DNA of 64,000 nt, taken from a virus. The notes beneath the pieces are model-generated. The model was given only the letters and a program-made list of their open reading frames with translations, did no database searches and was not told the DNA's origin. Below are positions 1 through 64,000 of this stretch, piece by piece. The stretch spans positions 1-64,000 of the IMG/VR virus record IMGVR_UViG_3300014494_000005; one strand, given 5' to 3'. Within the stretch, counting starts at the first letter, position 1. Each line of letters begins with the position of its first letter. Position numbers and translations under genes: made by a program.

Positions 1-121
1 ACGTGTAGCATCCATTGCGGTGTTAGCAGGTTATTTATTATTTGTGCTACTAATTAAATTCATCTCGTTTTGATAGCTTAGTGTTTCAAAATCCGCAACG
101 ATATGCTACACGCAGCCGTTA
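1..121. repeat. attC-like imperfect palindrome 1
   Basis: The arms CGTGTAGCAT (2-11) and ATGCTACACG (103-112) are exact reverse complements. A second pair, TTGCGG (15-20) and CCGCAA (93-98), lies inside them, with unpaired bases between the pairs. The right arm is followed by CCGTTA (116-121), seven bases before the stop of the next small minus-strand gene. This bipartite folding plus an outer GTT resembles integron attC sites, but the canonical GTTRRRY core is not matched. The left outer core would lie outside the window. Confidence 0.55.
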
Positions 122-128
122 TAGCCAA

Positions 129-311
129 TTAAAAAACTACCACACAAGGAAACTCTAATGCTTTACCGAAAACAGGGCAATCGACTTCTTTTGCAAATTT
201 TACAGCAAAATCATAAGGGCAGTTTTCACCAAGCCATTTTTGAATTTGCTCTTTTGCATCGGCAGCAAATCTTACAACATATTTACCATCTCTATTAAAA
301 ACTTTTTTCAT
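129..311 (-). CDS. Hypothetical cassette-like protein, 60 aa
   Basis: Small soluble protein of unknown function starting MKKVFNRDGK. It has no recognisable domain, signal peptide or membrane segment. The start is the only ATG in frame and sits behind a TTAAAAATT leader. It lies between two palindromic repeats, with its stop a few bases from the CCGTTA end of repeat 1, the arrangement of an integron gene cassette (gene followed by its recombination site). Function cannot be assigned. Confidence 0.55.
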   Translation of the reverse strand: MKKVFNRDGKYVVRFAADAKEQIQKWLGENCPYDFAVKFAKEVDCPVFGKALEFPCVVVF

Positions 312-333
312 AATTTAAAAATTAACTGGCTAT

Positions 334-417
334 AACACACGGTATAAAACATGCCGTGACAAGCCTGTGTATAATTTGAAACGTTCTACATCGGCACGTT
401 TCATACCGCCACCGTTA
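334..417. repeat. attC-like imperfect palindrome 2
   Basis: GGTATAAAACATGCCG (341-356) pairs with CGGCACGTTTCATACC (392-407) over 16 positions with two mismatches. An outer AAC (334-336) and an outer CCGTTA (412-417) flank the arms, the same layout as palindromes 1 and 3. It separates the genes at 129-311 and 467-781. Confidence 0.6.
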
Positions 418-422
418 TACAC

Positions 423-463
423 AATACTACATTATACGTTCTAATTAGCATTTTGTTACAAAA
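423..463. repeat. Direct repeat, copy A
   Basis: A segment of about 41 nt beginning AATACTACATTA and ending TTTTGTTACAAAA recurs almost exactly at 1214-1255, with one inserted A. The two copies bracket about 750 bp that hold two small genes and palindrome 3, so that block may have been gained or duplicated as a unit. Confidence 0.8.
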
Positions 464-466
464 TTT

Positions 467-781
467 TTAATTAATATGTTCACAACGTTCAAAATTAATT
501 TCATTAAAATTTAAATTAATTTGACATTTATGTAATTTCCATATATTAGTATTATCATTTGGAATTATAAAAGCACTATCAAATAACTCATATTTTCCTT
601 CAATGTTATTTTCACCAACGACAATAAATTTAAATGGATTCCATTTTGATTTACCTGTAAATTGTTTTGTTCCATTATCATTTATTTTTTCTTCGATAAC
701 AAGAGTTGGATTTTCATTAAAATTTATTCTGAAAATAAAACTTCCCAAAATTAATTTACCATTTTTTACTTCATTTTTCAT
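467..781 (-). CDS. Hypothetical cassette-like protein, 104 aa
   Basis: Soluble, beta-rich hypothetical protein with no recognised family. The ATG at 781 (MKNEVKNGKL) is preferred over an in-frame TTG nine bases upstream. Its stop is about 50 bases from palindrome 2 and falls just beyond direct repeat A. The size and the repeat that follows it fit a gene cassette. No function is proposed. Confidence 0.55.
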   Translation of the reverse strand: MKNEVKNGKLILGSFIFRINFNENPTLVIEEKINDNGTKQFTGKSKWNPFKFIVVGENNIEGKYELFDSAFIIPNDNTNIWKLHKCQINLNFNEINFERCEHIN

Positions 782-869
782 AATATTCAATTTTATTTAT
801 AATTATTCTTAAAAAGTTTTTGTTCGTTTTTCATATCAACATTTTACTTTAATAAACCGTACTGTGTAT

Positions 870-955
870 AACAACGTGTATAAAACATAGCCAATTAAGG
901 TTTCTGGCTTATATCAAGTGTCGTGCGTGGCAACGTTTCATACACACAACCGTTA
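870..955. repeat. attC-like imperfect palindrome 3
   Basis: GTGTATAAAAC (876-886) pairs with GTTTCATACAC (935-945) with one mismatch. An inner ATAGCCA/TGGCTTAT hairpin lies between. AAC (870-872) and CCGTTA (950-955) form the outer edges. The TTA of CCGTTA is the stop codon (read on the minus strand) of the gene at 953-1135, so gene and repeat abut exactly. Confidence 0.6.
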
Positions 956-1135
956 GCGTTCATTTGCCAACGCACTCTGATACATTTCTTCAAGGTCTTT
1001 AAAAAACTTATTTCCTTGAATTACTATCATTGATGGATTATATGTATTTACATATCTAGTGTAAACATCTTCAATTCTTTCATAACAATCGTGTTTATCT
1101 CTACCTTTTTCAGTATTAATCCATTGTAAATACAC
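953..1135 (-). CDS. Hypothetical cassette-like protein, GTG start, possibly 5'-frameshifted
   Basis: A reading frame of 60 codons from a GTG at 1135, with no known domain. The frame stays open for another 15 codons upstream without an ATG, and protein-like sequence continues there (SELKIVTATKP). An ATG beginning MDFKNK lies in a neighbouring frame just upstream. Either the gene starts at GTG or a one-base shift has split it. Its stop codon is part of palindrome 3. Not recognised. Confidence 0.45.
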   Translation of the reverse strand: MYLQWINTEKGRDKHDCYERIEDVYTRYVNTYNPSMIVIQGNKFFKDLEEMYQSALANER

Positions 1136-1205
1136 TCTCGGCTTTGTTGCTGTTACTATTTTCAGTTCAGATACTTGTTTTTAAAGTCCATTTTAAATTT
1201 GTTTT

Positions 1206-1255
1206 GTATAACCAATACTACATTAATACGTTCTAATTAGCATTTTGTTACAAAA
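1206..1255. repeat. Direct repeat copy B with partial palindrome end
   Basis: TGTATAACC followed by the second copy of the 41-nt repeat (1214-1255). It resembles the outer end of palindrome 2 joined to the same repeat, but no matching second arm is evident, so it looks like a truncated cassette end. Confidence 0.55.
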
Positions 1256-1256
1256 A

Positions 1257-1382
1257 TTAACGTTTTTTATGAAAAAACTTCATTATTTTAATCCAAATTT
1301 TATCAATAAAAATTAATAAGTACATGAGAACTGCACCAAAAGTAACACCAATACAAAAATATAAAGAATTAAATAGTTCCAT
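1257..1382 (-). CDS. Small single-pass membrane protein, 41 aa
   Basis: ATG at 1380-1382, stop at 1257-1259. The product has one hydrophobic segment covering about residues 7-27 and a basic tail ending KKR. It overlaps the end of the next upstream gene (1369-1575) by 14 nt, which suggests coupled translation. No homologue is recognised; a regulator or host-membrane modifier is possible but unsupported. Confidence 0.45.
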   Translation of the reverse strand: MELFNSLYFCIGVTFGAVLMYLLIFIDKIWIKIMKFFHKKR

Positions 1383-1575
1383 TATCTTTATTATTTTTAA
1401 TGAAAATTACAATACCCCATATAGATAACATTAAAAATACTAATGCGCATATATATCCCCAAACAGGACGGTTTGGTTCAATTGTGGTTTTTGACATCGA
1501 GTATCCATAAATTAAGAAATACATTGCGAACATCAAAATCCTCAACACTTTCATTTTATATGGAATTATCTTCAT
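1369..1575 (-). CDS. Hypothetical two-helix membrane protein, 68 aa
   Basis: Two hydrophobic stretches, about residues 10-27 and 39-59, separated by a polar loop, with a lysine/asparagine-rich tail. Starts MKIIPYK. It overlaps the 41-residue membrane protein downstream, so the two may be made together. No family is recognised. Confidence 0.5.
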   Translation of the reverse strand: MKIIPYKMKVLRILMFAMYFLIYGYSMSKTTIEPNRPVWGYICALVFLMLSIWGIVIFIKNNKDNGTI

Positions 1576-1615
1576 ATTATTTTACTATAAATAGTATGTT
1601 TAAAAGTATAATTAC

Positions 1616-1822
1616 TTATTTGTTTTGTAATTTTCTTACTTTATTGACTACTATTGGTCGTAATCCATCAAATTTTATGGTGTATTCAAACATATTACCA
1701 TATTTTATTTGTGTATCAGTAAGCTCATCAAAATGATGGGCATTAGTCCATATTTCTGATTTTTGAAGATTCTTTTGAATATTTTTATCTTCTATTGGCG
1801 AATAAACTTTTACGATTTCCAT
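1616..1822 (-). CDS. Hypothetical protein, 68 aa
   Basis: Short soluble protein starting MEIVKVYSPI, with no domain recognised. A weak copy of the AAGTATTTA motif lies about 26 nt upstream (near 1849-1859). It is in line with the neighbouring minus-strand genes. Confidence 0.5.
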   Translation of the reverse strand: MEIVKVYSPIEDKNIQKNLQKSEIWTNAHHFDELTDTQIKYGNMFEYTIKFDGLRPIVVNKVRKLQNK

Positions 1823-1874
1823 TTTAATAATAATTAAATTAATTTTTCTTTAAATACTTATAATTTATTTTAAA

Positions 1875-2075
1875 TCATTGTTTTTCAAAATTTTCTAAAA
1901 TAAAGTTTATATTATAACTACAATATTCATTACCATATAATATATGATTTAATGTTATATCATCTTCATCAATGCCTAATACTTCATAATTGTCATTTTC
2001 GATAAATAATGGCATTTGAAAAATATTATATATTGTTTTTAAACATTTTAATTTATCGCCAAATTTTATTTTCAT
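1875..2075 (-). CDS. Hypothetical protein, 66 aa
   Basis: Short acidic protein starting MKIKFGDKLK, possibly a small beta-barrel-like fold. No motif or family is recognised. It is directly downstream of the gene at 2085-2381 and probably shares its transcript. Confidence 0.5.
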   Translation of the reverse strand: MKIKFGDKLKCLKTIYNIFQMPLFIENDNYEVLGIDEDDITLNHILYGNEYCSYNINFILENFEKQ

Positions 2076-2084
2076 ATTATTATT

Positions 2085-2381
2085 TTAATTGTATGACACT
2101 TCGTCATTTTCTTCAATTTCGTCAGTATTAAAACATTCATTTAAATCTTTAACGATATCATTTGGTTCTACAAATGTTTTAAAACACATACTTAATTCAT
2201 CTAAAACAATTCCATTTGGAAGTCTTATATTTTCAAAAGTAACAGAATAACCACCTAATTCATTAGGTTCGCATCCAAGTAATTCTAATACTTTTCCATT
2301 GGCAATTTCTTTATTTTCAGCTTCTACATTATCTATAAATAAAGAAACTAGACCAGTTGCTTCTACTTCAAATTTTTTCAT
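2085..2381 (-). CDS. Hypothetical protein, 98 aa
   Basis: Starts MKKFEVEATG behind TTAAAAATTATG. A longer in-frame start upstream is rejected because a host-type promoter box lies at 2399-2406, inside that extension. The product is acidic toward its C-terminus, with no family recognised. It heads a small operon running to lower coordinates. Confidence 0.6.
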   Translation of the reverse strand: MKKFEVEATGLVSLFIDNVEAENKEIANGKVLELLGCEPNELGGYSVTFENIRLPNGIVLDELSMCFKTFVEPNDIVKDLNECFNTDEIEENDEVSYN

Positions 2382-2398
2382 AATTTTTAATTTAAATA

Positions 2399-2406
2399 CA
2401 AATATA
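2399..2406 (-). promoter_or_regulatory. Host-type promoter (TATATTTG, -7 box)
   Basis: On the minus strand TATATTTG has TTG exactly 20 nt upstream (2427-2429). This is the Bacteroidota housekeeping promoter form TTG-N20-TAnnTTTG. It lies 18 nt before the ATG of the gene at 2085-2381 and decides that start. Confidence 0.7.
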
Positions 2407-2446
2407 TTTGATTTTTTAAAGAAATGCAACAATAATAAAAAATTAT

Positions 2447-2839
2447 TTAAATTTTTTTAAAATTAAATTGGGTTCTTAGTCCAAATTCTTGTTCATCTGG
2501 AGGAAATTTTGTTAAGAACATATTATGAAAACCATTTTTTATTTCTTCAATAAAAAATCCATGAATTTCACCTTTAAATAAATTATTTCTTTCTTTAGAC
2601 TTCCAATAAGCAGTTTCATCATATGAAATAGGTGTTTTATCACTATTTTTATTACCCCAAGATATTTGTGTTTTTCCAACAATAGTCCAAAATTTATATG
2701 TAGATTCCATTATTTCAAATTTACTATCATGTAATTTGACTTCTAAAAGTGTTAAACAAATATCATTATTAGTATCATCTTTTAATATAAAATATTGTTC
2801 AATGATTTTAAAAAATTCGAATCGTGGTTTTACTTGCAT
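2447..2839 (-). CDS. Hypothetical protein, 130 aa
   Basis: Soluble protein starting MQVKPRFEFF, with alternating aromatic and polar residues suggesting a beta-sheet fold. No catalytic motif is seen. Its middle resembles in style the 104-residue protein at 467-781 (both carry a short GKSKW/GKTQISW-like strand), which may mean remote relatedness. Function unknown. Confidence 0.5.
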   Translation of the reverse strand: MQVKPRFEFFKIIEQYFILKDDTNNDICLTLLEVKLHDSKFEIMESTYKFWTIVGKTQISWGNKNSDKTPISYDETAYWKSKERNNLFKGEIHGFFIEEIKNGFHNMFLTKFPPDEQEFGLRTQFNFKKI

Positions 2840-2899
2840 AATGAAAAATTATTATTTAAAATAGTTAAATTTTTTCGAAACATAAATTAAGTAACCTAA

Positions 2900-3262
2900 T
2901 TATGGGTGGTTCACAAAATAATAATGAAAATCTCCTTTAAAACCATAACTATTTTCCACTGAAGTTCTGACAATAATTTCATCGGTTTGAGATAATTCCG
3001 GGACAATAAGTGGTTCTTTATTATACTTATCAATACTTTTTAACATTTTACCTACAATAACAAACTCACCATCACGACCAGTAAAAATACCATGAATTTC
3101 ATTACTTATTATATCACCATCACTAAAAACAATAGTATCTTCATCAATAAAATTAGCAATATTAAATTTAGAATATTTTAATCGATTCTCTTTTCGTTCT
3201 TTGTATTCGCTATACGAAACTAAAATACCATACATAAAATATTGATTTCTTAATCTACTCAT
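2900..3262 (-). CDS. Hypothetical protein, 120 aa
   Basis: Starts MSRLRNQYFM and has no recognised domain. It sits just left of the TnpB insertion, pointing away from it. The sequence reads as a compact beta protein without signal peptide. Function unknown. Confidence 0.5.
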   Translation of the reverse strand: MSRLRNQYFMYGILVSYSEYKERKENRLKYSKFNIANFIDEDTIVFSDGDIISNEIHGIFTGRDGEFVIVGKMLKSIDKYNKEPLIVPELSQTDEIIVRTSVENSYGFKGDFHYYFVNHP

Positions 3263-3307
3263 ATTACTAAATTTTTTTTATAAAATAAATAACTTTTCAA
3301 AATATTT

Positions 3308-3318
3308 AAGTATTTATA
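3308..3318 (+). promoter_or_regulatory. AAGTATTTATA motif upstream of tnpB
   Basis: An exact copy of the second promoter-like motif, 21 nt before the tnpB ATG. It lies inside the left-end hairpin, so it could be part of the transposon end rather than a promoter. Confidence 0.4.
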
Positions 3319-3339
3319 CTAAATAAGAGAATAGTATAA

Positions 3340-4611
3340 ATGTTAAAATTATACAAATATAAACTAAAACCGGATAATAACCAAATTATTTTATTAAATA
3401 AACATTTTGGCTGTATTAGATTTATTTATAATTATTTTCTCAATGAACGTAAAAAAGAATATGAAACTAATAATCAAACACTTAATTATTATGATAATAC
3501 AAAAGCATTAACCGAATTAAAGCATTCAAATGAATATATTTGGCTTAATGAAATTTGTGCACAATCTTTACAACAGTCTCTTAAACATCTTGATGGAGCA
3601 TATAATGGATTTTTTAAAGGTAGGACAAAGTTTCCAAATTTTAAATCTAAACACAATAAAAATAGTTTTTGCGTTCCTCAAGCAGTAAAATTAATTAATA
3701 ATAAACTATATATACGTAAATTTAAAGGAGGAATTGGTGTTATTATTGATAGGAAATTTAAGGGAATTATAAAACAATGCACAATAACCAAAACACCAAC
3801 TAATGAATATTTTGTTAGTATTTTAGTTGAAACCGAACATGTTAAATTACCTAAAACTAATAAAAGTATTGGAATAGATTTGGGATTAAAAGATTTTGCA
3901 ATAACATCAGAAGGATTTAAATATAAAAACAATAAATATACTAAACAATATGAAAAGAAATTAAAAAAAGCACAACAACATTTATCAAAAAAAACAAAAA
4001 ATTCGAAAAAATTTGAACAACAAAGATTGAAAGTGGTTAAAATATACAAGAAGATAACCAATTCTCGTGTAGATAATCTACATAAAGTAAGTACTGACCT
4101 AATTAAAAAATATGACATAATTTGTTTAGAAGACCTTAATATTAAAGGTATGTCAACAAGATGCAAGCCAAAACAAGACAAAAATGGTAAGTATTTATCC
4201 AATGGTCAATCAGCAAAATCAGGACTTAATAAATCTATATCAAATGCTAGTTGGGGTACTTTTGTTGAAATGCTTAATTATAAAGCCAATTGGAATGATA
4301 AACAAATTGTTAAAATTAATAGATTTTATCCTTCAAGTAAAACATGTCATATTTGTGGCTATATAAATCAAGACTTAAATCTTTCTATTAGAGAATGGAA
4401 GTGTCCTAAATGTGGTATTGTTCATGATAGGGATATAAATGCTGCAAAAAACATATTAAAAGAAGGTCAGAAAATATTACTTAATGATTTAACAAATAAT
4501 ATTGACAATAACAAATCGTCAGGGACTGACGATAACAGACGTGGAGACCAAATAAGACCTGTTATAACGGGCACAATCGATGAAACGTCCAAAATTCTTA
4601 GCATAAGTTAA
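3340..4611 (+). CDS. tnpB: TnpB RNA-guided nuclease (IS605 OrfB family)
   Basis: 423 residues, normal for TnpB. The N-terminal helix-turn-helix region starts YKYKLKPDN. The split RuvC active site is complete: GIDLG (Asp about residue 182), LEDLN (Glu about 267), and HDRDINAA near residue 365. A four-cysteine zinc ribbon (CHICG and CPKCG) lies between the last two motifs. Members of this family are omega-RNA-guided DNA nucleases whose guide RNA comes from the right end of the element, overlapping the 3' end of the gene. The C-terminal coding part contains the NRRGDQIRP segment seen where coding sequence and guide scaffold overlap. It runs against all neighbouring genes, consistent with insertion. 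Confidence 0.9.
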   Translation: MLKLYKYKLKPDNNQIILLNKHFGCIRFIYNYFLNERKKEYETNNQTLNYYDNTKALTELKHSNEYIWLNEICAQSLQQSLKHLDGAYNGFFKGRTKFPNFKSKHNKNSFCVPQAVKLINNKLYIRKFKGGIGVIIDRKFKGIIKQCTITKTPTNEYFVSILVETEHVKLPKTNKSIGIDLGLKDFAITSEGFKYKNNKYTKQYEKKLKKAQQHLSKKTKNSKKFEQQRLKVVKIYKKITNSRVDNLHKVSTDLIKKYDIICLEDLNIKGMSTRCKPKQDKNGKYLSNGQSAKSGLNKSISNASWGTFVEMLNYKANWNDKQIVKINRFYPSSKTCHICGYINQDLNLSIREWKCPKCGIVHDRDINAAKNILKEGQKILLNDLTNNIDNNKSSGTDDNRRGDQIRPVITGTIDETSKILSIS

Positions 4612-4631
4612 GAAGCCTAATTATTTTAGGT
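4515..4631 (+). ncRNA. Candidate omega-RNA (reRNA) scaffold of TnpB
   Basis: The 3' part of tnpB and the sequence after it hold a perfect hairpin, CGTCAG-GGA-CTGACG (4517-4531), then an AGACGTGGAGACC segment and the terminal right-end hairpin (4616-4630). This is where omega-RNA scaffolds lie in IS605-type elements. The guide would be the sequence just after the element end. Boundaries are inferred. Confidence 0.5.
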
Positions 4632-4671
4632 AGTCCATATGCATTATATTAAGGGAATATGAATCTTTATA

Positions 4672-4962
4672 TTATTCATTATAATCAGGATGACTTGTTA
4701 AATGCCAAAAACCACATTCATCACATTTATAGCTTCTTACGGGTCGTATATCTTTTTTTCCCATTCTTCTATTCATTCTTTGACCATGAAGATATCTTCT
4801 ATGTTTTTTACCAGAATTAATAGCTTCTTGAGCATCCCTAAATGAGGGATATTGAATCTTACCACATTTTGGTCTGAAATCGTTAGTAAATTCAACTTCT
4901 GCAAGTGGTACATTATCAATTTCTATTTTTGGCTCGGATAATGATAAATTTTTAGTTTCCAT
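4672..4962 (-). CDS. Zinc-ribbon protein, about 96 aa
   Basis: An N-terminal cysteine pair (PKCGK) and a C-terminal pair (CDECGFWHLTS) flank a basic middle with KKHRR and HGQRMNRRMGK. This zinc-ribbon layout is common in small phage proteins that may bind nucleic acid. The start at 4962 (METKNL) follows GAAAATTATG; another ATG lies 9 nt upstream. Longer starts would overlap the preceding gene by 50 nt. Confidence 0.6.
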   Translation of the reverse strand: METKNLSLSEPKIEIDNVPLAEVEFTNDFRPKCGKIQYPSFRDAQEAINSGKKHRRYLHGQRMNRRMGKKDIRPVRSYKCDECGFWHLTSHPDYNE

Positions 4963-5515
4963 AATTTTCATTATTTTGATTATACTTTTCAATTTCATCA
5001 TCTAAAATTGCCATTTGAATATATTCATCATCAACATTATATTCATAACATTCTTTATTGGCAATCATAATAACAACACCTTTTTTACAATGTTTTAATA
5101 TTCGTTTTAAATTGGCAAAATTATCATTATTTTGCCAAAATTTTGTTATAATACTAAGTAAATGATGTGGTTTATTAACACTGATGATTGGTGATTTTTT
5201 ATCTACATATCCACCAAGCATTGGTATCATTACATCATATCGTGGATTTATAATATCTGTTTCAATATCATATTGAAATATGGGAGTAAATACAAATCTG
5301 ATTTTATTAATTGATACACGATTTTCTGATAAAATATTTCTGTTTTTAATAATTAATTTTTTTTCATAATCCGATAATACATATGAACCAATAGAATATT
5401 TTTTATAAATTCTTTTATTAATAATTGAAGTGATTATTTTTTTAATTCTACCATAGAAAAAAATAAAAACACTTATTAGTAATAACGCAATTATTATTAA
5501 ATAAATTATTAACAT
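4952..5515 (-). CDS. Membrane-anchored hypothetical protein, 187 aa
   Basis: A strongly hydrophobic N-terminus (about residues 2-22) followed by basic residues predicts a single membrane anchor with a cytoplasmic soluble domain. No family is recognised. It overlaps the HD-domain gene upstream by 7 nt and the zinc-ribbon gene downstream by about 11 nt, so the three are likely co-translated. Confidence 0.55.
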   Translation of the reverse strand: MLIIYLIIIALLLISVFIFFYGRIKKIITSIINKRIYKKYSIGSYVLSDYEKKLIIKNRNILSENRVSINKIRFVFTPIFQYDIETDIINPRYDVMIPMLGGYVDKKSPIISVNKPHHLLSIITKFWQNNDNFANLKRILKHCKKGVVIMIANKECYEYNVDDEYIQMAILDDEIEKYNQNNENYGN

Positions 5516-6066
5516 TTCTCTTCAATTAGTTTTTTAAACCATTCATAACTTTCATTTGATTTATCACCTGTTGCATTATCACAACGATAAAATTTTATAT
5601 AAAGGTCTAAACAATCAAGTAAATTTAAATCACCAATAAGTTTTTCAGCACGTCTTTTTGCCTTATACCAATCGCCATGTCTTCCACCTTGTGACCATGC
5701 ATTATATGCTTCATCATGTGATTGAATAACTTGAAGTATTTTAGTATTATTGCAATATTTTTCAGCAAATATTTCGGCAATTTTACCATGATGATTATCA
5801 CCCACTTTTGGTTTTGTATTGTCAACTTTATGTTTAAAAGTATCGTGAACTATTGCAATTAAACGTAAATCCTGACGGTCTTCATCATCAGCATAAAATT
5901 TATCAATGTTTTCTAATACTTCTTTAATATGATAAATAACCTGACCTTCTGGATGTCCACTTCTTGGGCGACCATGATTTGCACCTTGAATAAAAACAGC
6001 ATCAGAGATTATTGCAATCTCGATGCCGTTTTCAGGTTTCACGATATTTTTAATTAATTCGTTCAT
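5509..6066 (-). CDS. HD-domain phosphohydrolase-like protein
   Basis: 185 residues with HD-superfamily features: an early histidine in HPEGQV (about residue 38), the central IVHD pair (about 73-76), HH near 92-93 and QSHDEAYN near 117. The family hydrolyses phosphate esters of nucleotides and related compounds. The substrate cannot be told from sequence. Its ATG overlaps the stop of a degenerate reading frame upstream (TAATG), suggesting it was once coupled to another gene. Confidence 0.65.
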   Translation of the reverse strand: MNELIKNIVKPENGIEIAIISDAVFIQGANHGRPRSGHPEGQVIYHIKEVLENIDKFYADDEDRQDLRLIAIVHDTFKHKVDNTKPKVGDNHHGKIAEIFAEKYCNNTKILQVIQSHDEAYNAWSQGGRHGDWYKAKRRAEKLIGDLNLLDCLDLYIKFYRCDNATGDKSNESYEWFKKLIEEKC

Positions 6067-6219
6067 TATTTCAACTTTATTTCGAAACGATTAACCATCT
6101 TATTAATAGTTTCTTCTGGTACATTATGATTATTGCTTCATGCAGTGAACAACAATTCAGATTTCCAGACGCTGTATTTCGTTTCGACCACATGAAGTTT
6201 CAATAGTATATCTTTGTTA
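6066..6219 (-). pseudogene. Degenerate small gene with in-frame TGA
   Basis: Between the genes at 5509-6066 and 6217-6483 one minus-strand frame reads as protein on both sides of a single TGA: HVVETKYSVWKSELLFTA, stop, then SNNHNVPEETINKMV and a terminal KLK. It ends in TAATG at the HD gene's start codon. No ATG begins it. TGA is a normal stop elsewhere in the window, so a decayed gene is the simplest reading. Confidence 0.35.
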
Positions 6220-6483
6220 CATTATTCTAAAATTTGTCACATATATTAATTTATTATTATTACTATAGATACCATCAACAAGAATAAATTTTTCATATCT
6301 TGTTTTAGATGAAACAACAGTTTTTTCTAACATTTCAAATAAAACAGAACCTTCAAATGCTTTTAATTTATGCTTATGTTTTTCATTTTCTGCAATATAT
6401 GAATAATATGTTTTTTTTATTCTTACTTTTGGTGTTGCTTTTCTAATTATTTTCCATATTATTTTGAGAGTTTCCGATTTCAT
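6217..6483 (-). CDS. Hypothetical basic protein, 88 aa
   Basis: Lysine-rich small protein starting MKSETLKIIW, with no known domain. It overlaps the end of the NADAR gene by 41 nt in another frame and probably shares its transcript. Function unknown. Confidence 0.5.
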   Translation of the reverse strand: MKSETLKIIWKIIRKATPKVRIKKTYYSYIAENEKHKHKLKAFEGSVLFEMLEKTVVSSKTRYEKFILVDGIYSNNNKLIYVTNFRIM

Positions 6484-6967
6484 TTTTTTCTTGTTTTACT
6501 TGTTTCCGTACTTCCATTAACGCTTTGCCTAAAAGATTCATACCTTGCCATTTAGTTTCATCAAGCACATCATCATTACTCCAATGCAATCCAATTCCCC
6601 ATACAGAATCATTTGGATTTGTTTCAACCAATATTTTATCACTAGTTGATAATAGTAATTCTTTTGAGCGTTTATCTTGACTAAATTTAGCATAATTAAC
6701 AGCTACCATTATATCAAAACAAGCAATCATCCATTTTTCAGTATTAAAATTTTTAACCATACGACCCAATGCTTTATTTTCTCTTGGTTCTGGTGTTTCA
6801 ACTATTTTTTTTGCTGTTTCCATATCACCAAAGAAAACAGCTTTTTCCCACATGAATGCTTGTTCTGTGTTAAAAAAAGTAATTCCTTTATATTTAAATT
6901 GACATATATGCCAATTTGATATTCTGGACTTATAAAAAAATACGTATTTATCCGTTATTCGTTCCAT
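6443..6967 (-). CDS. NADAR-family N-glycosidase
   Basis: 174 residues matching NADAR/YbiA-type proteins along their length: an SNWHICQF segment after the first strand, TEQAFMW with the family EQ pair near residues 35-36, LGRMVK, KFSQ, and the C-terminal WGIG and WQGMNLLGKALMEVR. Characterised members are N-glycosidases acting on ADP-ribose-linked or riboflavin-pathway substrates; some NADAR proteins reverse guanine ADP-ribosylation of DNA. In a phage a role against ADP-ribosylating defence is possible, but this is inference. Confidence 0.8.
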   Translation of the reverse strand: MERITDKYVFFYKSRISNWHICQFKYKGITFFNTEQAFMWEKAVFFGDMETAKKIVETPEPRENKALGRMVKNFNTEKWMIACFDIMVAVNYAKFSQDKRSKELLLSTSDKILVETNPNDSVWGIGLHWSNDDVLDETKWQGMNLLGKALMEVRKQVKQEKNEIGNSQNNMENN

Positions 6968-6973
6968 TTTAAT

Positions 6974-7156
6974 CTATTTTAATAGTTTTCGTATATCTTC
7001 TTCCATTATTATAATTTCATTAATTTTTTTTGAAAAAGAATCAAATTTATCTTTATCATATTTAGATATTAAGATATTAATAATCCTTCTATCAAATCCC
7101 ATTTTTTCCAGAAAAATATATTGTTTTTCATTTAAATATAATGCTATGTTATTCAT
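6974..7156 (-). CDS. Hypothetical protein, 60 aa
   Basis: Small charged helical protein starting MNNIALYLNE. The ATG at 7154-7156 overlaps the stop of the upstream gene in a TGATG arrangement, which fixes the start over a TTG one codon earlier. Function unknown. Confidence 0.55.
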   Translation of the reverse strand: MNNIALYLNEKQYIFLEKMGFDRRIINILISKYDKDKFDSFSKKINEIIIMEEDIRKLLK

Positions 7157-7446
7157 CAATTTTTGTTATATTTTACTGCTCTTTTATACGTACCAACACT
7201 TCCAAACGGATTATGATTATATAATGATTTATCTGCGGTATATGCCGATATGTCAATCCAAATTTCATCACCGGATTTTAAATCAATCACAGATTTAGCA
7301 ATGCTATTGTTATCAACAAAACTATGTAGATTAACACAAGCAAGTCTTTTATTGGTATTCTGAAATCTAATTTCATAAAAATTGTTTCTTTTTACAATCT
7401 TATCAATCTTAAATAAACCAAAATTTCCGTTAAATTGAGTTTCCAT
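7156..7446 (-). CDS. Hypothetical protein, 96 aa
   Basis: Beta-rich basic protein starting METQFNGNFG; the middle contains GDEIWIDISAY, as in a small OB- or Sm-like barrel, but no family is assigned. A degenerate -7 box (TAATATTG on the minus strand, 7469-7476) lies upstream. It is translationally coupled to the 60-residue gene downstream. Confidence 0.5.
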   Translation of the reverse strand: METQFNGNFGLFKIDKIVKRNNFYEIRFQNTNKRLACVNLHSFVDNNSIAKSVIDLKSGDEIWIDISAYTADKSLYNHNPFGSVGTYKRAVKYNKN

Positions 7447-7527
7447 ATCGAAAATATTAAATATTATACAATATTACGAAAAATTATTTAAATTGTTGCA
7501 TAATTACAATACTTTTCCAAAACTAAT

Positions 7528-7538
7528 TTGTATTTATC
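7528..7538 (+). promoter_or_regulatory. GTATTTATC promoter-like motif, module 1
   Basis: TTGTATTTATC lies 17 nt before the ATG of the small RHH gene. The second module has CAGTATTTATC at nearly the same distance (19 nt), so the element appears to carry this motif with it. Confidence 0.45.
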
Positions 7539-7555
7539 TATACAATATATATACC

Positions 7556-7708
7556 ATGAAAGCAAATAAAGAAATGTATTCATTAAGAATACCGTCAGAA
7601 CAACTGAAGTATTTACGTGATACTGCAAAAAATAACTTTACTACAGTTACACAATTAATTTTGGACTTAGTAAATCAAAAAATGAAAAGTGATATAAAAT
7701 ATGAATAA
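7556..7708 (+). CDS. Ribbon-helix-helix-like DNA-binding protein, module 1
   Basis: 50 residues: a short strand (MYSLRIP), a helix (EQLKYLRDTA) and a final helix (TTVTQLILDLV), the Arc/MetJ-like ribbon-helix-helix order. The ATG at 7556 is preferred over an upstream TTG because it aligns with the paralogue at 12141. The stop overlaps the GIY-YIG start by 8 nt (ATGAATAA), giving strict coupling. Likely role: autoregulator of the endonuclease or DNA-binding partner; this is inferred from gene order. Confidence 0.6.
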   Translation: MKANKEMYSLRIPSEQLKYLRDTAKNNFTTVTQLILDLVNQKMKSDIKYE

Positions 7709-8534
7709 AATATGTGGAATTTATAAAATAACGTCACCATCGGGTAAAATTTATATCGGGCAATCGAGAAATATAAAACGAAGATTGAATGATTATATTA
7801 ATAATAGATGTTATGAACAATTATTAATATATCGTTCAATTAATAAATATGGTTGGAATATGCATAAATTTGAGGTAATTCATGAATGCACAGAACCAGA
7901 ATTAAATTATTTGGAAAAATATTATATAAAGTTTTACGATACATTTGATACAAAACATGGAATGAATTTAACAAGTGGTGGTGACCACATAAAACTTTCA
8001 AAAGAATCATTACGAAAAATTAGTGATAGTTCTAAGAATAGAATTGTTTCACAAGAAACTAGAGATAAATTTAGTAAAATTCATAAATGGAAAAAAATAT
8101 CTAAAGAACATAAATCAAGTTTAAGAAAATTTCATTTAGGTAAAAAACACACTAAAGAAAGTATTGAAAAGATGAGAATAATAAAATTAAATAAAAAACC
8201 ATCTAATGAAACAAAAGAAAAACTAAGAATTGTTAATACAGGAAAAAAACGTTCAGACATAACAAAAGAAAAAATAAGAAAATCAAAATTAGGAAATAAA
8301 ATATGGCTAGGTAAAAAACATTCTGAAGAAACCAAACAAAAATTAAGTGAAATTCATAAGAATAATTATGAAATTTATAACCAAAATAATGAATTGGTTC
8401 ATAAATTCAGAAATACCATTAGATTGGAATTAAAGAAATTAAATTTACCTCGTGAACGTTTTTGTGAAACATATAGAAGAAATGAAAAAATAAAAAATGG
8501 TAAATATAAGGATTGGTATATTATCAAACTATAA
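7701..8534 (+). CDS. GIY-YIG homing endonuclease with NUMOD3 repeats, module 1
   Basis: 277 residues. The N-terminal GIY-YIG nuclease domain has GIYKITSP and KIYIGQS, with the conserved arginine shortly after (RNIKRRL). A run of NUMOD3-type DNA-binding repeats (GKKHTKES, GKKRSD, GKKHSEETKQKL) follows, then a C-terminal DNA-binding segment ending KDWYIIKL. It is free-standing, not inside an intron, and converges on the helicase gene, ending one base from it. The closest relative visible is the gene at 12286-13131. Confidence 0.88.
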   Translation: MNKICGIYKITSPSGKIYIGQSRNIKRRLNDYINNRCYEQLLIYRSINKYGWNMHKFEVIHECTEPELNYLEKYYIKFYDTFDTKHGMNLTSGGDHIKLSKESLRKISDSSKNRIVSQETRDKFSKIHKWKKISKEHKSSLRKFHLGKKHTKESIEKMRIIKLNKKPSNETKEKLRIVNTGKKRSDITKEKIRKSKLGNKIWLGKKHSEETKQKLSEIHKNNYEIYNQNNELVHKFRNTIRLELKKLNLPRERFCETYRRNEKIKNGKYKDWYIIKL

Positions 8535-10022
8535 TTATTCATCAATTTTATTACATAATATGGTTGCAGTTAATTCGGGTCTTGTAAGGGCAGTATAAAA
8601 CAATTGATTTTTTTCACGTAACACCCAATTTTCTTCAAAATCGCTTAAGATGATTGTAACATGCTGATATGTAGACCCTTGCACTTTATGACAAGTTAAA
8701 AAATAGCCATAATCTAGGTCCTTGACAATAACTTCACCACTATTTCTAAGTCTACCATTTTGATATTTATCAATATTTTTCATTAATAAATTATTACGCC
8801 TGAATTCATAATATTTATTCCACATCTTCTTATTTGATTTTGCACAATCTTTAAAAAAATCGTGCATTTGTGCATATAAATGTAAATTTTTGTGGTTATT
8901 CGTATTAATAATAAAAACGTCTTCGAATTTAAATTTACCTTTGGGAAGGTCTTCACGAATTTTAACGGGATACCCACTAATTCCATAAGAATTTTCTTCT
9001 AAACCAGACTTTTCAATAACTCGATAATCAGCAGAATTTTGAATAATTATTTGATTTTGTCTATCATTTGTGATTGTTCGATATCCGCAAATAACATCAT
9101 TCACTTCAATAATATCTGCTTTATTTCCAAAAATTGCGGTTCTAACAACATTATTTGATTGCATTACAGTTTCATTTTTCCAAGCAATTCCTCGACAAAA
9201 ATTTATGTCTTTATTAAATTCTTCAGATGTGAATTTTTCCAAAACCATTTTTCTGAATTCTCTTTTATCTATAGTAAATATAATGCCCTCACCATTTATA
9301 TTAATATTAGTTTTTCTTGAAAAATTACCAGCATCAATACTCGTTAAATTATTTCTTATGATATCTGCAATCAATAATATGGGATTTGTGTCAGCTTGTC
9401 TCATAATTTCAGTGAGAATATATTTTTCAATATCTTCTTGAATAAAAACTGCAGATTCTTTTTCATTTATCGGAGGTAGCTGATGTGGGTCTCCTACGAA
9501 TAATACCTTTGTTCGACTATCTTTTGTTTTTTCTTTAATTAAATTAAAAAGGTCTTGATTTACCATTGAACTTTCATCCAAAATTACAAGGCTATAAAAT
9601 GTAATACGTGGTAAAGCGATTGGATTAAATTGAGGGAAGTTCGGTGAAAAATTTTCTAAATCCAAATCCGGACGTAAACCTAAAAGTGAGTGAAGGGTTT
9701 TGGATTCTTTTTCGGTAATATTTTGAATGATTCTGGTCGCCTTATGCGTGGGTGCTGATACTACAACACCATATCGATAATCATCTAATATTTTCTTTAT
9801 AATTGTTGATTTTCCACTACCAGCAGGTCCTTCAAGAGTAAAAAATGTTTTATCCTTTTCTTTTAGCCATTTCTTAATTCTTTGAATAGCTTCAAATTGT
9901 TGGTCATTAAATACAATTTTTTTACCATTTGGAAGAATTAGTTCATTATCAGCTACTGTTTCTTCTTCGTCTTCATTTAAAAAACTAAAAATATCATCAT
10001 TAGTTATCAATTCTTTACTCAT
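8535..10022 (-). CDS. Dda-like SF1B DNA helicase
   Basis: 495 residues. Walker A GPAGSGKST at 65-73, motif Ia SAPTHKA, Walker B VILDESSM, the GDPHQLPP motif III, and the C-terminal TCHKVQGST and YTALTRP motifs give the complete SF1B set of RecD2/T4 Dda helicases. Such helicases move 5' to 3' on single strands and act in replication initiation and recombination. The stop is adjacent to the inserted GIY-YIG gene, a common place for a free-standing homing endonuclease. The 5' end overlaps the upstream gene by 4 nt. Confidence 0.88.
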   Translation of the reverse strand: MSKELITNDDIFSFLNEDEEETVADNELILPNGKKIVFNDQQFEAIQRIKKWLKEKDKTFFTLEGPAGSGKSTIIKKILDDYRYGVVVSAPTHKATRIIQNITEKESKTLHSLLGLRPDLDLENFSPNFPQFNPIALPRITFYSLVILDESSMVNQDLFNLIKEKTKDSRTKVLFVGDPHQLPPINEKESAVFIQEDIEKYILTEIMRQADTNPILLIADIIRNNLTSIDAGNFSRKTNININGEGIIFTIDKREFRKMVLEKFTSEEFNKDINFCRGIAWKNETVMQSNNVVRTAIFGNKADIIEVNDVICGYRTITNDRQNQIIIQNSADYRVIEKSGLEENSYGISGYPVKIREDLPKGKFKFEDVFIINTNNHKNLHLYAQMHDFFKDCAKSNKKMWNKYYEFRRNNLLMKNIDKYQNGRLRNSGEVIVKDLDYGYFLTCHKVQGSTYQHVTIILSDFEENWVLREKNQLFYTALTRPELTATILCNKIDE

Positions 10023-10261
10023 TTTGTATTAGCTAAACTAAATAAATTATATAAAATATGTCTATCTATTATTTTTGCCATAAATGCTGCATTCCAATCA
10101 GGAAATTTTGGTTCAATATTATCTTCTGATAAATTATATGCAACTTCTTTTTCAAATTGTTTGATTTCTTCATCTGTCATTTTATTTAAGAAATCTGGAA
10201 ATTTATCGTTTCTAATGATTGGTTTTTTAATTAATTCTTCTATTTTAATTGTATATTCCAT
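10019..10261 (-). CDS. Hypothetical protein, 80 aa
   Basis: Acidic helical protein starting MEYTIKIEEL. Its TGA stop overlaps the helicase ATG (ATGA), so the two are coupled. No family is recognised. Confidence 0.55.
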   Translation of the reverse strand: MEYTIKIEELIKKPIIRNDKFPDFLNKMTDEEIKQFEKEVAYNLSEDNIEPKFPDWNAAFMAKIIDRHILYNLFSLANTK

Positions 10262-10264
10262 TCT

Positions 10265-10675
10265 TTATTTTTTAAGACATTTTAAAGCACTAATTAAACT
10301 TTCCAATACATTTGCATTATCGATATATCCAGCATCTTCTTCATTAAAGAATTCAACAGTATAATTATTACATCTACTATCATAATCAATATGGTCATAA
10401 ACATCACTATCAGTATTATCTTTACATTCATCATTTGCACATGAAATCAGTATTGCTCTTTCATTTTTTAGATTATATACAAAATAATAATAAGGTGTGT
10501 TTCCAGATTCTTCTGCAGAAACATCTTCTCTTTCAAAACCTAAAGATAATAAAGTTTTTTCAGTTATTGGAAATTCTTTTATTGTTTCTTTTTTAATTAA
10601 AATTATTTTTAATTCATTCATTGCATCCCAAAGTCTTTGATATGCTTCATTTAATAATTTTTCATTGCTTTTCAT
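10265..10675 (-). CDS. Hypothetical protein, 136 aa
   Basis: Soluble acidic protein starting MKSNEKLLNE, with a helical N-terminus and a C-terminal helix LESLISALKCLKK. No known domain. It belongs to the same minus-strand run as the helicase. Confidence 0.5.
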   Translation of the reverse strand: MKSNEKLLNEAYQRLWDAMNELKIILIKKETIKEFPITEKTLLSLGFEREDVSAEESGNTPYYYFVYNLKNERAILISCANDECKDNTDSDVYDHIDYDSRCNNYTVEFFNEEDAGYIDNANVLESLISALKCLKK

Positions 10676-10685
10676 ATTTTAACTA

Positions 10686-10853
10686 TTAATTTTCAGATGT
10701 AATTTTTAATTTTTTTAAACACTTTTTACATGTTACGGCTTCTTTAATAGATGTCCATTCTTCATAAAATTCCATTCCACAAGCTGTTAACGAATAATAA
10801 GTTTCTGTATCACTTTCATTTCCATTTATTGCAGTAGCATAATGTATTTTCAT
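10686..10853 (-). CDS. Small cysteine-pair protein, 55 aa
   Basis: ATG at 10851-10853, stop at 10686-10688. The product starts MKIHYATAIN, has one cysteine in LTACGMEF and a CxxC pair in VTCKKCLKK near the C-terminus, a pattern seen in small zinc-binding phage proteins. It sits between the 136-residue gene and the Nudix gene with spacings of under 12 nt. Confidence 0.55.
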   Translation of the reverse strand: MKIHYATAINGNESDTETYYSLTACGMEFYEEWTSIKEAVTCKKCLKKLKITSEN

Positions 10854-10860
10854 ATTTCAA

Positions 10861-11454
10861 TCATTTTATATAATTACTTTGATAAAATTCGATTGCTTTT
10901 TTTATTGTTTCATTATGATTAAATGCCCAATTAAGTTTTTTATCATATTTACAATAAAAATCTGAAATTGATATCCATTGAGCTAATTTTGTTTCATTAT
11001 TTGAATAATTTTCAACATAAATTGGAAGTCTTTCAAGATGTTCATGAAAATCATATACTGAAAGATATATAAATGAAACATTTTGGCGATGATTGCCCGG
11101 ATTATCTCTGATTTCTATAGGTTTTTCATTATTATTTGTGATTAGTAAGTCATTATAATCTGGAAGATATAAACTGGTTTCTTCATATACTTCTCTTATC
11201 ATTGATTCAAAAATATTTTCATTAAAGTCAACATAACCATACGGTAAGCAATATTTATTTTTTTCATCACGCATTTTATTTGACCTTTGGGTAATAAGTA
11301 CATGCATTCCACCAACTAATGGAATAATTAATACAACTCCAACTGTTGCAATAGACCTACTTATCCAATAATCAAGATTTATAATACCTTGATTTGATTT
11401 ATGTTTAATTATTAGATGTTCATTAGGAACATTATTAAATATAGGCTTATTCAT
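10861..11454 (-). CDS. Nudix hydrolase
   Basis: 197 residues. The Nudix box is complete at about residues 73-95 (GYVDFNE, then REVYEETS), giving the GX5EX7REUXEE pattern that binds Mg2+. The enzyme cleaves nucleoside diphosphates linked to another group; the substrate (oxidised nucleotide, NAD, capped RNA or ADP-ribose) cannot be told. It is followed downstream by the 55-residue gene. Confidence 0.8.
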   Translation of the reverse strand: MNKPIFNNVPNEHLIIKHKSNQGIINLDYWISRSIATVGVVLIIPLVGGMHVLITQRSNKMRDEKNKYCLPYGYVDFNENIFESMIREVYEETSLYLPDYNDLLITNNNEKPIEIRDNPGNHRQNVSFIYLSVYDFHEHLERLPIYVENYSNNETKLAQWISISDFYCKYDKKLNWAFNHNETIKKAIEFYQSNYIK

Positions 11455-11457
11455 AAA

Positions 11458-12021
11458 TTAAAATTTAACCCAACCATTAATAAAAGATAATGGAAGTTCA
11501 ATATAATTAATAATTCCACTCTCAGTATGTTCTTTAACTATTTCACCTATATTATTTAATTTTTCTCTTTCTAACCAATTAATTATTGATTGAATAACTT
11601 CTTCTTTTGAATCATTAGTTTTAAATTTACCAACACAACAATCCGAAACATCTTCATCGAAATAAAAAAACATAAATTTATTTGGTTTATTATTAGAATC
11701 ATAATTTTCTGCTTCAATTTCAGCAAGAATAACAATATCATCTCTAAAACAATTTAATTCAGTATGAAACATTTCGTTTTTACCTAATAAAATTTTATCT
11801 TTTAATTCACCTTTTGTATGATTATCATCGACTTTTTCATCATCTGGTGTATATCTATCGATTAAATAACACTTAATCGGATTAACATAATTAATAAATT
11901 CATTTAAAAATGTTGAAGATATATAACACCAAATAGTTCCATAAGGAATTGGATTATGTGCCACTTCTGATGGATAGTCAATACTTTCATTAAAGTAATT
12001 CCAAATTGTTTTATCTTTCAT
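11458..12021 (-). CDS. Hypothetical protein, 187 aa
   Basis: Soluble protein starting MKDKTIWNYF. It has two cysteine pairs in the middle (ELNCF, SDCCVG) but no recognised domain. It has its own host-type promoter (12042-12049) and a MKDK start behind AAAAATTATG; the Nudix gene follows 3 nt after its stop, so it leads that operon. Confidence 0.55.
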   Translation of the reverse strand: MKDKTIWNYFNESIDYPSEVAHNPIPYGTIWCYISSTFLNEFINYVNPIKCYLIDRYTPDDEKVDDNHTKGELKDKILLGKNEMFHTELNCFRDDIVILAEIEAENYDSNNKPNKFMFFYFDEDVSDCCVGKFKTNDSKEEVIQSIINWLEREKLNNIGEIVKEHTESGIINYIELPLSFINGWVKF

Positions 12022-12041
12022 AATTTTTATAATTTATAATA

Positions 12042-12049
12042 CAAAGATA
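12042..12049 (-). promoter_or_regulatory. Host-type promoter (TATCTTTG)
   Basis: Minus-strand TATCTTTG with TTG 21 nt upstream (12071-12073), 20 nt before the ATG of the gene at 11458-12021. Confidence 0.65.
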
Positions 12050-12110
12050 ATTATTATTTTTCTTTTAACGCAATTATTTTTTACAAATATAGAAATTTTT
12101 TAAATAAATA

Positions 12111-12135
12111 CAGTATTTATCTACATAATATGTAG
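12111..12135 (+). promoter_or_regulatory. Promoter-like motif plus palindromic operator candidate, module 2
   Basis: CAGTATTTATC (12111-12121) is followed directly by CTACATAATATGTAG (12121-12135), two 7-nt arms around one central A. The palindrome ends 5 nt before the RHH start codon. RHH repressors bind such short palindromes as paired dimers, so autoregulation is likely; binding itself is inferred. Confidence 0.5.
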
Positions 12136-12140
12136 ACAAT

Positions 12141-12293
12141 ATGAAAGAAAATAAAATTTTTTACACATTCAGAATTCATTCTAAACAATTAGTATATCTT
12201 AGAAAGAAAGCTAAGACTGAATTTACTACCGTTACACAACTAATTTTAGATTTAATAACCAAAGATATGAAAAATAATTTAAATAATGAATAA
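12141..12293 (+). CDS. Ribbon-helix-helix-like DNA-binding protein, module 2
   Basis: 50 residues starting MKENKIFYTFRI. It aligns end to end with the protein at 7556-7708, including the strand-helix-helix layout and the near-identical FTTVTQLILDL helix. It again overlaps the GIY-YIG start by 8 nt. The repeated pairing at two loci supports a functional unit rather than chance adjacency. Confidence 0.6.
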   Translation: MKENKIFYTFRIHSKQLVYLRKKAKTEFTTVTQLILDLITKDMKNNLNNE

Positions 12294-13131
12294 AATATGC
12301 GGAATTTATAAAATAACTTCACCTACTGGAAAGATTTATATTGGTCAGTCTGTTGATATAAATCGTAGATTAAATTCATATAAAAGTACAAAATGTAAAA
12401 GACAACCTAAATTATATAATTCAATCATAAAATATGGTTGGAATGCCCATGAATTTGAAATAATTTGTGAATGCGAAGAATCGAAACTTAATGAATTAGA
12501 AAAATATTATATTAAACAATTTAATTGTTTTGACACTAAAAATGGTATGAATTTAACAGATGGTGGTGACCATTTTAAATTTAATGAAAAATTTAGGGAA
12601 AGAATGCGTATATTTATGAAAGATAATAAATATTGGTTGGGTAAACATCATTCTGATGAAACCAAACAAAAATTAAGTATTGCAAGTAAGGGTAGAAAAC
12701 ACACAAAAGAAAGTATATTATTGGTTGCTAATAAAAATAGAGGACAAAAACGTTCTGATGAAACCAAACAAAAAATGAGAATGGCTCAGTTAGGAAAAAA
12801 ACATACTAAAGAATCAATATTAAAAATGTGTATCGCAAGTAAGGGTAGAAACTTGGGAATGAAATTTAGTGATGAAATTAAGAAAAAAATGAGTATTGCT
12901 CAATTAGGAAAAAAATTTTCTGAAGAAGCTAAACAGAAAATGAGTATGGCACATTCTAATAATTATGAAATTTATAATCAAAATAATGAATTAATTTATA
13001 AATTCAAAAGTAATATTAAAAAAGAATTAAAAAAGTTAAAATTACCTAGAGAATCTTTTTGTAATACGTACAAATATAATATAAAAATTAATAAAGGAAA
13101 GTATAAGGATTGGTATATAATTAAATTATAA
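12286..13131 (+). CDS. GIY-YIG homing endonuclease with NUMOD3 repeats, module 2
   Basis: 281 residues, closely similar to the gene at 7701-8534: GIYKITSPTGKIYIGQS at the N-terminus, the following RRLNSY arginines, several NUMOD3-type GKKHTKES/SDETKQK repeats, and the same terminal KDWYIIKL. Repeat number and order differ in the middle, which suggests divergence by repeat slippage. It is free-standing and converges on a nuclease-like gene at 13144. Confidence 0.88.
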   Translation: MNKICGIYKITSPTGKIYIGQSVDINRRLNSYKSTKCKRQPKLYNSIIKYGWNAHEFEIICECEESKLNELEKYYIKQFNCFDTKNGMNLTDGGDHFKFNEKFRERMRIFMKDNKYWLGKHHSDETKQKLSIASKGRKHTKESILLVANKNRGQKRSDETKQKMRMAQLGKKHTKESILKMCIASKGRNLGMKFSDEIKKKMSIAQLGKKFSEEAKQKMSMAHSNNYEIYNQNNELIYKFKSNIKKELKKLKLPRESFCNTYKYNIKINKGKYKDWYIIKL

Positions 13132-13143
13132 TTAATAATTCTT

Positions 13144-13641
13144 TTAAGAAACAATATCTATTTTATATTTCCTATAACTAAAAACTCTAGGCATAATACC
13201 CTCTCTTCTTAAAAGAGATAATAAAATACAACGTTCTTCTTTATAGTTATTAGATTGTATTTCAGGATTTTTAATTATAGTTATTTTACCTTCATTTGAG
13301 ACATAAAGAAGTCCCCATTTTTCAGGTAAATCATTTTCTTTTATAATTCCAATTGGACACATATAACTTCTAAATTCGCCTAGTCCTAGTTCAGGATATT
13401 TTCGCCAATATTTTTTCTTATCTACAAGAAAATCAGAACGAGACATTTTAACTTCAATTAATTGTGTTGAACGACTTGAAATTCCAAATGCATCTGGACA
13501 TTCACCAACACGGTCTAATTCACATACAACATATTGACATTTATGAAATGAATGAATTCCAGTATATCTAAGATATTTAGCAGCTTTAACACATAAATCT
13601 CTATGAGATAAATTATTAAATTTTGTTAATTTTTTCTTCAC
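13144..13641 (-). CDS. MmcB-like PD-(D/E)XK nuclease-fold protein
   Basis: 165 residues from a GTG start. The sequence PDAFGI followed by QLIEVKMS gives the D...ExK core of the PD-(D/E)XK nuclease fold, in the order seen in MmcB-family DNA-repair proteins, and the conserved YWRKYPE segment follows. Role: probably DNA repair or processing; activity is inferred from motif retention. A frame-shifted ATG lies 12 nt upstream and is not used. Confidence 0.6.
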   Translation of the reverse strand: MKKKLTKFNNLSHRDLCVKAAKYLRYTGIHSFHKCQYVVCELDRVGECPDAFGISSRSTQLIEVKMSRSDFLVDKKKYWRKYPELGLGEFRSYMCPIGIIKENDLPEKWGLLYVSNEGKITIIKNPEIQSNNYKEERCILLSLLRREGIMPRVFSYRKYKIDIVS

Positions 13642-13666
13642 TTTTCATTTGAATCTGCTTTAAAGG

Positions 13667-14041
13667 TTATTTTTTTGTTGTCATATAATTAATATATGAT
13701 TCAATATAAACATATGTATTATTTTTTTTACATAATTCTAAAAATTCTAAAATAACTTCTTCATTATTAAATGATATAATATATTCATATAAATCATGAA
13801 GAAAATACATTGGATGAAAATCTTTATTAGTAAAATGAGCAGAAGAATATTCTGGTTTTGCATAACTTCCTACACCGCCATCACTTAATTCATCTGTTTT
13901 ATGAATTTCAATTTTTACTCTTGCAAGTGTTATTGAAGAATGATTAGAATCTCCACAATCATCAGACCAATTTATAAATCCAAATTCTTTAAGAAGTATA
14001 TCAGTTAATAATAATTCACTAAATTCAAATGGATATTTCAT
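13667..14041 (-). CDS. Hypothetical protein, 124 aa
   Basis: Acidic protein starting MKYPFEFSEL, with histidines and aspartates in WSDDCGDSNHS near residue 25 but no recognised catalytic pattern. It sits between the zinc-finger protein gene and the MmcB-like gene on the same strand. Confidence 0.5.
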   Translation of the reverse strand: MKYPFEFSELLLTDILLKEFGFINWSDDCGDSNHSSITLARVKIEIHKTDELSDGGVGSYAKPEYSSAHFTNKDFHPMYFLHDLYEYIISFNNEEVILEFLELCKKNNTYVYIESYINYMTTKK

Positions 14042-14060
14042 AATTTTTTAAAATCTTTTT

Positions 14061-14648
14061 TTATTCTTTAATATATTTATCAATAAATGATTGAGAAACT
14101 TGTGGAAATCTTGATTTATCATAAATCGATTTATAATGTTGTCTTAAAACAGATAATTTTATATCAGTTCTTATCCATTTATTAAGTTCATATAGGGTTT
14201 CTGCATATGAATTTTCAAAAACCTGTATGGTTTCCATTTTCCAATCACGTTTATTTTCCGGATTATTTAAAATATCTTTTAAATATTTAAAAGCAATATA
14301 TAATATATTAGTTTGAGATATTGGTTTGGTTTTATATTTTTCCCATTCATTACTACATGAATTACAATGGTTTATTTCACGTGTATTTATTATCATAATA
14401 CCTTTGATATTAATAAAACTTATTTTAATATTAATATTGCCAGTATTTTGAACACAAACAATTCGATTTATAATATTTTTTCTACTTTTACATATTGGAC
14501 ACTGACCATCATGAAAAAGTTTATTATCTTGCTGTTCTTCAATTTCTTTACGTGCAATAACATCACATTTCTTCAAAACAATTTCTTTATTATTCTGAAG
14601 AAATGCTTTTTGTGTTTTATTAGGTAAATTTAAAATTTTACGTATCAT
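14061..14648 (-). CDS. Zinc-binding hypothetical protein, 195 aa
   Basis: Two cysteine pairs, CPICKSRK near residue 51 and CNSCSNEW near residue 98, form a likely zinc ribbon in the first half. The second half is helical. No named family is recognised; nucleic-acid binding is plausible. It ends just before the 124-residue gene and starts 1 nt after the PTH2-like gene's stop. Confidence 0.55.
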   Translation of the reverse strand: MIRKILNLPNKTQKAFLQNNKEIVLKKCDVIARKEIEEQQDNKLFHDGQCPICKSRKNIINRIVCVQNTGNINIKISFINIKGIMIINTREINHCNSCSNEWEKYKTKPISQTNILYIAFKYLKDILNNPENKRDWKMETIQVFENSYAETLYELNKWIRTDIKLSVLRQHYKSIYDKSRFPQVSQSFIDKYIKE

Positions 14649-14649
14649 A

Positions 14650-15219
14650 TCATGCTAGTTTTTTATCTCTAATTAATTCACGTAAGAATACGTTCTTAAT
14701 CCCACCAATGAAGCGTACCCATTCTTTATAATATTCTGGAAACATTTCTTGTAGTTTTTCCATGCTTTGTGTTTTAAGCATAATTATATTTTCTGCAGGT
14801 GCTGCTTCTTTTGCTTCGGGATACATTTTAATATCAAGAATATAATCCACAAAATCTGGATAATCTTTTCTGTTAAATACTCGTTCATCTACGATAAAAC
14901 ACAATGCAGTAAGTGCATCATTAAGGTCTGGTTCTTGAAAATAAGAAAATTGTATATCGTTTTGTTGTAAATCATCAGCAATTTGATTTAAACTACCCAT
15001 AACAATACCTTCAATATCTCTACGTTCATTTGTAGTACCACCATTTAAGATAATCCAAGTTTTCCAATTTCTTACAAAAATGATAAATTCTTCATCACTC
15101 CCATATTTATTAGCATATTCAAGTGCTGCATGACCACATTGTATACCAGCCTGAATACCAGTAAGTTGGTAAATTGTGAAGAAATACATTTTATATTCAA
15201 GTAATTTTTCTTCTTCCAT
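14650..15219 (-). CDS. PTH2-like peptidyl-tRNA hydrolase family protein
   Basis: 189 residues. The GIQAGIQCGHAALEYA segment (about 17-32) matches the Q-C-x-H-A-A helix of PTH2 proteins. A WIILNGGTT strand follows, then EPDLNDALTALCF, equivalent to the family's D-x-G/T-R-T region. PTH2 enzymes release peptides from peptidyl-tRNA; phage homologues are not characterised as far as I know. It is part of the tRNA-related gene set in this region. Confidence 0.6.
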   Translation of the reverse strand: MEEEKLLEYKMYFFTIYQLTGIQAGIQCGHAALEYANKYGSDEEFIIFVRNWKTWIILNGGTTNERRDIEGIVMGSLNQIADDLQQNDIQFSYFQEPDLNDALTALCFIVDERVFNRKDYPDFVDYILDIKMYPEAKEAAPAENIIMLKTQSMEKLQEMFPEYYKEWVRFIGGIKNVFLRELIRDKKLA

Positions 15220-15244
15220 ATTATTTTTTAATTATAGCTTATTA

Positions 15245-15463
15245 TTAAAATTGCCAACACATTCCAACACCATCACACATTTCACATAATTCTTTTTCTA
15301 AATAATTTCTTCCCGCTTTTGTTTTTCTTTCAGTTTTTATCTCCATTATATGTAATGAGATTATTCCAATATCTATTGGGTTTGGTAAATCAAAGTAATT
15401 TATTTTTTTGCCATAACCTTCACATTCAGGACATTGCTTATATATTTTACCTTTAAAACTCAT
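15245..15463 (-). CDS. DnaJ-type zinc-finger protein, 72 aa
   Basis: Two CxxCxGxG motifs, CPECEGYG near residue 11 and CEMCDGVG near residue 61, are the cysteine repeats of the DnaJ central zinc domain; there is no J-domain here. It may be a chaperone-like adaptor or a small RNA/protein-binding module. It has a host-type promoter (15500-15507) and leads an operon that continues into the PTH2-like gene. Confidence 0.6.
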   Translation of the reverse strand: MSFKGKIYKQCPECEGYGKKINYFDLPNPIDIGIISLHIMEIKTERKTKAGRNYLEKELCEMCDGVGMCWQF

Positions 15464-15499
15464 ATTATTATTTCAACTTATTTTTTATAATTAATGATA

Positions 15500-15507
15500 C
15501 AAAGATA
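15500..15507 (-). promoter_or_regulatory. Host-type promoter (TATCTTTG)
   Basis: Minus-strand TATCTTTG with TTG 18 nt upstream (15526-15528), about 37 nt before the start of the DnaJ-type zinc-finger gene. Confidence 0.6.
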
Positions 15508-15558
15508 TACAAAAATTGTAAATAACAATGCAATATTACGAAAAAAAATTAAATTTAA

Positions 15559-15840
15559 TTAATATTTTATTGAATCTAAGAATTCATCCTCTGTAGAAGG
15601 AGTCCAAGATACTATAAAAAACCTTTCACTTTGATTATCAATATAAACCACATAATGAAATGCATAATATTCGTTATTATTTGTTGGATAAATTACATAA
15701 TCGGAATATATTTTTATATGTCCGTCTTCAATGTTATTTTCTTTTCGAATTTCTAACGCTTGTTCATGAATATAAACAGCCATTAGTTCCACTATTTTCT
15801 TTAAACTAACATTTGCAATAATTGATGATACGGCATTCAT
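15559..15840 (-). CDS. Hypothetical protein, 93 aa
   Basis: Starts MNAVSSIIAN: an N-terminal helix followed by beta strands containing YPTNNNEYYAFHYVVY. No family is recognised. It is preceded at 14 nt by an exact AAGTATTTATA motif, so it belongs to the putative phage-promoter gene set. Confidence 0.55.
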   Translation of the reverse strand: MNAVSSIIANVSLKKIVELMAVYIHEQALEIRKENNIEDGHIKIYSDYVIYPTNNNEYYAFHYVVYIDNQSERFFIVSWTPSTEDEFLDSIKY

Positions 15841-15854
15841 AATAAAGACTTTAT

Positions 15855-15865
15855 TATAAATACTT
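15855..15865 (-). promoter_or_regulatory. AAGTATTTATA motif
   Basis: Exact copy on the minus strand, 14 nt before the ATG of the gene at 15559-15840. Confidence 0.5.
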
Positions 15866-15945
15866 TTTTAAAAAGAAAGAAGTGTTAAATTTATATTAAT
15901 ATAAAATTTATGATGTTATTTTCCTTTAAAATTAAGGAAAATATT

Positions 15946-17871
15946 TTACAATTTTTTTAAATTTAAAAAATGTTGAACTTTTTCATCATATGAATAAATT
16001 AATTTATCATTAATTTCTTTTTGTATTAAATTTAATCCATTTTCATTACATAATTGTAAAAAATTGACAATTGAAATATCATTATTATCAATACAATGTT
16101 TTACAATTATTTTATATAAAGTAATGTGTTTATTTAATAAATCTCTTGCTCTTTTCTTTTCTTCACCTAATATATTTTCAATAATATCATTAGTTTTTTC
16201 AACATCATAATTTGATTCGTAATATGTATCTACTTCTTTTTTTAATATATTAGAAATAGTTCCATCCATAGCATAATGTCTAACATATCTTGCTGCAATA
16301 TCTGTTGCATTTATAATATCAGCAAATGCACCAGTAGATTTAAATTCCTCACCAAAAACCATTTCTTCGGCAATAAAACCAGCTAATAATATTGCTATTT
16401 GATTTCTTAAAAATGTTCTATTATCAATTGATTCATGTTCGATAATAAAACCTTTACTAAAACCAGCAGCATTGATATTTATTTGTTTTGGCGGTGTATC
16501 AAATAGTAAACAATAAAGTATAGCATGTCCAATTTCATGTATAATATATAATATTCTTTCATCAACAGATTTATTTTTATGAATATTGTCAATTTCTAAA
16601 ACAATTTCTTTTTCATATATTTTTTTATTAATATTTACAAATAAATTATTATTTTCATATTCAATATATAACTCATTAACGTTTTCACAAAAAGCATTAT
16701 ATATAAAATACGGTAAATTACTTCCAAGTATATTAAATACTGTTGAAATTGCTGGTCTTACACCTTGTGTTGGAAAAACACCATTTCTATATATTATATC
16801 ATATATATCATTAGATAATTTAATATCTATATTATGCTCATTTTTTACTTTATCAAGAATTTTTTGACAATTCATTTTAATGATTGTATAATATGATTTT
16901 TTATCTAAACATGGATATATTACATGATTATTTCCAAAACGAGCAATTTGTTCTGGTTTAAATTGATGTGATAATGCTTGTTTAATATTAATAATATTAA
17001 CTCTTTTTGATAATTCATGATATACATCAGCATCAGTATCGCTATCATCAACTTCATCCGACATTTTGAATGCACTATCTAAGTTTCCAGAAATAAAAAT
17101 TAAAAGTTTTTCATATGATTTACCTTCATTAATATTATCAGCTTTTAAACTATTTTGAACCAGAAATATTCTTTCTTCTGCATCCATTTCCATTATTTCT
17201 TCAATAGTATTATTTAAATTAAGAGTTTTCTTTATTCTACTTGCTGTCCAATGTGAGGTTTTAAATCTACGTTTTTTTAAAACTTTAATTTTATTAGATT
17301 GTTCATCTTTTTTTGATTCAATATCTTTTGGTTCTTCCTCATTATCTCTTGCATCAAGCCAATACATTTCATCAAAAAGCATTTCCATAATTTGAACTTT
17401 ACGTTCAGAATTATTTTGAAACCTACCATCTGAAAGTAATGTCCAAACATCATTAAAATACTTGTTTTCAAGCATTTTTCCGTTTTCATCTAAAGTACGA
17501 TAACGTTGAATTTCATCGAGTAATAATACTGCAGGTTCTTTTGTATCAATACCACCACTTTCTAAAAAACTTTCAATGTTTTTCATGTAATCGTTTTTCA
17601 TATCCATTTGAATTTCAATGAACTTATCAGTAAATTTTAATAAGCTCACAAGAGTTCTAACTAAATCAGTTTTACCAACACCAGTTATACCCCATAATGA
17701 AATTATAAGTGGTCTGAATTGAATATTTGGCATTAAATACCAGAGGGAAATATAATCGATTATTTTGTCAATAACATTATCGATTCCAATAAATTTTTCT
17801 TTTAATTTTATTTTAATTTCTTCGAGTTTTTCTCTTTTCTCTTTGATTTGATTAAAAAAATCTTTATTCAT
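15946..17871 (-). CDS. Clp-like AAA+ ATPase fused to M41 metallopeptidase
   Basis: 641 residues. The N-terminal half is a Clp/HslU-type AAA+ module: Walker A GITGVGKT (61-68), Walker B LLLDE (about 116-120), then a small helical domain with GVRPA, equivalent to the sensor-2 region of ClpB/ClpX. The C-terminal 200 residues are an FtsH-type M41 peptidase: HEIGH (445-449) for zinc and a distal STGAFADIINATDIA segment holding the likely third ligand, Asp about 518. No transmembrane helix is present, unlike FtsH. It probably unfolds and degrades cytosolic proteins. A promoter at 17893-17900 forces the start at MNKDFF. Confidence 0.8.
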   Translation of the reverse strand: MNKDFFNQIKEKREKLEEIKIKLKEKFIGIDNVIDKIIDYISLWYLMPNIQFRPLIISLWGITGVGKTDLVRTLVSLLKFTDKFIEIQMDMKNDYMKNIESFLESGGIDTKEPAVLLLDEIQRYRTLDENGKMLENKYFNDVWTLLSDGRFQNNSERKVQIMEMLFDEMYWLDARDNEEEPKDIESKKDEQSNKIKVLKKRRFKTSHWTASRIKKTLNLNNTIEEIMEMDAEERIFLVQNSLKADNINEGKSYEKLLIFISGNLDSAFKMSDEVDDSDTDADVYHELSKRVNIINIKQALSHQFKPEQIARFGNNHVIYPCLDKKSYYTIIKMNCQKILDKVKNEHNIDIKLSNDIYDIIYRNGVFPTQGVRPAISTVFNILGSNLPYFIYNAFCENVNELYIEYENNNLFVNINKKIYEKEIVLEIDNIHKNKSVDERILYIIHEIGHAILYCLLFDTPPKQININAAGFSKGFIIEHESIDNRTFLRNQIAILLAGFIAEEMVFGEEFKSTGAFADIINATDIAARYVRHYAMDGTISNILKKEVDTYYESNYDVEKTNDIIENILGEEKKRARDLLNKHITLYKIIVKHCIDNNDISIVNFLQLCNENGLNLIQKEINDKLIYSYDEKVQHFLNLKKL

Positions 17872-17892
17872 ATATATAATATTTTTAATTGT

Positions 17893-17900
17893 CAAATATA
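17893..17900 (-). promoter_or_regulatory. Host-type promoter (TATATTTG)
   Basis: TATATTTG with TTG exactly 20 nt upstream (17921-17923). It overlaps a longer possible start of the protease gene, so translation must begin at the downstream ATG at 17871. Confidence 0.7.
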
Positions 17901-17941
17901 AACATTATAAAAATAATAAACAATTAAAAAATATTATTATT

Positions 17942-19312
17942 TTAATCATCGTTCATATCATATATATCATTCGTTATTATCCAATAATTTACAGCAATAC
18001 TAATAAGAAATGCAATTATATATATAATAATAATTGCAGTACTTGAAGGTTCAACAGTTAAATAATCAAATTCTTTAAATGTTCTTTTCTTAAATTGACT
18101 AAGATTTTGATTAAGATATTGATAAAGGTCATCCCAAGTTTTTTCAGTTAATACTGGATATTTTGGTGATTGAATTTTTATTGTAGTATCTTTAAATATT
18201 GGTGGTAATTGTTTTAATTTTCCTAATTTATTTCTAAACATTTTATTATTAACTGGTGGTAATTGCATTTTAATTACGCTATCTTTATAAGTATAAAGAT
18301 TTAATACTTGATGTGCTACTGCTGTAGTTAATACATTTGAATTTGCCCATGAAAATGAATGCGCCCATTGAATTTCATTTCCCTTTTTACCTATACAGAG
18401 TACAAGTTCATTTTTATTACCTTTCACCCAATAATTTTCTTGATATTCAGCAATTTTTTCTGGCTTATTTTCAAAAATAAGCACCCAAAGTCGCATTTTA
18501 TTGCTAACACCAAATTTACCGTTAAGTCTTTTAAATTTTTCTTGTGTTTCTTTATTAATATTAGTACCTAAAATTGTTGGATAATCCATACCTTGTGACA
18601 TAGAAAATAGTCCACCACCATTATATTCAGGATATTTAAATAATTTAAGACTATCTGCTTTCTTTTCACTTACAACTGATATATTAAATACAGATAAATC
18701 ACTGGCTTTAATTTTATTCACATAAGTATGTATACTTGTATATGCTTTTCTGGTATTGTCATTACCACTCCAAACTGTTTGATAATTGTATGAAACATTA
18801 CCTACACGTTTACCTTCAAATTTAGTTCCACTACAACCAGTACCTTCATCATTTGGTGCATAATTTTTATGAGAACCAACAATTGTTTTAGTAGTTCCAA
18901 ATTGTTTTACAAGTTCATCATGTAGTTTCTCAGTAATAGTAAAACTTTCATCTATATCTGTAACAGCATACCAATGAGGTGCAACATCTTCTTGATGTGA
19001 ACAATCATAATATTCTGTGCAATATGTTGTATTACCTTTACTATCACTTCCACAAGGAACTTGTCTGGAACAAGTTTCTGTTTTCCAATAATTATATGGT
19101 TCATTTTCATAAATTGCAGTAATTGTTGAACCCCAATATTCTGTGAAATGAACACTTGAATAAGAAATAATTAATTTGGATATAATTATTGCAACAAGGA
19201 CAGAACCAATTGGAATAAAAAATTCCCACCAAGTAAATTCACGTTTTTTAAAATAATAAAATATCGCAGTTACGATTATCGGAACTAATAATGCTAAATA
19301 AAGTACTGACAT
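17942..19312 (-). CDS. Large membrane protein with cysteine-rich loop, 456 aa
   Basis: Two hydrophobic helices at about 3-20 and 29-49 and one at about 427-448 place a region of roughly 375 residues on one side of the membrane. That region opens with CSRQVPCGSD and YCTEYYDCSH, cysteines likely to form disulfides outside the cytoplasm. No enzymatic motif is recognised. A role in envelope remodelling or superinfection control is conceivable, but nothing in the sequence proves it. Confidence 0.6.
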   Translation of the reverse strand: MSVLYLALLVPIIVTAIFYYFKKREFTWWEFFIPIGSVLVAIIISKLIISYSSVHFTEYWGSTITAIYENEPYNYWKTETCSRQVPCGSDSKGNTTYCTEYYDCSHQEDVAPHWYAVTDIDESFTITEKLHDELVKQFGTTKTIVGSHKNYAPNDEGTGCSGTKFEGKRVGNVSYNYQTVWSGNDNTRKAYTSIHTYVNKIKASDLSVFNISVVSEKKADSLKLFKYPEYNGGGLFSMSQGMDYPTILGTNINKETQEKFKRLNGKFGVSNKMRLWVLIFENKPEKIAEYQENYWVKGNKNELVLCIGKKGNEIQWAHSFSWANSNVLTTAVAHQVLNLYTYKDSVIKMQLPPVNNKMFRNKLGKLKQLPPIFKDTTIKIQSPKYPVLTEKTWDDLYQYLNQNLSQFKKRTFKEFDYLTVEPSSTAIIIIYIIAFLISIAVNYWIITNDIYDMNDD

Positions 19313-19337
19313 GATTTTATGTTTTAATTATTAATAG

Positions 19338-20174
19338 TTATTCCATATCTGGAATTAAATTATATAAAAATTCCATATCTTGAGTAAAAATTGGACATTC
19401 AGTACTTACCCAACGACTACGAATTGCTACTGCACTATTCAATTTATCTCTATCAGGTTCAATTTCAAATTCCTGTTTAATAATAAGTCTACCTCTTTTT
19501 AACTTAGGTGCATAGTCATTCCAATTAATACCCTTTTGAAATATCATTTCTTGTTGTTCGTTTGAACTTTTATTTTCCAGTTCTTTGTGACTGTAAAGAC
19601 TTTGGGCAACACTTGAAATACTATTTCTTACACAATCTTTTTGTCGCCAAACTATCATGTTAGCAACTTCAGTTTTTGAAGGAATTGTAAATACACGAGC
19701 ATCAAATTCAGCAAACTTAATTCCTTTAATTAGTATTTCACTAAATACCGCACCGTTTTGCAGTGAAGTAGGAAAGTATGAAGTATCAGGGCAAGCATTT
19801 TCAGTAACGTATCTTTTTAATCTTGCCATGTTAAATGCATTTGTTGCCATACTTGCAGCAACACTTGTCATTTTCTGTATATTACCATCAAACCAAGCAT
19901 CTGTAGCAATATCATCAAAATCAGTCAATAATATACTAATTTCATCTGACTGTACAAATGCAAATTTAGCACCTTGTATATTTTTACAAAGATAACAAGC
20001 GGTTTCATCCATATCATAAATTAAACCATCATCAAAAGGTCTTATTAATCCACGACAAAATTGTGAAAAACATCGACCATCAATACGAATTATAGTATAG
20101 GTTCTACGAGGAAGACTTATACGAGTTCTATCCTCATAATATTTTTTCATTCTATCACCAAGTGCGTCTTTCAT
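19338..20174 (-). CDS. Thg1-like 3'-5' RNA polymerase (tRNA guanylyltransferase family)
   Basis: 278 residues from the ATG at 20174, chosen because it follows the usual A/T-rich leader 10 nt after the stop of the radical SAM gene; a longer frame would overlap that gene by 59 nt. The metal-binding aspartates of Thg1 are present in IIRIDGRCF (Asp 32) and in QSDEISILL, followed by the AWFDGNIQKMTS and ASMATNAFN segments of the family. Thg1-like proteins add nucleotides to RNA 5' ends in the 3'-5' direction, either G-1 of tRNAHis or in repair of 5'-truncated tRNAs. Its neighbours suggest repair. Confidence 0.87.
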   Translation of the reverse strand: MKDALGDRMKKYYEDRTRISLPRRTYTIIRIDGRCFSQFCRGLIRPFDDGLIYDMDETACYLCKNIQGAKFAFVQSDEISILLTDFDDIATDAWFDGNIQKMTSVAASMATNAFNMARLKRYVTENACPDTSYFPTSLQNGAVFSEILIKGIKFAEFDARVFTIPSKTEVANMIVWRQKDCVRNSISSVAQSLYSHKELENKSSNEQQEMIFQKGINWNDYAPKLKRGRLIIKQEFEIEPDRDKLNSAVAIRSRWVSTECPIFTQDMEFLYNLIPDME

Positions 20175-20184
20175 TATTTTTATT

Positions 20185-21003
20185 TTATTTCCAATTCCAC
20201 AAATAGTCTCTTTTTTCATCATCTTGATGAAAGCCATCATCATATATTCTGTATTTATTAGCTTTTATTTTAGGCGAATCAATTTTTTTTAATTCTTCTA
20301 AATTATCTTCAGATACATCATCAATTTGTATATCAGATTTTTTTGATTTTAATGGTAATGCACCACCGCATTTTTTACATGCCCAATCAATTTGATATTG
20401 ATATTTACTTAAATCATATTTCCACCAATCTGGATGGTCATAAATATTAATACCGTCAACACCATTGAATAAATATGATAACATGCCAGCAACTTCACAA
20501 AAGAATGCACCTTTAGGATTTATTGTTGCTGACCATTCATTTTGAATCCAACATTTGTCAATACATTTATTAATTGTATCTTGACTTATATTATATTTAT
20601 TTTTTATTGATTCTGATGATGTTAATAATGGTGTATGTTTTGATATAAAATCACCAGTATGTTCATTAATAATAATATTATTTGTTATAAAATAATTACC
20701 AGCATATTTCATACAATCCTTATTATTTGTCCATAAACCTCTTTTATCATATGCTCTATATTTTTTAAAAAGTTCTAATATTTGTGGAAATTGTGGATGT
20801 AATAGTGGTTCACCACCCATAATACCAACAGTGCCTTGAAAATCTTTTAAGGTAATTAAAATATCTTCAATATATTTTAAATCCATAAAATATATTCTTT
20901 CTTTTGTGTAATGTCCACAAAATCTGGTACAATTACAACAAGATTTGTTGCATAAATTTGTAACATCAATTTGGATAATCCACATGTCTTTAATTTGTCT
21001 CAT
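20185..21003 (-). CDS. Radical SAM protein
   Basis: 272 residues. CX3CX2C is present (Cys 18, 22, 25; NLCNKSCCNC) for a [4Fe-4S] cluster, followed by the GGEPLLHPQF strand that contacts SAM. A later CKKCGG pair and scattered cysteines may bind an auxiliary cluster or zinc. The substrate is unknown; its place between a Thg1-like polymerase and an RNA ligase makes an RNA-modification or RNA-repair role plausible. It is tightly spaced with both neighbours. Confidence 0.8.
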   Translation of the reverse strand: MRQIKDMWIIQIDVTNLCNKSCCNCTRFCGHYTKERIYFMDLKYIEDILITLKDFQGTVGIMGGEPLLHPQFPQILELFKKYRAYDKRGLWTNNKDCMKYAGNYFITNNIIINEHTGDFISKHTPLLTSSESIKNKYNISQDTINKCIDKCWIQNEWSATINPKGAFFCEVAGMLSYLFNGVDGINIYDHPDWWKYDLSKYQYQIDWACKKCGGALPLKSKKSDIQIDDVSEDNLEELKKIDSPKIKANKYRIYDDGFHQDDEKRDYLWNWK

Positions 21004-21015
21004 TTGTTTTAATAT

Positions 21016-22059
21016 TTATTCTTTATTATCAATTAAAAACTTATTTGAAATTGCTTTAAAGCTAAGTCTACCCTGATTTTTAAGTTCATGCTTTACAAAT
21101 ACTACTCCTTCTCTTTCAATTAAAGGATTTAATACACTTTTATTTTGTGCATAAGCAAGTATTTCATCAACACTATTTGGAAGTACATAATTCCAATCCA
21201 ATATGGGAACGGTTTCTAACTTAAATTGATTAACTATAATATCAACCATTTCTTCATAAGGTAAGAATTCATATTTGTCAATATCAAACATACGAAAAAA
21301 TTTAATTGTTTGACCCTTTAACTTATATCTATTCTTTTGAATACCTTCACCAATAATTTCACCTTGTAATCCAAGATTTCTTCCAAGTTCACCAAGTTTT
21401 TTTTCAAGATAATTTTGTCTTGCGAATTTCCAAAATGAATTAGTTGAACTTTCATAAAATTCATAATTTCTACTACAAACACCAAATTCACCATTTTTCC
21501 AATAAAACGAACCACTGCTACCATCAAGTTTTTCTGTCGTTATAAACATCTGACCAACATATTCTATTGGTATATGCGGAAGTATTTGAATACGGTCTTC
21601 ATCAGTTATTATCATAAATGAAGGAAATCCACCCTTTGCATCACCTGCAAGTTCAGCAGGAATTGGTGCTTCATATTTAGTGATACCAAGTTCTTCAGTA
21701 ACATCAAGACCTATAGGACTAATAGCATTTTCATGTAATATAAGTTCCGATTTATCCAATTCATTAATATGCCATTGAAGTTCAATAGGAAGAATATCCA
21801 ATGGAAAACAAATGCCCTGCGAAATCTGTCCACGAAATTTACAGGTTCTAATACGAAATTTGTCTTTTCTTAAAAATTCAAATTCTGAACGTTCAGATAA
21901 TAATGAATCTATTTCACAATAAACACATAATTCTCCTACATGAAATTCATCTTTCTTTACAACTACTTTCCAACCCAATACTTGTGCAACTTCAATTGCA
22001 TCAGCATCTGGAATTGGATTGATGGATAATATTTTTTGTATTGTTGCTAATTTTCTCAT
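21016..22059 (-). CDS. RNA ligase, DraRnl/Rnl5-like (DRB0094 family)
   Basis: 347 residues. An N-terminal OB-like domain of about 170 residues (starting with the family's LATIQKI and IEVAQVLGWKVVV segments) precedes the nucleotidyltransferase core. Motif I is KLDGSS (Lys 177); motif IV is EGVVFVK and motif V is KAISNKFL. This domain order, OB first, is that of the Deinococcus DraRnl family, which seals 3'-OH/5'-phosphate RNA nicks with ATP. Phage RNA ligases usually repair tRNAs cut by host nucleases. Confidence 0.85.
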   Translation of the reverse strand: MRKLATIQKILSINPIPDADAIEVAQVLGWKVVVKKDEFHVGELCVYCEIDSLLSERSEFEFLRKDKFRIRTCKFRGQISQGICFPLDILPIELQWHINELDKSELILHENAISPIGLDVTEELGITKYEAPIPAELAGDAKGGFPSFMIITDEDRIQILPHIPIEYVGQMFITTEKLDGSSGSFYWKNGEFGVCSRNYEFYESSTNSFWKFARQNYLEKKLGELGRNLGLQGEIIGEGIQKNRYKLKGQTIKFFRMFDIDKYEFLPYEEMVDIIVNQFKLETVPILDWNYVLPNSVDEILAYAQNKSVLNPLIEREGVVFVKHELKNQGRLSFKAISNKFLIDNKE

Positions 22060-22094
22060 AATTTTTATTTAAAACCAGTTCATTTATCTACTGG

Positions 22095-22102
22095 CAAAGT
22101 TA
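22095..22102 (-). promoter_or_regulatory. Host-type -7 box (TAACTTTG)
   Basis: TAACTTTG on the minus strand, 35 nt before the RNA ligase ATG. No good TTG is seen 18-22 nt upstream, so it is weaker than the others. It would drive the ligase, radical SAM and Thg1 genes. Confidence 0.5.
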
Positions 22103-22206
22103 GGTTTAGTCGATAACTTTCCTTTATGTGGAGAACGTTTTTATTTTTTCCAGAGGCATATTATTCCACCCATCCATTGGCTTTGCCTAATTCCAACTCG
22201 TCTTCG

Positions 22207-22312
22207 AGCGCAGAATGAGATTCGAACTCATACTATGGGCAATTAATTCAAGTGCACTTTTGCCGAGACCATACATTTGTATATGTGCCTTACCAATTGA
22301 GACTATCTACGC
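22207..22312 (-). tRNA. tRNA-like element, 106 nt, abnormal anticodon loop
   Basis: Read on the minus strand: acceptor stem GCGTAGA pairs with TCTGCGC over 7 bp (one G-U). The D-arm has a 4-bp stem (GTCT/AGGC) and a GG-containing loop. The T-arm is ATGAG-TTCGAAT-CTCAT. These are sound tRNA features, but the middle arm (CATAT, loop ACAAAT, GTATG) has a 6-nt loop without the expected U33, and about 38 nt with its own GGCAA/TTGCC hairpin replace the variable loop. No CCA is encoded. Either a decayed or interrupted tRNA, or a specialised tRNA mimic. The identity cannot be read. Confidence 0.45.
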
Positions 22313-22336
22313 TTATGGGATTGCTCCCACAAATAT

Positions 22337-22912
22337 TTACTTTTTAAATAAATCAACATTATCTTCTTTACCGGATTTATATGCATTTTCAGTCACTTCG
22401 GAAGTAATTATTGTAATACCTTCTTTAAGAACTTTACCATTAGCATCTGCTAAATAACCTATATTATGACGACTACCAATAACAATACTGTTTGGAAATG
22501 TCTGGCACATAGTTTTATGTTGACGGTCAATATCAATAAGTTTTTCCTGTTCAACAAAGAAACCATTTCGTTCACCTTCAATAGCTGCCATCAATTTATC
22601 ATACAATTTTGTATCAAAATTTGGATTACTTTCTGTTATCCATTTCATTAATGAACCATCATTTTTTGAATAACGACCTGCAATAAGGTCAGGATAAATT
22701 TTTGCAAATGCATCTTTATACTGGTCAGCAACTTGTGCATCCTGATGAATAATTTTCCACATTTTATCAAAGAATGCAGCACATACTTTTTGCTGTGCAT
22801 CACCTGTTTGGTGAGTGCGTATTTCTGAGTTACTTACACTAACCACCCAGAGAAAGGCGAATAATGCGAATATTGCACATACTCCAATTCCAATAAATAA
22901 ATTTTTTTTCAT
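22337..22912 (-). CDS. LemA-like membrane-anchored protein
   Basis: 191 residues with an N-terminal hydrophobic anchor (about 4-25) and a helical body. The GERNGFFVEQEKLIDIDRQ segment and the following MCQTFPNSIVIG match the LemA-type pattern of phage homologues. Function is unknown even for cellular LemA proteins. It has its own promoter box (22965-22972), and its stop lies 24 nt before the tRNA-like element. Confidence 0.6.
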   Translation of the reverse strand: MKKNLFIGIGVCAIFALFAFLWVVSVSNSEIRTHQTGDAQQKVCAAFFDKMWKIIHQDAQVADQYKDAFAKIYPDLIAGRYSKNDGSLMKWITESNPNFDTKLYDKLMAAIEGERNGFFVEQEKLIDIDRQHKTMCQTFPNSIVIGSRHNIGYLADANGKVLKEGITIITSEVTENAYKSGKEDNVDLFKK

Positions 22913-22964
22913 AATTTTTGTTTTAAATTAATAAAAATTTTAATTTTAAAATAAATAATACGAG

Positions 22965-22972
22965 CAAAGATA
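22965..22972 (-). promoter_or_regulatory. Host-type -7 box (TATCTTTG)
   Basis: Minus-strand TATCTTTG about 52 nt before the LemA-like start; the best upstream TTTG is at a 23-nt spacing. Confidence 0.5.
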
Positions 22973-22980
22973 CAAAATTG

Positions 22981-23379
22981 TTACAATAATTCAGACAAAT
23001 ATTTAATAGAAATTTCACTTTGTTCAATTTCTTTTTTAATGTATGTTTCTATTATATCTTTTTTTTCTTTATCTTCTTCTTTAAAATATAATTTAAGCAT
23101 ATTCACCAAATTATTTAGTGGACTAAGTTTGTTTCTAATATCAGCACAAATAACACCCGCTTCAATTAAATCATATTTTATTAATTCATAATCATCTAAG
23201 TTAATTTCTTTTGGAAGTGGTGAGTGTTCTTCATAATATTTTTTTAATAAATCCATTGTTGCTGTAATATTCATTAGAACTGGAAGTATACATGTAAATA
23301 TCATATTTATACCACCAATATTGCTGATTTCAACAAATTCTTTTGGTTCTTTTTTAGTTCTAAGTGCTTTGATTTTCAT
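22981..23379 (-). CDS. Hypothetical protein, 132 aa
   Basis: Helical protein with the segment DIRNKLSPLNNLVNML, which resembles the histidine-kinase H-box helix but has no histidine. The ATG overlaps the stop of the gene at 23376-23702 by 4 nt. No function can be assigned. Confidence 0.5.
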   Translation of the reverse strand: MKIKALRTKKEPKEFVEISNIGGINMIFTCILPVLMNITATMDLLKKYYEEHSPLPKEINLDDYELIKYDLIEAGVICADIRNKLSPLNNLVNMLKLYFKEEDKEKKDIIETYIKKEIEQSEISIKYLSELL

Positions 23380-23702
23380 ATTGAAATTATTTTAGTTTTA
23401 CCTCTTTTTCTTAAAATTGGCATTATTGTATTTGCAAAAGAACTTCTAATTATTGTTACAATATATGCATAAACATTATCACTTCTATCTGGATTAAAAT
23501 TTAATACATGTTTACAACATGCATCATATGCATTAGTTTCACAAAGAATCTTATTGATTTCAATCATTATTGAATATCTTTTTTCAATTTCTTGATTAAT
23601 TATTTCAAAAAACATATCTTTAATTTCAAGTGTAAGTTCATTTAATTCTTTACAAAGAATTATTTCTTTTAATAATTGTTCTTTAAATTCTTTTGTTATC
23701 AT
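23376..23702 (-). CDS. Hypothetical protein, 108 aa
   Basis: Helical protein starting MITKEFKEQL, with cysteines in the middle (CETNAYDACCKHV). ATGA overlaps at both ends put it in a tightly coupled set with its neighbours. No known domain. Confidence 0.5.
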   Translation of the reverse strand: MITKEFKEQLLKEIILCKELNELTLEIKDMFFEIINQEIEKRYSIMIEINKILCETNAYDACCKHVLNFNPDRSDNVYAYIVTIIRSSFANTIMPILRKRGKTKIISI

Positions 23703-23989
23703 TTTATTTCTTCCCCTTTTTGTCTAAAAGTTTTACCTTCTTGTCGTAATTTTTTCTTTAATTCTTCTCTTAATTTTAATCCAATTTCTTCTGCAGCAAA
23801 TTTAGCGTTTACAGAATGAGAAATATCAATTCCATTATATATTGCACCGTTTATATAAGCAATGCCTCGATAAACATTTTGAAACTGTTTTAATGGAAAT
23901 TCATTTGGTATTAATTCAACTTCAACCAATAAATTTTCTTCGTGTTTATTTGTAGTATATATTAATTTATACTTGCCTTTCATTATCAT
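23699..23989 (-). CDS. Hypothetical protein, 96 aa
   Basis: Starts MIMKGKYKLI; a second ATG follows two codons later. A beta-strand-rich first half is followed by a basic helical C-terminus rich in lysine and arginine. It directly follows the DNA ligase gene (1-nt gap) and is coupled to the next gene by a 4-nt overlap. Confidence 0.5.
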   Translation of the reverse strand: MIMKGKYKLIYTTNKHEENLLVEVELIPNEFPLKQFQNVYRGIAYINGAIYNGIDISHSVNAKFAAEEIGLKLREELKKKLRQEGKTFRQKGEEIK

Positions 23990-23990
23990 A

Positions 23991-25118
23991 TTAAATGTCT
24001 TCTCTAATACGCATTGCTACTGGAAATCTTGGTACATTATTTTTTGTAGTCAATCCTTGATATTTAACTGTAAGCATTTTTCCAACAATTAATTCTGGAT
24101 TTTCAGCATATTTAATTAAATTATCCATATTACCAATCATTTTTGCTGCAAATTGAGTACCATTTTCAGTTTCACAAACAAATACTGCTTTTCCTGCCAT
24201 TCTACCTTTATTTCCAACCTTAACATCAACTACTTTATATTCAGAATCTTGAAATTCTTTCACCTTTTGTAAATCATATGAACGTTTATTTACATATAAT
24301 CCATCCATATTTCTTACCATACAACCTTCATAACCTTCTGCAAGGAAATGTTCAAATGCTTCCATAAGTTCATCTTCATTATTAACTACTATTGTTTCAA
24401 CAATATGAACTGCAGTATTTTCAAAAAATGGCTTAAGTGATTGTAAAAGAGTATTACGTTCACCATTAGATAGATTGGGAAGTGCAATGTCATAAATATG
24501 ATATTGAACAATTTCACAACCTTCTTTTGGTTTTTCTTGCCTGATAAATGAAGTTAATTCTTCAAATCTATTATGATATTGATGATTATAAAGTTCGCCA
24601 TCAAATCTATCACTAAGTCCACATTTTTCAAGTATTTTAATAATATGTGGCATACTTGTTATTTGTTTTCTGGTTCTTGACCAAAGAGTTACAGCACCAT
24701 CATCATATTGCGAAGTTGCTCTACACCCGTCCAATTTAGGTTGACAAAGTGCAGAATATTTTATTTTATGTCCTTGTTCACTGAATTTATGTGCAAGCAT
24801 TGGAGCAATACCACCTTCAATAATATCATCAGTTTTACCTGCTTGTGCATCTTCAATATTTTGAACGTAACCTTTTTTTAATTGTTTTTCCCAATCAGAT
24901 TTAGCTTGAGTTTCAGCTTGTTGTATTGGAGTAGTTTCATTTGACCTGCCAATATTTTTACCTCTAATTACTTGTTCTTTGCTTTCTTGAATTTTACCAC
25001 CAACTTGACCATAATTACTTATAATTGTAGGTATATTTTCAATTTCATTAACACTAACTTGCCATTCTTGAATAGCACCAGTACTGGTTTTTTTAAATAA
25101 TTTTGGAAATTCTTTCAT
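23991..25118 (-). CDS. ATP-dependent DNA ligase with N-terminal WGR domain
   Basis: 375 residues. Residues about 1-85 form a WGR domain (ISNYGQVGGK is the core; it usually reads WGRVG). Adenylation motif I is PKLDGCR (Lys 128), then RFDGELYN (IIIa), EGCMVRN (IV) and LQKVKEF (V), followed by an OB domain. The enzyme seals nicks in duplex DNA. WGR domains occur mainly in poly(ADP-ribose) polymerases and bacterial single-domain proteins, where they contact DNA ends, so this fusion may target the ligase to breaks. Confidence 0.82.
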   Translation of the reverse strand: MKEFPKLFKKTSTGAIQEWQVSVNEIENIPTIISNYGQVGGKIQESKEQVIRGKNIGRSNETTPIQQAETQAKSDWEKQLKKGYVQNIEDAQAGKTDDIIEGGIAPMLAHKFSEQGHKIKYSALCQPKLDGCRATSQYDDGAVTLWSRTRKQITSMPHIIKILEKCGLSDRFDGELYNHQYHNRFEELTSFIRQEKPKEGCEIVQYHIYDIALPNLSNGERNTLLQSLKPFFENTAVHIVETIVVNNEDELMEAFEHFLAEGYEGCMVRNMDGLYVNKRSYDLQKVKEFQDSEYKVVDVKVGNKGRMAGKAVFVCETENGTQFAAKMIGNMDNLIKYAENPELIVGKMLTVKYQGLTTKNNVPRFPVAMRIREDI

Positions 25119-25149
25119 TGTTAAAATTTTTATTTAATATATTTAAATT

Positions 25150-25902
25150 TCATTTTTCTTTTTGAATATATTCTTGAAAACATTGATAAAACATATTTGG
25201 TAATATGGCATGGTTTACAAAACCATAAAGTCCGCAGGAGAAGAATGTGTGAATTTCGATTATGAAAGTACCATCTTTATCATTAACACCAACATCCAAT
25301 GTATATGCAATTGGTGCTGATTTATATTTCTTAATCATACTTCTAATTTTATTTATATTAGGAAATTTAGTAAATTCACCACAATAATTTTGCAACCCAA
25401 CTAATTTATTTTGATATACAAAAGCACGCCATTCACTATCAATATTAATATATTTAGAAATTTGATAATTACCTTCAGGTAATGGTTTAAATTCTTTATT
25501 TGTATTAATAATAGCTGAATATCCTTTTATTTTGTCATTACTTTTAACAAAATATTCACCGTCAAAACCATCTAATGATGATTGATTACCATTAAAAATA
25601 ATTCTTTCTGTATAACAAAATAATTCTTCTGGAACATTTATTGGCTTTGGAGTAAGATTGTAAAAATGTTGCAAAAATGCTGTTACAAATTCTACACTAC
25701 CTATGGGTACATATGTAAAATGCATTGGTTTAAATATTGAAGGGTCAATAGTTTCTACATTACAATCAGTATTAAGAAATTTGACTTTAATATTATCTTT
25801 TTCTAAATGAAGTAACCAATTCTTGAATCTAATTGATTCAAGTAGAGTAAATGAGAAATCGTGAGTAACATTTCCGTTACATTTTTGAATAAGAAATTTC
25901 AT
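25150..25902 (-). CDS. ATP-grasp domain protein (DUF4343-like)
   Basis: 250 residues. The C-terminal half has ATP-grasp strands: SEWRAFVYQNKLVG, then YTLDVGVNDKDG and the acidic TFIIEIHTF strand that would bind Mg-ATP. Such proteins ligate carboxylates to amines or similar groups; phage members are uncharacterised. It lies between the DNA ligase and a small hypothetical gene on one strand. Confidence 0.6.
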   Translation of the reverse strand: MKFLIQKCNGNVTHDFSFTLLESIRFKNWLLHLEKDNIKVKFLNTDCNVETIDPSIFKPMHFTYVPIGSVEFVTAFLQHFYNLTPKPINVPEELFCYTERIIFNGNQSSLDGFDGEYFVKSNDKIKGYSAIINTNKEFKPLPEGNYQISKYINIDSEWRAFVYQNKLVGLQNYCGEFTKFPNINKIRSMIKKYKSAPIAYTLDVGVNDKDGTFIIEIHTFFSCGLYGFVNHAILPNMFYQCFQEYIQKEK

Positions 25903-25907
25903 TATTT

Positions 25908-26219
25908 TTATTTTTTAGGTGCATAATTTTTATCAAGCCAATATACTATAGGTGCAAGGTCTTCATCATCATGATACATATCTTTCACATATTCTTTGCG
26001 AGTTTCTATCCATTCATCGATTCCATACCACCAACCTTCTGGTAAGAATTTTTCTGCTGCAGCAACTGCTTCAAATTTATTTTTAAAAATAAATGTTTCT
26101 TCACACATTAATATAGTAATACCTATTGGTTTAAAACCAGCATCACAAATTTCTTTTAATAGTTCACTATTTGGAGTACCATAAGAACCATGTCCTAAGT
26201 ATGTTGAATGTGGTGACAT
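25908..26219 (-). CDS. Hypothetical protein, 103 aa
   Basis: Soluble protein starting MSPHSTYLGH, with a tryptophan-rich patch PEGWWYGIDEW. No family is recognised. A strong host-type promoter (26240-26247) makes it the first gene of the run through the ATP-grasp and ligase genes. Confidence 0.55.
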   Translation of the reverse strand: MSPHSTYLGHGSYGTPNSELLKEICDAGFKPIGITILMCEETFIFKNKFEAVAAAEKFLPEGWWYGIDEWIETRKEYVKDMYHDDEDLAPIVYWLDKNYAPKK

Positions 26220-26239
26220 TTTTTATTTTAAATTATTGC

Positions 26240-26247
26240 CAAATATA
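26240..26247 (-). promoter_or_regulatory. Host-type promoter (TATATTTG)
   Basis: TATATTTG with TTG exactly 20 nt upstream (26268-26270), 20 nt before the ATG at 26219. The -33 element lies inside the last codons of the adenylosuccinate synthetase gene. Confidence 0.7.
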
Positions 26248-26262
26248 TAAAATAAATTCGAA

Positions 26263-27420
26263 TTAATCAATACCTTTATCAGAATAACTTGAAAATTGTT
26301 TGGGAATACCAATGCATGAACCAATTGCTGTTGCATCTACAGTAATTAATTTACCACCACCAATACCAGTAACTGGAACTTTATCTGGAACTTGGTCAAG
26401 ACAAGTAACTACAACATTTTTTCGAGATTTTGGATTATTATAATTGTCACAATCAAATGCATATCTTAATAATCCAATATCAAGTATTGATTTTCTGAAT
26501 ACACCTTGCCATCCATCATTTACGTTGGTTTCTAATGGATTATCCTTAATATAACTAATGTCCATGCCTTCATTTGTCATCGGACCATTTCCATGACGAG
26601 TCTGATATGCACGTGTTATATAGTATGTATCGACATTTCTTTCATTAATTGTAATTCCAAGTTTGTTTATGATTTCAATTGCATTTTTGCTTGTTGTATT
26701 GCTTCGTGTAACATGTGGAAAAAATCCATAATCCATATCAAGCATGATGCCTTGACCACCTTCAAAAATTAAGTCAAAATAATCAGTAGGTATTGATGAA
26801 CCAAGTAAGTATATATCATATATTGTATTTACAATATCAAATCTACTTACAAGGTCATCACATGCTAATTTAAAATCATCAATTATTTTTTGAGTTTTGG
26901 AATTGGCAAGACTAATATATTCATAATATTTTTCTTGTAAAAGTTTGAGTTTAATATCACGAATTTTTGGATATTGTAAATCTCTGGCATATAAATGAAA
27001 AAAATCTTCATTTCTTTTAATTGTTGTACCAAAACCAACGCCAACAGTACCATGAAGATTAAGACTATCAAGTTTAATATTTTTCAAAATATCAAAAGGT
27101 GTTGTTATCATTGCATTTGCATTAATAAATAATTGAGGATGAATTTCCATTTTTCTCAATGCATTGCCTTCTTTTAGTATTCCCACAGGATTTACAGTAC
27201 AATATTCTGACCAATATGTTGGTGCGCCTAATAGTGTACCCGAACCAAAATTTGAGAATACATGTCTTTTATCATCAATAACTACTGTATGTCCGCATTG
27301 ATGCCCGCCATTGAATCTTATAACTAATGGATTATTGGATTTACTACAAAGATAATTTACAAATGCACCCTTGCCTTCATCTCCAAACAAAAATCCTAAA
27401 CAAATTGATATTGAATTCAT
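26263..27420 (-). CDS. purA: Adenylosuccinate synthetase-like protein
   Basis: 385 residues. The P-loop GDEGKG (13-18) keeps the catalytic aspartate (Asp 14), and the GHQCGHTVV segment keeps the second catalytic residue, His 44. FGTTIKRNED and ITRAYQTRHGNGP correspond to the IMP and GTP contact regions. The enzyme joins IMP and aspartate on the way to AMP. The asparagine normally in GGxNAGHT is glutamine here. Phage PurZ enzymes for 2-aminoadenine DNA lack the P-loop aspartate, so by that marker this is PurA-like. It probably boosts adenine nucleotides for an AT-rich genome. Confidence 0.85.
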   Translation of the reverse strand: MNSISICLGFLFGDEGKGAFVNYLCSKSNNPLVIRFNGGHQCGHTVVIDDKRHVFSNFGSGTLLGAPTYWSEYCTVNPVGILKEGNALRKMEIHPQLFINANAMITTPFDILKNIKLDSLNLHGTVGVGFGTTIKRNEDFFHLYARDLQYPKIRDIKLKLLQEKYYEYISLANSKTQKIIDDFKLACDDLVSRFDIVNTIYDIYLLGSSIPTDYFDLIFEGGQGIMLDMDYGFFPHVTRSNTTSKNAIEIINKLGITINERNVDTYYITRAYQTRHGNGPMTNEGMDISYIKDNPLETNVNDGWQGVFRKSILDIGLLRYAFDCDNYNNPKSRKNVVVTCLDQVPDKVPVTGIGGGKLITVDATAIGSCIGIPKQFSSYSDKGID

Positions 27421-27439
27421 TATGATTAATTATTATGTT

Positions 27440-27820
27440 TTACTTTATTCTTACAACCCAACAATAACCAAACATTAAAGGACATGGATTGACTATTTCA
27501 TCATCTGATTCATCCATAACATTCATAAATTCAGAATAATCTTTTTCCCATACAGACCCCGGAATTTGATTTTGCATTCTTTTTATTTGAACATCAGCTT
27601 CTTCAATTTTCCATTGTCCTATTTCCTTAGAAATTATAGTATATAATGTTTTTATTTCACGAAAAGATATCAAGGTATTTAATGGAGCAATTCTTGTTAA
27701 AAAAAATGTTTTTATTTGAGACTTCAAATCATGTCCTTCAGAAAAGTCTTGTTCGATATTTACTTTAACTTCTGTTCCAGAATTTGGAGAAACATATGTA
27801 CATTCGAATTTTCTTAACAT
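27440..27820 (-). CDS. Hypothetical protein, 126 aa
   Basis: Acidic soluble protein starting MLRKFECTYV. No family is recognised. A degenerate promoter (27835-27842) lies upstream, so it starts the transcript that includes the adenylosuccinate synthetase gene. Confidence 0.55.
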   Translation of the reverse strand: MLRKFECTYVSPNSGTEVKVNIEQDFSEGHDLKSQIKTFFLTRIAPLNTLISFREIKTLYTIISKEIGQWKIEEADVQIKRMQNQIPGSVWEKDYSEFMNVMDESDDEIVNPCPLMFGYCWVVRIK

Positions 27821-27834
27821 AATAATATTTTTTA

Positions 27835-27842
27835 CAATAATA
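27835..27842 (-). promoter_or_regulatory. Degenerate host-type promoter (TATTATTG)
   Basis: Minus-strand TATTATTG, one base off TAnnTTTG, preceded by TTTTTCG and with TTG 22 nt upstream. It lies between a terminator and the start at 27820. Confidence 0.4.
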
Positions 27843-27865
27843 CGAAAAACAATTTATATTGTTAC

Positions 27866-27899
27866 AAAAAAAGGGATATATTTTAATATATCCCTTTTG
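27866..27899 (-). terminator. Rho-independent terminator after vWA gene
   Basis: AAAAGGGATATAT (27869-27881) pairs with ATATATCCCTTTT around a short loop. On the minus strand the stem is followed by a run of seven U, directly after the vWA gene. Confidence 0.8.
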
Positions 27900-27916
27900 T
27901 TTCATTTATATTTTTA

Positions 27917-28831
27917 TTAAAGTTTTAATGCTCCTTCATCACTTGTTGATACGACAGCACCACTTACAACTGTTGCAAGAGCAGTAGTAACCAAACCAGC
28001 AGTTTTTTCATCAAATTTGCTTACAACTGATTTAATATCAGCACCATGCTGAACTGCGATAAGTGTTGCAATTGTAGCACAAATTGCATGATAATCGTCC
28101 AAAATGATAAGTCTTTCACCAAGCATTTTTTTCCAATAGCCAAGAACATCTGGGTCATTTTTGTAACTAGCTTCATTAACGTGTATATGATATACATTAT
28201 AAAGTCTTTGTGCTTCTGCAAGAAGTTGTTCATCAGTATATTCTTCATTTTCTTTATATCCAAGAATATTTTTTAAAGTACTTGCATCAACAAAATCCCA
28301 ACTTTTTTCATCACCAATTGTAAAAAGAAAACCCTTTTCATTACGTTTTTCAAAACAATCAATACTGGTATGTTTACCAGCAATTAACCATGCAAGTAAA
28401 TAACTTTCCATGTCTTGACCACCACCACCACCTTGAATAGCTACGTTTTTTAACCATTTATCAAGGTCTTCAGTACTTGATTCAAATTGACCTATCTGAA
28501 TTGGAGTACTGATGCAATGGTGGTCATTAATTGCACCAAAAAGTACTTGTGGATGTTCTACGCCATTATCAATAATAGTATTCATAAGAGTATCGAGTTC
28601 ATTTTTGATAATATCTTCAGGAATTCTACCCATACTACCAGTATCATCAAGAAAAATCATTATTGCTAAAGATTTTGGATGTTCATCACTGTCACGAGAT
28701 TCTCTAACTGTAATATTTTTTGGAAGCATATCATTTATTGCAGATTTTGAAAAAATATCATCTGCACTTTTACTTGCATAACTTGCACTTATGTGCGTAT
28801 ATGCATCATGTGACCATTTACCACCACCCAT
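27917..28831 (-). CDS. von Willebrand factor A (vWA) domain protein
   Basis: 304 residues. The MIDAS metal site is recognisable as DDTGSM (62-67) after a hydrophobic strand, with QGGGGGQDMES (likely the MIDAS threonine-loop equivalent) near residues 132-142 and a GDEKSWDF loop further on. The C-terminal 50 residues are alanine- and valine-rich helices. vWA domains mediate metal-dependent protein contacts. It is followed upstream by a small acidic protein and a J-domain protein, a set that probably acts together. Confidence 0.75.
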   Translation of the reverse strand: MGGGKWSHDAYTHISASYASKSADDIFSKSAINDMLPKNITVRESRDSDEHPKSLAIMIFLDDTGSMGRIPEDIIKNELDTLMNTIIDNGVEHPQVLFGAINDHHCISTPIQIGQFESSTEDLDKWLKNVAIQGGGGGQDMESYLLAWLIAGKHTSIDCFEKRNEKGFLFTIGDEKSWDFVDASTLKNILGYKENEEYTDEQLLAEAQRLYNVYHIHVNEASYKNDPDVLGYWKKMLGERLIILDDYHAICATIATLIAVQHGADIKSVVSKFDEKTAGLVTTALATVVSGAVVSTSDEGALKL

Positions 28832-28833
28832 AA

Positions 28834-29028
28834 TTATTTAGTTTTAGTTGTTTCGTCATTGCATTCACAGTTTTCATCTGTACATTCGCAAGGTTTATCA
28901 CCTGTTTCTGTTACAGGTTCTGTGGTATCAGCAACTTTAGTTGCTTCTTCTGCAGTTTTTACTTCTGCATTTTCTTGTTCTTGTGCCATATCTTCGAAAG
29001 ACTTGGCATCATTTGTATTAAATCCCAT
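28834..29028 (-). CDS. Small acidic cysteine-containing protein, 64 aa
   Basis: Starts MGFNTNDAKS and is rich in glutamate and threonine, with a C-terminal CECTDENCEC cluster of four cysteines. It looks disordered with a metal-binding or redox tip. It ends 2 nt before the vWA start codon, so it is co-transcribed with it. Confidence 0.55.
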   Translation of the reverse strand: MGFNTNDAKSFEDMAQEQENAEVKTAEEATKVADTTEPVTETGDKPCECTDENCECNDETTKTK

Positions 29029-29099
29029 AATTTAAAATTTTAATTGTTAATACTATTTAATTTAAATAAAACTCATTATATTTATATAAAAAAATTAAG

Positions 29100-29987
29100 T
29101 TACAAATTTAATAAATAAAATTTCTTTTCAAAATTTTTTGCCAATATTTCTCTATATTGTTTATATTCATCAACATGATTTTTATGTTTTGTTAACAAAA
29201 ATGTTAAGATATTTTGATTTACATTAACTTTATCCATTTTTAATTTAGTACCTGCTGCTGACTTATCTCCTAACAAATATAATGCAATTTTTTTACAAAG
29301 CTCCAAATCTATATCAGGAGTTGCTATTTTTTCTGAAAAAAGAGTGGTAGGATACCACATTTTATACTTTGCCGAAATTGTTTCAGCTTTCTTAAATAAT
29401 GTGGTCATATGATAGAAACTAATTATTATAATTCCATGAGTTTCAGGCACTACAAAGACTGTTGTAGGATTTAATCCCATATGAGAATAGCTAATTTGCC
29501 TTAACCATAGCACAAACTCGAACATTCTACTAAACAACCAATTAACATGAATTTGTTTTAATTTCTGTCCAGTAAGAGGAACACTACGGTTTTTTAAATT
29601 TATAGTAAGTTTATTTTTTTCTAAGACCATACTTTCTGGCAGATATCTATGAAAACTTTCTGACGCTTTGTCAGTTTTTGCCATAAGTTGTTTATAATTA
29701 TTTACTGATTTCGTAATTAATTTTCTATTAGCATCAGTTACAATATATTCGATTTTTTTTTCAAATACTCTAAAATCACCGCTTTCATCAGTAAATTTTG
29801 TACCATTTTCCAGAATATCTTTATAATTATTCATTTTCGCCATTGCTTCTGCTGCTAATGAATTTGGATGATAATCTGGATGAATGAGTTTACAATAATC
29901 CCTATACAATTTTTTCCAATCATCTGGGAATATATCTGATGGTTTATTTGATTTAATTAGTTTATCAATTAATTCACGGTCTGTCAT
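29100..29987 (-). CDS. J-domain protein with degenerate kinase-like region
   Basis: 295 residues. A J-domain occupies about residues 1-58 with the HPD motif at 36-38, required to stimulate DnaK-type chaperones. The middle part (about 140-190) reads like the C-lobe of a protein kinase (RMFEFVLWLRQISYSHMG followed by LNPTTVFV), but the catalytic HRD aspartate and the DFG are absent, so any kinase activity is unlikely. It could recruit host DnaK to phage assembly or, with the vWA protein, to a regulatory complex. Confidence 0.65.
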   Translation of the reverse strand: MTDRELIDKLIKSNKPSDIFPDDWKKLYRDYCKLIHPDYHPNSLAAEAMAKMNNYKDILENGTKFTDESGDFRVFEKKIEYIVTDANRKLITKSVNNYKQLMAKTDKASESFHRYLPESMVLEKNKLTINLKNRSVPLTGQKLKQIHVNWLFSRMFEFVLWLRQISYSHMGLNPTTVFVVPETHGIIIISFYHMTTLFKKAETISAKYKMWYPTTLFSEKIATPDIDLELCKKIALYLLGDKSAAGTKLKMDKVNVNQNILTFLLTKHKNHVDEYKQYREILAKNFEKKFYLLNL

Positions 29988-29992
29988 AATTT

Positions 29993-30190
29993 TTAATAAT
30001 TATTATTGTATTGTCTTAAAATACCTATTTCATAATCTTCCCATACTTCAATTTGTGCTCTTAAATATTTTTTAAGAACATCATCAGTAGCATCTGCTAA
30101 ATCTACATATAATGTTTTAATAATATCACCACAACGGACATATGCTTCATTATTTCTAATCACTGAGACAATTTTAACATTATTTCCCAT
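29993..30190 (-). CDS. Hypothetical protein, 65 aa
   Basis: Small soluble protein starting MGNNVKIVSV, with a beta N-terminus and a helical C-terminus. It sits 5 nt from the J-domain gene. Not recognised. Confidence 0.5.
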   Translation of the reverse strand: MGNNVKIVSVIRNNEAYVRCGDIIKTLYVDLADATDDVLKKYLRAQIEVWEDYEIGILRQYNNNY

Positions 30191-30191
30191 A

Positions 30192-30455
30192 TTATTTTAT
30201 TTTTGAATGTAAAACACTATCAAGTTCTTTAATTTCAATTTTAATTGAATCTTTTGTGAGATAATTTTTATCGTGAAGATATTTCACAGTTTTATTAAAA
30301 CCATCCCAAAGACCTTGTTCATAAGTTTTTTGTGGATTTTGTTCTGTTAAAACTACAGTAGAGGGTTTAAAACCTTTATGTTTTTGTACAACAACAAAAA
30401 AAATACCAATTGCAATTATCGTAATAAATAATATAAAATTTATAATCCTTTTCAT
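30192..30455 (-). CDS. Single-pass membrane protein, 87 aa
   Basis: N-terminal hydrophobic helix (about 5-24) after MKRI, then a soluble charged tail. It could be an anchored signal-type protein facing the periplasm. No family is assigned. Confidence 0.5.
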   Translation of the reverse strand: MKRIINFILFITIIAIGIFFVVVQKHKGFKPSTVVLTEQNPQKTYEQGLWDGFNKTVKYLHDKNYLTKDSIKIEIKELDSVLHSKIK

Positions 30456-30457
30456 AA

Positions 30458-31045
30458 TTAAAATGTTTTATGTATAAAAAATCTTTTTATTCTATAACAA
30501 ATATTAGGGGTTAAACCCGAATAATTATCGGTTTGAAAAAAGTTGAATTGTTGATTTAGAAGCATATCACTATCATCATCAATTATAGCAAAACGATAAA
30601 AATCATAATAATGAATACCAAACCATTTCATACAATTTTCTTTTAACCAAAGTGATATTTCAGTTCCTCTTTCAAATCCAGTATGCTTTGTTTTATCAAT
30701 AATAGTAAATGTTGCACCACAATATTTAAAAATTTCTTGAAGTCTTTCAAGGGTATGTCCATTTCTCATTGAAGCCGACAATACTACAGCAGAATTAGTT
30801 TCTTTACAAAGATTATTTAATAAATCTATGCGCATAGGACAAATTTCATTTTTATAATAATCTAATTTTGAAATTTCATTTGCTTTTAACATTTTGCGTA
30901 AATATTTCTTAACTGTTTTATAAAAAGGTATACCATCATATTGAGTTAAATGTTTATATCTCTCAGTATAAAACAATTGACAATTAAGTACCCCATCTAT
31001 ATCAAGAAAAATTATTGAATTATATTTATTAAGTTCCGCTTCCAT
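30458..31045 (-). CDS. HAD-like protein, RNA-repair-associated (HAD_SAK) type
   Basis: 195 residues from the ATG at 31045; an in-frame TTG one codon upstream is not preferred. The HAD nucleophile motif is FLDIDGVLN near the N-terminus, VVLSASMR gives motif II, and FAIIDDDSDM the C-terminal acidic motif. This spacing matches the HAD domains found in 'Swiss-army-knife' RNA repair proteins. A 3'- or 5'-phosphatase role in RNA end healing is plausible. A second protein of this type is at 34590-35051. Confidence 0.7.
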   Translation of the reverse strand: MEAELNKYNSIIFLDIDGVLNCQLFYTERYKHLTQYDGIPFYKTVKKYLRKMLKANEISKLDYYKNEICPMRIDLLNNLCKETNSAVVLSASMRNGHTLERLQEIFKYCGATFTIIDKTKHTGFERGTEISLWLKENCMKWFGIHYYDFYRFAIIDDDSDMLLNQQFNFFQTDNYSGLTPNICYRIKRFFIHKTF

Positions 31046-31259
31046 CAATTAATTCATCTACTTCTTCAAAAGTTTTTACTGTAACTTCACCACAATAATT
31101 TTCAAATAATGATTTTATATCTTTCCGAAAAACTTCAAGTTCTTCTTGATTATCAAAATAAAAATCATGTTGTAATTTCCATCGAACATCGTTTATACCA
31201 ATAGTTGGGTCTCCTTTAGATAAAACATGAAATCCACTAACTTTAATTATATTAATCAT
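31029..31259 (-). CDS. Hypothetical protein, 76 aa
   Basis: Starts MINIIKVSGF; soluble, with an alternating strand-helix pattern. It is the first gene of the minus-strand run that starts at the divergent region 31260-31425 and overlaps the HAD gene by 17 nt. Function unknown. Confidence 0.55.
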   Translation of the reverse strand: MINIIKVSGFHVLSKGDPTIGINDVRWKLQHDFYFDNQEELEVFRKDIKSLFENYCGEVTVKTFEEVDELIDGSGT

Positions 31260-31321
31260 AATTTTTATTTTATTAAACGAATCTTCTATCAGAAGGTTAC
31301 AAACTTTTAAATATTTTTTGA

Positions 31322-31329
31322 CAAATGTA
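31322..31329 (-). promoter_or_regulatory. Host-type -7 box (TACATTTG)
   Basis: Minus-strand TACATTTG, 62 nt before the ATG at 31259, with no clear TTG upstream. It lies in the region where transcription diverges. Confidence 0.45.
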
Positions 31330-31413
31330 AATAAAAAAATTAATAATACTATAATAATATTTATTTTTTATAAAAATTATAGTAAAAAAAATTTTTTATT
31401 TAAATTATTTCAT

Positions 31414-31421
31414 TATTTTTG
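31414..31421 (+). promoter_or_regulatory. Host-type -7 box (TATTTTTG), leaderless start
   Basis: TATTTTTG is followed after four bases (CATC) by ATG, so transcription would begin at or next to the start codon. It rejects a longer upstream start for the HD gene. No clear -33 element. Confidence 0.5.
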
Positions 31422-31425
31422 CATC

Positions 31426-31986
31426 ATGATAAATTTAGAAAAAATAAAAGAATTTGCGCAAAAATCTTATGATGATGCTAATTGTAAATATAATGATGGA
31501 AATTATTTTATTCATATTAATATGGTTGTCGATACATTAAATAATCATATGAATATATTTTGTAATCATAATGATTTTATTAATACTCTTGCAGCATGCT
31601 ACACACATGATTTGTTGGAAGATGCAAAAAAATCATATAATGATATCAAAATAATATCAAATAAAGATGTTGTAGACATTACATTAGCAGTTACTGATGT
31701 TCCAGCAGAAAATCGTTTGATGCGACATTTACTTACTATGGGTAAAACTGTAAGAGATTATCGTGCAATAATTCTTAAAATGTGTGATATGCTTGCTAAT
31801 GCTCAATATAGTAAAGAACATAATAGCTCAATGTATAAAAAATATGTTGAAGAATACGAATATCGCAAACCAATTTTTAAAAAAGCATTAACTTGGTATA
31901 AAGATAATCTCGATATGGATGAAGTTGAAAAACTTTGGGTAATATTGGATTATATTCACAATAATAAAAATATAAATAATTTATGA
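31426..31986 (+). CDS. HD hydrolase, SpoT/MESH1-like
   Basis: 186 residues from ATG 31426. The motif set is that of SpoT-type HD domains: FIHINMV (early His), then CYTHDLLEDA with the HD pair and the following ED, and LKMCDMLANA, matching the K-x-x-D-x-x-x-N helix of ppGpp hydrolases. No synthetase domain is present. It may remove (p)ppGpp or a related nucleotide alarm signal during infection; the substrate is inferred. Its TGA overlaps the next start (ATGA). Confidence 0.65.
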   Translation: MINLEKIKEFAQKSYDDANCKYNDGNYFIHINMVVDTLNNHMNIFCNHNDFINTLAACYTHDLLEDAKKSYNDIKIISNKDVVDITLAVTDVPAENRLMRHLLTMGKTVRDYRAIILKMCDMLANAQYSKEHNSSMYKKYVEEYEYRKPIFKKALTWYKDNLDMDEVEKLWVILDYIHNNKNINNL

Positions 31987-32528
31987 AAAATTTAGGACAT
32001 CTTATGCTTGACCTTGAAACAATGGGTAATAAAAGCAATGCAGTAATTGTTTCAATTGGTGCTGTTGAATTTGACCTTGAAACAGGTGAATTAGGTAAAG
32101 AATTTTATGAAAGAATTGATTTACAATCATGTCTTGATGTTGGCTTAATAGTTAATGGTAGTACACTTTACTGGTGGTTACAACAAAGTGAAGCAGCAAG
32201 AAATGAAATTTGTAAAAAAGGTAATGACCTCAGAAGTGCATTAGTTTTGTTCAATACTTTTATGATATTTGAAAATGATTTTAAAGATATTCAAATTTGG
32301 GGAAATGGTGCAAGATTTGATATTGGTATATTGGAGGATGCATATACTGCACTTAAATTAGGTACTCCTTGGAATTTTAGAAATGAAAGAGATGTACGTA
32401 CATTAGTTTCATTTGCTCCACAAGTTAAAGAACATTATCCTATAAGTGGTATGGTGCATTATGCGTTAGATGATTGTAAAAACCAAATTGGTTATTGTTG
32501 TGCTATTTGGCAGAAATTAAATAAATAA
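31983..32528 (+). CDS. 3'-5' exonuclease, DnaQ-fold (Rv2179c-like)
   Basis: 181 residues. DEDDh catalytic residues are visible: LDLETMG (D, E), the central GNGARFDIG (D) and HYALDDC (H, D). The arrangement with a short inserted WWLQQS segment is that of phage/Rv2179c-type exoribonucleases. It may degrade RNA or single-stranded DNA. Coupled to the HD gene by a 4-nt overlap. Confidence 0.8.
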   Translation: MKNLGHLMLDLETMGNKSNAVIVSIGAVEFDLETGELGKEFYERIDLQSCLDVGLIVNGSTLYWWLQQSEAARNEICKKGNDLRSALVLFNTFMIFENDFKDIQIWGNGARFDIGILEDAYTALKLGTPWNFRNERDVRTLVSFAPQVKEHYPISGMVHYALDDCKNQIGYCCAIWQKLNK

Positions 32529-32585
32529 ATTTAATTATCATCATTAATGGTACTTTTACATACATATTTGTAATGAATTAACTAA

Positions 32586-32780
32586 ATATATAAAAAAACC
32601 ATTAATGTAAATATTAAATCAACTATTAGATATAAAAATATTGGTGCTGTTCGTTTAAGTGACACTAAACAAGTAATTAAATTCATGGATTGGTTATATT
32701 ATGATTCAACAATTTATTTAATAAGAAAATATAATAAATTTAAAAATTTTAAATTATTATGGAATGGGAAGATGAATTAA
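32586..32780 (+). pseudogene. Remnant of a homing endonuclease C-terminus
   Basis: A 230-bp gap holds one frame, open but without an ATG start, reading NVNIKSTIRYKNIG, VRLSDTKQVIKF and IYLIRKYNKFKN. It matches in pattern the C-terminal part of the LAGLIDADG protein at 33617-34603 (LYSDAHRFLKF, then YLKRKYNIFLKN). The N-terminal nuclease part is missing. It overlaps the start of the next gene. Confidence 0.6.
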
Positions 32781-33145
32781 AAAAACATATTCTTAAATGG
32801 ATTAAAGAAGAATTTGACCCAGAAGCCAATATGAATAATTTATGTTTTATTGATATTGGATTACCAGAGGATATTGATTTTAATGAATTTTCTATTCCAA
32901 ATTTAGGTAAATTTTATGCTTATTCTATAATGAAAGAAAATTATGAACAAGCAGAAAAAATTAAAGAAATGCTTGCTAAAAAAGGTAGTAACGTTAATTT
33001 AGATATTAATGAAAAAACCAGAGAAGGTATTCTTGAAATATCTTTTGTTCCTGAAAAAGGTGTGGAAAAAATTGAAATAAATATGAAAGTATTAAAAAAT
33101 GGTTTAAGTATTGATTGGGATAAGGAATTAAAAGATAAATTATAA
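32759..33145 (+). CDS. UVR-motif-containing hypothetical protein, 128 aa
   Basis: Acidic protein starting MEWEDELKKH. Residues about 60-76 (KENYEQAEKIKEMLAKKG) match the UVR motif of UvrB/UvrC-type proteins, a helical hairpin used for protein contact. No nuclease domain accompanies it. It is followed 11 nt later by the thioredoxin gene. Confidence 0.55.
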   Translation: MEWEDELKKHILKWIKEEFDPEANMNNLCFIDIGLPEDIDFNEFSIPNLGKFYAYSIMKENYEQAEKIKEMLAKKGSNVNLDINEKTREGILEISFVPEKGVEKIEINMKVLKNGLSIDWDKELKDKL

Positions 33146-33156
33146 TAATTAATTAT

Positions 33157-33507
33157 ATGAAAAATTTAACAGCAGAAACATTTAAAGAAAAAATATTTGA
33201 CTTTTCAAAAGAAACTGAATGGTCATTTAAAAGTAGTAAACCTGCAATTATTGATTTTTATGCTGATTGGTGTTCACCTTGCAAAGCAATTGCTCCAGTT
33301 CTTGATGAACTTAATAAGGAATATCAAAATATTGATTTTTATAAAGTAGATACTGATGCAGAAAATGAAATAGCATCTGCTTTTAATATTAAAAATATAC
33401 CTTCAATACTTTTTATACCTCTTACAGGTATGCCACAAATGTCTTTAGGTGCAATGCCTAAAGAAATATTTAAGAAAATAATTAAAGAAGTATTAGGTAT
33501 TGAATAA
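33157..33507 (+). CDS. Thioredoxin
   Basis: 116 residues with the active site WCSPC (Cys 39 and 42) in FYADWCSPCK, the buried VDTDAE region and cis-proline in NIPSILF. Active-site form is SP rather than GP. It reduces disulfides; in phages it can supply ribonucleotide reductase or act as a polymerase processivity factor. Cytoplasmic, no signal peptide. Confidence 0.9.
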   Translation: MKNLTAETFKEKIFDFSKETEWSFKSSKPAIIDFYADWCSPCKAIAPVLDELNKEYQNIDFYKVDTDAENEIASAFNIKNIPSILFIPLTGMPQMSLGAMPKEIFKKIIKEVLGIE

Positions 33508-33560
33508 AAAATATTCGTAATTTTGTAACCTATTAATTTTTTATTAGTATAAGTAAAAAA

Positions 33561-33614
33561 ATGGACAACAATAATATTTTTGGATATGGAGAAGTATTTA
33601 TAACTAAAATATAA
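33561..33614 (+). other. Possible 17-codon leader peptide before homing endonuclease
   Basis: ATG to TAA encoding MDNNNIFGYGEVFITKI, 2 nt before the LAGLIDADG gene start. A TAATTTTG box (33518-33525) lies upstream. It may be a leader peptide or the N-terminal stump of a gene interrupted by the endonuclease. Confidence 0.25.
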
Positions 33615-33616
33615 TT

Positions 33617-34603
33617 ATGGATACAATACAAACATTTGAAAAAGAAATTATTGAATTATCGAAAATTAAATCGCAAAAAGAAATTGCATTACTATATAAC
33701 AGTACTCAGCCAAAAATTAGTAATATTTTAAGGAAAAATAAAATTATAAATAAAAAGAGTAGATTAAATATGAGTCATCTTGCACTTAATATTGACTATT
33801 TTAAAGAAATTAATTCTAATGATAAAGCATATTGGCTTGGATTTATATGTGCTGATGGTAATATTAAAAAAACAAACAATAAGGTTAGTTTAATATCTAA
33901 AGATTTAGAAGTAATTGTAGGATTTAAAGAAGCAATTGGCGCAGAACATAAAATTAGTAAAAGGGAAATTTTTGATAAACGAACAAATAAAACATATACT
34001 GGATATAGTATTCAGATTGGCAATGAAATATTTACCCAGCATTTAATTAATTTAGGTATTACTAATAATAAAACAAATGTATTGGAATTTCCAAATATTG
34101 AAGAGAAATACTATTCATATTTTATTGCTGGATTATTTGATGGTGATGGGTCAATTTCATTGAAAGGGATAAATAAAAATAGATTAGTAATTAATTTAAT
34201 TTCTACAAATGAAATGTTATTATATATTAAAGAATATATTTTAAATAAATTAAATATTAAACCAAAATATTGTTGTGATGTTAGTAAAAATAAACAAAAT
34301 GTTTGGAAAATGTATTTGTATTCAGATGCACATAGATTTTTAAAATTTATATATTGTGATGCTAATTTCAAATATTATTTAAAAAGAAAATATAATATAT
34401 TTCTAAAAAATATTAATTATCGAAATAATATTCGTCATTTAAAAAAAGTAATACAATGTGATAAAAATATGAATATAATTAAAATATGGAATACAATTAG
34501 AGAAGCAAGTATTGAAATGAATTGTCACGAAAACACGTTAAATTATAATATAAAGAAAGAAAGATTATTTAAAAATTATCATTGGAAACATGAAAATGAA
34601 TAA
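33617..34603 (+). CDS. LAGLIDADG homing endonuclease with NUMOD-type tail
   Basis: 328 residues. An N-terminal helix-turn-helix (QKEIALLYNSTQPKISNIL) precedes two LAGLIDADG motifs, YWLGFICADGNI and YFIAGLFDGDGSI, whose acidic residues form the active site. A C-terminal NUMOD-like DNA-binding segment (CDKNMNIIKIWNTIREAS) follows. It is free-standing, with no split gene evident on either side. The stop overlaps the HAD gene start by 14 nt. Confidence 0.88.
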   Translation: MDTIQTFEKEIIELSKIKSQKEIALLYNSTQPKISNILRKNKIINKKSRLNMSHLALNIDYFKEINSNDKAYWLGFICADGNIKKTNNKVSLISKDLEVIVGFKEAIGAEHKISKREIFDKRTNKTYTGYSIQIGNEIFTQHLINLGITNNKTNVLEFPNIEEKYYSYFIAGLFDGDGSISLKGINKNRLVINLISTNEMLLYIKEYILNKLNIKPKYCCDVSKNKQNVWKMYLYSDAHRFLKFIYCDANFKYYLKRKYNIFLKNINYRNNIRHLKKVIQCDKNMNIIKIWNTIREASIEMNCHENTLNYNIKKERLFKNYHWKHENE

Positions 34604-35051
34604 TAATGTGGTTTTATTTTTAGATTTAGATGGTGTTATGTGTACCACCACTCAATATTATACTAATAAAGATAAATGGAATTCCGAATATCATCGTTAT
34701 AAATTCGATGAAAAATGCGTGAAAGTGTTTAATCAAATTATTGAAAAAACAAAACCAATTATTATATTGTCAAGCGATTGGAAAGATAGTTATACTATTG
34801 AACAACTTAATCGTATTTTTGAAATAAATAAGGTCGATGTAAAAATTTTTGATATTACACCGCAATTATGGGGTATTAAATATTTTAAATTAACTGAATT
34901 AGAAGAATGTCGTGCAAATGAAATATTAAAATATGTTGAAGGCCATAAGATAAAAAAATTTATTGCAATTGATGACCTTGATTTATCGAAATGGCTTCCT
35001 AACAATTTCATTAGAACACCAATGGCAAATGAAGGTATTAAAACAAAGTAA
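34590..35051 (+). CDS. HAD-like protein, RNA-repair-associated (HAD_SAK) type, second copy
   Basis: 153 residues. FLDLDGVMC is the nucleophile motif, PIIILSSDWK motif II, and FIAIDDLDLS the acidic motif, in the same order and spacing as the protein at 30458-31045. The ATG at 34590 or the one 6 nt later may be used. Likely a phosphatase acting on RNA ends or nucleotides; inferred from family only. Confidence 0.68.
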   Translation: MKMNNNVVLFLDLDGVMCTTTQYYTNKDKWNSEYHRYKFDEKCVKVFNQIIEKTKPIIILSSDWKDSYTIEQLNRIFEINKVDVKIFDITPQLWGIKYFKLTELEECRANEILKYVEGHKIKKFIAIDDLDLSKWLPNNFIRTPMANEGIKTK

Positions 35052-35092
35052 TGTTAAAGATAAGATTTTTAAATTAATTAATTTATTATAAA

Positions 35093-36490
35093 ATGAAAAA
35101 CGAAAAATTAGAATTATTATTGAACAAGGTGGTTGAATATAATCGACCAGATATTGCTCACTATAGAGGATTTCTCTATAAAAATGGTGTTGACGACTAC
35201 TATATTAAAATCGTTGAAGTTGATAGTGGTAATATTACTATTGATGAAAAAGTATATCTGCAAGAAAGTGATGCACAATTTATCACTTTATCTGAAAAAC
35301 CTAAATTAATGCGAGTTAGTATGAAATCATGGCATTATCGTTTGATTAAATTCGTACTTCGCAGTAATGCACCTACCCCTAAAACAATGCAAAATGGTTG
35401 TCCTTATTTTTGGTTATTATTGTTTTCATTATTTATGGTAATATTTGTATTACTTAGACATTTAATTAAATTTATATTTTTATTAATCCCTAAAACATTG
35501 CTTTGGGGATTGAAAAAACTTACTGATGGTTGGATAATGAATATCGATGAACGACAAGTATATGGCATGTATTGGAATAATGATACAAAAATGCCAATAA
35601 CTGCAAAAATATATTTTGATAAATCCGATGAGAATTTTTTGGATTATTTTTTGCTTGAAAAATATCATCTTGATGGTAAAATAAATCCAGAAGAATATGA
35701 AAAAAAGAAGCAAGAACTTTTAGTAAAATGGGAAAAATGGCGTGAAGAATTAGCAAAATCTCGTCAATTTTTTAGAGAAGAAGCACAGAAAAGAGAAGAA
35801 GAAATTGAACGTAGAAAAGCTGAACGTGAACGTCTTCAAGCAATAAAAAAAGCTAAATGGGATGCCAGAATGAAACCAATTAATGATGGTTTTAAAAAAA
35901 TATCTACATCAATTTCAAATGCATTTACTTTTAATCCTGCTAATTTAAAAAACATTATTAAAAGAACAAAACAATTTGTTGGTGCATTAATTACATTGTT
36001 TTTACTTGCAGTAACATATTTTGCAGTTAATGGTCTTACATATTGTATAATTGCTGCTATTGATTGGTGTATTGTAAATTGGGTAATTTTTGTATGTATT
36101 GGTTTAGGTGCTGTTGCTGTCGGTATTATCTATATACTTTATGTACTTATTGGCGGTTGGTTACAAAATATAGTTAATAAATATCAAATTGGTAAAAAAG
36201 TATGGTATATTGAACCATTGATTTATTTAATTTGGTATCCAGTGAAATATGCAGTACATGGAATAGTATATGGATTTTTTTACATAGTATGTATACCAAT
36301 TAAATTCGTATTTTATAATTTAATATTTAAATTCATACTTATACCATTAAGTATTCTTATTTGGAAATTATTGAAAGCATTAGGTAACGGTCTTAAAAAT
36401 AGTAGTGGCGTATTTGGTGAATATTTCAATGCAAGTTACAGTGATTATTGTCCGGGAATTGAATGGGTTGATACTGAGGAAGAAAAATAG
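35093..36490 (+). CDS. Large multi-pass membrane protein with coiled coil, 465 aa
   Basis: One or two hydrophobic helices near 105-130, then a long charged coiled coil (about 200-260, rich in EEEIERRKAER-type repeats), then four to five hydrophobic helices from about 300 to 430. The C-terminus is acidic. No enzymatic domain is recognised. It heads a cluster of membrane proteins (35-39 kb) that may reshape the host envelope. Confidence 0.6.
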   Translation: MKNEKLELLLNKVVEYNRPDIAHYRGFLYKNGVDDYYIKIVEVDSGNITIDEKVYLQESDAQFITLSEKPKLMRVSMKSWHYRLIKFVLRSNAPTPKTMQNGCPYFWLLLFSLFMVIFVLLRHLIKFIFLLIPKTLLWGLKKLTDGWIMNIDERQVYGMYWNNDTKMPITAKIYFDKSDENFLDYFLLEKYHLDGKINPEEYEKKKQELLVKWEKWREELAKSRQFFREEAQKREEEIERRKAERERLQAIKKAKWDARMKPINDGFKKISTSISNAFTFNPANLKNIIKRTKQFVGALITLFLLAVTYFAVNGLTYCIIAAIDWCIVNWVIFVCIGLGAVAVGIIYILYVLIGGWLQNIVNKYQIGKKVWYIEPLIYLIWYPVKYAVHGIVYGFFYIVCIPIKFVFYNLIFKFILIPLSILIWKLLKALGNGLKNSSGVFGEYFNASYSDYCPGIEWVDTEEEK

Positions 36491-36519
36491 TAATTTTTTA
36501 ACACTTAAAACTTAAAGTT

Positions 36520-37137
36520 ATGTTAACGTTTATATTATCAGTTATAATAGTTTCCTTTATTTGTCTTTGTTTTTTCAAAGGTAATTTTTGGGAAAATAGA
36601 TACTTAGTACTTTTAATTAGTGGTGGTGTGGCATTAGTTGTCACACTTACTACTAATTTAATTATTCGTGGACATTTGCAGACCAAAACAGAAATTGTAT
36701 CTACAAGTCCATTACATACCTTTTTTGTACAAAAGAGTCTTTTTAAAAATAAAACTCATTTTATTAAAGATTATGATTATTTTAATAATCATTATGCTAC
36801 CGAATTTTTTTATAATAAAAAAGATAGTTTGCATAAACAAAAACCTGTTACTATTCTTCTTTATACTCAAAATAAAGATGATAATAATATTATTGTTGGA
36901 ACATTTTATAAATCATATAAACAAGATTATGATGATTTAAATGATGTATATCTTGCTCCAAGTAATGCTGATAGTATTGCATATAGATGTAAGAAAAAAT
37001 TAATCTATGATGTACCTAAAAGTAATTGGTTAACTGGTTTTAGTTTACCACGTATTAAAACAATTACTATTCTCTATATTCCACCAAAGGAATATAAGTT
37101 AATACCAGATTCATTAATTCGTAAAATACCATTCTAA
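36520..37137 (+). CDS. Membrane-anchored protein, 205 aa
   Basis: Two hydrophobic helices at about 1-20 and 28-48, then a soluble domain that would face the periplasm. No family is assigned. It lies 2 nt before the next membrane protein gene. Confidence 0.55.
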   Translation: MLTFILSVIIVSFICLCFFKGNFWENRYLVLLISGGVALVVTLTTNLIIRGHLQTKTEIVSTSPLHTFFVQKSLFKNKTHFIKDYDYFNNHYATEFFYNKKDSLHKQKPVTILLYTQNKDDNNIIVGTFYKSYKQDYDDLNDVYLAPSNADSIAYRCKKKLIYDVPKSNWLTGFSLPRIKTITILYIPPKEYKLIPDSLIRKIPF

Positions 37138-37139
37138 TT

Positions 37140-37385
37140 ATGAAAACAAATTTATTTATAATTCTTTGGAAAAAAGAAAAAATCCATTGGAAACGAATTG
37201 TAATATTATTCAATCGTTTTAATGGTTGGATGTATAAATTAACTTTTGGTTTAATTGTTGCTTTACTTGTAACAATATTTCATTATGCTTTTGCATTAAT
37301 GCATACACTTTATGAAATATTTTTATTTATTTTTGCAAGGCAAGCATTTAAAGCAAATTTACAAAAAATGGCATTAAAAGTATGA
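37140..37385 (+). CDS. Small membrane protein, 81 aa
   Basis: Basic N-terminus with WKKEKIHWKR, then one long hydrophobic segment (about 35-65). Its TGA overlaps the ATG of the exonuclease gene (ATGA). Function unknown; membrane insertion is predicted. Confidence 0.55.
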   Translation: MKTNLFIILWKKEKIHWKRIVILFNRFNGWMYKLTFGLIVALLVTIFHYAFALMHTLYEIFLFIFARQAFKANLQKMALKV

Positions 37386-37909
37386 ATAAAAATAAATTAA
37401 TATGTGTCGATGTTGAAAGTGATGGTGGATATATGCCAGATTATTCAATAGTTTGTTTTGCTGCAATAATTGTTGAACCATCACTTTCTAAAACATTTTA
37501 TGGACAAATGCGACCAATTTCTGATAAATGGAATCCTGATGCATTAGCTATAAGTGGTTTTAGTAGAGAAGAACATCTTAAATTTGATGAACCTTATATA
37601 GTAATGAAAAGATTTGCAGATTGGTTAAAAGAAAATGTAAATGGTCAACCAATAGGTATTTCAGATAATAATGGTTATGATTTTGGTGTATGTTTAAATT
37701 ATTATTTTCATAAATTTTATGGTAGTAATCCATTTTCTTGGAGTTCAAGAAGGATTGGGGATTTGTTTTGCGGTGTTGAACACGATATGTGGTATAAATG
37801 GAAAAAACATAGAATAACATCCCATAATCATAACCCCAAATTTGATGTAAAAGGAAATGCTGAAGCATTATTGTATTTATCTAAAACATATAATATTAAA
37901 TTACCATAG
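37382..37909 (+). CDS. 3'-5' exonuclease-like protein, DnaQ fold, second copy
   Basis: 175 residues. DVESDGG supplies the first D and E, SDNNGYDFG the middle D, and the C-terminal HNPKFDVKGNAEALL the H and D of DEDDh nucleases. It resembles oligoribonuclease/RNase T-type folds more than polymerase proofreading domains. Two such enzymes lie within 6 kb, the other at 31983-32528. Confidence 0.75.
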   Translation: MNKNKLICVDVESDGGYMPDYSIVCFAAIIVEPSLSKTFYGQMRPISDKWNPDALAISGFSREEHLKFDEPYIVMKRFADWLKENVNGQPIGISDNNGYDFGVCLNYYFHKFYGSNPFSWSSRRIGDLFCGVEHDMWYKWKKHRITSHNHNPKFDVKGNAEALLYLSKTYNIKLP

Positions 37910-37913
37910 TGTT

Positions 37914-38794
37914 ATGATAATCCATCAAGAATTTTTAATGAAATTAATTGAAAATAATATTCATTATAAAAATAAAAAATTTAAAGTAATTGGTGAATAT
38001 AAAAAATGAGAGACCATATTTTAATTGAAGATAAATTTGGATTATTAAAAAGTACACCAGATAAACTTTTACATGGAAATAAACCTACAGTACAATCTGC
38101 ATTAAATAAATATGAATATATTGTAAATAAATTTAATTATATTCATTTCAACAAATATGTTTATAAAAAATTTCTTTATTTAAAAGAAACTACAGAATTT
38201 GAATTTATTTGCCCCAAACATGGTATAATGAAAACATTAGTTAATTATCATTTAAAGCATGGGTGTTCAAAATGTGGAATGGAATTAGCAAAAAATAGAC
38301 GACCTAAATCTTTAAATAATTTTATAAACCAATCTAATGCAGTACATAATAATAAATATAATTATTTTAATGCCAAATATATTAATACTTCAACCAAATT
38401 AATTATAACATGTTCAATACATGGTGATTTTTTACAAACACCCAATAAACATTTACAAGGTAGGGGTTGTAAAAAATGTAGTAGAGAAAATAATAATTTT
38501 AAAAAATTGGACTGGATTTCCAAAAAAGGTATTGCAACCTTTTATATTTTAAATTGTTGGAATGAAAATGAAAAATTTTATAAATATGGAATTTGCACTG
38601 GAGAAATAAAAAATAGGTTTAATTCAAAAACAAAAATGCCATATAATTATACAATAGAAATTAAATTACAAAATCTTAACAGGTCAATAATTTGGGAAAT
38701 GGAAGAAAAATATAAAAAGAATAATTTATTAATTCATTATAAACCTAAAATTTATTTTAAGGGTTCATCTGAATGTATTATTAATATAAACTAA
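37914..38794 (+). pseudogene. Frameshifted zinc-ribbon/GIY-YIG-like homing endonuclease
   Basis: The first frame (37914-38009) encodes a 31-residue peptide ending FKVIGEYKK. The second (38006-38794) continues MRDHILIEDKFG; together they read as one N-terminal domain joined across an A6 run (38001-38006). Two zinc-ribbon repeats follow (CPKHG ... CSKCG and CSIHG ... CKKCS), then a GIY-YIG/T5orf172-like segment (ATFYILNCW, YKYGICTGEIKNRF). A one-base loss in the A-run, or programmed frameshifting, would join them. Confidence 0.6.
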
Positions 38795-38866
38795 ATAAGT
38801 TATGTTAAGAAATATCAGGAATTATTAAAAATTTAATTAATTTTACACTAAATAATTAAGAGTATT

Positions 38867-39127
38867 ATGGATAATTTTAAAAACATATGGTTTATTTTTC
38901 CAGTAATGGTATATTACTTTTTAGAATCTATTGTTATTGCGATTTTTATTTCCGTTATATGGAAATTAGTATTACAATCACTTACTACAATTAATATTAC
39001 ATATTTTCAATGGGTATGTATAATTTGGATTATTAAAGTGATATTTTTTGATGTATTTAAGTTATTATCTGGATTATCTACAATGAATAATCAAAATAAA
39101 GAAACCGAAGAAAAACAAATATTATGA
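38867..39127 (+). CDS. Small membrane protein, 86 aa
   Basis: Two hydrophobic helices (about 6-35 and 45-65) and a polar glutamate-rich tail. Overlaps the next gene by 4 nt. Unknown function. Confidence 0.5.
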   Translation: MDNFKNIWFIFPVMVYYFLESIVIAIFISVIWKLVLQSLTTINITYFQWVCIIWIIKVIFFDVFKLLSGLSTMNNQNKETEEKQIL

Positions 39128-39339
39128 AATATGCGAAAGAAACTCCAAGACTAACCGTTAAATTTATTAATGCTGATACAGAAAAAACACTTTTTGAAAT
39201 AAATGACAGGACATGGTTAAATATAGGTGAAATTTTTTCTGATTATTACATTGATGCAGTAATGAAAACTGAGATGAAAGACAAAAAAATGCCTACCAAT
39301 CTTATGGTATTGGCAGTCGGTGAATATAAGTTAAAATAA
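39124..39339 (+). CDS. Hypothetical protein, 71 aa
   Basis: Soluble small protein starting MKYAKETPRL. It is translationally coupled to the upstream membrane protein and followed by a strong terminator (39362-39390). Not recognised. Confidence 0.55.
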   Translation: MKYAKETPRLTVKFINADTEKTLFEINDRTWLNIGEIFSDYYIDAVMKTEMKDKKMPTNLMVLAVGEYKLK

Positions 39340-39361
39340 GACCATTTTTTATTTAAAATAC

Positions 39362-39390
39362 AAAAACACGTACAAAAATACGTGTTTTTT
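39362..39390 (+). terminator. Rho-independent terminator
   Basis: AAAAACACGTA (39362-39372) and TACGTGTTTTT (39379-39389) form a perfect 11-bp stem with a 6-nt loop, ending in U residues. It closes the run of genes ending at 39339. Confidence 0.85.
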
Positions 39391-39442
39391 GTAACATTTA
39401 TGCTTGTTTTTCGTATATTCAAGTAAACAAATAAATAAAAAG

Positions 39443-40045
39443 ATGAAAAAGTTTATTGGATTATTAATAATTGTTCTGTTTACTGCCAATTTGTTTGGGC
39501 AAAAACAACATCTACAACTAAGTCGATTTAGAACATACCCATCATATATTGATGTTGATGAAACAAGAGTTTGGTGCGCACAAAAGGGTGGAGATTTAAA
39601 TGAATATTTAAAAACAAGAACATATTCATTTTATGGTGAAAATGGCAAATTGTATTTGATTTCATATGCAGATACACTTAATATTCAGAATTTTCCTGTT
39701 TTACATTATGGAGAAAAAATAGAAAGGAATCTTTATTTACTTCGTTATGATAATGGTAAATGGAATGTTGCCTCAGATATTATTCAAACTGATTATAATG
39801 GTTGTACTTCTAATGGTGAAGCATCATATAGTTATACATATTTAAGTAAAACTGACCTTAAAGATTTACTTTATGTTAAAAATGGTGTTAGCAATGGATA
39901 TGTAAAAAAATTGGATAATGGTAATGTAGAAATACGCTTATTGATAATTATCAGTGATAATGGACATGATGATGATTATTATTGGAAAACTTGGCGTTTT
40001 ACACCAAAAAGTGATGGAACATATGATATTAAAGAAATAAAATAA
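39443..40045 (+). CDS. Secreted hypothetical protein, about 200 aa
   Basis: The start at 39443 gives a clear signal peptide (MKKFIGLLIIVLF, then TANLFGQ); a longer upstream frame would place polar residues before it. The mature part is beta-rich with CTSNGEAS. No family is assigned. It is bounded by terminators on both sides, so it is an independent transcription unit; a TATATTCA box at about 39413 may serve as promoter. Confidence 0.6.
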   Translation: MKKFIGLLIIVLFTANLFGQKQHLQLSRFRTYPSYIDVDETRVWCAQKGGDLNEYLKTRTYSFYGENGKLYLISYADTLNIQNFPVLHYGEKIERNLYLLRYDNGKWNVASDIIQTDYNGCTSNGEASYSYTYLSKTDLKDLLYVKNGVSNGYVKKLDNGNVEIRLLIIISDNGHDDDYYWKTWRFTPKSDGTYDIKEIK

Positions 40046-40080
40046 ATGATAAAGGTAGTTCCATTTATACAAACAACAGG

Positions 40081-40113
40081 GAGCGAGAAGTTCAAACAAT
40101 TTCTCGCTCTTTC
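40081..40113 (+). terminator. Rho-independent terminator
   Basis: GAGCGAGAA (40081-40089) pairs with TTCTCGCTC (40101-40109), 9 bp, followed by TTTCTTTC. It ends the secreted-protein gene and lies inside a longer open frame, arguing that the next gene starts after it. Confidence 0.7.
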
Positions 40114-40126
40114 TTTCACTATTGAT

Positions 40127-40480
40127 ATGCTATATCCAGTATTTAATGAAAAATCTTGTGAAACTCTTTTTGAGGGTTGGCATTGTAAGAATATGATGAA
40201 TTGGTATAGATTCACGAATGATGATAAAATTATTCTTGAATTTTATCCAAAACATTATGTTATTTATAAAAATGTTTCAAATACTGTAAAATATATATTA
40301 TCAATACCAGTTACCATTAATGATTTTATTAATGATATAGAAAGATTCGGTATTCAACTTTATTGGATGGATTGGATTGATAAGAATTTTGAACCTAAAG
40401 AATATTTACATGTTAATGAAATAAAGAATTATTATATTGATTTACTTACCAAGATGGGAAAATCAAATGAATTACAATGA
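40127..40480 (+). CDS. Hypothetical protein, about 117 aa
   Basis: The frame is open from 40046, but a terminator stem occupies 40081-40113, so the ATG at 40127 (MLYPVFNEK) or the one at 40193 (MMNWYRF) is more likely. The product is soluble and acidic, with aromatic-rich segments. No family is recognised. Confidence 0.5.
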   Translation: MLYPVFNEKSCETLFEGWHCKNMMNWYRFTNDDKIILEFYPKHYVIYKNVSNTVKYILSIPVTINDFINDIERFGIQLYWMDWIDKNFEPKEYLHVNEIKNYYIDLLTKMGKSNELQ

Positions 40481-40481
40481 A

Positions 40482-40513
40482 TTTGCATATTAAAATAATT
40501 TTACATATATTTG
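40482..40513 (+). promoter_or_regulatory. Complete host-type promoter, leaderless start
   Basis: TTTG (40482-40485), exactly 20 nt, then TATATTTG (40506-40513), followed by CATA and the ATG at 40518. It is the best promoter on the plus strand; the start codon falls at or near the transcription start. Confidence 0.75.
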
Positions 40514-40517
40514 CATA

Positions 40518-41252
40518 ATGAATGATAGTGATTGGAGATTATGGAGTAATATCACATTCAAAACACAGGGTTATCGTAAAAATTTTGACCTTGTAAATGA
40601 TGATGAAAATATTATTACCGAATATGAAGGATGTGTATCAGAAATTAAAATAGCTAATCAAGAACCACCACTTATTATTGGTGAATATGGATTTTCAGTG
40701 TGGAATATTGAATTAGGAATAAAATTTGACGTGAATTTGAATAAATTAATTACAGAACGTATTGTTGAAAATACTTTTTCTGAATTAATAAATGTTATTC
40801 AAGATAAAGAAATTGAAATAAAAGATTTTAAAAAAATTGTTTTTATTTATTCTTTTATTTTACGTAAAGATTATCGTAAACGTGGAATAACTGAAGAGTT
40901 CATTGAAATGATTTATAGGGATTTTTATGATAAAAACACTGCAATTATTGCATTAATTAAACCATTTCAAGATAATTCTATTGATGCTGATTATTATTAT
41001 AATCGTAAATCAGTACAAGTTAGAGAAAATTTAAAATTATTTGAAATTATTAAAGTTCCAGCACATGAATATTATTTACTTGATGAATTAGTTAAGAAAA
41101 AAGATACTGAAATAAATGAATATAAATTATTTGCAATCGCTAATAAATGTGGTTTTAATAGAATTAACAATTCTTATTTATTTCTATATTCACCAGAAAA
41201 AACAATCGAAAGAATGTTGGAAAAACGTCAATATGTAAAAATAATTGAATAA
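40518..41252 (+). CDS. GNAT-like acetyltransferase
   Basis: 244 residues. The central part contains FIYSFILRKDYRKRGITEEFIEMI when read through, in which the RKRG segment and following helix match the acetyl-CoA binding motif A of GNAT folds (R/Q-x-x-G-x-G/A); the last glycine is replaced. Substrate unknown. The first 80 residues are of no known type. Expressed from its own leaderless promoter. Confidence 0.5.
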   Translation: MNDSDWRLWSNITFKTQGYRKNFDLVNDDENIITEYEGCVSEIKIANQEPPLIIGEYGFSVWNIELGIKFDVNLNKLITERIVENTFSELINVIQDKEIEIKDFKKIVFIYSFILRKDYRKRGITEEFIEMIYRDFYDKNTAIIALIKPFQDNSIDADYYYNRKSVQVRENLKLFEIIKVPAHEYYLLDELVKKKDTEINEYKLFAIANKCGFNRINNSYLFLYSPEKTIERMLEKRQYVKIIE

Positions 41253-41257
41253 AATTA

Positions 41258-41467
41258 ATGGCAAAGAAAAAAAATAAATTATCTAAATTTTATTATCATG
41301 AAGCACTTGATAGGTCTCATGTAGTTAGTATGATTATTGAAACTCATTTAATTGAACATCCTGTTTTTATAAAACATAAAAAATTAAGAAAAAAGATTGA
41401 AAAAGTACAAGATATTTTATATGATGTATATCAAATAGTTGGTAATTTAGAATTTAAAAAACGTTGA
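41258..41467 (+). CDS. Hypothetical protein, 69 aa
   Basis: Basic helical protein starting MAKKKNKLSK; five bases after the GNAT-like gene, so likely co-transcribed. A coiled helix HKKLRKKIEKVQDIL is evident. Unknown. Confidence 0.5.
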   Translation: MAKKKNKLSKFYYHEALDRSHVVSMIIETHLIEHPVFIKHKKLRKKIEKVQDILYDVYQIVGNLEFKKR

Positions 41468-41498
41468 AAATCAATTGTTTAATAAATTAAAAATATCA

Positions 41499-41509
41499 CA
41501 GTATTTATA
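41499..41509 (+). promoter_or_regulatory. CAGTATTTATA motif
   Basis: Close copy of the second promoter-like motif in the 284-nt gap between 41467 and 41752, 33 nt upstream of a possible small TTG-start gene. Confidence 0.35.
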
Positions 41510-41542
41510 TCTGCTTATAAATTTAAATTAAAACAATAAAAT

Positions 41543-41689
41543 TTGAAACAATTAAAAAAAACATATAAATTTGCCGATTCTACTGAAAGTACAGGTCAAA
41601 TTTCTCCAATATATAAGGCAATACCCGAAAAAATAGTGTTTTTCGGGCATTTTAGTTTAAAAATGCCACTAATTTGTGGTAATATTTAA
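41543..41689 (+). CDS. Possible small protein with TTG start, 48 aa
   Basis: An open frame from a TTG encodes a protein-like peptide (FADSTESTGQIS, then YKAIPEKIVFFGHF) ending at 41687-41689. A promoter-like motif lies upstream. The strong hairpin CCCGAAAAA/TTTTTCGGG lies inside it, so the region could instead be the untranslated 3' end of the preceding unit. Confidence 0.25.
   Translation: MKQLKKTYKFADSTESTGQISPIYKAIPEKIVFFGHFSLKMPLICGNI
41624..41647 (+). terminator. Hairpin, possible terminator
   Basis: CCCGAAAAA (41624-41632) pairs with TTTTTCGGG (41639-41647). No long U-run follows on the plus strand (CATTTTAG), so termination is likely but weaker than the neighbours. It separates the GNAT unit from the lytic transglycosylase. 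Confidence 0.5.
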
Positions 41690-41751
41690 AATTTTTATAG
41701 TTAGCAACTAATTGATTTTCAATAAATAACATTATTATTAAAAATTAAATT

Positions 41752-42432
41752 ATGAAAAAAATATTATTTATGACTGTAATTCTCTTTACTTGTATTATGA
41801 GTGCTACAAATATTGGTAATCCTAATATGATGAGAACTCATGGTAGTGATAATGAAAGAGTAAAACTTAATCAAATTAAACAACAAAAGAGATTAGAAAA
41901 AATACATAAAATGATTGATACTATTGAGTTTCAGGCAGAGATTAAAATTCCAAATTATGTAGATACTAATGATATAGAATTTATATATGATAAAACAATG
42001 GAATTTCAATTACCAATAAGAACGATTTTTAGATTAGTATTTAATGAATCAAAATTTATTGATACTATTGTTTCACCTGTAGGTGCAAAAGGTTTTTTTC
42101 AACTTATGCCGGAAACAGAAGATGCATATTCGTTAATGCTTAATATTGACACATTTAATTTTACTTATAATCAAAAAAATATATATATTGGATTAACAAT
42201 GGTAAAAGATTTATATGATTATTGGCGTGGTAAAGGTTGTACTGATAAATATTCATGGAAATTAACTCTTGCATCATATAATGCAGGTATTAAAAAAGTA
42301 TTTAAATTTCGTGGTATTCCACCAATTCAAGAAACAATTAATTATATAGATTATATATTAAGAAGGCATTCAAATTCTAAATTTTATACTAATATAAAGA
42401 AAAATGAGAACAAAACTAAAATCGGCACATGA
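41752..42432 (+). CDS. Lytic transglycosylase (SLT type), secreted
   Basis: 226 residues. Hydrophobic signal segment at 1-19. The SLT fold is marked by the catalytic glutamate in FNESKF (Glu 99), GAKGFFQLMPET and ASYNAGIKKV. It cleaves the glycan chains of peptidoglycan, releasing anhydromuropeptides. It could act in lysis or, if virion-borne, in genome entry. Its last codons overlap the following gene by 29 nt. Confidence 0.85.
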   Translation: MKKILFMTVILFTCIMSATNIGNPNMMRTHGSDNERVKLNQIKQQKRLEKIHKMIDTIEFQAEIKIPNYVDTNDIEFIYDKTMEFQLPIRTIFRLVFNESKFIDTIVSPVGAKGFFQLMPETEDAYSLMLNIDTFNFTYNQKNIYIGLTMVKDLYDYWRGKGCTDKYSWKLTLASYNAGIKKVFKFRGIPPIQETINYIDYILRRHSNSKFYTNIKKNENKTKIGT

Positions 42433-42709
42433 AGAACAATATTCTGATGGTAGTAAAACATTAGGAATTATATTTAATTATTCTCTCGAAGTTGAAAATG
42501 ATGGATGGAAAGAAAGTTTCGCATTTATTTTTAATCATGAAAATAATATGTATATTTTCTTTGATACAATGTTCGATATGTTTAACTATTTACTTAATGG
42601 AGTTTATAATATAAGATGTGCTTATATGGAAGAAGATGAATATGATAGTTATTATGATGCACCATATATTGAAGATAAATTTGCTAATATATTGAAATGG
42701 ATTAATTAA
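42404..42709 (+). CDS. Hypothetical acidic protein, 101 aa
   Basis: Starts MRTKLKSAHE inside the end of the transglycosylase gene, in another frame. Acidic, aromatic-rich (EEDEYDSYYDAPY). Unknown; possibly a cytoplasmic partner expressed with the transglycosylase. Confidence 0.55.
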   Translation: MRTKLKSAHEEQYSDGSKTLGIIFNYSLEVENDGWKESFAFIFNHENNMYIFFDTMFDMFNYLLNGVYNIRCAYMEEDEYDSYYDAPYIEDKFANILKWIN

Positions 42710-42732
42710 ATCTATTTCAGTATTTATTATTA

Positions 42733-42903
42733 ATGATAAGTATAAAAAACGATATTGAAGCATATAATCTTTGGAACAAACTATCTTATGATGATAAGGT
42801 CAAATTACTATCAGAATGGAATTTTTGGGTAGGATTTAGCCAATATATATATGGATACTTACCTGAAGACCTTAAAGAAAAATTAAGGCTTAAAATCGAT
42901 TAA
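42733..42903 (+). CDS. Small protein, 56 aa
   Basis: ATG 42733, stop 42901-42903. The product has an amphipathic pattern with LWNKLSYDD and NFWVGFSQYIYGYL and a charged C-terminus. It converges on the patatin gene with a 14-nt overlap of the ends. A CAGTATTTATT motif ends only 4 nt before the ATG. Unknown function. Confidence 0.5.
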   Translation: MISIKNDIEAYNLWNKLSYDDKVKLLSEWNFWVGFSQYIYGYLPEDLKEKLRLKID

Positions 42904-43846
42904 AATATTGTTTTTTAGTAATTGGCTGGAAAACCTCAATTCTTTTTGGGTCTAATGCCGTATTATATCCTTCTTCCCACCAAGCAAGCATTTCTTCTTG
43001 ATTAAATATCATACTATTTGAACTTAATTTTCTTGGTAACCAATAGATTGTAACTTTTGTACCTTGTCGATTTAATTTTTTTATTCTATCATAAAAATAT
43101 TCAAATTCAATATCATATCTCATAGCATTAATACTGGTGGTTACATTTTCCATAAGACTATTAATTTTTTTACCTTCATAAACGTCAGTATTTTTTGTTC
43201 TATGCAAAATAATATCAATTTCATTAAATCCTTTATTTATTAATTGATTAATACCAACCAAATCTGTTAAACCACCATCACTCCATAAACCGACATGAAA
43301 ACTTCCAGTTTCATTATTCCAACTTTTTTTAACTAAAGAAGTAAAAAATGGAACATTGGTACTACACCACATCCAATCTTTCATATCTTCATAATCTTCA
43401 TTTAATGAACTAAAATAATGTATTTTTGAAGGTACTTGTGCAAAATTTTGTGTACCAACTAATATTTCTTTATTTTGTTTTCTTAATTCATTAAAATATT
43501 GTTTGGGAAAAAATTTATCAATTGTTTTTCTTAAAACATTTGATGTGCAAATAGTTTTTTGTTTTAATAATAATGATATTATTATTGGTAATATTCTAAT
43601 ATTACCTGTTTTTGAAATAGGATATGGTTTATACCAATATGTATCAAAAATATTTTTATTTGTAACTGTTGTGTATCCTGCTTTAAGTAATTCCCATTCT
43701 TTTAATGCAGCAAGTGGTGCTAATAAACTTCCAGTTGATACTCCAACAATGGTGTTATAATCTTTATTAATTCTTGCTAAAGTACCACCACCGAATGCAC
43801 CCCAAGCACCACCACTTGAAATGACACACCCCTTTTTTATTTCCAT
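42890..43846 (-). CDS. Patatin-like phospholipase
   Basis: 318 residues. Oxyanion loop GGAWGAFGGG (about 12-21), nucleophile elbow GVSTGS (Ser 37) and catalytic aspartate in WSDGG (Asp 190) form the full Ser-Asp dyad. Patatins cleave acyl chains from lipids. No signal peptide or membrane helix is seen, so it would act from the cytoplasm or in the virion. It lies beside the lysis-type genes, so a role in disrupting membranes is plausible. Confidence 0.82.
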   Translation of the reverse strand: MEIKKGCVISSGGAWGAFGGGTLARINKDYNTIVGVSTGSLLAPLAALKEWELLKAGYTTVTNKNIFDTYWYKPYPISKTGNIRILPIIISLLLKQKTICTSNVLRKTIDKFFPKQYFNELRKQNKEILVGTQNFAQVPSKIHYFSSLNEDYEDMKDWMWCSTNVPFFTSLVKKSWNNETGSFHVGLWSDGGLTDLVGINQLINKGFNEIDIILHRTKNTDVYEGKKINSLMENVTTSINAMRYDIEFEYFYDRIKKLNRQGTKVTIYWLPRKLSSNSMIFNQEEMLAWWEEGYNTALDPKRIEVFQPITKKQYFNRF

Positions 43847-43910
43847 AATTATCTTACTTTTTTAATTTATTAATTTCTTGTTTTAGATAATTAATTTCTT
43901 TATGTTGTTA

Positions 43911-44723
43911 TTATAATTGTCTTAATTCATTCATGAGTTGAATGACAAGGTTTGTTTGTGTAGCTGATTGTAATGATATAAATTCAAGAGTTTCTTCTGG
44001 GTTTTCTACGACATTATTCCAATAATATTTTGATAATTCATTATTTGGTAATAAATCTACCGTTCTTTTAAGATTCATAAAATCAGAAATTAGCATTAAT
44101 GGCATATAATCATAACCATTGAATTTCCAGACATTAATAGTATCAATAATACCAGATTCCCAAGGTTTCATAATTAAACTTTTTTTCAAAATTAATGGTA
44201 ATTCTTTATTTGTTTTAAATTTATTTTTGTTAATTATAAATCTTTTAATTAAAAGGGGAATATCATGACTTATGATATTATGTCCACAAAGCATTGGAAA
44301 ATTCTTAGGGGTTGATAATTCACCATCACTTGATAATTGATGTAAAATATCCATAAATTGTTCAATTATATTATGTTCATTTTCTCCTGTAAATTTTTTT
44401 AAACTTCTTTTCAATGTACCATTTTCCATATATAACATTGCATATGTTATAGTAATAATTCTACTATATTCAGGATAGTTTGGTGCATTATTTTGATACA
44501 TGGATTCTTCAAATTGGCGAAGTTCATCACCTACAAGGTCTTTATATATTTTATCTGGATAATGTTTATTAAACGCTAAATCTTTCCAACTATCAAATAA
44601 AGATTTGTTTTTTTCTTCAAGGTCTTTAAGTGTAGAATAAATAAGAACTGATTTTACATTAAAGAAAAGCATTTCATAAATGCTTGCTTTGTTAAATACA
44701 TCTTCAAATAATTGATTTGCCAT
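43911..44723 (-). CDS. PolB-type exonuclease-like protein, possibly inactive
   Basis: 270 residues. CGHNIISHDIPLLIKRF near residue 145 is the middle motif (N...D) of predicted 3'-5' exonucleases related to the B-family polymerase exo domain. The expected N-terminal D-x-E strand reads VLIYSTL here, so two metal ligands are missing and activity is doubtful. Just after the TAA-TAA stops the same frame continues with QHKEINYLKQEIN, suggesting a shortened C-terminus. Confidence 0.55.
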   Translation of the reverse strand: MANQLFEDVFNKASIYEMLFFNVKSVLIYSTLKDLEEKNKSLFDSWKDLAFNKHYPDKIYKDLVGDELRQFEESMYQNNAPNYPEYSRIITITYAMLYMENGTLKRSLKKFTGENEHNIIEQFMDILHQLSSDGELSTPKNFPMLCGHNIISHDIPLLIKRFIINKNKFKTNKELPLILKKSLIMKPWESGIIDTINVWKFNGYDYMPLMLISDFMNLKRTVDLLPNNELSKYYWNNVVENPEETLEFISLQSATQTNLVIQLMNELRQL

Positions 44724-44748
44724 ATACGATTGTTTTTATATTATAATA

Positions 44749-44756
44749 CAAATGTA
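44749..44756 (-). promoter_or_regulatory. Host-type -7 box (TACATTTG)
   Basis: Minus-strand TACATTTG 25 nt before the start of the exonuclease-like gene at 44723. No clear -33 element. Confidence 0.5.
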
Positions 44757-44764
44757 ATTAATCT

Positions 44765-45127
44765 TTAATTAATATTAAAGAGAAAATGTAAATATTTTGA
44801 AATTGTTGAACGATTTTCTTTTTTTATTTGATTATAAATATCTTGAATATCTTCGAAACTATATGAATTTAATTCCTCAATATCATCAACATCATATTTA
44901 CCTTTTGAATGTTTTATGATATATGGAATTAGTTTAGTTTTTTTAAGTTCTTTTTGTTTCTTTTTTTTATTAATTTCTTTTAGATAAAAATTACCCATTT
45001 TTTCAATTTCAGAAATTGTTTGATTTTTCTTTCGTACAGTATCTGTTTCAAGATATTCATTAAATGCTGTAATATCTTTATCATCATCATTATAATCAAT
45101 TGATAATATTTTTTTATCAATAGTCAT
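44765..45127 (-). CDS. Hypothetical protein, 120 aa
   Basis: Lysine- and aspartate-rich helical protein starting MTIDKKILSI. A basic NKKKKQKELKKTK patch sits in the middle. No domain is recognised. Four bases from the next gene, part of the 44.8-46.1 kb run. Confidence 0.55.
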   Translation of the reverse strand: MTIDKKILSIDYNDDDKDITAFNEYLETDTVRKKNQTISEIEKMGNFYLKEINKKKKQKELKKTKLIPYIIKHSKGKYDVDDIEELNSYSFEDIQDIYNQIKKENRSTISKYLHFLFNIN

Positions 45128-45131
45128 AAAA

Positions 45132-45659
45132 TTATTCTTTATCGATTTCTAATAGTTCTGTGGTTGTTTTTGTTGTACTTGTTTCACCAGTAGATAAAAT
45201 TACTTTAGGTTGTCTGGTTTTTTTTAATTTCTTTTCATCATTATTGTCTTTATGTATGTTTTTAACGAAATTATCATTAATTTTCTTAAATGAATTTTCT
45301 TTTAATTCATCTAATTCTTTAAAGAATGCACTTGCTTTTTTTTCAAGACCCTTTTTCATTTCTTCCATTTGCAATTTAAATTCTTCTTCTTTTTCGGCAA
45401 TTTTCTTATTGGTGTTAATAATAATTTCAAAAAATGCAATTAGGTCATCAATAACAATATTTTGATTTTTAGGTGATATTTTTATCATTTTACCTGATTT
45501 ATCTTCAGCTAAAATTTCACATTTAATTTCATCATTTTCGTCAAAAACCCAATTATTCGGTATTCCAATTTCTATTTCATACCAACCATTGACAGTATTT
45601 CGAGTTATTGAAATTAAGTAACCTTCTACTAGCTGTAGTGCTAATTCAATTGTTTTCAT
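45132..45659 (-). CDS. Hypothetical coiled-coil protein, 175 aa
   Basis: The N-terminal 80 residues look beta-rich and are followed by a long charged helix (about 85-125, EEEFKLQMEEMKK) and a disordered basic/threonine-rich tail (STGETSTTKTTTELL). Such an architecture fits a structural or scaffold role; not recognised. Confidence 0.55.
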   Translation of the reverse strand: MKTIELALQLVEGYLISITRNTVNGWYEIEIGIPNNWVFDENDEIKCEILAEDKSGKMIKISPKNQNIVIDDLIAFFEIIINTNKKIAEKEEEFKLQMEEMKKGLEKKASAFFKELDELKENSFKKINDNFVKNIHKDNNDEKKLKKTRQPKVILSTGETSTTKTTTELLEIDKE

Positions 45660-45854
45660 TTAAAATAAATATGTAAAAAATATTCCTAAAGAAATCCATA
45701 ATATGATTTTTTCAGAAATTGTTAAAACAAATTGTGTTTCTTTGTCTAATTTAAACCTCCCATACATTTTTATAACTAAATCACCAAAGATATATATCAT
45801 AAAAATGATGGAAGATATAAATAAAAATTGATATATTTCAGTTAATATATTCAT
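45660..45854 (-). CDS. Small two-helix membrane protein, 64 aa
   Basis: Hydrophobic helices at about 10-30 and 45-63 joined by a basic loop. Holin-like in size and topology, and in the same run as the GH25 muramidase, but no sequence hallmark proves it. ATG overlaps the upstream stop (TAATG). Confidence 0.5.
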   Translation of the reverse strand: MNILTEIYQFLFISSIIFMIYIFGDLVIKMYGRFKLDKETQFVLTISEKIILWISLGIFFTYLF

Positions 45855-46135
45855 TATTCACCGTGACTCTGACCTTGATGTACTTGTCCTTTAGGTATTA
45901 CTTGTTGCTGAGTATTTGTTTCGGCAGCAGGTACGGGTGCTGGTTCTTGAAAATATTGGGCAACTAAACCAATTTGTGCATTCAAAATTGAAATGCTTCG
46001 AAGTCTACAAGCCATGTTATCAATTTTTTCTTTATAATTTGTATTTGGGTCTGATGCAAGACGAACTAATTCAAGTTCTTCATAATACTTGTTGTTGTTT
46101 AAATAATTTAATAAATCAAGTTTCAAATTTGCCAT
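45854..46135 (-). CDS. Hypothetical protein with disordered tail, 93 aa
   Basis: Helical first 60 residues, then a proline/glutamine-rich tail (EPAPVPAAETNTQQQ). Possibly structural. A degenerate second-type motif (TTGTATTTATT, 46189-46199) lies 53 nt upstream. Confidence 0.5.
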   Translation of the reverse strand: MANLKLDLLNYLNNNKYYEELELVRLASDPNTNYKEKIDNMACRLRSISILNAQIGLVAQYFQEPAPVPAAETNTQQQVIPKGQVHQGQSHGE

Positions 46136-46212
46136 AATTCTTTTTGGTTTTAAAATAATATTATTTTTATGTTCGTAAATTTAATTATAATAAATACAAT
46201 ATGCAAGGATTT

Positions 46213-46638
46213 TTAGACAATCTCTAAAACATTTTTTTCTTGATTAATTGATTTGTCATAAATATTATATATTTCAATTAAGATATTAATTATATTTTTG
46301 TTCTTTTGATTATCAATTTCGAATATATTTCTCCAAAATTTTTCATAATATCCTATTGATGTATCCTGATTATTATTAACTTTATAAAATTGATGGTAAT
46401 AATATGCATAAAAATATTCTTTTAACTCTTTATTTTGACTAAAATCAATACTTTCTTGTTTAAATTCATCACAAACTTTATTAAAACACCATATATAGTG
46501 ATTACGAATATCTTCATCAGCACTTAAACTTTCTCTATCAATATAATAATTAAAAATATAATATAATAAATTCATAGCAAAATCTTTATAGATTTCAACT
46601 CTATCTTTAACTATAATATATTTTTGAACACTACTCAT
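46213..46638 (-). CDS. Hypothetical helical protein, 141 aa
   Basis: Largely alpha-helical, tyrosine-rich protein starting MSSVQKYIIV. No known domain. Its ATG overlaps the GH25 stop (TAATG), so it is translated with the muramidase and may serve it (for example as an inhibitor or export partner), which is inference only. Confidence 0.55.
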   Translation of the reverse strand: MSSVQKYIIVKDRVEIYKDFAMNLLYYIFNYYIDRESLSADEDIRNHYIWCFNKVCDEFKQESIDFSQNKELKEYFYAYYYHQFYKVNNNQDTSIGYYEKFWRNIFEIDNQKNKNIINILIEIYNIYDKSINQEKNVLEIV

Positions 46639-47324
46639 TAAAATTTATTAAAAAAATCTTTTTTCATTATATTTAAGTCAATATCACCAACATAACCATC
46701 AATTAGTCCTTTTTCAGTAAATTGCCAAATTTTCCATTCTGACCATCCTTGTGGTACTGCTGGTTGATAATTTTCTGGGTCGTCTAAATAAGCTGCCTCC
46801 CAAAGCGGATTTGAGCCAAAACTATGATTAGTATTTGTATTAATAAAACTTCTATATGAATAAATAATAACTGAAATATTGCGTTGTTTTAATCCACTAA
46901 TAAATGCCGTAATAAATTTATTCATATGGTCAATTTTTTCTGTATCACTCCAAATAATATTGTTTGCATATGCTTCAACATCTAAAACTAATGGAAAATT
47001 AGGTTTTGGTAATATATTATAATGATTAATAATATTAGTTATTTCAGCATTAGCATCATCTTCGGGATTATTGATATCTCCGGGGCGACAAAAATGATAA
47101 TAAGATATTTTAACATTATTTTTTTGTGCTTCAAGAACTCTATTCCTTACATTATAAATGCTATCTTCATGTCCTGTAGTTCCTTCGGTTATTTTTACAA
47201 ATGCAAAATCAATTCCTGCTGCTTTTGCTTTACTCCAAGTAATATCTGCTTGATATTTACTACAATCAAGTCCTAAAACACAATTTAATGCTGCCAATCT
47301 TTCCTTACTTATCGTACTTACCAT
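46638..47324 (-). CDS. GH25 muramidase (lysozyme)
   Basis: 228 residues. GLDCSKYQ (Asp 20), FVKITEG, YYHFCRP, LVLDVEAY (Asp 115, Glu 117) and the C-terminal WQFTEKG/GDIDLN are the GH25 active-site strands. It hydrolyses beta-1,4 bonds between MurNAc and GlcNAc. No signal peptide is visible, so release needs a holin or it is packaged. It is the clearest endolysin candidate here. Confidence 0.9.
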   Translation of the reverse strand: MVSTISKERLAALNCVLGLDCSKYQADITWSKAKAAGIDFAFVKITEGTTGHEDSIYNVRNRVLEAQKNNVKISYYHFCRPGDINNPEDDANAEITNIINHYNILPKPNFPLVLDVEAYANNIIWSDTEKIDHMNKFITAFISGLKQRNISVIIYSYRSFINTNTNHSFGSNPLWEAAYLDDPENYQPAVPQGWSEWKIWQFTEKGLIDGYVGDIDLNIMKKDFFNKF

Positions 47325-47331
47325 AATTTAA

Positions 47332-48228
47332 TTATATTAATAAATTCAATTTATTTTTTATATTTTCATCATATTTAATTCTAGTGAGATTTATATTGTT
47401 ATTTTTACAATATTCTTCTTTCATTTTATCTCTTTTCTGTTGTACATCAAATCCAATTTCACCTCCAAAAAACTTAATTGATTTAAAATGTTGTATTCCA
47501 TCATATTCAATACATGTACCATATTTAGGTAAATAAAAATCAAAAAATAAATATGACTTATATTTACAATTATTGAATTTCTTTTGATATTCGAAATTAA
47601 TATTATTTTCTTTTAAAAAATTCATAACATGAATTTCTCCTTTACTTTGTTTACATTTAGAACAACCAATACCACATAAATGATTATTTGCTCTTTGTTC
47701 AAATATACCATGAATGGGACAAATAATTTTTATTTTAGTTTTATTATCTTTATATTCAACTAATGAATAATTATATTTATTATTATGAATTTTATTTGAC
47801 TTTTCTTTAAAATATTTATTATCCATATAATTTCCAGCACATTTAGAACAACCCTTATTACTTAAGTGGTCATTTGGTGTTTGTTCAAATATACCATGAA
47901 TAGGACAAATTATTTTAATATTTGTTTTTGAATCAACATACTCAACCAATGAATAATCATACTTATCACCATGAATAACTTTTGTTTTTTCAATAAATTC
48001 AATATTTGTTAGTATGATAGATAAATGATTTTTTATTTTTCCACATTTAGGACAACCCTGACCATTTAAATGATTATGAGGTGTTTGCTCAAAAACTCCA
48101 TGTTTTTTACATGTTATTTTTACTTTAGTATAATTATTAGCATATTGAACTAATGAATAATCATATTCATTATTATGAATAATATTTGCCTTTTCAATAA
48201 AAGTAATATTTGTTAATCTCCTTGCCAT
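47332..48228 (-). CDS. Homing endonuclease: zinc-ribbon repeats plus Vsr/EDxHD-type nuclease
   Basis: 298 residues. Three copies of a roughly 60-residue zinc-ribbon unit (each with C-x2-H-G-x-F-x-Q and GCxKC; also called DUF723-like) bind DNA. The C-terminal nuclease has GEIHVMNFL, FFDFYLPKYG and IEYDGIQHF, the PD-(D/E)XK-like core of very-short-patch/I-Bth0305I-type enzymes. It is free-standing and separated from the 122-residue gene by a terminator, so it forms its own unit. Confidence 0.82.
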   Translation of the reverse strand: MARRLTNITFIEKANIIHNNEYDYSLVQYANNYTKVKITCKKHGVFEQTPHNHLNGQGCPKCGKIKNHLSIILTNIEFIEKTKVIHGDKYDYSLVEYVDSKTNIKIICPIHGIFEQTPNDHLSNKGCSKCAGNYMDNKYFKEKSNKIHNNKYNYSLVEYKDNKTKIKIICPIHGIFEQRANNHLCGIGCSKCKQSKGEIHVMNFLKENNINFEYQKKFNNCKYKSYLFFDFYLPKYGTCIEYDGIQHFKSIKFFGGEIGFDVQQKRDKMKEEYCKNNNINLTRIKYDENIKNKLNLLI

Positions 48229-48242
48229 TATTATATTTTTCT

Positions 48243-48253
48243 CATAAATACTT
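48243..48253 (-). promoter_or_regulatory. AAGTATTTATG motif
   Basis: One base off the AAGTATTTATA form, 14 nt before the ATG of the zinc-ribbon endonuclease. Confidence 0.5.
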
Positions 48254-48259
48254 ATAAAT

Positions 48260-48291
48260 GTAAAAGGGTATTAAATACATAATACCCTTAC
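48260..48291 (-). terminator. Rho-independent terminator
   Basis: AAGGGTATT (48264-48272) and AATACCCTT (48281-48289) form a 9-bp stem around an 8-nt loop, following the gene at 48315-48683 on the minus strand. Confidence 0.75.
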
Positions 48292-48314
48292 AAATTTAAG
48301 AAATTAATCTCAAA

Positions 48315-48683
48315 TTAGCTATAAATTTTTGTAACTAAAGTATTATATTCTTCTTTAGTTATATTGAGTTTTTCACAAATTTTATTTATTCTAAGATTGT
48401 TAAGAAACACTGCACTGAATAAATAAAATACAAGTACTACAAGTAAAATACTATATATAATTGTAATAGTAACTATTATTGGTTTTGATAAACCAAAAAT
48501 AGTACATATAAATCCAACACCAAATAATCCAAATAAAACATATAAAATAGTATTTTTTAATGACATGTTTTTCTTTTCAGTTTCATTTGAAAAATATTTG
48601 TAAGCGAATTTAATCCATTTATTTGGCAGATACTTATTATATGCGGTATCAAATTGTTCTTTAGTTATTTTATTAACATCCAT
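48315..48683 (-). CDS. Two-helix membrane protein, 122 aa
   Basis: Hydrophobic helices at about 45-65 and 72-92 with charged ends. Spacing and length allow a holin-type function, but no family is identified. It follows the 1044-residue protein by 3 nt and is followed by a terminator, so it closes that operon. Confidence 0.5.
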   Translation of the reverse strand: MDVNKITKEQFDTAYNKYLPNKWIKFAYKYFSNETEKKNMSLKNTILYVLFGLFGVGFICTIFGLSKPIIVTITIIYSILLVVLVFYLFSAVFLNNLRINKICEKLNITKEEYNTLVTKIYS

Positions 48684-48686
48684 ATA

Positions 48687-51600
48687 TTAAAATCCTCTAT
48701 TTTTCTTTACATTATTCGTATTTGTAAATGTTTCGGGATTGTAGCCAAGTAAATGTTTCATTTTATCCATTTGTTCATTTATTACTGGTTTTTCTACTTT
48801 TTGTTCATTTTCATTTAATTTCTGAACAGGATTTTTAATCGCAAATACTATCTTACCATCTGTATAAAATTTATGTTCTGACATTGCTTTAACAACTGCT
48901 TCATTAACGATTACTTTATTATCAATTGTTTTACTATTATATGTATTACCTAATCCAGTAAAATCTAGTTCAAACAAACCTGTTTGTCTTGCAGTTCCAG
49001 ATGGAGTAATTAAATTTTTTACTTCATTTAATTTAAAATCAATTAAACGTCTTTTGTCTAAAGCATCAATATATCTACCAGTAACCATTGATTCATTAAG
49101 ACCCTTACCATCATTAAATCCAGATTTTTCTTTATTAAATTGTGTTTTATCAATACCTTTTTCAATTGGTTGTGGGTCTTTATTATACATGGGTGCTTTA
49201 CCTTTAAATTTAAGTTGTTTTTGTCTTATATTATATACTTTATCACCCATGTCTTTTTTCATGCGGTCTTCAAAACGTTTTCCCGGTTCATTATCATAAA
49301 CCAAACTATGTTGACCATTACGATACAAATTAACTTCATCTTGTTCCTCAGTTGTCATATTACGTTTTGGAATTTCATCACCTTTATTATTTGTACTATC
49401 GCCAACATTTTTTAAAGATTCATCACCTTTAGCATCTGTTGTTTTAATTTCTTTTTCTTCAATATCCTGACCTAATTTTTGTGGGTCTTTGCCAACATCA
49501 GTTTGTTGGTCTTTCCATTGAAGTTCTTTTTCAACATCAATGATTTCTTTAGTACCACTATGTTGTAAGTCTTTCTTAAAATTGACTGGATTTTCACCAG
49601 TAACACGGTCTTTTAAAACCAATGCAGATGGTTTTCTATCTTCACTCATTTTTATTAATTTTTGATGATGAATTGAATAAGCATTCAATTCGTTATTTAA
49701 TTCTTCTAATAATTTAAAATCTTCGTTCATACCACCACTTGTTTGTTGCATACCAACAGGCATTGTAGTATTATCCATTTTGTTTGACATTGAATCTTCT
49801 TTAGGTTGCATTTTTGATGCATTTGCCATTGTTGTAGAATCTTCATCTACCTTGTCAGGTAATTTATCATGTTTAGTTGAAGCGAAATCTTCAACATCTT
49901 TTTTACTAACATTTTTTGCAATTTTATTAACTTTATCACTAACTTTATTTGGAGATAATTCGCCCTTTTGTACTGCATGTGCCATACCAAAAAGACGTTG
50001 TTGTGATGCTGACTTAGCTTTTTCTTCGATTTTTTTTGATTCTTCCATTGTATTAAGATTTGGTTTGTCTGGGTCGCCAGTTTTTATTGTATTTAATTCA
50101 ATACCAGTGTCTTTATTATTCCAATGTTTAACTGCATCACTGGTGAATGCATTTGTTTTATCTATAATAAAATTATCTTCTTTTTCTTTGTTTGTTCCAA
50201 AAGGTTTACTTATTTCTTTACCTTGTTGATTAATACCTGAAATACCATCATCAGGTAAATTTGGATTATCTGGATGCGGAAAATATGAATGTTTTTGTGT
50301 CATATCATTATGTAAAATTTTTACATCGTCATCTCTCATTTTATCGACATCCTGACCAATATATAATGATGTATTATCATCAATTCCTTTTTTACTTTTT
50401 TCACGTTCTGATGTTTGTGGTATTTCACTAACGCCTAATCCTTTATTACTTCCAGTATGAGATTGTTTATATTCTTGACCTAATTTTGTTTGATATGAAA
50501 GGTCTTCTTCATTTAATATTTTAATAAAATTTTCAAAACCACTTGGGTCAACAAGATAATTTTTATTTTCTTGAATTATTGTACCACCGGGAAACATTGG
50601 TTTAGTTTTTACTTTTGATTTACCCTTTACTTTCATTAAATCACCACTACCCCATACTGAAGGTCCAACATATGCCCCTGAACCACTTACATTACTTCCA
50701 GTATCACCTGCACCACCTGCAGCACCAGTACCAGTCATTTCATTAAGAATATTACCATTATCATCAACTAAAGAATAATTTCCGTGGTCTGAAATGAACC
50801 ATGTATTAGGATACCATTTATTAGAATCCTTCCAAGTTTTTACTGCATCAAATGCGTCTTGGTCTTCAACAAATTCACCAATAAATTTTCCACCACAACT
50901 AACTGAAAGTTTATAACCATTTGATGAAATAAAACAATCTTCTTCATTTGGTTCGTCAATTTCATTTTCTTCACTAATCGTATTCTTCTTATATCCTAAT
51001 GCTGGAGCGAATGCACCAGAACCACCTGCAGCACCCGTACTTTCATTTGTAGAATTTAATACATCAAAATTATAACCAATACTTTCAAGTTCGGTTTTAA
51101 GATTTTGATATTCTTCAGGAGTTGCAAGTCTACTTTCTTTTGCATACCTTGGGTCTACTCCACCGTGTTGACCAACATGAGAATATCCCACTTTTAAATT
51201 TCCTTTATTGTCATAATTTTCTTCAGGAAAATATGCAAATAAATCAGGATTTTTGGGGTCTTTTTCATTAACTAAAAATAATACTTTAGTTAATGGTTCA
51301 CTAGTTTCATCAACTTCAGATTTAACTTTGGGTTCAACTAATTTAGTTCCTGTACTGTCAGTCTTTTTCATTTTTTCTTCTCCTGCTTGTTTTAATTGAT
51401 TAATGCCGCTTTGGTCCCTGCGTTCTTTTTTTACAGGTATTGCCATTTTATATTTTTGTAAATATTTTGGGCTATTAAGCACATAATCATTGAACAATAT
51501 ATTTTGAACGGTTTCGTTTGCGTGGTATCCATAACGATTTGTTCCAGTATTATCATCTTTACCATCGCCCATCATTTTATTATATTCTGCACTTAATTTT

Positions 51601-51821
51601 GGGTCAGAAAAAACTAATGCTTCCATTTTCGGCAATGAAAATATTTTTTTCTTAAGTTTAAAATCTTCTTCATTTAAATATGAATCAATTTCATTCATTA
51701 CAATACTTTCACTTAACTTAACATCAGGTGCAGTGTTATGCATAGTTTTATTAAAATTACTTTCATATTTCTTTGACTGTACACTTATCGGTTTTGCTAA
51801 TGTTGGTTTAAATGTTGCCAT
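48687..51821 (-). CDS. Large probable virion-associated protein, 1044 aa
   Basis: The longest non-enzymatic gene here. The sequence is mostly charged and disordered, with recurring short blocks: glycine-rich stretches (TGAAGGSGAF, TGTGAAGGAGDTGSN), DKPNL/GDPDKPN turns and many NEE/EEN segments. No membrane helix or enzyme motif. Size, disorder and the phage-type motif upstream fit a structural or internal virion protein, perhaps a scaffold or a tape-like protein, but this is inference. Confidence 0.5.
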   Translation of the reverse strand: MATFKPTLAKPISVQSKKYESNFNKTMHNTAPDVKLSESIVMNEIDSYLNEEDFKLKKKIFSLPKMEALVFSDPKLSAEYNKMMGDGKDDNTGTNRYGYHANETVQNILFNDYVLNSPKYLQKYKMAIPVKKERRDQSGINQLKQAGEEKMKKTDSTGTKLVEPKVKSEVDETSEPLTKVLFLVNEKDPKNPDLFAYFPEENYDNKGNLKVGYSHVGQHGGVDPRYAKESRLATPEEYQNLKTELESIGYNFDVLNSTNESTGAAGGSGAFAPALGYKKNTISEENEIDEPNEEDCFISSNGYKLSVSCGGKFIGEFVEDQDAFDAVKTWKDSNKWYPNTWFISDHGNYSLVDDNGNILNEMTGTGAAGGAGDTGSNVSGSGAYVGPSVWGSGDLMKVKGKSKVKTKPMFPGGTIIQENKNYLVDPSGFENFIKILNEEDLSYQTKLGQEYKQSHTGSNKGLGVSEIPQTSEREKSKKGIDDNTSLYIGQDVDKMRDDDVKILHNDMTQKHSYFPHPDNPNLPDDGISGINQQGKEISKPFGTNKEKEDNFIIDKTNAFTSDAVKHWNNKDTGIELNTIKTGDPDKPNLNTMEESKKIEEKAKSASQQRLFGMAHAVQKGELSPNKVSDKVNKIAKNVSKKDVEDFASTKHDKLPDKVDEDSTTMANASKMQPKEDSMSNKMDNTTMPVGMQQTSGGMNEDFKLLEELNNELNAYSIHHQKLIKMSEDRKPSALVLKDRVTGENPVNFKKDLQHSGTKEIIDVEKELQWKDQQTDVGKDPQKLGQDIEEKEIKTTDAKGDESLKNVGDSTNNKGDEIPKRNMTTEEQDEVNLYRNGQHSLVYDNEPGKRFEDRMKKDMGDKVYNIRQKQLKFKGKAPMYNKDPQPIEKGIDKTQFNKEKSGFNDGKGLNESMVTGRYIDALDKRRLIDFKLNEVKNLITPSGTARQTGLFELDFTGLGNTYNSKTIDNKVIVNEAVVKAMSEHKFYTDGKIVFAIKNPVQKLNENEQKVEKPVINEQMDKMKHLLGYNPETFTNTNNVKKNRGF

Positions 51822-51838
51822 TATTTGTTCTTTTTTAG

Positions 51839-51849
51839 TATAAATACTT
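51839..51849 (-). promoter_or_regulatory. AAGTATTTATA motif
   Basis: Exact copy, 17 nt before the ATG of the 1044-residue protein gene. Confidence 0.55.
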
Positions 51850-51857
51850 GAATATTA

Positions 51858-52760
51858 TCAATTGTTTATAGTAATAATATTTCCCGATTTAATATGTCTA
51901 TTGGTGTATGAACAAAGCGGTTGAAAATTGGTATAATGATTTAACTTTAAAACATCTTTTTCGGTTTTTGCTGTTGACATTGGTACTATATGGTCAATAT
52001 CCCATGCAGTATTTATTTCTTTGGGATATCCATTCCAATTCCCATAATTATTCCAATTCATCCAAGGTTCAAATTTTGATTCTAAATGTTTTTTAAATTC
52101 TTCAAACGTACAACCGAGAATATCTTGTGTTTTTGACGATTTTTTATTGCCTTTTAATTTTATGGAACAACGAATTAAACTTCTAATATTAGTCGTTAGT
52201 TTATATAAAGCATCATTAGAATTTCTATTCTTTTTATATATATAATTATAATTTTTTATCCATTCTTTACGTTTTATGTTATATTCCTTAATTTTCTCAC
52301 CATTTTTTTCTCTATATTCTTTATTTTTTTTATTTCGTTCTTCTTTATTTCTAAAATAATTTTCAGACCTTTGCTTTACAATTTTTTCTTTATTAATTTT
52401 ATTATAATTTTTTAAATATTTTGAAATTTTGTCTTTATGTTTTTCACGATATTTTAAAATAATATTTGAAATTTTTTCTTTATTCTTTTTATAATATTCT
52501 TTTTGTTTTAATCGAATTTTATTATTTTGATTTAAATAACGTTCAGAACTACGTTTTTTTATTATATTAGAATTATTTTGATAATATTCAGATAATCGAT
52601 TTTTAATTTTTTCTTTATTTATTAACGACCATCTTTTTTGACGTTGTGAAATTTTTTCTTTATTCTTTTGAACATATTCTTTAGCATATTGTGATATCTT
52701 TTCTTTATTTCTTAGATAATAATTTCTTTTACTTTTTGCAATTGCTTCTTTACTTCTCAT
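51858..52760 (-). CDS. HNH endonuclease with repeated KEKI coiled region
   Basis: 300 residues. The first two thirds are some ten repeats of the type NKEKISQ/KNKEKIS, a basic coiled DNA-contacting region. The C-terminus holds the HNH core: WDIDHIVPMST (DH), LNHYTNFQPLC (N) and the final NRHIKSG (H). Such enzymes are typical free-standing homing endonucleases. It lies in the structural gene region next to the 1044-residue protein. Confidence 0.85.
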   Translation of the reverse strand: MRSKEAIAKSKRNYYLRNKEKISQYAKEYVQKNKEKISQRQKRWSLINKEKIKNRLSEYYQNNSNIIKKRSSERYLNQNNKIRLKQKEYYKKNKEKISNIILKYREKHKDKISKYLKNYNKINKEKIVKQRSENYFRNKEERNKKNKEYREKNGEKIKEYNIKRKEWIKNYNYIYKKNRNSNDALYKLTTNIRSLIRCSIKLKGNKKSSKTQDILGCTFEEFKKHLESKFEPWMNWNNYGNWNGYPKEINTAWDIDHIVPMSTAKTEKDVLKLNHYTNFQPLCSYTNRHIKSGNIITINN

Positions 52761-52781
52761 AACTCATTAATAATCAATCGA

Positions 52782-52988
52782 TTACTTAATTCCTGTCTTC
52801 CAAAAATCCTTTTTAACCCATAATGTCTTAAACACCATTTCCATACTATCTTTTATTGTTGAAATCATTTCATTTCTTGTTTGACTTCCAGATTTTTTAA
52901 GTATTTTCTTAACTTCCCTATCTAAAGCATCATTAACAAACTTATTAATTTCATCATTAACGATTTTTTTTACATCATCATTATTCAT
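52782..52988 (-). CDS. Hypothetical protein, 68 aa
   Basis: Helical, charged; starts MNNDDVKKIV. It contains a KKSGSQTRNEMI segment. Preceded by an exact second-type promoter motif at 13 nt. Its size and position suggest a late or structural accessory protein. Confidence 0.55.
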   Translation of the reverse strand: MNNDDVKKIVNDEINKFVNDALDREVKKILKKSGSQTRNEMISTIKDSMEMVFKTLWVKKDFWKTGIK

Positions 52989-53001
52989 ATAATAATTTTA
53001 T

Positions 53002-53012
53002 TATAAATACTT
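53002..53012 (-). promoter_or_regulatory. AAGTATTTATA motif
   Basis: Exact copy, 13 nt before the ATG at 52988; extended match TTAAGTATTTATAATAAAAT shared with the motif at 54402. Confidence 0.55.
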
Positions 53013-53021
53013 AATCGGCAT

Positions 53022-53085
53022 TAAAAATAAAAAGAACGCATATTAATAAAACATGTGTTCTTGAATATGTTTGCTTAAACATATT
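53022..53085 (-). terminator. Tandem hairpins, minus-strand terminator
   Basis: A 9-bp hairpin (53064-53085, AATATGTTT/AAACATATT) is followed on the minus strand by a second, 10-bp imperfect stem (53032-53062, AAGAACGCAT/ATGTGTTCTT on the plus strand) and a U-rich run. It ends the gene at 53087. Confidence 0.6.
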
Positions 53086-53086
53086 T

Positions 53087-53872
53087 TTATTTTATAAGAA
53101 AATGTCCTACTGCAACACCAGCACCACCAATTAATACATATTTACTATTTTTTCCAATCCAATCAGTAAATTTTTTCCAATCAGATTTATCTATCTTATC
53201 TTTATTAATTGCAGGAATTGCATAACTATCAATATTTACTGTTTTAAAATAATCATTACTATTACTTACACTAAATGATACGGGATAATCAGTTTTTGCT
53301 TTTTTATCCCAATGAAATTCAATAAATTGTTTATTTGGTAGTAAAAATTCTTTAAATGTTAATAATGGTTTAACATTTTTTAATGCGGGAATTGCATGAC
53401 TAATTAATAAATCATATTTAATATTTTTTGTTGAATCTTTAAAAGTAATGCTACTATCTTTTTCATTGATACTAACTTTTCCACCTTTTAGTGAATCAAG
53501 ATTTACATTGGTTTGAATTAATGCTGCTGCAATAATATCATTCTTTTTATTAATATCTTTTACTCTATCCATCAATTCTTGTTGAGAAGCAGTTAATTGA
53601 CCATACATTTTGCTAAGATTTTTTACTGTTTCTTGCATTGTCAATTTTTCAGCAACCATTTCGCCTTGTTTATTTTTATAAACATGAACAGTATCCAGCA
53701 AAGCATCTTTTAATTTAACTTCTGTATCATATTTATCTTTCAGTCCTACAATTTTCTTATGTTGAAAATAATCGACTATAGACAAAAACAAAATGATAGC
53801 AATTACAATTGCAATTAACATATTGTTTTTTTGTTTTAAAAACGTCCAAAATTTTAATAATATTGCGTTCAT
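53087..53872 (-). CDS. Membrane-anchored coiled-coil protein, spanin-like, 261 aa
   Basis: One N-terminal membrane helix (about 17-35), then a charged coiled coil (about 45-115), a beta-rich domain, and a glycine-rich C-terminal helix (VLIGGAGVAVGHFLI) that may re-enter a membrane. An inner-membrane subunit bridging the envelope, as i-spanins do, fits this layout, but no outer-membrane lipoprotein partner was found beside it. Proposed role in lysis is inference. Confidence 0.5.
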   Translation of the reverse strand: MNAILLKFWTFLKQKNNMLIAIVIAIILFLSIVDYFQHKKIVGLKDKYDTEVKLKDALLDTVHVYKNKQGEMVAEKLTMQETVKNLSKMYGQLTASQQELMDRVKDINKKNDIIAAALIQTNVNLDSLKGGKVSINEKDSSITFKDSTKNIKYDLLISHAIPALKNVKPLLTFKEFLLPNKQFIEFHWDKKAKTDYPVSFSVSNSNDYFKTVNIDSYAIPAINKDKIDKSDWKKFTDWIGKNSKYVLIGGAGVAVGHFLIK

Positions 53873-53883
53873 AAATTTAATTA

Positions 53884-54390
53884 TTATTGTTGTAACATGT
53901 TATTTCTCCAGTATTTAAAAAATGTATCATAATATGATTCAATTCTACCTACAATTTCATCATTTTCGGGATTATCTGGTGAAAAATCTTCCAAATAATT
54001 AAATTCAACTCCTGATGTTTTTTCATCGGGTGTTACTTTATAAATAAATTGAATTACACCATCAATTGTACCACCCCAGAAAACCAAATTATCATAAATT
54101 TCTAAATCAATGAATTTAATATTAACATTCATATCTCTAAAAAAATCATTAAATTTTTCTTCTTCTCTGCTTTGGTCATAGACGGTTTTTTTATTCTGTG
54201 CTATTTTTTGTTCATCATCACCAATACCCTCATTAATTTTACGTGTAATTTTAAGCATATCACGTATAGATAAATCCTTCTTCATTTCTTTTGGTGATTC
54301 ACTTGCTTCATATTTTCCTTCACGTATTCTTTTCATAAGAATACGCATTTGATTCGGTGTACTTTTGTTGTTTATATTTTTATTATCCAT
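53884..54390 (-). CDS. Hypothetical, probably virion-related protein, 168 aa
   Basis: Basic helical N-terminus (MRILMKRIREGKY, KDLSIRDMLKITRKI), then an acidic beta-rich domain. Preceded by an exact second-type promoter motif. No family recognised. Confidence 0.5.
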   Translation of the reverse strand: MDNKNINNKSTPNQMRILMKRIREGKYEASESPKEMKKDLSIRDMLKITRKINEGIGDDEQKIAQNKKTVYDQSREEEKFNDFFRDMNVNIKFIDLEIYDNLVFWGGTIDGVIQFIYKVTPDEKTSGVEFNYLEDFSPDNPENDEIVGRIESYYDTFFKYWRNNMLQQ

Positions 54391-54401
54391 ATAAATTTTA
54401 T

Positions 54402-54412
54402 TATAAATACTT
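54402..54412 (-). promoter_or_regulatory. AAGTATTTATA motif
   Basis: Exact copy, 11 nt before the ATG at 54390; it overlaps the stop codon of the small gene at 54411-54539. Confidence 0.55.
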
Positions 54413-54539
54413 AATCAACATCAGTATATATTAAAACAATTGAATTCTTTTTAACATATTTCTCTAATTTATGCATGTAATGATGAAAACCAACATTTAA
54501 CCACCACCAATCTCCAATTTTTCTTATAATTTTTTTCAT
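54411..54539 (-). CDS. Tiny protein, 42 aa
   Basis: ATG 54537-54539 overlaps the amidase-like gene's TGA stop (ATGA), the best evidence that it is translated. Product starts MKKIIRKIGDWWW and has a histidine pair (FHHYMHK) and a hydrophobic end. Function unknown. Confidence 0.5.
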   Translation of the reverse strand: MKKIIRKIGDWWWLNVGFHHYMHKLEKYVKKNSIVLIYTDVD

Positions 54540-55150
54540 ACAAGTTCTTTATGTAACATTTCATTGAATTTGGAAATATCAAATAATGGATTTATATCAC
54601 TACTATCTTCGATATAATTACTTCTAAATACAATACCTCTAAATTTAATAGTATCTTTATGATAATGATGAAATTCAATGCAAACTTTTGGAATATTGAA
54701 TTGTTCACATAATTCCTCACAAAGTAATACTAAACTTTCTAATTGTGTATCTGAAAATTTTTCCCAATAATTATATCCATACCATTGTTTTTCAATTACA
54801 TTTTGTTCATCACAAACTTCATTTATCCAATTAATATGTTTTCCTTCAGTTGTTTGAAATAAACTTCCCATGTTTTCCATTATAATTGAAACAGATTGTT
54901 TATCTACTTCTTTAATGCCAAGAAAATCTGAATGATATTTATTATCGTAATGTTGAAAAATAGTTCCATCTCTACTAATAGTATATGTGTTCCATTTTTT
55001 TGTTTTACCAAAATCTTTATGTAATAATCTAGTAATATAATAACTATCTTTTCTCAAACTTGATGCCAATACAATTTGTGTTTTAACTGTTTGAGTTTTA
55101 TGACGATTTACTTCATTTATTTTATATGTTTCATTATCTATGTGCATCAT
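54536..55150 (-). CDS. Amidase_2-like protein, zinc ligands not conserved
   Basis: 204 residues resembling the T7-lysozyme/amidase_2 fold: a first strand TQIVLASS, then YTISRDGTIFQHYD, SIIMENMGSLF, the NEVCDEQNV region and the C-terminal GIVFRSNY ... DINPLFD segment. In active amidases the first strand and the penultimate segment carry zinc histidines; here they read LASS and FRSN. It may bind peptidoglycan without cutting, or use altered ligands. It overlaps dCMP deaminase by 17 nt. Confidence 0.55.
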   Translation of the reverse strand: MMHIDNETYKINEVNRHKTQTVKTQIVLASSLRKDSYYITRLLHKDFGKTKKWNTYTISRDGTIFQHYDNKYHSDFLGIKEVDKQSVSIIMENMGSLFQTTEGKHINWINEVCDEQNVIEKQWYGYNYWEKFSDTQLESLVLLCEELCEQFNIPKVCIEFHHYHKDTIKFRGIVFRSNYIEDSSDINPLFDISKFNEMLHKELV

Positions 55151-55595
55151 AATTCATGTATATAACTTCTACACTTCCTTCAGATAAAATTATCAATGCC
55201 CTTTTAAATCCTTCACCAAATTTAGGGTCATTAAAATCAGGTTCTTTATCACAGAAAACTTTTTTTATTCCTGCTTGAACAATAAATCCAGCGCATGTAT
55301 CACAAGGAAATAAATTAACATATATATCAGCACCTAATGTACTTTTACCTTGTCGTGCTGCATTAATTATTGCATTGGATTCTGCGTGGATAAACCAATG
55401 ATATTTTTCGGGTTTTTCATGACGGGCATCAACATCATCATTAACACCTCGTGGCATTCCATTAAAACCAGTTGTAACTATTTCTCTGTCTTTAATAATT
55501 ACTGCACCAATTTTTCTCGAACGGTCTTTACTCCATTGAGCCACCTCTAAATCAGCCATTCTCATAAATCTTAAATTCCAGTCTGTTTTACTCAT
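55134..55595 (-). CDS. dCMP/cytidine deaminase family protein
   Basis: 153 residues. Zinc site HAES (His 70, Glu 72) and PCDTC (Cys 98, Cys 101) are complete, with the GFNGMPRGVND substrate loop of dCMP deaminases. Converts dCMP to dUMP, the precursor of dTMP, useful for an AT-rich genome; the dNTP allosteric state cannot be judged. Confidence 0.85.
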   Translation of the reverse strand: MSKTDWNLRFMRMADLEVAQWSKDRSRKIGAVIIKDREIVTTGFNGMPRGVNDDVDARHEKPEKYHWFIHAESNAIINAARQGKSTLGADIYVNLFPCDTCAGFIVQAGIKKVFCDKEPDFNDPKFGEGFKRALIILSEGSVEVIYMNYDAHR

Positions 55596-55607
55596 AATTA
55601 TTTTAAT

Positions 55608-55787
55608 TTAATCTAAATACACATCTTTAGCTGCTTGCCAAGAATTAATTTCTTTTATTCTAAATTCTTCTTTAATTTTCACCATTTGTTTCATCCATTC
55701 AGATATTTGTTCAGAAGTCATAATTACTTCAGTCACTTTGCCTTCTTTTCGTAAGCGTTTAATTATATTTTCACTTTGACTAATCAT
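55608..55787 (-). CDS. Hypothetical protein, 59 aa
   Basis: ATG 55785-55787, stop 55608-55610. Helical, mixed charge (MISQSENIIK, then RLRKEGKVTE). It ends 12 nt before the dCMP deaminase start and 3 nt after the 64-residue gene. Unknown. Confidence 0.5.
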   Translation of the reverse strand: MISQSENIIKRLRKEGKVTEVIMTSEQISEWMKQMVKIKEEFRIKEINSWQAAKDVYLD

Positions 55788-55790
55788 ATT

Positions 55791-55985
55791 TTAAAATAAT
55801 TTCCACCATTGATTTTTCTTTAATGAACGAGATTTTATTATTAAATCTTGTAAACTTCCATAATCAAAATCATCATTTGTAAATTTACCGTCTATATCTG
55901 CCAAATCTGATTTAGCAAGTTTATCTACAATTTTTAATGCCTCTTTAATGAGTCTACCTTTTTCTAATGCTTCAATATTTTTCAT
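55791..55985 (-). CDS. Hypothetical protein, 64 aa
   Basis: Helical small protein starting MKNIEALEKG; spaced 2 nt from the membrane protein gene upstream. Unknown. Confidence 0.5.
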   Translation of the reverse strand: MKNIEALEKGRLIKEALKIVDKLAKSDLADIDGKFTNDDFDYGSLQDLIIKSRSLKKNQWWKLF

Positions 55986-55987
55986 AA

Positions 55988-57139
55988 TTATTTCATATTT
56001 TCTAATATTCTCAATGTATCATCAAAACTTTCAATTATATTCATTGCTTCATGATATGTTACAGCAATAAATCTTCTTTTACCAACAGTATTAAACACTC
56101 CAAGTCTATCCATATCAAATAAAAATCCTTCAACCATTTTATTAGAATTTCCTATATTTGTTTTCTCAGCAACCAATTCTTTTAATTCTAAACCACTTAT
56201 TACTTTATCGCCATTTGTTAATTTACCATCATTATATACAAATGTTAATAGTGAACGATATCTATCTTTTTTCGTATATATTTTTTCAAATTTTTGTTGA
56301 TGTATAATAAATAAATTATATTCAAACCATTCTCTAAAATATACACCAGCAAAAATGATAATTTCACAAAAACATGCAACAATTACAAATAAAATAATGT
56401 TTTGTACATCTTCTGTCTTATTAACATTTTTTACTTCACTAAGATTTGTTTTTAAATCAACAACATTTTGAGATAATTTATCTTCGATTTTATCCACTTC
56501 ATTTTGATTAATTTCAATAATTTTTACATTTTTATCAATATTTGCTTGATATTGATTTCTAATTGTTATATAAGTAACTGGAGTTTCTGTTAATTTTTGA
56601 CGTAAATCATTATTAATCATTCTTAAAGTTGTATTATCATCCTCATATGTTTTCTTTTTCTTTTCATATAATATTGATAAACTATCGGTAATATTTGTTG
56701 TTTTATTTTCAATAACATTATCTTTATAAGTGCTTGTTGATGCCAAATTTTTTGAACCAATTATTGATAAGTAAAAGCTCAAAAGAATTATTGAAACTGA
56801 TATTGTTAACCAACCAACAATACTTGCTTTTATTTTCTTTTTATTTGAAACAAAATCTGTTGAAAAACTCCTAATTAAATATCGTTTAATTACTTCAAAA
56901 ATAACAAGAAATATTATTGTGAAAGTAAATGCAAAAATACTTGCCCAAATACCACCGATTAAATTAATTGTAATTGCTTTTAATAAACCCGGATATACAA
57001 GAAAGTATGAAAAGAAAATAGAACCAGCATTTCCAATAAAAGAGAATAAATATAACCACTTATCAAGACCCTTATTATTACCCTCAAAGTCTTTAGTGTT
57101 AATCTTTTTTCTTAATTCATCATATTTTTTTAAATCCAT
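55988..57139 (-). CDS. Multi-pass membrane protein with coiled coil, 383 aa
   Basis: Four hydrophobic helices (about 28-50, 57-80, 107-127 and 242-262) flank a long coiled coil (about 150-235), with a C-terminal soluble part carrying DGKLTNGDKVI and LKELVAEK. Topology is like a large scaffold or sensor. A second-type motif (57154-57164, one base off) lies upstream. Function unknown. Confidence 0.55.
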   Translation of the reverse strand: MDLKKYDELRKKINTKDFEGNNKGLDKWLYLFSFIGNAGSIFFSYFLVYPGLLKAITINLIGGIWASIFAFTFTIIFLVIFEVIKRYLIRSFSTDFVSNKKKIKASIVGWLTISVSIILLSFYLSIIGSKNLASTSTYKDNVIENKTTNITDSLSILYEKKKKTYEDDNTTLRMINNDLRQKLTETPVTYITIRNQYQANIDKNVKIIEINQNEVDKIEDKLSQNVVDLKTNLSEVKNVNKTEDVQNIILFVIVACFCEIIIFAGVYFREWFEYNLFIIHQQKFEKIYTKKDRYRSLLTFVYNDGKLTNGDKVISGLELKELVAEKTNIGNSNKMVEGFLFDMDRLGVFNTVGKRRFIAVTYHEAMNIIESFDDTLRILENMK

Positions 57140-57153
57140 ATCTACAGTTTATC

Positions 57154-57164
57154 CATAAATAGTT
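57154..57164 (-). promoter_or_regulatory. AACTATTTATG motif (variant)
   Basis: Two bases off the AAGTATTTATA form, 14 nt before the ATG at 57139. Confidence 0.4.
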
Positions 57165-57177
57165 TTAGAATACGTTT

Positions 57178-60100
57178 TTATTCTAATATAAGTGATGATA
57201 TTCCATCTTCATTTAATTCGACATTAATTAAATAATCAGGATTAATATTTGCATTATGTTCAACAACCAATACTTTCTTCATATTATTTTTTATTAATTG
57301 TAATATTTCAATAAATTCTTCAATACTATCCTCATCTAATTTACCCATTACTTCATCAAGTAAAAATATTGTTGGTTTTGCTTTTACATTAATTTGATTT
57401 AATGCAAATTTCAATACTACACTAGAAAATGTTCTTTCCTTACCACTAGCACTAATACAATCAATAATTGCAGGTCTGTCATTATATTTTAATTTGGGTC
57501 TAAGTTCATCTAAATCAAGCCATACTTTAAATTGTGCAACAGATAATATATTTTCCAGAGTTAAATTAATTTTTGGTATAATATAATTACTTAACATTTG
57601 TCTTGGTATACCATCCCGATGAACGCATTTTTTATAAAGATTCATAACCGTATCTCTATATTCTTGTGCTTTAAAATCTATAATTAATACTTCATTATTT
57701 TTAATTTTTAATTGTTTTTCACCAATATTTGTTTTTCTAATATATACATTTTCATTCTCATTGGTTTTTTCAGTTTCAAGTTCGTTTAATTTTAATTTAG
57801 CTGTAGCAATACCCTTTTCAATCTTTTGATTTTCTTCAATTTGAAGTAAACTATTCTCATGGCTTGTTATCTTTTGTTCAAGAATACCAATTTTTAGTTC
57901 TTCATTTTGAATTTTTATTGGAACTTGGTCTAATTCTATTTGTAATTCTTTACGTTTTTCAACATCATTTTTTTCATTGGTGAGTGTTCCTATTTCTTTA
58001 AGAATCTCTTCCATTTCTAATGCAGATTGTTTTATACTTTCATTTATTTTTTCAATTTCATTAATCTTTACATTAATTATTATTTGATGTTCATGTATAT
58101 CAATTGCTTGTTTTACATTAATTTTATCAGCAATAATATACATTTCCTTTTCCTTTTCTTTAACAGCATTTTCAATATGGTCTTTATGTTCTTGTTTTTC
58201 AATAACTTGTCCACATTGACTACAAATTTTACTATTTTTGAGGTCAGCAATTTCTTTTTTTAATTTAATACCGTCTTGTTTTAATTTAAAAATATCACCA
58301 TTAATTATTTCAATTTTATGTTCTTCTTCAGATTTTAGCCGTTCAAGATTTTTAATTTCTAATTTTTTATTATATTCAGTAGTTTTATGTGTATCTTTTT
58401 GTTCAAGAAGAATTTTTAATTTTTCAATATCATATGTTTCTTTCAATGGTATTATACTTTGCTTTAAAACCATTTCTTGTGCCTTTATTTCAATGATATT
58501 CTTTTTATTGGCACTTATGTCCTCTCGTGCTTTATCTACGTCCAGATTGTAAATTTCTGAGTCTATTTTATATAATTTCTTTGAAAGGTCTTCCACATAT
58601 TTTCTACCAATTTCAATTCGATTTTGAATGTCAGGAAGTTTTACTGTTTCAATTTGAGTTATTTCTCCTTCAAGTGCAATAATTTCCTGTTGTAACCTTG
58701 CATTCTCCATATTTGTAAATTCTACATTACATAAAACTCTAGGTTTTTCATTAACCCGTTTTTGATAAACTTTAAGACCTTCAAGTTTTTTATCAAATAT
58801 ATCCAATCCGCTATCATAGAGCAAACTGTCGATAAATGTAGACATATCGTTACTGAGTATGCGATTGAGTGAATCGGAAGTTGTCATTACAATTCGCATA
58901 AAATTATCATAACTGCCGATAATTGATTCTACTTTCTTTTGAGTTTTTACTCTATGGTTTTCATCAAGTTTTTCTATTGATGTTTCGTCATTCATTTCAT
59001 CATCTGGCGTTGCCAGCATATAATAACTCAATGTTGTTGGTGCACCAGTAATTTCTCCACATTTGTTTTTATTAATTTCTGTTTTCTTTTTAATACCAAA
59101 ATATTCACCATTAGCTTCAATAATCATATATACCTCACATGATGTTGCACCATTTCTATTATTAATAAATCGTATGTCACCGTATTTCATACGAGTTTCA
59201 GTTTCCAAAGTTTTACCAAAAAGCGCATAACTAATTGATTTTAAAATAGTTGTCTTGCCGAAAGTATTTTTTCCGATTATTTGATATAGACCATCTTCAT
59301 TTCTCCAGTCAATATCAAATTGACCATATGACATAAAATTTTTACCACCAAATTTGACAACATTCCATTCTATACTTTGGTCTTCAACTATATCAATTTC
59401 TGTAAGTATTTCTTCATCTAATGCAATTACATCATTAACAAGTTGTTCATCACTACCTATTTTAGTTAAAAATTCTTTAAAAATTTCATGTTGAACTTCT
59501 TTTGTGGTTACATTTTGTAATGAAACATTTTCATTTACATCAATTTTTTCATTTTCAAGAAATTCATTTTTATGTGAAATTGTGACATTTTTATGTTTAG
59601 ATTTTAAATATTCAATTACTTTTCTCTCATTTTCTTTAGTACGTGTTTGTGGTAATGTGCCCCAAATGAATCTAATTTTCATATATTTGGTTGGATTTTC
59701 AATTTCGAAATCCAAATCATCAAAATCAACATATTGTGTAATTCTAATATTTTTAAATGAATAATCATCATATATGGGAATTTCTTGAACTGTTTTATTT
59801 AAAATATTCCACAGAAGATATCCGTGAAAACAAGAATCTCCTTCTGTAACATCCTGACTTACAAGGCTTCCACAATATCCTTTAGTTTTATTTTTATCTA
59901 AGTATTGTTGGATATGAATATCAGCAAAAAAACCAAAGTCTGATTTGAAGTCTGAAAGTTTATAATATGATTTACTTTTCATTTCAAAACCTGTTGTGGT
60001 TTTACAACCATTTATTGGGTCATGGAAAAGGTCAATATAAACCCTCTTATTAGTTTTTCTATCAATTTCAATTTGCTTGCCTTGTTTGGTTTTCCAAGAA

Positions 60101-60504
60101 TTGTTGTTCTTATCACCATGATGCCAAACCACCCATGTTACATTTTCATCATCATAAAATCCGGTCTTATTATAATAAATAATATTAGGATTGTTTAATA
60201 TTTTTGTTATAGCTTCAATGCTATCAGTTCTTTTATTATTTTTACGAAGAAAATCATGATTACCACGAGTTATTCTAACAGGAGCAATATTTGCTAATGT
60301 ATTTAAAAAATTTGAAGCTAGAACTAATTGTTCGCTTTCGAGATTTAAATAATCATGAACGAGGTCTCCTACAATTACTATCCTATCAGGTTTTTGTTCT
60401 TCTAAACTTTTATATAAGGTTTCAAATACTTTTTGATATTCTTCATTACGAGATGGTGATTTGCGTATATGAATATCCCCAAGATGGGCAATTTTTTGAA
60501 TCAT
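57178..60504 (-). CDS. Mre11-Rad50 (SbcD-SbcC / gp47-gp46) fusion protein
   Basis: 1108 residues. Residues about 1-250 are the Mre11/SbcD phosphoesterase: GDIH (9-12), GDLVHD, GNHD (81-84), HHGD (128-131), ADIH. From about 380 the Rad50/SbcC ATPase begins: Walker A GKNTFGKTT (411-419), a coiled-coil arm with zinc hook CSQC (761-764), then the ABC signature SASGKE and Walker B FLLDEVMGKLD near the C-terminus. In T4 and cells these are two proteins that process DNA ends for recombination-dependent replication. A single-chain version is unusual. It has a strong host-type promoter. Confidence 0.88.
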   Translation of the reverse strand: MIQKIAHLGDIHIRKSPSRNEEYQKVFETLYKSLEEQKPDRIVIVGDLVHDYLNLESEQLVLASNFLNTLANIAPVRITRGNHDFLRKNNKRTDSIEAITKILNNPNIIYYNKTGFYDDENVTWVVWHHGDKNNNSWKTKQGKQIEIDRKTNKRVYIDLFHDPINGCKTTTGFEMKSKSYYKLSDFKSDFGFFADIHIQQYLDKNKTKGYCGSLVSQDVTEGDSCFHGYLLWNILNKTVQEIPIYDDYSFKNIRITQYVDFDDLDFEIENPTKYMKIRFIWGTLPQTRTKENERKVIEYLKSKHKNVTISHKNEFLENEKIDVNENVSLQNVTTKEVQHEIFKEFLTKIGSDEQLVNDVIALDEEILTEIDIVEDQSIEWNVVKFGGKNFMSYGQFDIDWRNEDGLYQIIGKNTFGKTTILKSISYALFGKTLETETRMKYGDIRFINNRNGATSCEVYMIIEANGEYFGIKKKTEINKNKCGEITGAPTTLSYYMLATPDDEMNDETSIEKLDENHRVKTQKKVESIIGSYDNFMRIVMTTSDSLNRILSNDMSTFIDSLLYDSGLDIFDKKLEGLKVYQKRVNEKPRVLCNVEFTNMENARLQQEIIALEGEITQIETVKLPDIQNRIEIGRKYVEDLSKKLYKIDSEIYNLDVDKAREDISANKKNIIEIKAQEMVLKQSIIPLKETYDIEKLKILLEQKDTHKTTEYNKKLEIKNLERLKSEEEHKIEIINGDIFKLKQDGIKLKKEIADLKNSKICSQCGQVIEKQEHKDHIENAVKEKEKEMYIIADKINVKQAIDIHEHQIIINVKINEIEKINESIKQSALEMEEILKEIGTLTNEKNDVEKRKELQIELDQVPIKIQNEELKIGILEQKITSHENSLLQIEENQKIEKGIATAKLKLNELETEKTNENENVYIRKTNIGEKQLKIKNNEVLIIDFKAQEYRDTVMNLYKKCVHRDGIPRQMLSNYIIPKINLTLENILSVAQFKVWLDLDELRPKLKYNDRPAIIDCISASGKERTFSSVVLKFALNQINVKAKPTIFLLDEVMGKLDEDSIEEFIEILQLIKNNMKKVLVVEHNANINPDYLINVELNEDGISSLILE

Positions 60505-60535
60505 TTCATAATCAAATTACATAAAATTATTTTTA

Positions 60536-60543
60536 CAAATATA
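60536..60543 (-). promoter_or_regulatory. Host-type promoter (TATATTTG)
   Basis: TATATTTG with TTG exactly 20 nt upstream (60564-60566), 31 nt before the start of the Mre11-Rad50 gene. Confidence 0.7.
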
Positions 60544-60613
60544 TTGAAAAGCCACGTATAATGCAAGGATTTTAAAAATTTGTCAACGTGTCTATTTTAG
60601 TGTCAAGATGTCA

Positions 60614-60621
60614 TATATTTG
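60614..60621 (+). promoter_or_regulatory. Host-type -7 box (TATATTTG), plus strand
   Basis: TATATTTG 64 nt before the Hsp20 ATG, back to back with the minus-strand promoter at 60536. No TTG at 18-22 nt; the nearest TTTG (60579) is 31 nt upstream. Confidence 0.45.
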
Positions 60622-60685
60622 TTTATGGTATAACATTTGATTAATTCTAATTAAAAATAATTTTATATTTAAAAATTTATATAAT

Positions 60686-61093
60686 ATGTTAATAAAAAGA
60701 TTTCACTATGACCCATTCATAAGTTTGTTTGATGACATGATGAATGATGCATCAACAAGTACTACAACAGCAAGAATACCCAAACATAATGTCATTGAAA
60801 ATGATAAAGAATTTCAAATAGAAATATCATTAGCTGGTGTAAAAAAAGATGATATGAATATTAATATTGACAAAGATGTTATGACAATTAAAGCTGAACG
60901 TAAAGAAATAAAAGATGTAAAATATAATCGTAAACAAACTTATTTTGGTAAATACGAAAGAATGTTTGTGCTTCCAGACGAAATTGATAAAGAAAATATT
61001 AGTGCTTCATTAGTTGATGGAATACTTAGAGTAATTGTTCCTAAACTCGTGGGTGATACAAAGTTAACTAAAAAAACAATTGAGATTAAGTAA
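60686..61093 (+). CDS. Hsp20 small heat-shock protein
   Basis: 135 residues: alpha-crystallin domain from about residue 40 (HNVIENDKEFQIEISLAG), DDMNINIDKDVMTIKAER, and the C-terminal DGILRVIVPK strand; the LPDEIDKENI loop is typical. Prevents aggregation of partly unfolded proteins and may protect phage proteins or aid assembly. Transcribed opposite to its neighbours from the divergent promoter region. Confidence 0.9.
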   Translation: MLIKRFHYDPFISLFDDMMNDASTSTTTARIPKHNVIENDKEFQIEISLAGVKKDDMNINIDKDVMTIKAERKEIKDVKYNRKQTYFGKYERMFVLPDEIDKENISASLVDGILRVIVPKLVGDTKLTKKTIEIK

Positions 61094-61114
61094 ATATATT
61101 AAGAGTCCCAAAAA

Positions 61115-61145
61115 TAAAAAAGGCATCGAATATGATGCTTTTTTT
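61115..61145. terminator. Bidirectional terminator
   Basis: GCATC (61123-61127) pairs with GATGC (61134-61138), extended by A-run and T-run on either side, between the converging Hsp20 and ArdC-like genes. It serves both strands. Confidence 0.7.
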
Positions 61146-62508
61146 ATTGTTCTGGTTGCATTTGTTGTTGCATACTTGTTCTTGCAGCTTCAAATTCATC
61201 TTTATATACATCAATTTGACCAATTATAAAGTTTGATACATCAGTAATTGTTGTAATATTTTCTTTAATTAATTGTTTGCTACTTAATTTACCCTGTGCT
61301 TGCCATAAAGCCATATATGTTGGGTGATGTTCTACTGATAATCCATAATGCTTACAAAGAACTGCAGATACTGTTTCTGCTTGAATTTCTTTAATTTGTT
61401 TTATCATTGCAAAATTTAAATCACCTTTTTTCTGAAAATAATCTAATGCTTTATTATAAAATTTACCACCTGATTGATGTAATAAATCGTGTGCCCATTC
61501 ATGAAATATTGTTGATGCAGCACCACTACCAGTCGCATTCTGACTAACATTTATTTGTCCTTTTCTACTCCAGCCAGCTTCACCTGCAGTTGCAGGGTCT
61601 TGTGTTACTCTCATGCCCATCTTTTCCAAACTTTTTTTTGCAATTGTAAATAATGCTTTTGCATCGGCACGGTCATCATATTCACCTTCCCATTCCGGTT
61701 TATCTTGAATTGGTTCACCTTCTGTATTTGCAACATCATAAACAACACATGGGTCGAATTTTACATGAACAATATTTCTTCTTGTTTTAATTGCATTCAT
61801 TTTAGTATTATCAATTTGTTCAATACCTGCTTCAACTTTTGTAACATATTCATTATCTCTATTTTGCTGGTCTAAAGTATATTGAGAAAGTTTTCCATCT
61901 GCAGTTTTAAAAAATTTATTTGCACACCAAATTGAAATTGCTTTCTTTTTATCAATGACTTTTCTATGAAATTTTTTATTCCATTTACCTTCACCTGCAA
62001 CCTGTGTTGCATTTGGGTCTTGTAAATAGATTAACATGATATTACTGAAACTATATTTATGAAATTTATGAGAAAAATCTAAAAATTTTTGAAATTCTGC
62101 ACTTGCTGCTCTTTCATCAGTAGCATTTGCAATATCTTCAATATATTGTTCTATTTTTGTTTCAAGTTCTGATTTTGTTTTTGCTGGCATACTTGAATTT
62201 TGAACTTCGGATTTAAGATTTTCTAATTGTGACATAAAATCTTCAAGATTACCAGTTTGACCACCTTGTGTTTCTAATTCAGCATTAATTGTTTTTAATC
62301 CATCAAGAACTGCAGTACTTAATTTATTTCCGAACATCCACCATTCTTTACCATTCCATTGAAAACCAAGTGCAGATAATTTTTCTTTTACTTTTTTTGT
62401 TTCTAAATTTACATCAGAAACTACAATATATCTCACATAAGATTTTCCTTCTTTACTGGTAAGATTTTGCTTTTGTAGATTAACATACTCGAAAATACCT
62501 TTTTTCAT
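61144..62508 (-). CDS. ArdC-like antirestriction metallopeptidase
   Basis: 454 residues. The middle (about 160-300) matches the ArdC N-terminal single-stranded-DNA-binding domain: KYSFSNIMLIYLQDPNATQV, then WNKKFHRKVIDKKKAISIW. The C-terminal zincin domain has HEWAH (336-340) with the third ligand in the IQAETVSAVLC helix (Glu about 378). ArdC of plasmids protects incoming DNA against restriction. An extra N-terminal domain (about 1-90) resembles a small ssDNA-binding or PriA-type module. Delivery with DNA or early synthesis is inferred. Confidence 0.75.
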   Translation of the reverse strand: MKKGIFEYVNLQKQNLTSKEGKSYVRYIVVSDVNLETKKVKEKLSALGFQWNGKEWWMFGNKLSTAVLDGLKTINAELETQGGQTGNLEDFMSQLENLKSEVQNSSMPAKTKSELETKIEQYIEDIANATDERAASAEFQKFLDFSHKFHKYSFSNIMLIYLQDPNATQVAGEGKWNKKFHRKVIDKKKAISIWCANKFFKTADGKLSQYTLDQQNRDNEYVTKVEAGIEQIDNTKMNAIKTRRNIVHVKFDPCVVYDVANTEGEPIQDKPEWEGEYDDRADAKALFTIAKKSLEKMGMRVTQDPATAGEAGWSRKGQINVSQNATGSGAASTIFHEWAHDLLHQSGGKFYNKALDYFQKKGDLNFAMIKQIKEIQAETVSAVLCKHYGLSVEHHPTYMALWQAQGKLSSKQLIKENITTITDVSNFIIGQIDVYKDEFEAARTSMQQQMQPEQ

Positions 62509-62524
62509 AGTATCAAATATTTTT

Positions 62525-62535
62525 TATAAATACTT
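62525..62535 (-). promoter_or_regulatory. AAGTATTTATA motif
   Basis: Exact copy, 16 nt before the ATG of the ArdC-like gene, and just after the sigma-factor stop codon. Confidence 0.55.
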
Positions 62536-62538
62536 GAT

Positions 62539-63156
62539 TTAATTGTAAATTATCTCTGGGTTATTTTTTTTGAGTTTGGTTTTTATATAATTAACTCTAT
62601 TACTAATTGTAGAACTTGTAACATTAAATTCTTTTCCAATTTCGCAATAATCGTATCCTTGAACGTATTTCATATCAAGCAATGTAAAATCTTGTGGTGA
62701 TATTTGTGTTGAAATATAACTTATTGAACTATTATTTTCGAATTCCATATTATTTGTAGTACATATTCCATTTGCCATAAATGTTAAACTGCATGTATTA
62801 TTGGATGTCGTGGTGAATGAATTACTAATATCTGCTGATGATGTAAATGATATATTACCAGTTATTGATGTAGCGGTACAAGAATTATTTCTCCATTTAT
62901 CAATCATATAATTTTTAGCAATACTAAAAACCCATGACCTAAATTTTGATTTTGTACAATCAAATGATTTTAAATTTAAAAAAACTTTAATCATTATTTC
63001 AGATACATCATCTTCAAGGTCGTAATAAATAGAATATTTACTTTTTAAAAAATTTTTAACAGATTTTTTATATTTGTTATATAGTTTTTCTTGTGCTTGT
63101 TGATTTCCATTCAAAATATTTTGAATAAGTATCGTATCTTCCTGTTCTATTATCAT
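62539..63156 (-). CDS. ECF-like sigma factor
   Basis: About 205 residues from the ATG at 63156 (MIIEQEDTIL); longer frames are possible but overlap the primase further. Region 2 is evident (QQAQEKLYNKYKKSV, DDVSEIMIKVFLNL, FRSWVFSIAKNYMIDKW), then a long serine/threonine/asparagine-rich linker, then region 4 (YDYCEIGKEFNVTSSTISNR, helix-turn-helix). The linker between regions is unusually long. It probably redirects host RNA polymerase to phage promoters, possibly the AAGTATTTATA motif. Confidence 0.78.
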   Translation of the reverse strand: MIIEQEDTILIQNILNGNQQAQEKLYNKYKKSVKNFLKSKYSIYYDLEDDVSEIMIKVFLNLKSFDCTKSKFRSWVFSIAKNYMIDKWRNNSCTATSITGNISFTSSADISNSFTTTSNNTCSLTFMANGICTTNNMEFENNSSISYISTQISPQDFTLLDMKYVQGYDYCEIGKEFNVTSSTISNRVNYIKTKLKKNNPEIIYN

Positions 63157-64000
63157 ATGGTTTTTGTAACTTATTAATAAAATAATCATCTATAGTTAAA
63201 CCTCTTGCAGTATAAAGACTTTTAATTACTTCATCAATTCCTTTATTTTTACGAAGTTCATCTAAATCTTTTTCATTTGGAATTTTAACTAATTTAACCC
63301 TTTCTTCACAGCCAACATAAATAGTATGTAACATATAATATAGTTCTATAGCATTTTTATAGGCATCAGGGTCTAACAAAATAACGACATCAGGTTTTAA
63401 TTCTTGCAGTTTCAAAAACAATGTGGCTGATAATGTTTTTCCTAATATTGGTATAATATTGACGGGAAATGATAACATTTCAAACGCACCTTCAACAAGG
63501 TATACAGTAGAATCCCAATTTACAAAACCTTCATTAAAAATGATTTTATCTTTATCCGCAAATGGATTTAAATATTTTTTTCTTTTTTCTTTCGGGTCAT
63601 AACTTCTACCAACAAAATAATTTATTTCACCGTTCTTATCATAAGATGGAATAATTATTCTTTTAGCATATTTTCCAGTAGTACAAAAACCAAGCCGATA
63701 TTTTAAAATAATATCTCGACTTATTTTTCTTTCATTAATGATATAATTATATGCTTCAAAATGTTCAGGATTTCCTTCTTCTAATTGAGAAAACGATATC
63801 ATTTCATTAGGAAGTTTAATTTGTACAAATTCTTTTTCATCTTCATTATTACTATAATCAATTAAAATGTTAGCATATGACTTATATATATCATAATCCA
63901 TATGACTACCAAACATTCTAATTAACCTACCCAAAGAACCAGAAAATTTAGGTTCATCACATTTCCAACAACGAAACATTCGTTTGGCAGTATTTATTTC
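63077..64000 (-). CDS. DnaG-type DNA primase, 5' end outside the window
   Basis: The open frame runs through the window edge: codons upstream of the first ATG (63979) still read as protein (EINTAKR before MFRCWKC), so the gene is 5'-partial. FRCWKC is the second cysteine pair of the CHC2 zinc finger. The TOPRIM core shows VYLVEGAFEMLS (Glu) and VVILLDPDAYK (Asp-x-Asp). It makes RNA primers at the replication fork. The 3' end overlaps the sigma-factor start by 80 nt. Confidence 0.85.
   Translation of the reverse strand, partial: EINTAKRMFRCWKCDEPKFSGSLGRLIRMFGSHMDYDIYKSYANILIDYSNNEDEKEFVQIKLPNEMISFSQLEEGNPEHFEAYNYIINERKISRDIILKYRLGFCTTGKYAKRIIIPSYDKNGEINYFVGRSYDPKEKRKKYLNPFADKDKIIFNEGFVNWDSTVYLVEGAFEMLSFPVNIIPILGKTLSATLFLKLQELKPDVVILLDPDAYKNAIELYYMLHTIYVGCEERVKLVKIPNEKDLDELRKNKGIDEVIKSLYTARGLTIDDYFINKLQKPYDNRTGRYDTYSKYFEWKSTSTRKTI

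Follow-up and report, generated by a model that had tools for sequence, protein, structure and literature searches.

What does a tRNA-like element do immediately ahead of probable RNA-repair genes in a giant phage? The phage is known from metagenomes only. Its record, 349 kb in length, carries the locus on the minus strand, and within the 64,000-nt stretch analyzed here (the window) it reads, from upstream to downstream, as a tRNA-like element, an Rnl5-type ligase gene, a radical SAM gene, and a Thg1-like gene, with all three genes co-directional and separated by gaps of ~10 nt. A chance origin is excluded, because the locus is conserved in many phages. The preliminary description of this gene set and its tRNA-like element is confirmed overall. 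Of the interpretation attached to it, namely that the enzymes rebuild cut tRNAs by an undescribed route of 5' extension followed by ligation, the enzyme identities, the catalytic residues, the Thg1-ligase adjacency, and the conserved tRNA-like element held, whereas membership of the radical SAM enzyme, extension-then-ligation, and the novelty of the route did not, since Thg1 and an RNA ligase were already proposed in 2010 to act together in RNA repair (PMC2904730).

The gene for the Thg1-like 3'-5' polymerase (TLP) probably spans 19338..20174 (minus strand) rather than the listed open reading frame 19338-20243, judging from homologues that begin at M24 of that frame, encoded at 20174. Profile and structure-homologue matches uphold its identity (Pfam Thg1, E = 3e-25; PHROG 4717, E = 9e-79; BtTLP 4kgk, E = 2e-52), and the three carboxylates are kept, with D55, D100, and E101 aligning with the metal/catalytic D30, D75, and E76 of BtTLP. 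The neighboring gene at 21016..22059 (minus strand) encodes an ATP-dependent RNA ligase of the Rnl5/Naegleria type, which matches the PHA02142 OB-fold (E = 2e-35), RNA_ligase (E = 1e-21), and, over its whole length, the Naegleria RNA ligase 5cot (E = 6e-67), and which unites the OB and nucleotidyltransferase domains by which Rnl5 ligases are recognized with the motifs KLDGS177, EGVVF317, and SFKAIS333. An Rtc RNA-repair operon was rejected, the ligase being of the ATP-dependent nucleotidyltransferase type and not RtcB. Between the two genes, the radical SAM protein (20185..21003, minus strand) was correctly named (PHROG radical SAM, E = 7e-6; Pfam, E = 3e-6, a match falling slightly below the curated cut-off), but its gene is private to this phage and absent from all relatives compared, and therefore probably lies outside the conserved module.

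Farther away, at 8-12 kb, both predicted HAD_SAK-type proteins were verified as members of the phosphatase-like RNA-repair family HAD_SAK_2 (30458..31048, minus strand, E = 7e-19; 34590..35051, plus strand, E = 2.5e-23). The conserved neighbor thought to be PTH2-like (14650..15219, minus strand) has a PHROG 'hydrolase' match only, with no match to the Pfam PTH2 profile in ten homologues. Next to it is a second conserved neighbor, with Cys-pair motifs (14061..14648, minus strand).

The tRNA-like module itself (22207..22312, minus strand) comprises 106 nt and lies 148 nt upstream of the ligase. Its sequence, read together with homologous modules, forms a perfect 7-bp acceptor stem (GCGTAGA/TCTGCGC) with an unpaired T73, a T-arm (ATGAG-TTCGAAT-CTCAT), a D-arm loop with GG, and a long variable arm with the palindrome GTGCAC; D-arms resemble those of tRNA-Leu, and acceptors those of tRNA-Gly. 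Directly upstream is a predicted hairpin (GTGGGA-GCAA-TCCCAT; 22315..22330, minus strand), with a similar counterpart, GTGGGAGCAATCCCAC, in L012. A canonical anticodon arm (5-bp stem, 7-nt loop, U33) was present in 0/16 homologous modules versus 66/96 tRNA genes under the same filter, so these modules are unable to decode. The remaining tRNA-like structure (7-bp acceptor, T-arm, and, as judged by eye, D-arm) is kept by compensatory change: 110 of 112 acceptor cells are paired (shuffled maximum, 99), and all 5/5 T-stem pairs have double changes in the covariation alignment of 18 phages. ARAGORN and Rfam did not call the element in the window, but the corresponding element of L011 reaches 39.5 bits against RF00005. 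A tRNA or tmRNA gene was rejected on the missing ARAGORN call in the window and, for tmRNA, the lack of ARAGORN or Rfam recognition. An intron-containing tRNA was likewise rejected, as the position where an anticodon arm would be expected holds no canonical one (split-loop reconstruction by eye), and group I intron and RNase P RNA were dropped because the expected motif order, by eye, is absent.

The element is real and conserved, and more than a tRNA beside a putative promoter: it makes up the 5' portion of a structured RNA of ~250 nt that continues into a conserved 3' domain (22065..22206, minus strand), whose opening CGA directly follows the discriminator. This domain, delimited by covariance model R1 and covariation over 18 phages, contains a P1 hairpin (~22176-22197), a P2 helix (22165-22169 paired with 22128-22132), and the motif AAGGAAAGTT..ACTAAACCTAACTTT, and ends in a hairpin (CCAGT/ACTGG) plus a T-rich tail that may be terminator-like, an unproven assignment. 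On the window, R1 scores 67.9 bits (E about 1e-13), and 24 of its 29 pairs show changes on both sides among the 18 phages. The covariation score of 0.555, against 0.181 for shuffled and at most 0.124 for slid alignments, comes from an alignment that had been fitted to the structure, and the window RNA folds with unremarkable energy (z = -1.24). Some relatives carry an extra 5' domain behind a boxA-like GTTCTTTGAA. Rfam searches, both at the gathering threshold and with E relaxed to as much as 10, returned only tRNA matches worth keeping and no known family for this RNA, and the Rfam T-box riboswitch model gave no match. Y RNA/YrlA was rejected as well, with no Rfam Y RNA match and no TROVE (Rsr) in the window's record G000; TROVE was also absent from 8/9 other records searched. 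The conserved RNA appears new to description.

Covariance model R1 and gene-blind DNA pattern scans found the RNA in 23 phage lineages, whose carriers probably infect Bacteroidota; none of the cultured phages in INPHARED has it (blastn). Three of four contig-set pattern matches (L116, L118, and L119) have no R1 support and look like chance. In 20 of the 23 lineages, an ATP-dependent RNA ligase lies downstream on the same strand within ~2 kb (6 nt past the modelled RNA in the window, 10 nt in L126, 17 nt in L111), though these loci share one ancestral neighborhood and therefore do not represent 20 independent events. The other three lineages have no ligase within 3 kb, their RNA lying inside tRNA arrays; in one array (G009), KptA/Tpt1 lies downstream at a distance of 1.7 kb and an Rnl1-family ligase at 4.8 kb. 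L108 and L113/L114 have the 3' domain without the tRNA-like module. RNA ligases also occur within ordinary tRNA arrays (G000:248318, L057), and L110 has a normal tRNA-Ala in the corresponding position.

The predicted adjacency of Thg1 and ligase proved conserved, with an ATP-dependent RNA ligase immediately upstream of Thg1 in 15/15 members of the window's Thg1 clade; outside it, three Thg1 genes have an adjacent ligase (L027, L030, and L035), and further pairings occur in L077 and L117. The clade uses three kinds of ligase. By parsimony, counted by hand, the Thg1 tree implies five changes of ligase type, with a ligase retained throughout, and two of these changes fall between sister tips at well supported forks. 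Thg1 itself is optional: L111 (a 246-kb contig), L108, and L115 retain RNA and ligase without it.

We favor, with confidence a little short of even, an RNA-repair cassette led by a dedicated tRNA-mimic RNA, in which separate tRNA repairs proceed and the mimic acts in trans. The sequences support the gene identities, the RNA structure, and the linkage of the RNA with RNA ligases; the steps that follow are conjectural. The RNA would be transcribed ahead of, and probably together with, the ligase and, here, the Thg1-like polymerase. During infection, the ligase would seal 3'-OH/5'-P nicks in damaged tRNAs, and the polymerase would restore missing 5' acceptor nucleotides, a repair separate from sealing. 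tRNA-processing enzymes may free the mimic from the transcript, and the freed mimic could then work in trans on repair, recognized via acceptor and elbow, the parts of tRNA that TLPs are reported, from TLP-tRNA structures, to need; it might dock the repair enzymes or the nucleases that they counter, sense them, or compete for them. This trans role is the least certain step of the proposal. Lineages without ligase, 3' domains without the module, the unremarkable folding energy, and Thg1-less loci count against the cassette.

The position of the RNA a few nucleotides ahead of the ligase in several phages is also compatible with a cis-acting leader of the repair operon, a possible though rather unlikely alternative. 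Here, cleavage or binding of the mimic would report tRNA damage or an excess of repair enzyme, and the final hairpin and T-rich tail would serve as an attenuator or translational operator that switches the ligase gene. The RNA is indeed upstream of and co-directional with the ligase in all 20 ligase-linked lineages, but other genes intervene in L006, L007, L009-L011, L108, and L117, and the RNA also occurs in tRNA arrays, a tRNA being the next feature in L113. In most lineages the next start codon is ~30 nt or less from the last hairpin, leaving little space for a separate promoter, and antitermination is suggested by the boxA-like leader. Most ligase-linked copies have T runs behind the hairpin, which the two tRNA-array copies L110 and L113 lack; however, such runs are frequent in this AT-rich genome, terminator prediction did not call the window hairpin, and no alternative pairing was found.

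More doubtful is the proposal that the anticodon-less mimic is itself a dedicated substrate or cofactor of RNA ligases, and a new phage non-coding RNA family. On this view, tRNA-processing cuts at both ends of the mimic, with a leader 3'-OH and a trailer 5'-P, would create exactly the ends that these ligases join. The RNA could then be excised and rejoined or circularized, or could tether ligase and Thg1 to damaged tRNA.

We consider it improbable that the module is a processing signal or relic, a decayed tRNA-array member that travels with ligase genes and that RNase P/RNase Z cleave, contributing nothing to repair. The array-borne ligases, the tRNA-Ala of L110, and the tRNA-Leu-like D-arms and tRNA-Gly-like acceptors would fit such an origin, but neutral decay would not retain the acceptor pairing under changing sequence with the anticodon always lost, nor a covarying 3' domain that starts with CGA after the discriminator.

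Slightly less probable still is the pathway of the preliminary description, in which a cleaved tRNA gains 5' nucleotides from the Thg1-like polymerase and is then sealed by the ligase, with HAD-SAK preparing ends and the tRNA-like element being incidental or the substrate. The conserved Thg1-ligase adjacency and the nearby HAD_SAK proteins agree with it. TLP products are expected to carry a 5'-triphosphate, whereas Rnl-type ligases require a 5'-monophosphate; a Nudix protein at 10861-11454 could in principle trim the triphosphate. However, TLP polymerization is template-dependent and needs a base-paired template (PMC3701042), so TLPs cannot rebuild an unpaired anticodon loop, and the expected triphosphate end and templateless loops together make extension-then-ligation chemically awkward; Thg1 is, moreover, dispensable at homologous loci. 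A role for Thg1 confined to tRNA-His maturation (G-1 addition) or to general 5' editing of phage tRNAs, with its ligase adjacency a coincidence, was rejected as very unlikely: the phage has >30 tRNA genes, tRNA-His among them, and one tRNA-His has an A3-C70 mismatch, but G-1 is already encoded ahead of the C73 tRNA-His in G000 and in one G005 copy, acceptor mismatches within the first three pairs are rare, and ligase adjacency persists through ligase replacement.

Set against known systems, the phage polymerase shares with BtTLP (PDB 4kgk) whole-length homology, the catalytic carboxylates, and the TLP-type WRQ..NSIS motif, and differs in being phage-encoded, with an RNA ligase and a tRNA-mimic RNA as neighbors, its activity being predicted only. 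The ligase has the N-terminal OB domain, KLDGS nucleophile motif, and full-length alignment of the Naegleria gruberi Rnl5 enzyme (PDB 5cot), whereas in relatives this place is taken by other ligase families, two further RNA_ligase types. For jumbo phages, a published list includes Thg1, ATP-grasp ligases, HAD-SAK, and PTH2 (PMC7824862), and those sets, like T4-type Pnkp/Rnl1 repair, combine a phage ligase with end-healing proteins that counter tRNA damage; here a Thg1-like polymerase and a conserved tRNA-mimic RNA stand in the operon, and no Pnkp was found among the genes tested in this analysis. YrlA, a Y RNA resembling tRNA, is encoded in a bacterial rtc RNA-repair operon (PMC8394870), by analogy a precedent for a tRNA-like RNA encoded with an RNA ligase operon. 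Unlike Rsr-Rtc operons, the phage locus has no TROVE/Rsr, no Rfam match, and an ATP-dependent ligase instead of RtcB, and its RNA closes the acceptor stem before running into a 3' domain. GOLLD, in which the 3' region is conserved, the 5' region varies, and the linker sometimes holds a tRNA (PMC12286853), is, like ROOL, a large phage RNA found near tRNA arrays; the RNA described here is shorter and linked to RNA ligase genes, and no copy scanned matched the Rfam GOLLD or ROOL models, part of the scans reaching E = 10. Phage RNA repair is usually described as a matter of enzymes only, whereas at this locus a covarying, tRNA-shaped RNA accompanies the ligase through ligase exchange. If that RNA is a working part, it would be a phage equivalent of the Y RNA that bacteria encode in rtc operons, a candidate substrate for phage Thg1-like enzymes, and an additional class of phage RNA alongside GOLLD and ROOL.

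The 348,923-bp virus record that opens with the window's 64 kb carries three minus-strand genes in the same direction, with gaps of about 10 bases: one for an RNA ligase at 21016-22059, one for a radical SAM protein at 20185-21003 and one for a Thg1-like protein (open reading frame 19338-20243, true start probably 20174). The ligase named in the preliminary description is borne out by a whole-length match to the Naegleria gruberi RNA ligase (E=6e-67), an OB domain and the motifs KLDGS, EGVVF and SFKAIS. Likewise, the Thg1-like polymerase matches the Bacillus protein BtTLP (E=2e-52) and keeps its catalytic residues, D55, D100 and E101 falling on BtTLP D30, D75 and E76 (PMC3701042). Pfam confirmed both proteins described as HAD_SAK type; the PTH2 label of a neighboring protein was not confirmed. 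Kept beside the locus are an adenylosuccinate synthetase (26263-27420, minus strand), a relative of the phage PurZ type (PHROG 1211, '2-aminooxy adenylosuccinate synthetase') that may point to modified adenine in the phage DNA, and a single protein with AAA ATPase and peptidase M41 (FtsH-like) domains (15946-17895, minus strand). The window also encodes an IS605 OrfB/TnpB-like protein with a Cas12f1-like TNB domain (3340-4611, plus strand; Pfam E=2e-26).

A search with the window Thg1 protein as query yielded 49 loci. Syntenic loci largely kept a block of adenylosuccinate synthetase, ATP-grasp protein, DNA ligase, small proteins, a ligase slot, Thg1, membrane protein, AAA-M41 protein and hydrolase-like protein, and the slot before Thg1 held an ATP-dependent RNA ligase every time, of the Rnl5 type (as in the window), the KIHGT type or the KLHGT type. 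The anticipated Thg1-ligase adjacency in other phages was found in 15/15 members of the window's clade in the Thg1 tree, and outside it in loci L027, L030 and L035. Ligase kind switches about five times along this tree (parsimony, hand count) and differs within the sister pairs L002/L010 and L008/L009, whose forks are well supported. Ligases of this kind number only about one to four per 100-440 kb in these records, which would make adjacency by chance rare. That the slot has been refilled repeatedly, by another protein predicted to have the same activity, is good evidence of a functional link. Among the relatives compared, only the window phage carries the radical SAM gene at the locus, so that of the three-gene set first proposed it is the Thg1-ligase pairing that recurs. 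In two relatives (L077:4325-6114 and L115:3507-5654), the RNA ligase gene is interrupted or enlarged by an insertion resembling an intein or homing endonuclease, and a 441-kb phage record with Thg1 encodes a TROVE (Ro60-like) protein (G007:C1:14977-16032).

The non-coding stretch from the upstream gene to the ligase is also conserved across relatives and contains, in the window, the 106-nt tRNA-like element already recognized at 22207-22312, whose acceptor stem is perfectly paired and which also has a D-arm and a T-arm. Across 16 such modules, the 7-bp acceptor stem was paired in 110 of 112 cells (shuffled maximum 99) and D- and T-arms were also present, with a canonical anticodon arm in 0/16 modules versus 66/96 tRNA genes under the same filter. 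Partly by eye, a tetraloop seems to cap the anticodon arm in several modules, and a GTGCAC palindrome is frequent in the variable arm. Two or three anticodon-less modules stand in tandem at L016, L023, L120 and L121; L023:4163-5351 has three of these (129-189 nt) and a tRNA-Ser upstream of the ligase, without the 3' domain. The module's discriminator is followed by CGA, after which a 3' domain extends over ~140-170 nt. Seven loci were used to build a covariance model, which found the remaining loci again, window included (67.9 bits). In 18 sequences, 24/29 pairs had changes on both sides, and the covariation score was 0.555, whereas shuffling gave 0.181 and sliding the pairings no more than 0.124; this alignment was fitted to the structure and is thus biased towards it, the slid control being clear nonetheless. 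Folding energy of a single sequence was ordinary (z=-1.24). Eight relatives have an extra 5' domain, beginning with an invariant GTTCTTTGAA that resembles boxA and closed by TCTTTCTG/CAGAAAGA.

Gene-blind DNA patterns and the covariance model together placed the RNA in 23 phage lineages, nearly all known from metagenome contigs; it was not found in any cultured phage of the INPHARED set. Of these lineages, 20/23 have an ATP-dependent RNA ligase downstream on the same strand, at 6 nt (window) to ~2 kb, in loci sharing one ancestral neighborhood, and in 3/23 the RNA lies inside a tRNA array (L110, L122, G009/G050), directly behind a normal tRNA-Ala in L110 and, in G009/G050, with KptA/Tpt1 1.7 kb and an Rnl1-family ligase 4.8 kb downstream. 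Just past the 3'-domain RNA in G009, the array holds consecutive genes for a metallophosphoesterase, KptA/Tpt1, a DNA methylase-like protein, IF3 and the Rnl1-type ligase (L104:10462-15669); upstream of the 3'-domain RNA in L110, a possible extra hairpin-closed non-coding element with a T-run lies between two tRNA genes (L110:72-175). Thg1 is missing at the locus in L108, L111 and L115, and the RNA-ligase link is therefore older or stronger than the Thg1 link. Contigs are often incomplete, and absence from a locus does not prove absence from the genome.

Ligases of this family seal 3'-OH/5'-P ends in duplex RNA, and products of Thg1-like proteins are expected to carry a terminal triphosphate. 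Thg1-like proteins rebuild the 5' side of the acceptor stem with the 3' strand as template (PMC3701042). As predicted from sequence, both activities fit the mending of infection-damaged tRNAs: the ligase would seal 3'-OH/5'-P ends, and the Thg1-like protein would, as a separate repair, rebuild the 5' acceptor side templated by the 3' strand. The preliminary description envisaged 5' extension followed by ligation as an undescribed route; tRNA repair fits both enzymes, but the sequential order is unneeded, and the two enzymes more likely act on different lesions, given the expected triphosphate and the need for a template. Such repair had, moreover, already been proposed for these enzymes (PMC2904730, PMC7824862). 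The RNA is a predicted tRNA mimic of acceptor and elbow without an anticodon, co-encoded with ligase and Thg1-like protein, and we prefer a role in trans, in repair recognition or repair control, to the main alternative, a cis-acting leader.

The host is probably a member of the Bacteroidota, judging by a single MAG contig of that phylum (L117) and by Bacteroidota-like promoter words. Elsewhere in the window's own record, an array of ~30 tRNAs (G000:C1:238000-268500; L093, L094) accompanies a second RNA ligase (248318-248755). It includes a CTA-anticodon tRNA, called tRNA-Pyl, that could read TAG (L094:13887-13964), and a tRNA-His with encoded G-1 (L093:1014-1085), which owing to its A3-C70 acceptor mismatch is a possible single substrate for the Thg1-like protein to edit at the 5' end.

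As far as our searches reach, the conserved RNA has not been described previously, and Rfam gave no match to any part of it beyond tRNA-like hits. GOLLD and ROOL are likewise phage RNAs near tRNAs (PMC12286853) but are unrelated to it by model. It does not qualify as a Y RNA, with no TROVE protein in this phage and no Rfam match. The enzyme set belongs, as a new member, to the known jumbo-phage RNA-repair sets, and the arrangement taken as a whole most resembles the Rsr-YrlA-Rtc operon, in which an RNA ligase is encoded together with a tRNA-like Y RNA (PMC8394870).
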